A stretch of DNA of 20,191 nucleotides from a virus. This document shows, one piece after another, positions 1-20,191 of the stretch (positions are counted from its first letter, which is position 1; each line of letters starts with the position of its first letter). Where the stretch lies: positions 1 through 20,191 of the IMG/VR virus record IMGVR_UViG_3300035691_000048; one strand, given 5' to 3'. The notes beneath the pieces were generated by a model. The model was not told where the DNA came from and ran no database searches. It saw only the letters and a list, made by a program, of their open reading frames with translations. The translations under genes were made by a program, and so were the position numbers.

Positions 1-66
1 ACGACGAGCGCGCTCAAGATGCACCACGAGGGCGGAGCGATGAGCGCGTCCGGGCAGACCCGATGA
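1..66 (+). CDS. C-terminal end of an upstream gene (partial)
   Basis: Frame 1 is open from the first base of the window to a TGA at 64-66, giving the last 21 residues of a protein whose start lies outside. The stop overlaps the ATG of the next gene (ATGA at 63-66), the tight coupling used throughout this region, which supports it being a real gene end. The tail is small and polar and shows no recognisable domain, so I assign no function. Confidence 0.55.
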   Translation, partial: TTSALKMHHEGGAMSASGQTR

Positions 67-494
67 AGAGGGTAGCGATCGGTCTGGCGATCATCATCTG
101 TACCATGCTCGGCAGCACAGCGGCGCACGCCCAGGGCGGGCTCCCGACCTCGGGGACGATCACGCCGAGCGACTCGGCCCCTCACTGGGGTGAGAAGGTC
201 TACTTCGACCTGACGGTCAACACGCCAGTCAGGGCGAGGCAGTTCTACGTCGTCGACACGTACTGCTACGACGACGCGGGCAACTTCCTGTTCTACGCTC
301 TCGACTACGGCGGCTCGCGTCTGGCGATCACGTTCGGAGGCCCGGACGGAGGGGCGTTCTACGAGGACAACGAGTGGCTCACAGACTCGCCAGGAGACTG
401 CGACGTCTACCTGCTGCTCGACTACCACAACGGCACCAAGCAGGAGGCCTTCACTCCTGCGCTCGCAGAGATCGAACTTCCGGTCTCAGCCTAA
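63..494 (+). CDS. Small exported protein with signal peptide, unknown function
   Basis: The 143-residue product starts with a clear Sec-type signal: a KR pair, a hydrophobic stretch at residues 5-20 and a likely signal peptidase site after AHA at 21-23. The mature part is about 120 residues, rich in Tyr, Asp and Gly, with two cysteines at about 68 and 113 that could form a disulfide outside the membrane. The ATG overlaps the preceding stop. The endolysin gene begins 15 bases downstream after a ggaga-type ribosome site, so this may belong to the lysis group, but that rests on position only. I do not recognise the family. Confidence 0.7.
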   Translation: MKRVAIGLAIIICTMLGSTAAHAQGGLPTSGTITPSDSAPHWGEKVYFDLTVNTPVRARQFYVVDTYCYDDAGNFLFYALDYGGSRLAITFGGPDGGAFYEDNEWLTDSPGDCDVYLLLDYHNGTKQEAFTPALAEIELPVSA

Positions 495-509
495 ACTACA
501 GGAGACAAG

Positions 510-1220
510 ATGACCGACGTCACACTCGGCGCGTGGGTGTTCGGAGGAGGCACCTACCACTTCATCCGGGGCAACCGGATGGGAGAGCTCCCTTCCCCAG
601 AGCTCTCTGACTACGACGCGCTGCGCGTCAACGCCGCGGTGAGAGCGATCCAGCGCCAGCTCGACGTGCAGGGGTTCGACCCGCACCGCTTCGACGGGGT
701 GTTCGGGTTCTTCACCGGTTACGCCACCAAGAGCTTCCAGAAGCACAAGGCCCTCAGGTACACTGACGGAAGCGTCGGTCGTACGACGATGGGCGAGCTA
801 CTGCGTCCGATCGTTCGCCGCCTGTCGGTACACAAGCAGGTGCCGCGAGCGATCATGGCCGGCATCCCGATCCACGAGTCAGGGTGGGACCCGGCCGCCG
901 TGGGGGCGTCGACTCCTCCAGAGCTCGGTCGCGACCGCGGCCTGTTCCAGATCAACTCCCTCGCCCACCCCGAGGTGACCGACGAGGACGCGTTCGACGC
1001 CGTGTTCAACCTGAACTGGGGCGCGAAGGCGCTCGTGGAGCGTCACGACAAGTACAGCCTGTCCAAGTTCGTAGACGACCCGTGGGACCCGGCCATCCTG
1101 GCTAACCTGAACCCGTCAGCCGCGGACGCCTGGGCGTTCGAGGGGACGACCCCCTCAGACAAGGGGCTCAAGTTCGTGGCCGACGTCAAGGCGTTCGGCC
1201 AGACGTACTGGACGGGGTAG
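510..1220 (+). CDS. Endolysin: peptidoglycan-binding plus lysozyme/transglycosylase-like domain
   Basis: The protein has 236 residues. Residues about 36-95 fit a peptidoglycan-binding repeat (AIQRQLDVQG, then FDGVFGFFT and TKSFQKHKAL). Residues about 105-235 fit a lysozyme-like or soluble transglycosylase-like fold: IHESGWDP at 121-128, with Glu123 the likely catalytic acid, then RGLFQINS at 143-150 and NLNWGAKAL at 167-175. There is no signal peptide, so it would need a holin or similar route to reach the wall. The ATG at 510 follows an aggaga ribosome site. The two membrane proteins directly downstream fit a lysis cassette. It would cut glycan strands of the host wall at the end of infection. 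The exact bond cut is not decided by the sequence. Confidence 0.85.
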   Translation: MTDVTLGAWVFGGGTYHFIRGNRMGELPSPELSDYDALRVNAAVRAIQRQLDVQGFDPHRFDGVFGFFTGYATKSFQKHKALRYTDGSVGRTTMGELLRPIVRRLSVHKQVPRAIMAGIPIHESGWDPAAVGASTPPELGRDRGLFQINSLAHPEVTDEDAFDAVFNLNWGAKALVERHDKYSLSKFVDDPWDPAILANLNPSAADAWAFEGTTPSDKGLKFVADVKAFGQTYWTG

Positions 1221-1221
1221 A

Positions 1222-1629
1222 GTGTTGTCACACCTGCCAGTGATGCAGATCCTCACGGGGATCGGCATCGTCATCGGACTCGTGCTTCTGGCCGGACTCG
1301 TGGCTGGCCAGTTCAGGCGCGGCGTGGTCGACGAGCTCAGGGACGCCCTGCAGACGGCCAAGACAGAGATCGACATCGAGCGCGCCCGCTCGGACCGCCT
1401 AGAGCGAGAGGCGCAGCAGCTTCGTACCGAGCTCGCCGGACTCCGCGCCGAGGTAGCGACGCTGCGGTCCGTGCTGACGGACGACCGCAAGCTGGCCTCG
1501 ACGATCGCCGAGGCGCTGCGCAGGGAGAACGATACACGCGCAGAGCACTTCATGGACGAGATCAAGGAGGCCATGGGTCGCCACACAGCCCTAGTAATCG
1601 AGGCCGTACAGAAGGAGCGCCAAGCATGA
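1222..1629 (+). CDS. Single-span membrane protein with long coiled coil (lysis-associated?)
   Basis: The GTG at 1222 is one base after the endolysin stop and is preceded by acgggg, giving 135 residues. An ATG at 1243 is an alternative start with a poorer ribosome site. Residues about 9-30 form one hydrophobic membrane span. Residues about 38-130 are highly charged with heptad-like Leu/Ala spacing, consistent with a coiled coil. The stop overlaps the next start (ATGA at 1626-1629). The position after the endolysin suggests a holin-like or spanin-like accessory, but no family motif proves it. Confidence 0.7.
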   Translation: MLSHLPVMQILTGIGIVIGLVLLAGLVAGQFRRGVVDELRDALQTAKTEIDIERARSDRLEREAQQLRTELAGLRAEVATLRSVLTDDRKLASTIAEALRRENDTRAEHFMDEIKEAMGRHTALVIEAVQKERQA

Positions 1630-2027
1630 CAGCAGAGACGAGCCAGCCCCGCGAGGGCATCGACAGGGCTCTAGAACACGCAGATCGTGCCGGACGGCTC
1701 AACGCGTTCCGTACGGTCGTCAGCGTCATCTCGCTCGTCCTGATCATCGCCCTGTTCATGGTCTGGGTCGTGTTCGGTCAGTCCACGGTCAACCACCAGA
1801 ACACCCAGATCCTCTCGGCCGTTCAGACTGACCTGCAGCACCTCGAGGACCACATCGACCTGAGCATCCAGAACAACTCGATCGGTGACCGCGTCATCGT
1901 GTGCCTGCTCAACGTAGAGCCTGACGCCCGAACGAACGCGACGACGCAGAGGTGCCTGACGGCTGCCAGGCACGGCAGGGACAGCATCAAGGTCAAGCAC
2001 TCGTCGTCACCGTCACCGTCACCGTAG
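1626..2027 (+). CDS. Single-span membrane protein (possible holin-like)
   Basis: This 133-residue protein has a polar N-terminus, one strong membrane span at about residues 29-50 (VVSVISLVLIIALFMVWVVF), a probably helical extramembrane part and two cysteines at about 98 and 110. The C-terminus is Ser-Pro repeated, encoded by a hexanucleotide repeat. Its start overlaps the stop of the preceding membrane protein by four bases, so the two are probably translated together and may act together. The second membrane protein after an endolysin is often part of lysis control; that is inference from position. Confidence 0.7.
   Translation: MTAETSQPREGIDRALEHADRAGRLNAFRTVVSVISLVLIIALFMVWVVFGQSTVNHQNTQILSAVQTDLQHLEDHIDLSIQNNSIGDRVIVCLLNVEPDARTNATTQRCLTAARHGRDSIKVKHSSSPSPSP
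2007..2024 (+). repeat. Short tandem repeat TCACCG x3
   Basis: Three perfect copies of the hexamer TCACCG encode the Ser-Pro tail just before the TAG stop. Such an in-frame repeat could change length by slippage without disturbing the reading frame. Confidence 0.8.
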
Positions 2028-2035
2028 GAGGAACG

Positions 2036-2269
2036 ATGGCATCACTAGCCGTGACGCTCGACGACGTCGAGCAGAGACTGGAGAGACCGCTCGCACCGCA
2101 CGAGCATGCGATGGTCGCCAAGATGTACAGGACCGGCATGGACACGAACTACATCGTTAGCGTTCTAGCCGAGCCTGAAGACCCCGAGCCGTCGGACGAC
2201 GAGCTCATCACGACCAGATACGAGGCGACCGTTGCAGGTCCGCAGGACATCACGGGCGTCTGGGGCTAG
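2036..2269 (+). CDS. Small acidic protein, unknown
   Basis: The ATG at 2036 is preceded at good spacing by taggaggaac, one of the best ribosome sites in the window, so I use it rather than the longer reading frame beginning inside the preceding gene. The product has 77 residues with a helical N-terminal half (VTLDDVEQRLERPLAPHE) and an acidic, Pro-rich middle. No known motif is visible. The HNH gene downstream overlaps its 3' end by about 38 bases in another frame. Confidence 0.65.
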   Translation: MASLAVTLDDVEQRLERPLAPHEHAMVAKMYRTGMDTNYIVSVLAEPEDPEPSDDELITTRYEATVAGPQDITGVWG

Positions 2270-2549
2270 GATCTGCAACCACCCAGGCTGCCCGGTCGTC
2301 ATCGAGTCGGGAGCGTACTGCTCCGAGCACCGGATCAGGGTCGGCGGCAGCCGGTGGCTGAAGCTGCAGAAGTCCAAGCTGCGGGCGAACCCGATCTGCG
2401 AGATCTGCGAGCGTGTGTTCGCCACGGAGGTCGACCACATTCGCGAGCTACAGGACGGCGGCGGGGAGTTCGACTGGGACAACCTACAGTCGCTCTGCCA
2501 CGATTGCCACCTAGAGAAGAGCAACGAGAGGAGGAGAGTCGTTGGATGA
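2232..2549 (+). CDS. HNH endonuclease
   Basis: The product is about 105 residues if the TTG at 2232 is used. The start is uncertain, since no in-frame ATG or GTG is available near the domain. An N-terminal Cys/His cluster (C15, C20, C30, H33) may bind zinc. The HNH fold follows: CEIC at 56-59, VDHI with the catalytic His near 69, an Asn near 84 in WDNLQSL, and CHDC at 89-92. This is a metal-dependent DNA-cutting ββα-metal protein. Phage HNH genes act either as homing nucleases or as packaging helpers; this one is far from the terminase genes, so free-standing homing is at least as likely. It overlaps the next start at its end. Confidence 0.75.
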   Translation: MQVRRTSRASGARICNHPGCPVVIESGAYCSEHRIRVGGSRWLKLQKSKLRANPICEICERVFATEVDHIRELQDGGGEFDWDNLQSLCHDCHLEKSNERRRVVG

Positions 2550-2739
2550 CGACATGATCGACGTCGGTCTCGGAATCAAGACCTCGTGCGAGCTGTGTCC
2601 CTGGGTCAGCAACAGCTACCCGTACGGTACGAGCGGCCAGACCCAGGCCGAGGACGAGCTGTCCGAGCACCAGATCCACGACCACCCGCGAGGGTCAGAC
2701 GGGGTTCGCCTCGGCGTGTACATGGACGAGCCGCAATGA
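2542..2739 (+). CDS. Small zinc-finger-like protein
   Basis: The TTG at 2542 follows gagaggaggag at the correct distance, whereas the ATG at 2554 is too far from it, so I choose the TTG start and 65 residues. C16 and C19 followed by H43, H46 and H48 give a CxxC...HxxH pattern that could hold one zinc ion. The gene overlaps the HNH stop by a few bases and its own stop overlaps the next ATG. The function is unknown; a nucleic-acid or protein-binding adaptor is a guess. Confidence 0.6.
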   Translation: MDDDMIDVGLGIKTSCELCPWVSNSYPYGTSGQTQAEDELSEHQIHDHPRGSDGVRLGVYMDEPQ

Positions 2740-2924
2740 GTGACTACCGAGTTCGAGTCGTCAGGAAGAAGGGACTGAAGCAGAAGTTCCACGTGCGGAT
2801 CGAGTATCGGTGGAACGGAGATGTCCTGTTCACCTCCGAGAACTACGTGAATGCCTCGTACGCGCGGAAGCTCGGCCGATCGTTCGCTGATCTCCTCGAC
2901 GCCGTGTTCGAGGACGAGACATGA
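2736..2924 (+). CDS. Small basic protein, unknown
   Basis: It starts at the ATG of an ATGA overlap with the previous gene and gives 62 residues. The N-terminal half is rich in Arg and Lys with alternating hydrophobic residues that suggest β-strands; the C-terminal half is probably helical (ARKLGRSFADLLDAVFEDE). No motif is recognised. It is supported by start-stop coupling on both sides and by high-GC codon use. Confidence 0.6.
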   Translation: MSDYRVRVVRKKGLKQKFHVRIEYRWNGDVLFTSENYVNASYARKLGRSFADLLDAVFEDET

Positions 2925-3079
2925 AGGACATCTATCTCGAAGACCTGGTCGAGATCGTGAAAGACGGAGAGTCTACAGTCGTGAAGGTCGTAGGCTTTCC
3001 AGACAGCCCGGAGCGGGGGAAGTTCGGGATCATGTTCCAGGTCCCGGAGATGGACAAGCCGGTGGAGGCGTCCTGGTGA
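2921..3079 (+). CDS. Very small protein, unknown
   Basis: A 52-residue reading frame starts at an ATGA overlap (2921) and ends in a GTGA overlap with the next gene (3076-3079). It is acidic at the start (MKDIYLEDLVEIVKDGE) and looks like a small β-rich fold. It is supported only by coupling and codon use. Confidence 0.55.
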   Translation: MKDIYLEDLVEIVKDGESTVVKVVGFPDSPERGKFGIMFQVPEMDKPVEASW

Positions 3080-3492
3080 GTGAGCCGATGCGCCCGTGGT
3101 ACGTGGCGCTCTGGGTCCTGAGCGTTCTCGCGCTCCTCGGTCTGTTCGCGTACGGCGCCACTCCCACGCAGTGGTCGACGGCGTTCGTCGTGCTGTTCCT
3201 CGTCCCCGAGCTCGTCGGGCTCAGGACGGAGAGCGACGCGCTGCCGCCCCTGACGCACGTCGTGAGGCTGTGGTCGCCTCGCTGGCTGACCTACGCCGCC
3301 ACCGGCGCTCTAGGCGCGTGGATGGCCGTCGCGTGGTTCGAAGTCGCGGTACACCCGCTGATCGTTGAAGTCATCATCTCAGGCATGGTGTTCTGGCTGG
3401 TCGAGCACTGGCGAGAGGCCTACGACGCCTGGGCGAAGGTACAGCAAGGAGATGAGATCAAGCTTTGGCCCACGAACGCGCTTCCAGCCTAG
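3076..3492 (+). CDS. Multi-span membrane protein
   Basis: The GTG at 3076 overlaps the previous stop (GTGA) and gives 138 residues; an in-frame ATG at 3088 is an alternative. Hydrophobic stretches at about residues 9-27, 33-48, 70-88 and 93-109 predict three or four membrane spans, followed by a charged amphipathic tail. The size and topology would suit a holin or another inner-membrane phage protein, but there is no decisive motif. The next gene begins inside its 3' end. Confidence 0.6.
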   Translation: MSEPMRPWYVALWVLSVLALLGLFAYGATPTQWSTAFVVLFLVPELVGLRTESDALPPLTHVVRLWSPRWLTYAATGALGAWMAVAWFEVAVHPLIVEVIISGMVFWLVEHWREAYDAWAKVQQGDEIKLWPTNALPA

Positions 3493-4181
3493 GCCGCCTC
3501 CCGCACAAGCTCGACGAGCGTGACTACCTGCTTCGCGACACGCCGAGGTTCGAGGCCGCCCAGAGAGACAAGCTCGAGTCGGTCGTCTGGTGGAGCATGG
3601 CCGGACACGGCATGAGGATCGACCAGGGGCAGGAGGGGACCTGCGTCGGGCACGGCTGCACGAACGTGCTGATGGCCGGTCCCGTCACACACCCGCACTT
3701 CGCCGCGTTCGACAGTCCGTCGGACGCGCACCTGTTCGCCCGTCAGCTGTACTTCGACGCGACAGGCGACTCTACCTACCAGCAGGGTGCCTACACCCGC
3801 GACGCGCTCAACGTGCTCGTGAAGCGCGGACAGATCGCCTCGTATCACGCCCTCAGGTCGGTGTCGGAGATCGTCACCACGCTTCAGAGCATCGGCCCGG
3901 TCACCTTCGGGTCTGACTGGTACGAGTCGATGTTCACTCCGCACACCCAGTACGAGAACAGCTACCTGAAGGTCGACAAGAGTAGCGGCCTGGCCGGCGG
4001 ACACCTCTACTCCCTGACCGGAGTCGACCTGTCTCCGATCCACGGAGGACCCGAGTTCGTCAGGATGGAGAACTCGTGGGGTCCGGGCTGGGGTCACGAC
4101 GGCACAGCACGGATCACGCTCGACGACCTCGCGGTCCTGTTCGACGGGGACTGCTTCTTCCTCGCGGAGCAGGCCTTCTGA
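3465..4181 (+). CDS. Papain-like (C1-type) cysteine peptidase
   Basis: The 238-residue protein shows the full papain catalytic set. The oxyanion Gln54 and nucleophile Cys60 lie in DQGQEGTCVGHG, spaced as in papain. The catalytic His180 is in AGGHLYSLTG and Asn203 in MENSWGPGWGHDG, followed by GTARI. There is no pro-region, signal peptide or membrane span, so it would act in the host cytoplasm or within particles. I choose the TTG at 3465, inside the end of the membrane protein gene; aaggaga lies somewhat far upstream, so the start is less certain than the domain. The substrate is unknown; processing of a phage structural protein or attack on a host protein are both possible. Confidence 0.8.
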   Translation: MAHERASSLGRLPHKLDERDYLLRDTPRFEAAQRDKLESVVWWSMAGHGMRIDQGQEGTCVGHGCTNVLMAGPVTHPHFAAFDSPSDAHLFARQLYFDATGDSTYQQGAYTRDALNVLVKRGQIASYHALRSVSEIVTTLQSIGPVTFGSDWYESMFTPHTQYENSYLKVDKSSGLAGGHLYSLTGVDLSPIHGGPEFVRMENSWGPGWGHDGTARITLDDLAVLFDGDCFFLAEQAF

Positions 4182-4417
4182 TGATCTACTGCTACAGGTG
4201 TGAGGACTGCGGAGCTCGCCTAGAACGGGCGACCCGCACGGCCCCGTTCCGTTGCCCCGAGTGCGACGGCGCGGTCACGATGAAGAGAGACTACCAGGCC
4301 GAGGGCGTCGGGATCGGTGCCGGGGTGCTCGCCAGCAAGATGAGCAAGGGAGTCCAGGACGCCCGCACGTTCCATCAGTGGGCAGAGGGGGAGGCAGACG
4401 CCGTGGGACTGAAGTGA
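4181..4417 (+). CDS. Small zinc-ribbon protein
   Basis: The ATG shares one base with the preceding stop (TGATG) and gives 78 residues. Two CxxC knuckles, at 7-10 and 25-28 (CEDC and CPEC), form a zinc-ribbon like those of FmdB-type small proteins. A Gly-rich linker and a helical tail follow. The stop overlaps the next GTG. Zinc-ribbons of this size often bind nucleic acid or a partner protein; the role is not known. Confidence 0.7.
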   Translation: MIYCYRCEDCGARLERATRTAPFRCPECDGAVTMKRDYQAEGVGIGAGVLASKMSKGVQDARTFHQWAEGEADAVGLK

Positions 4418-4656
4418 ACAGGGCCGAGAGGCGCGCCGCAGCCAGGAAGATGGTCACCAGGGCCGGCCCAGACGGCGAGAAGCAGAGCGGAGAGAGCACT
4501 CGCCGGGTCAGGTCCAAGCTGGCCGAGGCGATGAAAAGCCCGCTGGCTGAGCAGGCAGCTGTCGGCACGAAGCCGCAGCTGAGACAGATCGATGAGGACA
4601 CTGCGATCACCGAGAGCGGGCTAGTCGTGCCGACGGAGGGGCTCGTAGTGCCGTGA
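4414..4656 (+). CDS. Small basic protein with NRAERR start, unknown
   Basis: The GTG start sits in a GTGA overlap with the previous gene and gives 80 residues. The N-terminus NRAERRAAARK is strongly basic and helical. The middle is charged and the end is hydrophobic (LVVPTEGLVVP, a small repeat). Similar NRAERR starts are, as I recall, common in small proteins of actinobacterial phages, without an assigned role. The stop overlaps the next GTG. Confidence 0.6.
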   Translation: MNRAERRAAARKMVTRAGPDGEKQSGESTRRVRSKLAEAMKSPLAEQAAVGTKPQLRQIDEDTAITESGLVVPTEGLVVP

Positions 4657-4865
4657 GGTGGCAGACGTCCTGGCCGGGTGACTCCACCTACGGGTTCGAG
4701 TGTCCTGAGCCGGGGTGCGAGCAGGCGGCCTCGATCTCCTACACCTTCACGCTGCCAGCAGCCGGCCCAGGGCCGCGCGGGGCCGAGAGCGTGATCGAGT
4801 TCGCTCGGGTGGTGTGCGTCGCAGGACACCACCTAGACGTCGAGGTCGATGACGTCGTGTATTAG
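4653..4865 (+). CDS. Small protein with Cys/His cluster, last gene before tRNA array
   Basis: The GTG start is in a GTGA overlap and gives 70 residues. C17 and C22 in the N-terminal half and C55 with H59/H60 near the C-terminus could form one zinc site. The C-terminus is acidic (LDVEVDDVVY). It closes the coupled run of small genes, and the structured leader of the tRNA array begins right after its TAG. Confidence 0.6.
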   Translation: MRWQTSWPGDSTYGFECPEPGCEQAASISYTFTLPAAGPGPRGAESVIEFARVVCVAGHHLDVEVDDVVY

Positions 4866-4867
4866 TT

Positions 4868-4937
4868 GCAAGGCATCAAAACCCTTCGGCACCCTTGCCG
4901 CGGGGGCCTATAAGTGTACAGGGATTGTGAAATCCCT
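4868..4937 (+). promoter_or_regulatory. Structured leader ahead of the tRNA array
   Basis: GCAAGG (4868-4873) can pair with CCTTGC (4893-4898). A second hairpin, AGGGATT-GTGA-AATCCCT (4920-4937), has seven pairs closed by a GNRA tetraloop. Between them TATAAG (4909-4914) resembles a -10 box, but I see no well-spaced -35, so a promoter is only possible. The stretch separates the protein operon from the first tRNA and may act as a processing or transcription signal. Confidence 0.4.
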
Positions 4938-4950
4938 TGCTACAACGTGC

Positions 4951-5024
4951 TGCTCGCTGGTCCAACGGCACGACACCGGGCTCATAATCCGGGGGACAGG
5001 GTTCGACTCCCTGGCGAGCGACCA
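4951..5024 (+). tRNA. tRNA-Met (CAT)
   Basis: The cloverleaf has acceptor TGCTCGC/GCGAGCG, anticodon loop CTCATAA and T arm CAGGG-TTCGACT-CCCTG, with an encoded CCA at 5022-5024. The weak T1-G72 pair and the G-rich lower anticodon stem are reminiscent of an initiator, while T11-A24 is elongator-like. It could be elongator Met, fMet or, if lysidine-modified, Ile. Confidence 0.85.
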
Positions 5025-5025
5025 C

Positions 5026-5101
5026 GGGGCTCAGAAGACGATCTGGAGATGTCACCAGCTTTGCAAGCTGGAGAGCGCGGGTTCGATTCCCCGGGGCTCC
5101 A
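5026..5101 (+). tRNA. tRNA-Ala (TGC), unusual D arm
   Basis: Acceptor GGGGCTC pairs with GGGCTCC and contains the G3-T70 wobble that marks alanine tRNAs; A73 follows. The anticodon loop TTTGCAA is in a perfect CCAGC/GCTGG stem. The D region is abnormal: the best stem, GACG/TGTC, leaves about two extra bases after the acceptor, and the T stem has one mismatch. No CCA is encoded. Confidence 0.75.
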
Positions 5102-5103
5102 CT

Positions 5104-5149
5104 GAGAGGATGCCAGACACCACGTTCCGGCGTGATCCGGACTCCTCTC
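5104..5149 (+). ncRNA. Minihelix-like hairpin element A
   Basis: GAGAGGA (5104-5110) pairs perfectly with TCCTCTC (5143-5149), an outer stem of acceptor length. Just inside the 3' strand is a smaller hairpin, TCCGG-CGTGAT-CCGGA, in T-arm position; an alternative CACG/CGTG hairpin competes with it. There is no anticodon arm and no TTCGA loop, so it is not a normal tRNA. There is no run of T after it. Confidence 0.5.
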
Positions 5150-5153
5150 GCTT

Positions 5154-5231
5154 ACCCGTCTAGCTCAACGGACAGAGCGAGTGGCTACGAACCACTGACG
5201 TGACCGGGTTCGACTCCTGGGACGGGTACCA
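5154..5231 (+). tRNA. tRNA-Arg (ACG)
   Basis: Acceptor ACCCGTC/GACGGGT, D stem GCTC/GAGC, anticodon stem AGTGG/CCACT around CTACGAA, and T arm CCGGG-TTCGACT-CCTGG all pair. A73 and an encoded CCA end at 5231. The next tRNA starts after a single C. Confidence 0.92.
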
Positions 5232-5232
5232 C

Positions 5233-5313
5233 GTGTAGGCTGGGCATTGGCGAGCCCCGCTGGCTGTAAACCAGTCGTCTATGGCTGTGGGGGTTCGACT
5301 CCCTCCCTACACA
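5233..5313 (+). tRNA. tRNA-Tyr (GTA)
   Basis: Acceptor GTGTAGG pairs with CCTACAC. Anticodon loop CTGTAAA lies in a GCTGG/CCAGT stem, followed by the long variable region expected of bacterial Tyr and a GGGGG-TTCGACT-CCCTC T arm. A73 is present without CCA. Confidence 0.9.
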
Positions 5314-5315
5314 CT

Positions 5316-5347
5316 AGGATCGCGCCGCGTTAGGTCGCGGAGATCCT
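5316..5347 (+). ncRNA. Minihelix-like hairpin element B
   Basis: AGGATC (5316-5321) pairs with GATCCT (5342-5347) and encloses CCGCG-TTAGGT-CGCGG. The inner hairpin lies one base from the 3' outer strand and three bases from the 5' strand. It fills the whole space between the Tyr tRNA and the next one. No T-run follows, so a plain terminator is unlikely. Confidence 0.55.
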
Positions 5348-5349
5348 GC

Positions 5350-5422
5350 AGTCCTCTAGCCCAAAGGAAGAGGCAGCGGTTTCAAGCCCCGCTCAGTCCC
5401 GGTTCGAGTCCGGGGAGGACTA
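5350..5422 (+). tRNA. tRNA with CAA anticodon (Leu?), short variable loop
   Basis: Acceptor AGTCCTC/GAGGACT, D stem GCC/GGC and T arm CCCGG-TTCGAGT-CCGGG are clean. Standard numbering puts CAA at 34-36 in loop TTCAAGC, with a T31-C39 mismatch. The variable region is only five bases, unlike class II leucine tRNAs. If the loop slips by one, TCA (reads TGA) or TTC (Glu) becomes possible, so the amino acid is uncertain. Confidence 0.7.
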
Positions 5423-5423
5423 C

Positions 5424-5488
5424 TAGGACCCACTATAGAGCGCCGGAACTACCCGGATGGGACGGAGAGAGACCGTCATTGGGTCCTA
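5424..5488 (+). ncRNA. Minihelix-like hairpin element C
   Basis: TAGGACCCA (5424-5432) pairs perfectly over nine bases with TGGGTCCTA (5480-5488). Inside are CCGG-AACTAC-CCGG and, next to the 3' strand, a five-pair, seven-base-loop hairpin GACGG-AGAGAGA-CCGTC shaped like a T arm but lacking TTCGA. It has tRNA-like proportions without a D arm or usable anticodon loop. Confidence 0.55.
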
Positions 5489-5491
5489 CAT

Positions 5492-5574
5492 GCCGCTCTG
5501 GTGGAACTGGAAGACACACCGGTCTTAGAAACCGACGTCCTTTGGGCATCCGGGTTCGACTCCCGGGGGCGGTA
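5492..5574 (+). tRNA. tRNA-Leu (TAG)
   Basis: Acceptor GCCGCTC pairs with GGGCGGT using wobble at 1-72 and 6-67. Anticodon loop CTTAGAA reads CUA codons. The long variable arm contains GTCC/GGC pairing, as expected for Leu, and the T arm is CCGGG-TTCGACT-CCCGG. A73 is present without CCA. Confidence 0.87.
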
Positions 5575-5585
5575 CGAAGTAACAA

Positions 5586-5659
5586 CGGCCTCTAGCTCAT
5601 CGGGTTAGAGCACCCGTCTGATATGCGGGAGGTGCGAGGTTCAAGACCTCGGGGGCCGA
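5586..5659 (+). tRNA. tRNA-Ile (GAT)
   Basis: Acceptor CGGCCTC pairs with GGGGCCG. The D stem GCTC/GAGC is intact, anticodon loop CTGATAT lies in CCCGT/GCGGG, and the T arm is CGAGG-TTCAAGA-CCTCG. A73 is present without CCA. Confidence 0.9.
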
Positions 5660-5661
5660 CG

Positions 5662-5733
5662 GACGGAGCAGGCCGTTCTCGCGAGCTCTGCAGGGCTCGG
5701 ATCGCCTGTACAGCGGGTGTGACTCCCGCACCA
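5662..5733 (+). pseudogene. tRNA relic or tRNA-like element ending in ACCA
   Basis: Three hairpins occur in cloverleaf order: ACGG/CCGT, CGAGC/GCTCG around TCTGCAGG (GCA possible), and GCGGG-TGTGACT-CCCGC. The last is followed directly by ACCA, one base before the Ser tRNA, as at the other encoded-CCA junctions. No convincing acceptor stem can be formed; the best try, GACGGAG/CTCCCGC, has two mismatches and destroys the T arm. It occupies a tRNA slot but looks decayed. Confidence 0.45.
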
Positions 5734-5734
5734 C

Positions 5735-5819
5735 GGTAGGTTCGCTATCGGCACAGCAACCCGGTTGCTAACCGGCTGGCCCCGCGAGGGGTCTCGGGGT
5801 TCGACTCCCCGGCCTACCT
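5735..5819 (+). tRNA. tRNA-Ser (GCT)
   Basis: Acceptor GGTAGGT pairs with GCCTACC. Anticodon loop TTGCTAA sits in CCGG/CCGG, the long variable arm is CCCC-GCGA-GGGG, and the T arm is CGGGG-TTCGACT-CCCCG. T73 is followed by encoded CCA (5820-5822), then one base before the next tRNA. Confidence 0.9.
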
Positions 5820-5823
5820 CCAT

Positions 5824-5891
5824 CCCTCCGAGGGCGGAACTCCTCGGGCGTCCTAAGCCTAGGGCGATCGGTTCGACTCCGATCGGAGGGT
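5824..5891 (+). tRNA. tRNA-Arg (CCT), reduced D arm
   Basis: Acceptor CCCTCCG pairs with CGGAGGG, the T arm is ATCGG-TTCGACT-CCGAT, and anticodon loop GTCCTAA reads AGG. The D region is about five bases short. A competing hairpin, CCGAGG/CCTCGG (5828-5847), would use part of the acceptor. T73 has no CCA. It may be weakly functional. Confidence 0.7.
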
Positions 5892-5942
5892 CTTTGGTGG
5901 CACGGTGCGCTTATGACGGTAAAGAACCCAAAGCCACCTTTT
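5892..5942 (+). promoter_or_regulatory. Two-way hairpin, terminator-like in one form
   Basis: CTTTGG (5892-5897) can pair with CCAAAG (5928-5933), or the overlapping GGTGGC (5896-5901) can pair with GCCACC (5933-5938), which is followed by TTTT. The two stems share bases and exclude each other, as in an attenuator. It lies between tRNA-Arg(CCT) and tRNA-Asp. Confidence 0.4.
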
Positions 5943-6015
5943 GGGACGTGAGGCAGCGGGTGACGCCGCGTGATTGTCAATCACGTTTCGGGGGGTTCGA
6001 GTCCCCTACGTCCCG
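5943..6015 (+). tRNA. tRNA-Asp (GTC)
   Basis: Acceptor GGGACGT/ACGTCCC and D stem GGC/GCC pair. Anticodon loop TTGTCAA lies in perfect CGTGA/TCACG and the T arm is GGGGG-TTCGAGT-CCCCT. G73, the Asp identity base, is present without CCA. Confidence 0.92.
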
Positions 6016-6016
6016 C

Positions 6017-6071
6017 TTTGATAGCTCTAGGTTACAAAACGCCGTGCAGTTTGTAACCTAGAGCTATCAAA
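6017..6071. repeat. Perfect 22-bp inverted repeat, 11-base loop
   Basis: Positions 6017-6038 are perfectly complementary to 6050-6071, with loop ACGCCGTGCAG. The arms are strikingly A/T-rich (they begin TTTGATAGCTCTAGG) compared with the neighbouring tRNAs. No T-run follows on either strand, so it is not an ordinary intrinsic terminator. It separates tRNA-Asp from tRNA-Cys. Confidence 0.9.
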
Positions 6072-6073
6072 AT

Positions 6074-6161
6074 GGCACGGTACCCGAGTGGCCAGGGCGC
6101 GGGCTGCAACCCCGTATGTCGGGACATCCGACGGACCTCGGTTCGATTCCGAGTCGTGCCT
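6074..6161 (+). tRNA. tRNA-Cys (GCA) with long variable arm
   Basis: Acceptor GGCACGG pairs with TCGTGCC. Anticodon loop CTGCAAC lies in GCGGG/CCCGT and T73 matches cysteine identity. The variable region is about 21 bases and folds as TGTCGG-GACAT-CCGACG, a class II arm normally seen in Ser, Leu or Tyr. The D arm (CCCGAGTGGCCAGGG) is also Ser/Leu-like. CCA is encoded at 6162-6164. Confidence 0.85.
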
Positions 6162-6165
6162 CCAC

Positions 6166-6238
6166 GTGTCGCAAGCTGAAACGGATCAAGCGGCCGGTTG
6201 AAGCCCGGCAGAACCAGGTTCGACTCCTGGGCGTCACA
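6166..6238 (+). tRNA. tRNA-Phe (GAA)
   Basis: Acceptor GTGTCGC pairs with GCGTCAC apart from a T4-T69 mismatch. D stem GCT/AGC, anticodon stem GCCGG/CCGGC around TTGAAGC, and T arm CCAGG-TTCGACT-CCTGG are intact. A73 is present without CCA. Confidence 0.87.
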
Positions 6239-6243
6239 CTGAT

Positions 6244-6328
6244 GGAAGGTAGTGCTGCATGGGCGGCGACTAGTCTTGAAAACTAGACCGTGGCGGGAGT
6301 CACGAGGGTTCGATTCCTTTACCTTCCT
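6244..6328 (+). tRNA. tRNA-Ser (TGA)
   Basis: Acceptor GGAAGGT/ACCTTCC is perfect. Anticodon loop CTTGAAA is in CTAGT/ACTAG, with a long variable arm containing GTG/CAC and a weaker T arm GAGGG-TTCGATT-CCTTT. T73 is followed by encoded CCA (6329-6331). Confidence 0.9.
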
Positions 6329-6332
6329 CCAC

Positions 6333-6405
6333 GCCGGACTGGTGCTAATGGTCAGCACAGTTCCTCGGTAAGGAACAGGTGCAGGTTCGATCCCTGCGTT
6401 CGGCT
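6333..6405 (+). tRNA. tRNA-Thr (GGT) with C33
   Basis: Acceptor GCCGGAC/GTTCGGC, D stem GTGC/GCAC, anticodon stem GTTCC/GGAAC and T arm GCAGG-TTCGATC-CCTGC pair well. The anticodon loop is TCGGTAA, which puts C rather than the near-universal T at position 33. T73 has no CCA. Confidence 0.88.
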
Positions 6406-6418
6406 CTGAAGTAATCGC

Positions 6419-6491
6419 GCCAGGGAAGCACATGTGGATGTGCGCCGGTTTCGTAAACCGGAGGCAGTCGGTTCGAATCCGACCCGTGGCT
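6419..6491 (+). tRNA. tRNA-Thr (CGT)
   Basis: Acceptor GCCAGGG pairs with CCGTGGC except for a G5-G68 mismatch. D stem GCAC/GTGC, anticodon stem CCGGT/ACCGG around TTCGTAA, and T arm GTCGG-TTCGAAT-CCGAC are perfect. T73 is followed by encoded CCA (6492-6494). Confidence 0.88.
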
Positions 6492-6495
6492 CCAC

Positions 6496-6568
6496 GGGTC
6501 TCTAGCTCCAAAGTTAGAGCAGGCGGCTCTTACCCGCAAGGTTCTCGGTTCAAGTCCGAGGGGACCCA
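6496..6568 (+). tRNA. tRNA-Lys (CTT)
   Basis: Acceptor GGGTCTC/GGGACCC, D stem GCTC/GAGC, anticodon loop CTCTTAC and T arm CTCGG-TTCAAGT-CCGAG support it. The outermost anticodon pair is mismatched. A73 is present without CCA. The methyltransferase gene starts 11 bases later. Confidence 0.9.
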
Positions 6569-6579
6569 CAAGGAGAACA

Positions 6580-7140
6580 GTGGACACGAGGTTTCGCGCC
6601 TTGCCGACGCTCACCGAGGGTGAGCTCAGGGACCTCTACGAGAACCACAACTGGTCGTTCTTCGTTCAGGCGGAGCGGGACCAGGCGACGATCAAGATGG
6701 GCCGCACGTTCGGGCAGGGTGAGCTCTCCTCGATCGCGGACCTGTCAGCGGGAGGGGCGCAGATCACTCCCGCGATCGCGCAGCACTACGGCATCAACCC
6801 GGTACTCGGAGACCTGAGTCGGCAGTACAACTACCCGATCTTCGGGCCGATCGAGACGACGATCCAGCACATCGAGCCGGTCGACCTGTTCGTCTGCTCA
6901 GAGACGCTCGAGCACCTCGAGGACCCAGACCTGGTGCTCGACCTGATCAGGCCGATGACGCGCTACCTGCTGCTCACGACCCCGATCTGGGAAGAGCCGC
7001 ACATGACCGCGCACGGACACATCTGGACGTGGCGACAGGCGGACGTCGACGAGATGCTCAAGGACGCCGGGTACGTCATCAAGGACTTCGAGGAGGTCCT
7101 GATCTTCGGGATCTACCTCGCAGAAGTAGCGGTACCGTAG
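6580..7140 (+). CDS. SAM-dependent methyltransferase-like protein
   Basis: The GTG at 6580 follows aaggagaaca and gives 186 residues. The order of motifs fits a small class I methyltransferase. IADLSAGGAQI near 52-62 matches the SAM-binding glycine loop. VDLFVCSETLEHLEDPD at 101-117 is the acidic-to-ETLEHL strand-helix typical of Methyltransf_11/23 members. YLLLTTP at 129-135 and HGHIWTW at 145-151 fill the later strand and HxxxW positions. The substrate is unknown; DNA, a small molecule and tRNA are all possible, the last suggested only by location. The last ten bases, including the TAG stop, are also the first ten bases of the next tRNA. Confidence 0.7.
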   Translation: MDTRFRALPTLTEGELRDLYENHNWSFFVQAERDQATIKMGRTFGQGELSSIADLSAGGAQITPAIAQHYGINPVLGDLSRQYNYPIFGPIETTIQHIEPVDLFVCSETLEHLEDPDLVLDLIRPMTRYLLLTTPIWEEPHMTAHGHIWTWRQADVDEMLKDAGYVIKDFEEVLIFGIYLAEVAVP

Positions 7141-7203
7141 TGTCAGCGGCGAGCACGCGCCCCTTGTAAGGCCGAAGGCGGGGTTCGATTCCTCGCGGTA
7201 CCT
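7131..7203 (+). tRNA. tRNA-Thr (TGT), overlapping the methyltransferase end
   Basis: Acceptor GGTACCG/CGGTACC is perfect. D stem GTGT/GCAC, anticodon loop CTTGTAA and T arm CGGGG-TTCGATT-CCTCG support it; one anticodon stem pair (C29-C41) is mismatched. The TAG stop of the upstream gene is T8-A9-G10. T73 has no CCA. Confidence 0.88.
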
Positions 7204-7213
7204 CTCAGTTCAC

Positions 7214-7285
7214 GCGGTGCAGGTGTCAACGGCTGCACGCGACCTTGCCATGGTCGAGGAGCGGGTTCAAGCCCCGCGCATCGCT
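7214..7285 (+). tRNA. tRNA-Gly (GCC)
   Basis: Acceptor GCGGTGC/GCATCGC (one wobble), D stem GTGT/GCAC, perfect anticodon stem CGACC/GGTCG around TTGCCAT, and T arm GCGGG-TTCAAGC-CCCGC. T73 fits glycine; CCA is not encoded. Confidence 0.92.
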
Positions 7286-7288
7286 CTC

Positions 7289-7349
7289 GGTAGCACAGCG
7301 TCACCCTCATGGTGGCTACCCCGTGGCCGGACACGGCACCGGGTGACGC
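7289..7349 (+). ncRNA. Large alternative-fold hairpin element
   Basis: GCGTCACCC (7298-7306) pairs over nine bases with GGGTGACGC (7341-7349), enclosing GGTG/CACC and CCGTG-GCCGGA-CACGG. Alternatively GGTAGC (7289-7294) pairs with GCTACC (7315-7320) around CACC/GGTG. The two folds use overlapping bases, so only one can form. It lies between tRNA-Gly and tRNA-Glu with no reading frame of its own. Confidence 0.5.
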
Positions 7350-7354
7350 GACAC

Positions 7355-7428
7355 GGTCTGTTGGTGTAATCGGCTAACACACCACCCTCTCAAGGTGGAG
7401 ACTACCGGTTCAAGTCCGGTACAGACTA
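7355..7428 (+). tRNA. tRNA-Glu (CTC)
   Basis: Acceptor GGTCTGT/ACAGACT, D stem GTGT/ACAC, anticodon stem CCACC/GGTGG around CTCTCAA, and T arm ACCGG-TTCAAGT-CCGGT. A73 is present without CCA. Confidence 0.91.
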
Positions 7429-7436
7429 CGAAGCAT

Positions 7437-7507
7437 CGGGGTGTGGTATAGCGGTAACACACTTGCTTTGGGAGCATGGGTCGGAGGTTCGACTCCTCCC
7501 ACCCCGA
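7437..7507 (+). tRNA. tRNA-Pro (TGG)
   Basis: Acceptor CGGGGTG/CACCCCG is perfect, the T arm is GGAGG-TTCGACT-CCTCC and the anticodon loop is TTTGGGA. The anticodon stem has one T-T mismatch and the D stem one A-C mismatch. A73 is present without CCA. Confidence 0.88.
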
Positions 7508-7541
7508 CTGAACAACACCCATCTGAGGCGGAGGTCTAGTG

Positions 7542-7850
7542 ATGGATGCTGACCCACAGAGACACCGGAAGAAGAAAGACGCTCAGCTCGGAGAGAAGTT
7601 CAACACCGCGAACTATCATCTGAAGAAGATGGTCTGGTTCGACATGATGAAACGTTACGGTGAGAACATCTGTTTTCGTTGCAAAGAAGCGATCGAGACT
7701 GTCGAAGAACTGAGTATCGAACACAAGATCCCGTGGCTGAACAAGCCGAATGCGAAAGAGCTATTCTGGGATCTAAACAACGTCGCATGGTCTCATATAT
7801 CATGCAACAGTAAAGCGGCCCGGCGAGGGTCTGCCATCATACGGCGGTAG
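7542..7850 (+). CDS. HNH endonuclease inside the tRNA array
   Basis: I choose ATG 7542 over GTG 7539 because the ribosome site ggagg (7530-7534) is spaced better; the product has 102 residues. It has a Lys-rich N-terminus, CFRC at 44-47, LSIEHKI with the HNH His at 61, LNNVAW with Asn80, and SHISCN at 84-89, a standard ββα-metal nuclease layout. The gene is visibly richer in A and T than its surroundings, which suggests separate acquisition. Its final codons and TAG stop lie within the next tRNA (7841-7850). It resembles the HNH protein at 10502, so both probably belong to one homing family. Confidence 0.85.
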   Translation: MDADPQRHRKKKDAQLGEKFNTANYHLKKMVWFDMMKRYGENICFRCKEAIETVEELSIEHKIPWLNKPNAKELFWDLNNVAWSHISCNSKAARRGSAIIRR

Positions 7851-7913
7851 CTCAACGGACAGAGTACCCGGCTTCTAACCGGGAGGATGCGGGTTCGACT
7901 CCTGCGCGTCGTG
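7841..7913 (+). tRNA. tRNA-Arg (TCT), overlapping the HNH gene end
   Basis: Acceptor ACGGCGG/GCGTCGT has one G7-G66 mismatch. The anticodon stem CCCGG/CCGGG around CTTCTAA and T arm GCGGG-TTCGACT-CCTGC are good, and G73 suits arginine. T8-A9-G10 (7848-7850) is the HNH stop codon. CCA is not encoded. Confidence 0.88.
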
Positions 7914-7918
7914 CTCAC

Positions 7919-7990
7919 GCTCCGCTCGACTACGGGAAGGTCACCTGCCTTTCAAGCAGGACGGTACCGGTTCGAATCCGGTGCGGAGTA
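7919..7990 (+). tRNA. tRNA-Glu (TTC)
   Basis: Acceptor GCTCCGC/GCGGAGT, D stem GAC/GTC, perfect anticodon stem CCTGC/GCAGG around CTTTCAA, and T arm ACCGG-TTCGAAT-CCGGT. A73 is present without CCA. Confidence 0.92.
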
Positions 7991-8024
7991 CAGAAGATCA
8001 GATCAGGGAAAGGACCTGAGGCAT

Positions 8025-9161
8025 TTGAGAAAGCTCATCGCACTGTTCACCGTCGTGGTTCTCGCCACGCTCGGCCTCGTCGCAGCGCTGTCGCCCGAGG
8101 CGGCGTCCGCTGCACCGACGCCAGTCGTACTGATCGTGCTAGAGAACCACTACGCGAACCACTCGGACGGAGCGAAGGGGATCTACGGCGACCCGAACTC
8201 TCCCTTCATCAACTCGGTCGTGTCTTCGTCCTGCTCGACGACGACGCCCGCGGTCTGCGGCATCGGCTACACTCGCCTGTACGATTACTCGTCGTTGCAC
8301 TCGCTCCCGAACTACCTGGTCCTGACGGGTGGCTACTCCGGCGACCCGAACAACGTCGGGGTCAACGGGTACAAGTGTCAGACCGACGCCACGGCGACAC
8401 CTACCGGGACTCCGGGACCGAACGACTGCTGGGAGGAGCACCAGACCGAGAACAACATCTTCCAGGAGCTGAAGAACAACTCGACCTCGTACGGCTCGCG
8501 ATCCTACCAGGAGTCTATGTCGGCGACGTGCACGGTGTCGAACGACTCGAGCGGACTCTACGTCGTGCGCCACAACCCGGCGCTGTTCTACAACAACCTC
8601 GGCACCGGGTTCTCGTGCGACGGGGCCGGCGGAACGACTGCGATCGACATCAAGCAGCCGGCATCACTTCCGGCTACGCTTCCGAAGCTCACCGTAGAGA
8701 CTCCGAACGTGTGCGACAACATGCACGGGTTGGCAACAGGCTCACCGAACTCAACCTACATCGACGGGTCGACCTGTGCCGCAGGCGACGCGGACGGCAC
8801 CAAGAGGACCGAGTCTGACAAGTGGCTCCAGACCTGGGTGCCGGCGTGGGTCGCCAAGGGTGCGACCGTCGTCATCACGTTCGACGAGGGCACCTCGAAC
8901 AAGTGCGGCGTCGCTGACCCGGTCACCGACATCTGCGGTGACAAGGTATTGACGGTCGTCGCGTCCCCGTCCTACTCGTCGGGCTCGACGGACAACACGG
9001 CCTACGGCGTGTCGCCTACTACGAACGCGTCGGGAGTCTACACTCCCTCGACCTCGCCCGGGTTCTGCAACATCCTGGCGGGGATCGAGACCCACTACGC
9101 GATCACGCCGAATCTCGGCTGCTCGGCGTCGCTCACCGGACCGGTCCTGTCGGTCCCATAA
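8025..9161 (+). CDS. Secreted phosphoesterase (acid phosphatase / phospholipase C-like family)
   Basis: The TTG at 8025 places a signal peptide exactly at the N-terminus and follows aaaggacctgagg, so the longer frame running back through the tRNA is rejected. The product has 378 residues: signal peptide 1-30, ending near AASAA. Motifs of the PF04185-type phosphoesterases then appear in order: VLIVLENH at 35-42, SLPNYLVLTGG at 93-103, YQESM at 161-165, VRHNPALFY at 181-189, TPNVCDNMH at 226-234 and VVITFDEG at 282-289. About ten cysteines suggest disulfides outside the membrane. It would be exported from the infected cell or reach the envelope and hydrolyse a phosphate ester. The substrate (phospholipid, wall polymer or small phosphate ester) is not shown. 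An enzyme gene within a tRNA array is unusual cargo. Confidence 0.75.
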   Translation: MRKLIALFTVVVLATLGLVAALSPEAASAAPTPVVLIVLENHYANHSDGAKGIYGDPNSPFINSVVSSSCSTTTPAVCGIGYTRLYDYSSLHSLPNYLVLTGGYSGDPNNVGVNGYKCQTDATATPTGTPGPNDCWEEHQTENNIFQELKNNSTSYGSRSYQESMSATCTVSNDSSGLYVVRHNPALFYNNLGTGFSCDGAGGTTAIDIKQPASLPATLPKLTVETPNVCDNMHGLATGSPNSTYIDGSTCAAGDADGTKRTESDKWLQTWVPAWVAKGATVVITFDEGTSNKCGVADPVTDICGDKVLTVVASPSYSSGSTDNTAYGVSPTTNASGVYTPSTSPGFCNILAGIETHYAITPNLGCSASLTGPVLSVP

Positions 9162-9176
9162 GACGGAAGGAACTGT

Positions 9177-9386
9177 ATGGCAGAACTCGGAGTGAAGATC
9201 GTGAAGCTCCCCGACGGCACGATCCTGCGGATGGAGCCAGGCACCGACACCGGTGACCTGGAAGTCATCTCGGAGGGTGTCGAGGAGGAGCCGAAGGTCG
9301 TCAAGACGTCGCCTGATCGCGAGGTCGCTGAGCCTGCGAAGGCGAAGCCCGTGAAGCAGGCGGAGTCCAAGACCGCCAAGAAGTAA
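9177..9386 (+). CDS. Small protein with Lys/Ala-rich tail, unknown
   Basis: The ATG at 9177 follows ggaaggaactgt. The 69-residue product has a compact β-like N-terminus (VKIVKLPDGTILRME) and an extended tail rich in Lys, Ala, Pro and Glu that is probably disordered. No family is recognised. It ends 10 bases before tRNA-Val and is probably co-transcribed with the phosphoesterase 15 bases upstream. Confidence 0.6.
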   Translation: MAELGVKIVKLPDGTILRMEPGTDTGDLEVISEGVEEEPKVVKTSPDREVAEPAKAKPVKQAESKTAKK

Positions 9387-9396
9387 CGCAACAGAT

Positions 9397-9471
9397 AGGT
9401 CCTTAGCTCAGCCAGGCCAGAGCCGCTGGTTTACACCCAGTGGGGCGGGGGTTCGAATCCCTCAGGACCTA
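9397..9471 (+). tRNA. tRNA-Val (TAC)
   Basis: Acceptor AGGTCCT/AGGACCT and D stem GCTC/GAGC pair perfectly. Anticodon loop TTTACAC lies in GCTGG/CCAGT and the T arm is GGGGG-TTCGAAT-CCCTC. A73 is present without CCA. Confidence 0.92.
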
Positions 9472-9475
9472 CTAC

Positions 9476-9546
9476 ACTCCTCTCGTCTAATGGCAGGACG
9501 CAGGGCCCTGGACCCTGAGGCTGAGGTTCGACCCCTTGGAGGAGTA
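9476..9546 (+). tRNA. tRNA-Gln (CTG) with C33
   Basis: Acceptor ACTCCTC/GAGGAGT, D stem GTCT/GGAC and anticodon stem CAGGG/CCCTG are sound. The loop is CCCTGGA, so position 33 is C instead of T. The T arm (TGAGG/CCTTG) uses wobble pairs. A73 is present without CCA. Confidence 0.86.
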
Positions 9547-9548
9547 CT

Positions 9549-9618
9549 GCCGGTGACGCTGTGGAGCGTAGCAGCCTCCAAAACTGTCAGCACGTGGGTT
9601 CGACTCCCCGCGCCGGTG
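9549..9618 (+). tRNA. tRNA-Trp (CCA), degenerate
   Basis: Acceptor GCCGGTG pairs with CGCCGGT using wobbles, loop CTCCAAA is the classic Trp loop, and G73 matches Trp identity. D pairing is best as ACGC/GCGT, which crowds positions 8-9. The T stem GTGGG/CCCCG has two mismatches and the anticodon stem has a C31-A39 mismatch. It may be weakened. Confidence 0.75.
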
Positions 9619-9639
9619 CGAAGCAACAAAGGAGGATTC

Positions 9640-9867
9640 GTGTTCAGAGACGTTCACGAAATGACAGCCGATGAGCTTCTTCAGGAGCTAGATCGAGGAA
9701 AGCATCACGGCAAGTCAAATGCAGTTCACCAGATCGAGTTGTTCACCCGTATGGGCGGAGACCCAAACGACCACAACTACGCTCGACTTTCGTTCCTAAC
9801 TAAGGAACTAAGGGAGCGTGGAGTGGCCGTAGGATCGTCGCGTCACTCGGGCATCTGGCTCGATTGA
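9640..9867 (+). CDS. Small winged-helix-like protein
   Basis: The GTG at 9640 follows aaaggaggattc at ideal distance and gives 75 residues. The C-terminal pattern, helices then LTKELRERGVAVGSSRHSGIWL, resembles the recognition helix and wing of small phage helix-turn-helix proteins, which often end in an L..G..I.S...G.WL pattern. The gene is less GC-rich than its neighbours. The stop lies three bases before tRNA-Asn. DNA binding is inference; no partner or site is visible. Confidence 0.55.
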   Translation: MFRDVHEMTADELLQELDRGKHHGKSNAVHQIELFTRMGGDPNDHNYARLSFLTKELRERGVAVGSSRHSGIWLD

Positions 9868-9870
9868 TAT

Positions 9871-9944
9871 TGGGGTGTGGCGCAATCAGGCGGCGCAGCC
9901 GGTTGTTACCCGGAAGGTTGTAGGTTCGATTCCTACCATCCCAG
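9871..9944 (+). tRNA. tRNA-Asn (GTT)
   Basis: Acceptor TGGGGTG/CATCCCA, D stem GCGC/GCGC, anticodon loop TTGTTAC, and T arm GTAGG-TTCGATT-CCTAC. G73 fits asparagine. One anticodon stem end pair is G-A. CCA is not encoded. Confidence 0.91.
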
Positions 9945-9946
9945 CT

Positions 9947-10030
9947 GTGACGGATGCTCGTCTAGTAGAGCGCCGGGTTGTGGCCCCGGTAGGCGTACGC
10001 CGTCAGCGGGTGCAACTCCCGTCCGTCACC
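9947..10030 (+). tRNA. tRNA-His (GTG) with long variable arm
   Basis: Acceptor GTGACGG/CCGTCAC, D stem GCTC/GAGC and perfect anticodon stem CCGGG/CCCGG around TTGTGGC define it, and C73 is the histidine discriminator. Three oddities: the variable region is about 16 bases with a GGCG/CGCC hairpin, the T loop is TGCAACT rather than TTCRANN, and the base before position 1 is T, so no G-1 is encoded. CCA is encoded (10031-10033). Confidence 0.8.
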
Positions 10031-10034
10031 CCAC

Positions 10035-10055
10035 GTTTCACCGCAGCGGTGAAAC
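10035..10055 (+). terminator. Hairpin after tRNA-His (possible terminator or processing site)
   Basis: GTTTCACCGC and GCGGTGAAAC are perfect complements around a central A, forming eight or nine practical pairs. It begins one base after the encoded CCA of tRNA-His. No T-run follows, so termination would need another factor; 3'-end processing is equally possible. Confidence 0.45.
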
Positions 10056-10079
10056 CCGATAGAACCGTGAAAGGAAGAC

Positions 10080-10103
10080 ATGAATGACTACCTAGGAGCC
10101 TGA
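10080..10103 (+). CDS. Possible leader peptide (7 residues)
   Basis: An ATG preceded by aaaggaagac opens a seven-codon frame reading MNDYLGA, ending in TGA. Its last codons lie in the 5' strand of the hairpin that controls the next gene's ribosome site. The strong ribosome site for so short a frame is the main support. Confidence 0.4.
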   Translation: MNDYLGA

Positions 10104-10124
10104 CAGACAGGCTCCGTAAGGAGC
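10095..10124 (+). promoter_or_regulatory. Three-strand RNA switch before the gene at 10129
   Basis: Strand 1 GGAGCCTG (10095-10102) pairs with strand 2 CAGGCTCC (10108-10115). GCTCC of strand 2 can instead pair with strand 3 GGAGC (10120-10124) across a GTAA (GNRA) tetraloop. Strand 3 includes the aaggag ribosome site of the next gene. A ribosome on the leader peptide would cover strand 1 and let strand 2 mask that site. This is inferred from sequence alone. Confidence 0.45.
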
Positions 10125-10128
10125 GTTC

Positions 10129-10314
10129 ATGTCTTCACGAGACTTTCGCAACGCGCGAGCGAAGAAGTCGCAGGAAGCCGCTGCTGATCTTCGCCGCCGA
10201 GGCATCCTCCACGGGATGCGGCAGACCAAGAGCAACGCAGACCCGATGTCCTACCTTCAGCAGAAGCTGGTGGGCTCGGCGAAGTACCAGCGCCTCACCA
10301 ACCAGAAGCGCTGA
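10129..10314 (+). CDS. Small basic protein, unknown
   Basis: The ATG at 10129 has the ribosome site aaggag five bases upstream, lying inside the proposed switch. The product is 61 residues, strongly basic (SSRDFRNARAKK at the start, YQRLTNQKR at the end) and probably helical. It could bind nucleic acid. No family is recognised. Confidence 0.6.
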   Translation: MSSRDFRNARAKKSQEAAADLRRRGILHGMRQTKSNADPMSYLQQKLVGSAKYQRLTNQKR

Positions 10315-10501
10315 CAGACCCGCCCCGGTAGTGCTGGTGGAGGCCGGGGGCGTCGGACCGACGGCGACAGATCAGCTGGCCTACGATGCCAGCATCGGCA
10401 GGACCAACCAGGCTCCAGAATGACCAGACTGACCTGGTGGTACCGATCGGCTCGTAGGGGCGTGAACGTTCCGCCCCGCGAGCCTCAACTTCAGGAGGAA
10501 G
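10315..10501 (+). other. Structured non-coding stretch before HNH gene
   Basis: No convincing gene fits these 187 bases, but they are rich in stems: CGCCCCGG (10321-10328) with 10344-10352; GCTGGC-CTACGAT-GCCAGC (10375-10393), shaped like an anticodon arm with ACG; the ACC/ACCAGG run at 10403-10412 with 10433-10441; and a 12-pair hairpin, GGCTCG and GGGGCG against CGCCCC and CGAGCC (10449-10484). It may be a decayed tRNA region or a structured leader for the HNH gene. Confidence 0.45.
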
Positions 10502-10849
10502 ATGACAAGAGGACCGAACTACTACAAGTGGTGGGTCTTCCAACATCTGACCCGTGAACACGGCAATCTAAACTGCTATCGTTGCGGTATGGAGATTGCT
10601 AGTCCCTTTGAACTCTCTCTTGAGCACAAGATTGCGAAGAGCGTTGATCCTAGTCTCGAGTTTGACTATGACAACATCTCTTGGTCGCATTACATCTGTA
10701 ATGCGGCGCATAGCGGAGAGATGAACAGGGAATCAGGCCACATGGCAAGAGTAGGAAGTTCTGGTGTAGGGAACTGCTATCGCTGGAACATACAACGCGG
10801 TCTTTCTTGTACTTGTGGGTCTCACGCGCCACTGGTGTCAGTGGATTAG
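10502..10849 (+). CDS. HNH endonuclease, second of the array pair
   Basis: The ATG at 10502 follows aggaggaag and gives 115 residues. CYRC at 25-28, LSLEHKI with His42, YDNISW with Asn58 and SHYICN at 62-67 make a complete HNH fold, closely parallel to the protein at 7542 (CFRC, LSIEHKI, LNNVAW, SHISCN). It has a longer C-terminal tail with extra cysteines. The DNA is A/T-rich relative to the neighbours. The last 24 bases of the frame, including the TAG, lie inside tRNA-Gly(TCC). It is probably a free-standing homing nuclease that targets or sits beside tRNA genes. Confidence 0.85.
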   Translation: MTRGPNYYKWWVFQHLTREHGNLNCYRCGMEIASPFELSLEHKIAKSVDPSLEFDYDNISWSHYICNAAHSGEMNRESGHMARVGSSGVGNCYRWNIQRGLSCTCGSHAPLVSVD

Positions 10850-10899
10850 CATATCTGCCTTCCAAGCAGACGGGGTCGGTTCAAATCCGACGTGGCGCT
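10826..10899 (+). tRNA. tRNA-Gly (TCC), overlapping the HNH gene end
   Basis: Acceptor GCGCCAC/GTGGCGC is perfect, anticodon stem TCTGC/GCAGA holds CTTCCAA, and the T arm is GTCGG-TTCAAAT-CCGAC. T73 fits glycine; CCA is not encoded. It is the last tRNA I can find in the window. Confidence 0.91.
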
Positions 10900-10924
10900 C
10901 TCCCAAACCTACCCGGAGGAACTG

Positions 10925-11641
10925 GTGCAGGATACCCTCGTCGTCGTTCACTGTTACGCAGGTGACGCCGGACAGGTCCAGTCCATGCTCAACATCTGGA
11001 CGCAGCACCATCTCCCGGTCCTCGTCCTCTCACCCGAGAACGCACCGGTGACGATCGACCACCCTCTCGTGACGAACGCCTCAGCCGGCGAGGCCGGCTG
11101 GAAGGGCCCGCACACGATCAAGCGCCAGATCGCGCACTGGAAGCTCGCGCTCGAGACCGGCCACGACTGGTTCCTCCTCAACGACTCTGACTCGGTGTGC
11201 CTCTCGGAGGACATCCCCGAGTACCTCTTCGCCGACACGACCATCTTCTGGTCCAACGTCCTGTGCCACGAAGAAGAGCACCAGGACGACGACCAGCCTA
11301 ACTTCAACCCGCCGTACTTCCTCTCCCGCCAGCTCCTCACGCAGCTCATCGACGCCGCCGAAGAGCTCGAGCCGGGAGACGGGTTCCTCGAGCCCCACGA
11401 CTGGGGTCAGGCCATCGACGGGTTCTACACCTACCTGATCAGGTTCGTGCTCGACGCCCGATGGGCGAGCTTCCCCGACGGTGCGACGACCTGGCCACCG
11501 CACAAGGCCGATCTCCTCCGCGACGCCCTGCATGGCAAGCGCATGATCCACGGTGTCAAGTACCAGGAGCGATGCGAGGAGATCAGGCTCGGGTACAAGG
11601 CGTTCGTATCGGGTTCGATACGAGAAGAGCTCCTAACGTAA
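10925..11641 (+). CDS. Putative glycosyltransferase (DxD-containing)
   Basis: The frame could start at GTG 10892, but that lies in the tRNA acceptor; GTG 10925 has cggaggaa four bases upstream and is preferred, giving 238 residues. The N-terminus, TLVVVHCYAGDAGQVQ, looks like the first strand and loop of a nucleotide-sugar fold. HDWFLLNDSDSVCL at 80-93 carries a DxD-type motif (Asp87, Asp89) after a hydrophobic strand, as in GT-A glycosyltransferases. A late IHGVK at 208-212 could supply the metal-binding His of such enzymes. The substrate is unknown. The GDP-mannose dehydratase downstream gives a possible sugar link. A nucleotide-binding enzyme of another family is possible. Confidence 0.6.
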   Translation: MQDTLVVVHCYAGDAGQVQSMLNIWTQHHLPVLVLSPENAPVTIDHPLVTNASAGEAGWKGPHTIKRQIAHWKLALETGHDWFLLNDSDSVCLSEDIPEYLFADTTIFWSNVLCHEEEHQDDDQPNFNPPYFLSRQLLTQLIDAAEELEPGDGFLEPHDWGQAIDGFYTYLIRFVLDARWASFPDGATTWPPHKADLLRDALHGKRMIHGVKYQERCEEIRLGYKAFVSGSIREELLT

Positions 11642-11652
11642 GGGAGAACAAC

Positions 11653-11880
11653 TTGAAGAAGGCACTCGTCGGTCTGATCGCCTCAGTCATGCTGGTAGCA
11701 GGCATGGGCGTGGCGTTCGCGCACAACTACCCCTGGGCGCACCACGTTGACAACGGTCTGCACAAGTACCAGGTGACGCTGTACTGCCCCGACCCGATCA
11801 CCGAGGACAGCGCTGCGAACCCGACGCTCACGAACTACGACCCCGGCGTTGCGATCGTGTACAAGTGTAGCACCCCGTAA
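11653..11880 (+). CDS. Small exported protein with signal peptide
   Basis: The TTG at 11653 follows agggagaacaac. The 75-residue product has a textbook signal peptide (KK, hydrophobic 4-20, cleavage after AFA near 23). The mature part has only about 52 residues, with two cysteines (near 47 and 72) likely to form a disulfide and several His and Tyr residues. No family is recognised. It sits between the glycosyltransferase and terminase genes, and release from the infected cell is the simplest reading. Confidence 0.7.
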   Translation: MKKALVGLIASVMLVAGMGVAFAHNYPWAHHVDNGLHKYQVTLYCPDPITEDSAANPTLTNYDPGVAIVYKCSTP

Positions 11881-11900
11881 AGCAACAGGCAGGAGGAGAC

Positions 11901-12326
11901 TTGCCAGGACCACCACCGAAGGACCCGGCGACGCGCCGGCGACGAAACGTCACGCCTGGATTCAAGGCACTACCAGCCGTCGGTCGAACAGCCCCTCCCC
12001 CGGAGTGGCCGATCGCGGGTACGCCGAACTTCGACGAGGTCCAGCTCTGGAAGAGGCTGTGGGCTCTACCTCAGGCGGTCGAGTGGGAGCGTATGCGCTG
12101 TGAGGACATCGTGGCCCTGTACGTTCGCTCGTTCGTTCGAGCTACTGCGATCGACGCAGACTCGAAGATGCTCGCGGAGGTCCGACAGCTCGACGCGAAG
12201 ATCGGTCTCAGTCCGAAGGCGATGCGTGACCTGAGATGGGAGACTGATGAGCCGGCTGAGCCAGAGCCACAGGAAGAGCCAGAAGAGCAGCGAGGAGAGC
12301 GAATCTATGTCCCGCCCGCTCCCTAG
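11901..12326 (+). CDS. terS: Terminase small subunit (probable)
   Basis: The TTG at 11901 follows gcaggaggagac, and the product is 141 residues. The basic, proline-rich start PGPPPKDPATRRRRN is characteristic of small terminase subunits in actinobacterial phages. A helical core with charged helices follows, then an acidic tail (EPAEPEPQEEPEEQ). The protein would bind the packaging site and bring it to the large subunit, encoded 114 bases downstream. The identification rests on the N-terminal pattern, size and position. Its 3' end overlaps the next small gene in another frame. Confidence 0.75.
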   Translation: MPGPPPKDPATRRRRNVTPGFKALPAVGRTAPPPEWPIAGTPNFDEVQLWKRLWALPQAVEWERMRCEDIVALYVRSFVRATAIDADSKMLAEVRQLDAKIGLSPKAMRDLRWETDEPAEPEPQEEPEEQRGERIYVPPAP

Positions 12327-12438
12327 CTGCGCCATCTGTGGTTCCGAGCTCGACGTCCTCTGGGGACGCGACACGCCGTACGGTAACGTGCAGCGCGTGG
12401 TCTGCGAGCACGGGCACTGGTACGACAGGCAGGCGTAG
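12307..12438 (+). CDS. Tiny zinc-ribbon-like protein between terminase genes
   Basis: The ATG at 12307 follows gcgaggagagcg at good spacing, so I prefer it to the in-frame ATG at 12247. The product is 43 residues with CAIC at 8-11 and C33, H35, H37, enough for one zinc site. It overlaps the end of the small terminase gene by 20 bases and ends just before the large subunit start. The role is unknown. Confidence 0.55.
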   Translation: MSRPLPSCAICGSELDVLWGRDTPYGNVQRVVCEHGHWYDRQA

Positions 12439-12439
12439 C

Positions 12440-14167
12440 GTGCCGTGGCGAGGTCCCTCAGTAGAGGGCGAGCAGCCCACCCTCGGGTGGGAGGCGATCG
12501 ACTGGATCGAGGCCAATGTCCCGATCCCGGACGGCGAGTTCGCCGGTCAGCCGATGAAGCTCGCTCAGTGGCAGAAGAACTTCCTCCTGGGATTCTATCA
12601 GCTGCAGTCTGCGACCGAGCCGTGCGGACACGACAACTGCCCTCCCGAGAAGCAGGCGCAGGGCGTCTGCCTCGTGAAGCCGAGCCGAGCCTTTCACTAC
12701 GATCGCGGAGGCCAGCTCGTCGCTCCACAGAAGGACGGCAAGGGGCCGCTCGCGGCTGCCACCGTCCTGTTCGAGGCGTACGGGCCCTGCCTGTTCGACG
12801 GGTGGAACGCCAGCGGTGAACCTACCGGCCGGCCGTGGGCCACGCCGTGGATCCAGGTCACGGCAGTCTCAGAAGACCAGACGGCCAACGTCTGGAACGT
12901 CTTGCTCCCGATGGTCACTCTCGGGACGCTCTCTCACGAGATCGAGGACACGGGCCTCACTCGTATCAACCTACCGTCCGGCGGCAAGATCGAGCCGGTC
13001 ACAGCGTCTGCTCGCTCTCGTCTAGGTCAGCGCATCACCTTCTCCGTGCAGGACGAGGCCCACGACTGGACCAAGCGCAACGGAGGACGAAAGCTCGCCG
13101 ACACGCAGCGACGCAACCTCGCGGGCATGGGCGGACGGTTCATGGAGACCGGCAACGCCTGGGACCCGGCCGAGGACTCTGTCGCGCAGACCACGTTTGA
13201 GCACGAGACCGGCGTGTTCAAGATCTTCAAGCACCCGGGCGAGGGCTCGATCAGGAACATGCGCGAGCGCAAGCGCGTGCTCAAGAACCTGTACGCCGAC
13301 AGCTGGTGGGTTGACATCGATCGTATCAGCTCGGAGATCGACGTGCTCGTGGAACGAGGGGACGTCGCGCAGGCAGAGCGGTTCTTCATGAATCGGATCG
13401 TGCCTGGTGAAGACCGGGCCTTCGACCTGAAGTCCTGGGATGAGCAGACCCGCGACGGCGTGGTCATCGCTGACAAGCAGACAATCACCATCGGCGTGGA
13501 CGGCGCCCGCTTCGATGACGCCCTCGCGGCAGTTGCGACGCACGTCGAGTCGGGATACCAGTGGGCTCTAGGCATCTGGGAGAAGCCAGAGGACGCCGAG
13601 GACGACTACGAGCACCCGATGGACGAGGTCGACGGTGTCATCATCGACGCGTTCGAGAGGTACCACGTCTGGAGGCTGTACTGTGACCCCGGATCGCAGT
13701 TCGCTAACATCGAGCCTCTCGTAGAGAAGTGGAGCGGACGGTGGGGTGGAAAGAAGGTCGTCGCGTGGCTCATGGCGCGCCCGCGTCCGACCGCGTACAT
13801 GATCAGGAACTTCGGATCTGCGATCGGTACGGGTGACCTCACCCACAGTCGCGACCCGCTGTTCAGGCAGCACATCGCCAACGCCCGTCGCAAGATGACC
13901 ACCGTGTACGACGAGGACGGGCGCACGATGTACGTCATCAACAAGTCGTCGCCTAGGTCACGAGACAAGATCGACGCCGCAGCCGCAGCCGCCCTGAGTT
14001 GGGAGGCGCGAGGCGACGCGATCGCCGCAGGCGTACAGACGGCCAGCAGCTACGAGGATCCGTCGATCACGTGTGCGAACTGCAACCATCTTCGCCGACA
14101 CCACGTGCCAGCCTGCAGAGGCCGGGAGTGTAAGTGTCCGGCGTACGTAGAAAGGGAAGCTGCTTGA
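12440..14167 (+). CDS. terL: Terminase large subunit
   Basis: The start is taken as GTG 12440, right after the preceding stop; its ribosome site (aggcagg) is modest. The 575-residue length is normal. The ATPase part shows a Walker A-like loop, PQKDGKGPL near 96-104, and a Walker B strand, ITFSVQDEAHDW near 199-210, with Glu206 as the likely catalytic acid. The nuclease part begins with ITIGVDGARFDDALA near 349-363, whose Asp354 should bind metal. The extreme C-terminus has CANC and a CRGRECKCP cluster, a probable zinc finger beyond the usual domains. It pumps DNA through the portal and cuts concatemers. Confidence 0.9.
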   Translation: MPWRGPSVEGEQPTLGWEAIDWIEANVPIPDGEFAGQPMKLAQWQKNFLLGFYQLQSATEPCGHDNCPPEKQAQGVCLVKPSRAFHYDRGGQLVAPQKDGKGPLAAATVLFEAYGPCLFDGWNASGEPTGRPWATPWIQVTAVSEDQTANVWNVLLPMVTLGTLSHEIEDTGLTRINLPSGGKIEPVTASARSRLGQRITFSVQDEAHDWTKRNGGRKLADTQRRNLAGMGGRFMETGNAWDPAEDSVAQTTFEHETGVFKIFKHPGEGSIRNMRERKRVLKNLYADSWWVDIDRISSEIDVLVERGDVAQAERFFMNRIVPGEDRAFDLKSWDEQTRDGVVIADKQTITIGVDGARFDDALAAVATHVESGYQWALGIWEKPEDAEDDYEHPMDEVDGVIIDAFERYHVWRLYCDPGSQFANIEPLVEKWSGRWGGKKVVAWLMARPRPTAYMIRNFGSAIGTGDLTHSRDPLFRQHIANARRKMTTVYDEDGRTMYVINKSSPRSRDKIDAAAAAALSWEARGDAIAAGVQTASSYEDPSITCANCNHLRRHHVPACRGRECKCPAYVEREAA

Positions 14168-14187
14168 TCCAGAAGGCGGGGAAGTAG

Positions 14188-15894
14188 GTGGGGCTGTTCA
14201 CGCGGAAGATCGGGAAGAAGGAACTAAGCCCCGACCAGCTCCGCGTCACTGAGCTGCCCTCGTCTTACACGCGGATCCTTCGCCTGTACGACAACATCGG
14301 CGCAGCGTACGACACGATCTGGAGGACGCAGCACAACGTCCGCACCGTGATCGATGACATCGCGCGCGAGGCGTCCGAGCTGTCTATCAACGTCTACGAG
14401 AAGGTGCCGCGCAGCCCCTCGCTTCCGAGTGCCAGGCTCGAGATCCCCGACCACCCGATGGCGCTCTTGCTAGACGAACCGATGCCGGAGGAGTACGAGG
14501 ACGAGTACGGGTTCTGGTACAAGCTGTTCTCGGACATCCTGATCTACGACATGGCTCACTGGCAGATCATCGGGTCAGGCCCGCAGCCAGAGGCCCTCCT
14601 GAGACTTCCACCGCAGAGCATCACTCCCGACCGCGACCCGACCACGTACTGGGTTCGCGGATGGCAGGTGCTCAGCGGCGGGTACATCCCTCGCGACCAG
14701 GTCATCACGTTCTGGGGATACGACCCTCGCGTGAATCACGGTAGCACGTCTCCTATGGAGACGCTGCGTCGACTACTCTCAGAGGAAGTCGCCCGTGACC
14801 AGAACCGCCAGGGAATGTGGAAGCGTTCGCTTCGCAAGGACGGCGTCATCGAGATCGACGCCGACGGACGTCAGCTCAGCGACGAGGCTCGCGAGTCCTG
14901 GCTCCTCGACGCCGAGGATGCGCTGTCCGGATACGATCAGTCGGGACGCCCCCTCATGCTAGAGCCCGGTTGGCACTTCAAGGACTCGGTGTTCAGTCCC
15001 CGAGACATGGAGTACCTGAAGGGCCGGCTGCTCTCTCGTCAGGAAGTCGCGTCTGCGTTCCACGTGCCGCCAGCGAAGGTGGCCGCGGCCGAGAACGGCC
15101 AGCAGCCTGATCAGAACACGCAGCGGCTGTTCTACCAGTCTACCCTCCCTCCCCTCCTCTCTCGCGTAGAGTCTGTGATCAAGGCCCAGCTCCTACCGCG
15201 ATTCGACCTAGTCCCCTCGGTGCGTCGCCGCCGCTACGTCAGGTTCAACCTTGACGAGAAGCTGCGCGGGTCGTTCGAGGACCGTGCCGCTATCATGTCG
15301 ACAACGGTCGGCGGTCCGGTCGTAACCGTCAACGAGGGGCGCGCCCGCCTCGACCTCCCACCGATCGAAGGCTTCGACGAGCTCTACGAGCCGCTCAACA
15401 GCGTGCTCGCCGGAGGCCCGCAGGCCAGCCCACAGAACCCGACTGACACGCCCGCACCAGGCGTCAACCCGGCGGGAACCACTCCCGGCGGTGGGACGAA
15501 GCCACCCGACTCAGTCGAGGGCGTCGTGCGCCAGTACAACGAGCAGCGCGGGTACCAGATGGCGCTGCAGAAGTACCAGAAGAAGTACGAGCGTGTTCTG
15601 GTCAACCACTTCTCCCGACAGCGAAACGCCGTCAAGGGAGGAAAGAGCACGCTGACGCATCGGTGGAACAACGAGCTGACCCAGGACCTGAAGGGCATCG
15701 CTCTAGAGGCCGTGGTCGAGTTCGGAGAGAGTGGCGTTGACGAGATGGCGCTGTCTGAGAAGGCCGCTGAGATCAACGCAGCGACACACCGTATGCTCGA
15801 CGAGCAGGGTGGCGAGCCGTTCACCGACGAGCGGATCGAGACACTCGCACTAGAACTAGCAGAGGACGTCGTACGTCTACCTACAACGAAGTAG
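14188..15894 (+). CDS. Portal protein
   Basis: The GTG at 14188 follows gcggggaagtag and gives 568 residues. The central region has typical portal features: YDTIWRTQHNVRTVIDDIA early, then DYLKG-like MEYLKGRLLSRQEVASAF and FHVPPAKVAAAENGQ near 290-310, followed by a helix (LLSRVESVIKAQLLPRF). After a Pro/Gly-rich linker (about 405-430) there is an extra helical C-terminal domain of about 130 residues. The protein would form the dodecameric ring at one capsid vertex. It lies directly between the terminase and prohead protease genes, as expected. Confidence 0.9.
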   Translation: MGLFTRKIGKKELSPDQLRVTELPSSYTRILRLYDNIGAAYDTIWRTQHNVRTVIDDIAREASELSINVYEKVPRSPSLPSARLEIPDHPMALLLDEPMPEEYEDEYGFWYKLFSDILIYDMAHWQIIGSGPQPEALLRLPPQSITPDRDPTTYWVRGWQVLSGGYIPRDQVITFWGYDPRVNHGSTSPMETLRRLLSEEVARDQNRQGMWKRSLRKDGVIEIDADGRQLSDEARESWLLDAEDALSGYDQSGRPLMLEPGWHFKDSVFSPRDMEYLKGRLLSRQEVASAFHVPPAKVAAAENGQQPDQNTQRLFYQSTLPPLLSRVESVIKAQLLPRFDLVPSVRRRRYVRFNLDEKLRGSFEDRAAIMSTTVGGPVVTVNEGRARLDLPPIEGFDELYEPLNSVLAGGPQASPQNPTDTPAPGVNPAGTTPGGGTKPPDSVEGVVRQYNEQRGYQMALQKYQKKYERVLVNHFSRQRNAVKGGKSTLTHRWNNELTQDLKGIALEAVVEFGESGVDEMALSEKAAEINAATHRMLDEQGGEPFTDERIETLALELAEDVVRLPTTK

Positions 15895-15896
15895 CC

Positions 15897-16064
15897 CTGA
15901 AGGCTCGGACGCTGATCGCCGAGGACGGAGACTCTGAGAGTCTGCGCCTGGCGGTCGGTGAGGCGATCAAGCTCGCGCCGAGCGACGCTGACAGAGATCT
16001 CTGGCGATCGGTCGCCGAGAAGCTAGCTCAGGGGCTGTCTATCAAGACGAAGGAGCTCGGATGA
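15897..16064 (+). CDS. Small ORF between portal and protease, atypical start
   Basis: The frame from 15897 to TGA 16062-16064 encodes about 55 residues with GC-rich codon use and a helical composition (ESLRLAVGEAIKLAPSD, RDLWRSVAEKLAQGL). Its stop overlaps the protease ATG (ATGA), the coupling used by real genes here. No ATG, GTG or TTG is available near its beginning. A CTG at 15897, two bases after the portal stop, is the best start. The same frame is -1 relative to the portal, so a frameshifted portal extension is an alternative. Confidence 0.5.
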   Translation: MKARTLIAEDGDSESLRLAVGEAIKLAPSDADRDLWRSVAEKLAQGLSIKTKELG

Positions 16065-17782
16065 TGCGTGCTGTCAAGCACATGGTGGCCACCACGAAGG
16101 CCCCAGACAAGACGGGGTCGTTCGACGGCACCATCTTCTACAACCCGCCCGAGGGCGACTCAGACGGCGAGCGCGTCGAGAACTTCATCAACACCCCGAC
16201 GACCGTTCCCCTCGACTTCCACCACCTGATCGTCATGGATCCCGGCTCGGTGATCGGACAGATCAAGGCCGTCGAGGTCGGTGACGGAAAGAACCTCGCC
16301 GTGAGCGCGCAGCTGTCAGTAGGCTCTAAGATGGCCGACGCTGTCCACGAGCGGATGCTCCTTCCTGACGATGACCCGATGGTCCTCAAGGAGCTGAGTA
16401 TCGCCTACGCCTACGATCCGTCCCTCAACACGAAGGACGCGAACGGAGTCGTCGCAATCCACGACGCGGAGCTCCTCGCGATCAGCGTCGTACACGCCGG
16501 CGCCCAGAAGACGCAGGTCATCAACGTGAAGTCCGAGCTCGACGTCCTAGAGAAGACAGCCCTCGCCGGCCTCATCTCCGTCGAGCAGGCCATGAAGTAC
16601 GCCGAGGACCTGGGCGTTCCTGGTGACATCTCTCAGAAGCTGTTCGAGTCAGCGGCCACGGCCGAGGGCACGAAGTACATGTCCGAGGCTGAGCCGCCGG
16701 AAGGTAGCTACGAGGAGATCCAGGAGGACATTCGAGAGGCTCTGGAGGTCTACTCGGGAACAGATGCCTACGCCTACGTCGTGGCGACCTTCCCAGACCG
16801 GGTCGTGGCCTGCATCTGCGCGTCAGACGGCACCGAGCAGACTCTGCAGTTCCCGTACACGTTCGAGGGCGACACCGTCGCGCTCGGCACGCCGGTAGAG
16901 GTAGAGATCGAGATGTCGATCGTCGAGGCTGCCAAGACGGTCAACCTCGGCACCCTGCACGAGCACCTCATGGCCGCGTCGCCCCGCGGACACGACATGA
17001 GCGCAGAAGAGGCGCAGGCCGAGACGTACGCGTCGCATGACGCGAACCACGTAGCGGGCCACACCCACCCGACGCGTCTCGACCCAGGCGTCGGCACAGC
17101 GAAGGCTCTCGGAGAGAAGTGGGATGGTGCCGCAGCCATGCGCTCGTGCAGCAGCGCGGCCGACTTCCGCTCTATCGCGTTCGAGCGCGCCAACGACTCG
17201 GACCCGGACACGGCCGCCCACTGGGCGCTACCGCACCACGCGAGCCCGGGAGCCAAGGCAGATCAGGGCGGCGTGTCAGCCGCGTTGGCTGCCCTACACG
17301 GAGGTCGAGGCGGTGCGCCCGACCTGAAGAACGCCGGAGCAGCTGAGAAGCATCTGCAGGCTCACGAGAACTCCTTCGGCAACAGCGGAAAGGCTGATGA
17401 CGTGCAACTGTCAGACGAACAGCTCGAGGCGATCGCCGAGAAGGTCGGTCGAGTCCTCGGCGCGAAGAGAGTGTCGGACCTCAAGGCCTCTCTCGGCAAC
17501 GCGATCGACGAGTGGGCCAAGACGGTCAACGGCGACGCAGCCGTCGAGGAGAAGGCCGAGGAGATCGAGGAGCTCACGGCACAGCTAGATGAACTCGTGT
17601 CGGACCAGGAGCAGGCCGAGAAGGCCGCAGAGGTCGAGGCCAAGGCCGAGGAGCTAGCCAGCGAGGTAGCAGACGAGGTCGAGGCGAACGCCGAGGCCGA
17701 GAAGGCTGCCAAGGCGAAGGCCGCAGAGGAAGAGATCGCAGACTTCCGTCTGCAGCTTGACGCGCTCGAGCTGTCAGGCTGA
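16061..17782 (+). CDS. Prohead protease with scaffold-like C-terminal part
   Basis: The ATG at 16061 overlaps the preceding stop. The 573-residue product begins with an HK97-type (S78) prohead protease of about 160 residues: PLDFHHLIVMDPGSVIGQI carries the catalytic His (54 or 55), and VLKELSIAYA carries Ser113. DAELLAISVVHAGA completes the fold. A middle module (roughly 340-440) contains WDGAAAMRSCSSAADFRSIAF and WALPHHASPG. The last 120 residues are a highly charged Ala/Glu/Lys coiled coil like a scaffold. The enzyme would cleave the scaffold and capsid N-termini during shell maturation. Confidence 0.85.
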   Translation: MMRAVKHMVATTKAPDKTGSFDGTIFYNPPEGDSDGERVENFINTPTTVPLDFHHLIVMDPGSVIGQIKAVEVGDGKNLAVSAQLSVGSKMADAVHERMLLPDDDPMVLKELSIAYAYDPSLNTKDANGVVAIHDAELLAISVVHAGAQKTQVINVKSELDVLEKTALAGLISVEQAMKYAEDLGVPGDISQKLFESAATAEGTKYMSEAEPPEGSYEEIQEDIREALEVYSGTDAYAYVVATFPDRVVACICASDGTEQTLQFPYTFEGDTVALGTPVEVEIEMSIVEAAKTVNLGTLHEHLMAASPRGHDMSAEEAQAETYASHDANHVAGHTHPTRLDPGVGTAKALGEKWDGAAAMRSCSSAADFRSIAFERANDSDPDTAAHWALPHHASPGAKADQGGVSAALAALHGGRGGAPDLKNAGAAEKHLQAHENSFGNSGKADDVQLSDEQLEAIAEKVGRVLGAKRVSDLKASLGNAIDEWAKTVNGDAAVEEKAEEIEELTAQLDELVSDQEQAEKAAEVEAKAEELASEVADEVEANAEAEKAAKAKAAEEEIADFRLQLDALELSG

Positions 17783-17920
17783 ACACAGCTTCGCTAGCAG
17801 TTCTGGAGACAAGGTGAGGAGCCTCACGAGGGCCAAGCCGAGGATCAAGAGAGCGAGCTAGACGAGCCCGGAGACGGTACCGGGTCACCAACCGCCAGCA
17901 CAGTAAAGGAAACGAAGCTC
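17783..17920 (+). other. Coding-like acidic stretch between protease and capsid genes
   Basis: This 138-base gap is in frame with both flanking genes. After the protease TGA and one further TAG (17798-17800) the frame is open to the capsid ATG and would encode an acidic segment (EEPHEGQAEDQESELDEPG). No start codon is available in this frame. A 15-codon frame at 17814 looks accidental. The capsid ribosome site aaaggaaac lies at the end. Confidence 0.4.
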
Positions 17921-19204
17921 ATGACCCAGTCGGTCAAGGAGTACTTCGAGTCCGAGGTGAAGCGTCTCGTAGAAGAGGCACGTGAGGTTACCGCCAAGGC
18001 GGCAACCGAGAATCGCGCGCTGTCTTCCGAGGAGCGCCAGATGGTCGAGGGTAAGATCACCGAGACCAACGCTCTGAAGAGCCGCATCACTGAGATCGAA
18101 GACAACGATCGCCTCGTAGCAGCGATCGAGAACGCCTCATCGGTAGCCCAGGCTGAGAAGACCGCGGCTCCCGAGGACGCTAACTCGGTCGGCGAGGCAT
18201 TCACCCGCTCGGAGGGCTACAAGGGCCTCATCTCGCGCGGCCTCACCGGAGGCGCGTGGACGAGCGGTCCCGTCGAGATCAACCTGAAGGCCGCAGCCCG
18301 TACCCTCGGACTGAAGCTGACGGACGTCGACGGCAACACCGTAGAGTCGATCACGGGCGCGGGCAACACTCTGCCGCTCAACCCTCAGATCGCTCGCGGC
18401 GTAGTTCCGCTCGTGGAGCAGAAGCCCACGATCGCGGACCTGTTCGCACAGGGTACGGCCACGGCCAACTCTCTCGTGTACCTCGAGGAGACCACGGTCA
18501 CCCCAGGCGTCCTGAACAAGGCCTACACGGTCTCGGGTGGAGCTAGCTCCTCCGCAGCCGTGCTGACCTCAGAGGGCGTCGCCAAGCCGGCAGCGTACAT
18601 CGACTTCACGAAGCGCACAGCTAACGTGGAGAAGTTGGCCGCGTTCCTTCCCATCTCCGAGGAGATGCTCGAGGACGAGCCGCAGATCTCCAGCTACATC
18701 AACAACCGCCTGTCGGTCTTCGTTCGCGAGGCCGAGGAGCGTCGTCTGTTGACTAAGCTGCTTCAGACTGCGATCGGTACCGCCGGCTACACCGAGATCG
18801 GTGGATCCAACATCTTCGACGCCGTGATGTCAGGCATCACCTTCGTGCGCGTTGAGGGTGGCATGGAGCCAGACGCTCTCTTGATCAGCCCGCTGGACTT
18901 CGCCAAGATGTCAGTGACGAAGAACAGCTACGGGTACTTCAGCGGCGGGCCGTACGCGGCTCCGGCGCAGAGCCCGTGGGGCCTGACCTCGGTCGTTACG
19001 GCCGCTGTCGCTGACGGTTCTCCGTTGGTCGGCGCGTTCCGTGAGGGCGCACAGGTCTGGCGCAAGGGTGGTCTGACGGTGGAGTCTTCGAACTCCCACC
19101 AGGACTACTTCCGCAAGAACTTGGTCGCCCTGCGCGCCGAGGAGCGGATCGCCCTGACGGTCTACCGTCCGAGCGCCTTCCAGCAGCTGTTCACCACCAG
19201 CTGA
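17921..19204 (+). CDS. Major capsid protein (HK97 fold)
   Basis: The ATG at 17921 follows aaaggaaacgaagctc and gives 427 residues. Residues 1-75 form a charged helical region, like the delta domain of HK97 that is removed by the prohead protease. The body contains the usual capsid order: a loop-rich segment, LPLNPQIARGVVPLVEQKPTIADLF, YLEETTVT, KRTANVEKLAAFLPISEEML, then FVREAEERRLLTKLL and MEPDALLISPLDFAKM. It forms the shell around the packaged DNA and is expected to be the most abundant virion protein. A strong hairpin directly downstream supports separate control of its transcript. Confidence 0.9.
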   Translation: MTQSVKEYFESEVKRLVEEAREVTAKAATENRALSSEERQMVEGKITETNALKSRITEIEDNDRLVAAIENASSVAQAEKTAAPEDANSVGEAFTRSEGYKGLISRGLTGGAWTSGPVEINLKAAARTLGLKLTDVDGNTVESITGAGNTLPLNPQIARGVVPLVEQKPTIADLFAQGTATANSLVYLEETTVTPGVLNKAYTVSGGASSSAAVLTSEGVAKPAAYIDFTKRTANVEKLAAFLPISEEMLEDEPQISSYINNRLSVFVREAEERRLLTKLLQTAIGTAGYTEIGGSNIFDAVMSGITFVRVEGGMEPDALLISPLDFAKMSVTKNSYGYFSGGPYAAPAQSPWGLTSVVTAAVADGSPLVGAFREGAQVWRKGGLTVESSNSHQDYFRKNLVALRAEERIALTVYRPSAFQQLFTTS

Positions 19205-19208
19205 TCCA

Positions 19209-19268
19209 GTTGGACTCTGGTTCGAGCCCCGTCTTTCCCCGGGGCTCGAGCCGGGAAAGGTGTCCAAC
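19209..19268 (+). terminator. Large hairpin after the capsid gene
   Basis: GGTTCGAGCCCCG (19219-19231) pairs over 13 bases (one wobble) with CGGGGCTCGAGCC (19240-19252), and GTTGGAC (19209-19215) with GTCCAAC (19262-19268) closes an outer stem. CTTTCCC (19233-19239) can instead pair with GGGAAAG (19253-19259). There is no T-run. The position after the capsid gene fits a factor-assisted terminator or an mRNA-stabilising end. Confidence 0.6.
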
Positions 19269-19295
19269 CCGTAACGAACGCCCAAAGGAGGAGAC

Positions 19296-20191
19296 TTGCG
19301 GGCACTCATTACAGGCATCAACGGCCAGGACGGCTCGTACCTCGCCGACTATCTGCTCGATCGAGGATACGAGGTCCACGGCACGATCCGCCGCTCCTCG
19401 ACTCCGAACCTACAGAGGATCGAGCACCTTCGAGATCGCGTCACGCTGTACTTCGCTGACCTGACCGACCCCTCGAGCCTTCACCGAGCGGTCGCCCAGG
19501 CGCAGCCCGATCACGTCTACAACCTCGCCGCGATGTCCGACGTGCGCGTCAGCTTCGACACGCCGATGTACGCCGCACAGGCCGACGCGGTGGGTGCCCT
19601 CGGGATCCTCGAGGCAGTTCGGTTGGAACGCCCCGAGGCCCGAGTGTACCAGGCCGGCTCCTCAGAGATGTTCGGGATGAACCCCGACGTTCCCTGCAAC
19701 GAAGACAGCCGCTTCTACCCCGGCTCACCCTACGCAGCCGCGAAGGTCATGGCGTATCACTGCGCCATCAACTACCGTGAGGCGTTCGGGATGTTCGTGT
19801 CGAACGGCGTCCTGTTCAACCACGAGTCGGAGCGGCGCGGAGTCGAGTTCGTCACGCGCAAGATCACGCGCTACATCGGAGCCCTCAAGCGGGGTGAGAC
19901 GACTCGCCTGCTCGAGCTCGGTGCGCTGACGCCGTCACGCGACTGGGGCTACGCCCCGGACTACGTGCAGGCGATGGTCCTCATGCTCGAGGCCGATCAA
20001 CCCGACGACTACGTCGTCGCCACGGGCGAGACTCACTCAGTGTTCGAGTTCGTCTCCGCAGCCTTCGAGCACGCCGAACTGGACTGGTCTGAGCACGTCG
20101 TCTCGAATCAGTACGAGCTCTTGCGTCCGACTGACCCGCCGGTGCTACTCGGAAACCCGTTCAAGATCCAGACGTACCTCGGCTGGAAGCC
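19296..20191 (+). CDS. gmd: GDP-mannose 4,6-dehydratase (partial, runs off the window)
   Basis: The TTG at 19296 follows the strong site aaaggaggagac. The 298 residues present show a short-chain dehydrogenase with the GMD pattern: ALITGINGQDGSYLADYLL with the NADP loop at 7-13, IRRSST, LYFADLTDPSSL, VYNLAAMSDVRVSF, AGSSEMFG at 120-127 with the catalytic Ser and Glu, and YAAAK at 146-150 with the Tyr/Lys pair. It then has LFNHESERRG, VTRKIT and RDWGYAPDYVQAM, typical of GMD substrate binding. The enzyme converts GDP-mannose to GDP-4-keto-6-deoxymannose, the precursor of GDP-fucose, -rhamnose and related sugars. The C-terminus is outside the window. Confidence 0.9.
   Translation, partial: MRALITGINGQDGSYLADYLLDRGYEVHGTIRRSSTPNLQRIEHLRDRVTLYFADLTDPSSLHRAVAQAQPDHVYNLAAMSDVRVSFDTPMYAAQADAVGALGILEAVRLERPEARVYQAGSSEMFGMNPDVPCNEDSRFYPGSPYAAAKVMAYHCAINYREAFGMFVSNGVLFNHESERRGVEFVTRKITRYIGALKRGETTRLLELGALTPSRDWGYAPDYVQAMVLMLEADQPDDYVVATGETHSVFEFVSAAFEHAELDWSEHVVSNQYELLRPTDPPVLLGNPFKIQTYLGWK

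Follow-up and report, generated by a model that had tools for sequence, protein, structure and literature searches.

Overlaps between protein and tRNA genes

The locus raises the question of how protein genes in a viral tRNA array came to end inside the tRNA genes that follow them, and whose stop codons they use. The window (the whole stretch of DNA analysed, 20,191 nt, IMG/VR record IMGVR_UViG_3300035691_000048) contains three such genes: a methyltransferase-like ORF and two genes of HNH type, named here HNH1 and HNH2. The features concerned are the following:

6580..7140, plus strand: methyltransferase-like ORF, 186 aa; its final two codons and stop lie within tRNA-Thr
7131..7204, plus strand: tRNA-Thr(tgt), found by ARAGORN; Rfam tRNA score 43.7 bits
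7138..7140, plus strand: TAG stop of the methyltransferase-like ORF, nt 8–10 of tRNA-Thr
7542..7850, plus strand: HNH1, putative free-standing homing-type HNH endonuclease, 102 aa, with a short C-terminal tail
7841..7914, plus strand: tRNA-Arg(tct), found by ARAGORN; Rfam tRNA score 54.5 bits
7848..7850, plus strand: TAG stop of HNH1, nt 8–10 of tRNA-Arg
9177..9386, plus strand: contrasting array ORF ending at a TAA of its own, 10 nt 5' of tRNA-Val
9640..9867, plus strand: contrasting array ORF ending at a TGA of its own, 3 nt 5' of tRNA-Asn; GC 0.531
10502..10849, plus strand: HNH2, a member of the same HNH family as HNH1, 115 aa, extending 24 nt into tRNA-Gly
10826..10900, plus strand: tRNA-Gly(tcc), found by ARAGORN; Rfam tRNA score 49.3 bits
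10847..10849, plus strand: TAG stop of HNH2, nt 22–24 of tRNA-Gly

All three tRNA genes exceeded the Rfam tRNA cut-off of 29 bits. Direct reading of the sequence confirmed the claim of the first-pass annotation that the three genes, ending at 7140, 7850 and 10849, possess no stop of their own: in each, the first in-frame stop is located inside the next tRNA and no earlier one is present. With the ARAGORN starts at 7131 and 7841, the methyltransferase-like ORF and HNH1 indeed end at T8-A9-G10 of the following tRNA, and HNH2 reads 24 bases into tRNA-Gly before meeting TAG, also as claimed. The tRNA encodes two residues and the stop for the methyltransferase-like ORF (VP*), two and the stop for HNH1, and seven and the stop for HNH2. 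These are real genes or at least coding-biased ORFs rather than chance ones, since HNH1 and HNH2 match the protein family phrog_23251 (E-values of 3e-23 and 7e-7, respectively) and the methyltransferase-like ORF has a strong coding bias.

The latter ORF resembles the remainder of the phage in composition (GC 0.631, GC3 0.90). Its assignment relies on a weak Pfam match to Methyltransf_23 (PF13489; E-value 0.002, below the cut-off), searches of phage genomes, viral contigs and genomes of bacteria detected no relatives, and the AlphaFold single-sequence model (pLDDT 41) was too poor for use.

Properties of the two HNH genes

HNH1 and HNH2 are 38% identical to each other, and HNH1 is about 38–51% identical to family members from phages. 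An alignment of eight sequences, both window genes included, had the residues C45, C48, E61, H62, N81, H86, C89 and N90 invariant, and the catalytic and zinc-site residues of HNH1 were intact; both proteins are predicted to be active. Their base composition is foreign, with a GC of 0.495 in HNH1 and 0.491 in HNH2 vs 0.629 in the window. The start codon of HNH1 is probably ATG at 7542 rather than GTG at 7539. HNH1 is located between tRNA-Pro and tRNA-Arg on the same strand, while HNH2 adjoins a tRNA (tRNA-Gly) at its 3' side only: its 5' neighbors are a protein gene and non-coding DNA, and tRNA-His lies more than 450 nt upstream. The part of the HNH1 tail outside the tRNA, at 11 aa, is unusually short compared to the family median of about 54 aa, and it lacks the module that follows the HNH core towards the C-terminus, which is often of the Cys-containing HGT..GCRC..C type. 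The tail of HNH2 also contains Cys residues but differs from that type. Short tails were also present in L036, L060 and Vibrio phage Ceto. No relatives of HNH2 alone were found in the viral contigs searched.

The HNH family among tRNA genes of other phages

Annotated relatives of HNH1 and HNH2 were found between tRNA genes in Felixounavirus, Vibrio phages 1.007.O and Ceto, Leptolyngbya phage Lbo-JY46, Pectobacterium Ounavirinae, the crAss-like phage cr126_1 and Acinetobacter phage AM24. By sequence, HNH1 and HNH2 belong to a family of free-standing HNH endonucleases living between tRNA genes of unrelated phages. A scan of viral contigs revealed a same-strand tRNA within 500 nt at 45 of 80 family loci, 18 of the 80 ending inside the next tRNA. 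When all tRNA-adjacent HNH ORFs were counted and near-duplicates removed, 49 were left, of which 14 (two of them from the window) ended inside the next tRNA, and AM24 provided a further overlapping case. A borrowed stop inside a tRNA is thus a recurrent property of the family. The tRNAs overlapped or adjoined were those for Leu, Thr, Gly, Ile, Cys, Ala, Arg, Asn, Val and Phe, and because these identities differ, the insertions are mostly separate events. The remaining 35 of the 49 kept their own stop, in many cases only a few bases 5' of the tRNA. Relatives with a stop of their own had been named in the first-pass annotation as potential evidence against insertion, but those found are at other insertion sites and do not contradict it. 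A general 3' truncation of the overlapping members was considered and rejected, their tail lengths not differing from those of the non-overlapping ones (p 0.65).

That tRNA gene clusters of phages contain HNH endonuclease genes is already known, and these genes have been proposed to spread such clusters (Morgado and Vicente, 2019, PMC6409571). HNH1 and HNH2 resemble those genes as free-standing HNH genes among phage tRNA genes with phrog_23251 matches, while the word "overlap" is absent from the text of that paper, and its available passages say nothing of genes that terminate within a following tRNA. Also known is SegB of phages T4 and T6, a free-standing homing endonuclease gene between tRNA genes, which in T4 sits between tRNA-Arg and tRNA-Ile and drives inheritance or amplification of the tRNA region (PMC2988022, PMC13096335). 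SegB, however, belongs to the GIY-YIG type, whereas HNH1 and HNH2 are HNH proteins lacking GIY-YIG; the resemblance is in location only, and a shared stop codon is not described for SegB in the available parts of these two papers. A further precedent is AM24_055 (KY000079), an HNH homing endonuclease of the same family in the gammaproteobacterial phage AM24, whose CDS was annotated by the depositors as overlapping tRNA-Phe by 15 nt; its stop occupies tRNA nt 13–15 and includes a base absent from gene-less relatives. No report of phage genes with stops inside tRNAs, or of a recurrent borrowed stop, was found in the literature searched, most subscription journals being outside this search.

Position of the stop within the tRNA

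The first-pass annotation suggested that the conserved TAG of the tRNA serves as the stop. This did not hold at the family level: the stop falls wherever the frame first meets one, from nt 2 to nt 63 in the overlapping members, in line with the first in-frame stops over 679 distinct phage tRNAs. A stop at nt 8–10 is present in 46% of these tRNAs and accounts for 305 of roughly 1365 first in-tRNA stops (about 22%), and its use by two out of three window genes is not significant (about 0.12). T8-A9-G10 was accordingly rejected as a special signal, being merely the commonest in-frame stop.

Junctions in gene-carrying and gene-less phages

No gene-less relative of the window's array was present in the collections searched. 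The nearest terminase relatives of the window phage have no tRNAs at the array site, and in G002, a terminase relative that does possess an array, the latter is located elsewhere and has no obvious genes between its tRNAs. The comparison of phages with and without the gene, proposed in the first-pass annotation, was made with other family members, and in three such pairings the junction was at most about 2 nt from the tRNA 5' end. When AM24, the only overlapping case among them, is aligned with the gene-less phages Bestia, YMC13/03/R2096, Herod, Mithridates and Ab15, homology starts again at nt 1 of tRNA-Phe. The single tRNA change common to all five comparisons, and the only difference from Bestia in this tRNA, is G13>T, which creates the stop used. 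Homology between L103 and L106 resumes at about nt -2 of tRNA-Arg, the next 350 nt being 100% identical, and the junction in Arno18 vs Arno162 and Wc4 is at the 5' end of tRNA-Tyr. The gene-less relatives have short tRNA–tRNA spacers, the extra DNA being the whole HNH gene, and its presence or absence in closely related phages is consistent with homing. For the L045, L103 and L034 arrays, the search for related phages gave tRNA-sized matches only. The claimed insertion directly upstream of a tRNA was thus supported for the HNH genes, through junctions of family members in other phages; the methyltransferase overlap may have arisen either by insertion or by deletion.

Origin of the overlaps

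The reading that we consider probable, judging from the sequence comparisons, is that HNH1 and HNH2 are homing-type genes inserted against the 5' end of a tRNA and terminated by a stop within it; by analogy, they would have arisen like the family members elsewhere. The host array would be that of an actinophage-like virus, and each gene would have been inserted with its 3' junction directly against the 5' end of the tRNA that follows. Left without a stop codon by this insertion, the gene would be terminated by whichever in-frame stop comes first in that tRNA. Such an overlap would be tolerated because about two thirds of the reading frames that run into a phage tRNA encounter a stop within it, so that only a few residues are added and the tRNA stays intact. 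Cleavage by RNase P at the 5' end of the tRNA would remove the stop from the mRNA, full-length HNH protein would then come from unprocessed transcripts only, and its expression would be low. Processing of the tRNA by RNase P would plausibly compete with translation of the final codons, as the geometry implies.

A somewhat unlikely alternative is that the endonuclease gene and the downstream tRNA form one mobile unit, in which the resident tRNA is cut and a resistant allele is carried or acquired; the shared stop would physically tie the two together. In Felixounavirus and Pectobacterium phages the tRNA downstream of the gene is indeed of another allele than in gene-less phages. The tRNA-Asp of gene-carrying and gene-less Felixounavirus phages is about 55% identical between the classes (97% and 85–95% within them), while the DNA directly beyond it is near-identical. 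The 66% identity of tRNA-Thr between Arno18/Arno162 and Wc4, the single D-stem change A11>C in tRNA-Tyr of Arno18 and the G13>T of AM24 point the same way, and the spread of neighboring tRNAs by free-standing endonucleases, SegB for example, is known (PMC6409571, PMC2988022). Against this, L103 and L106 share a 100% identical downstream tRNA-Arg and differ instead in the upstream tRNA-Leu, and the Leu2, Arg2, His and Ala tRNAs of the Pectobacterium arrays also differ without an adjacent gene.

Neutral small deletions of the gene–tRNA spacer could have produced all three overlaps, with insertion playing no role. This is unlikely, since the gene-less relatives of HNH genes differ by a whole gene and not by a spacer, although the other array ORFs ending 3 and 10 nt before a tRNA, the native GC and probably natural C-terminus of the methyltransferase-like ORF, and the non-HNH-family ORFs ending inside tRNAs in other arrays (unfiltered for coding, some of them other HNH types) all speak for it. 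Less probable again is a regulatory device selected for low endonuclease expression, where RNase P would generate a non-stop mRNA whose product is tagged or lost: the RNase P site precedes the stop by 2–7 codons in all three window genes, and T4 endonuclease genes are known to be kept at low expression through RNA structure and processing (PMC2988022), but about 70% of the HNH family has no overlap and the spread of stop positions is that of random frames. The most doubtful of these alternatives would make the gene and the downstream tRNA a coupled selfish unit, the tRNA acting as cut-resistant target and stop provider and RNase P limiting the endonuclease, with G13>T in AM24 supplying the stop.

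Implications

Annotators often avoid overlaps between CDS and tRNA genes, and genes borrowing a tRNA stop are for this reason easily missed or mis-trimmed. The borrowed stop explains how such genes can be accommodated where tRNA genes are separated by only a few bases, and it provides a testable case of a single RNA in which the end of an mRNA doubles as the start of a tRNA. The family offers natural comparisons for the entry of homing endonucleases into phage tRNA arrays and for the reshaping of these arrays.

Termination of three protein genes inside tRNA genes

The window (20,191 bases of a virus record), whose terminase was similar in sequence comparison to those of actinobacterial phages, contained 25 tRNAs detected by ARAGORN between positions 4951 and 10900. 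Two further tRNAs were missed by this program: tRNA-Ala(tgc) at 5028-5099 (31.2 bits, exceeding the Rfam cut-off) and a weak candidate for tRNA-Trp(cca) at 9549-9618 (22 bits, under the cut-off); if both are counted, the array would cover all 20 amino acids. A protein gene was followed by a tRNA at six places, with an overlap in three, abutment in two and an 85-nt gap in one. The genes relevant here are:

6580-7140, methyltransferase-like ORF, TAG at nt 8-10 of tRNA-Thr (7131)
7542-7850, HNH endonuclease gene HNH1, TAG at nt 8-10 of tRNA-Arg (7841)
10502-10849, HNH endonuclease gene HNH2, TAG at nt 22-24 of tRNA-Gly (10826)
9177-9386, array gene with its own stop, ending 10 nt 5' of a tRNA
9640-9867, array gene with its own stop, ending 3 nt 5' of a tRNA

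The ORF and tRNA coordinates bear out the first-pass annotation, according to which the methyltransferase (7140) and HNH1 (7850) end on T8-A9-G10 of the next tRNA, HNH2 runs 24 nt into tRNA-Gly and none of them has its own stop: no in-frame stop preceded the tRNA TAG in any of the three genes, and the tRNAs had good Rfam scores (tRNA-Thr 43.7, tRNA-Arg 54.5 and tRNA-Gly 49.3 bits). Among 679 distinct tRNAs taken from the fetched loci, 67% of the reading frames hit a stop within the tRNA, so that a gene entering a tRNA usually terminates inside. The stops most commonly ended at nt 10 (305 cases), next at nt 15 (166), then at nt 21-24 and 37-39, and 46% of the tRNAs had a stop codon at 8-10. T8-A9-G10 is thus merely the likeliest stop site and its special status was rejected, two of three genes ending there being unremarkable; the real feature is the absence of an own stop in the three genes.

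HNH1 and HNH2 both matched phrog_23251, and in the alignment the Cys, His and Asn positions that are invariant across family members were intact in both. Judged by base composition (GC 0.495 and 0.491, respectively, inside a window of 0.629), both are likely imports. The methyltransferase-like gene was phage-like (GC 0.631, GC3 0.90) and had only a weak match to Methyltransf_23; no relatives were found in phages, viral contigs or bacterial genomes. The array also included a phosphoesterase-family protein (8022-9161; PF04185, E 8e-6) with an apparent N-terminal signal sequence, and the record ended, beyond the capsid gene, with an ORF (19296-20189) resembling, by eye, GDP-mannose 4,6-dehydratase or a related sugar-nucleotide enzyme.

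HNH family members in other tRNA arrays

Phage relatives of HNH1 were located between tRNA genes in Felixounavirus, Vibrio phages 1.007.O and Ceto, a Leptolyngbya phage, Pectobacterium phages, a crAss-like phage and Acinetobacter phage AM24, while the relative in Aeromonas LAh_9 adjoined a tRNA cluster. When viral contigs were searched with an alignment as query, 80 loci were recovered; in 45 a tRNA on the same strand lay no more than 500 nt away, and in 18 the stop fell inside the next tRNA. Over all loci, 14 of 49 tRNA-adjacent family ORFs, non-redundant by a simple similarity filter, ended inside a tRNA, HNH1 and HNH2 among them. Another overlapping member is AM24_055, whose overlap was annotated by its depositors. 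The stops ended at nt 2, 6, 10, 10, 10, 15, 15, 18, 22, 23, 23, 24, 27, 36 and 63, and the tRNAs concerned were of diverse types. The overlapping members were not shorter than the others. In a rough comparison, based on ORFs unfiltered for coding, non-HNH ORFs of other arrays likewise terminated in tRNAs. HNH-like ORFs of an apparently different type, with a C-terminal 'NCH' motif, also terminated in a tRNA in three fetched loci (L053 4634-4981, nt 15; L060 1528-1953, nt 15; L110 4009-4452, nt 10).

Junctions in gene-carrying and gene-less phages

Five comparisons of gene-present with gene-absent phages were possible, among which only AM24 had an overlapping gene. Its HNH gene lies just 5' of tRNA-Phe (2334-2408 of locus L124), and homology to the gene-less Bestia, YMC13/03/R2096, Herod, Mithridates and Ab15 restarted at nt 1 of this tRNA. 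Relative to all five, AM24 had G13 changed to T, the sole tRNA-Phe difference from Bestia; T13 creates the TAG at 13-15 that terminates the HNH gene, and without it the stop would come at 22-24. In free-energy folding, a weak indication that ignores modified bases and proteins, the G13 form gave a cloverleaf and the T13 form did not.

In the other pairs, the extra DNA of L103 versus L106 was an HNH gene between tRNA-Leu and tRNA-Arg; homology restarted at about nt -2 of tRNA-Arg, the next 350 nt were identical, and the upstream tRNA-Leu differed. Compared with Arno162 and Wc4, Pectobacterium phage Arno18 had orf68 inserted between tRNA-Met and tRNA-Tyr; the junction coincided with the tRNA-Tyr 5' end, and a single base differed in this tRNA. 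In gene-less Felixounavirus phages, tRNA-Tyr and tRNA-Asp were separated by about six bases; the gene-carrying ones had the HNH gene plus a tRNA-Asp only about 55% identical to the gene-less form, immediately followed by near-identical DNA. Downstream of orf72 (Arno18 and Arno162 versus Wc4), tRNA-Thr was 66% identical.

Insertion right upstream of a tRNA, proposed at first pass for the window's genes, is supported for the HNH genes by family members elsewhere; for the window's own array, no gene-less relative was found among the nearest terminase relatives. The nearest of these with tRNAs, G002, had a 19-tRNA array (locus L027, 5420-7556) without obvious protein genes between the tRNAs and about 50 kb from the terminase, so arrays may shift genome position in this group.

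Possible mechanism

The Felixounavirus and orf72/Wc4 sequences suggest that the tRNA may also be the cleavage target, the gene travelling with a resistant tRNA allele, and the AM24 and Arno18 orf68 cases perhaps point the same way. L103 versus L106, however, argues against a general rule of this kind, and other tRNAs in such arrays vary too. In Arno18, Arno162 and Wc4, the Leu2, Arg2, Ala and His tRNAs, none of which adjoins an endonuclease gene, were strongly divergent in otherwise near-identical arrays, indicating frequent tRNA allele replacement.

Best supported is HNH entry at the tRNA 5' end combined with a tRNA-supplied stop. The pairing of HNH genes with tRNA arrays is already known: PMC6409571 reports such genes from clusters of phage tRNA genes and suggests that they may help tRNAs to spread. 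SegB of T4, likewise sited between tRNA genes but a GIY-YIG rather than an HNH enzyme, spreads or amplifies tRNA regions, according to PMC2988022 and PMC13096335. A literature search, with most subscription journals outside its range, found no description of a tRNA-supplied stop for phage genes, and both the repeated borrowing of a stop and the evidence from its junctions appear to be new. Genes of the HNH family would enter short tRNA-array spacers with the 3' junction at or beside the tRNA 5' end and, where their own stop is lost, the tRNA would supply one. Judging from this geometry and from known tRNA processing, RNase P, by cutting 5' of nt 1, would strip the stop from the mRNA.
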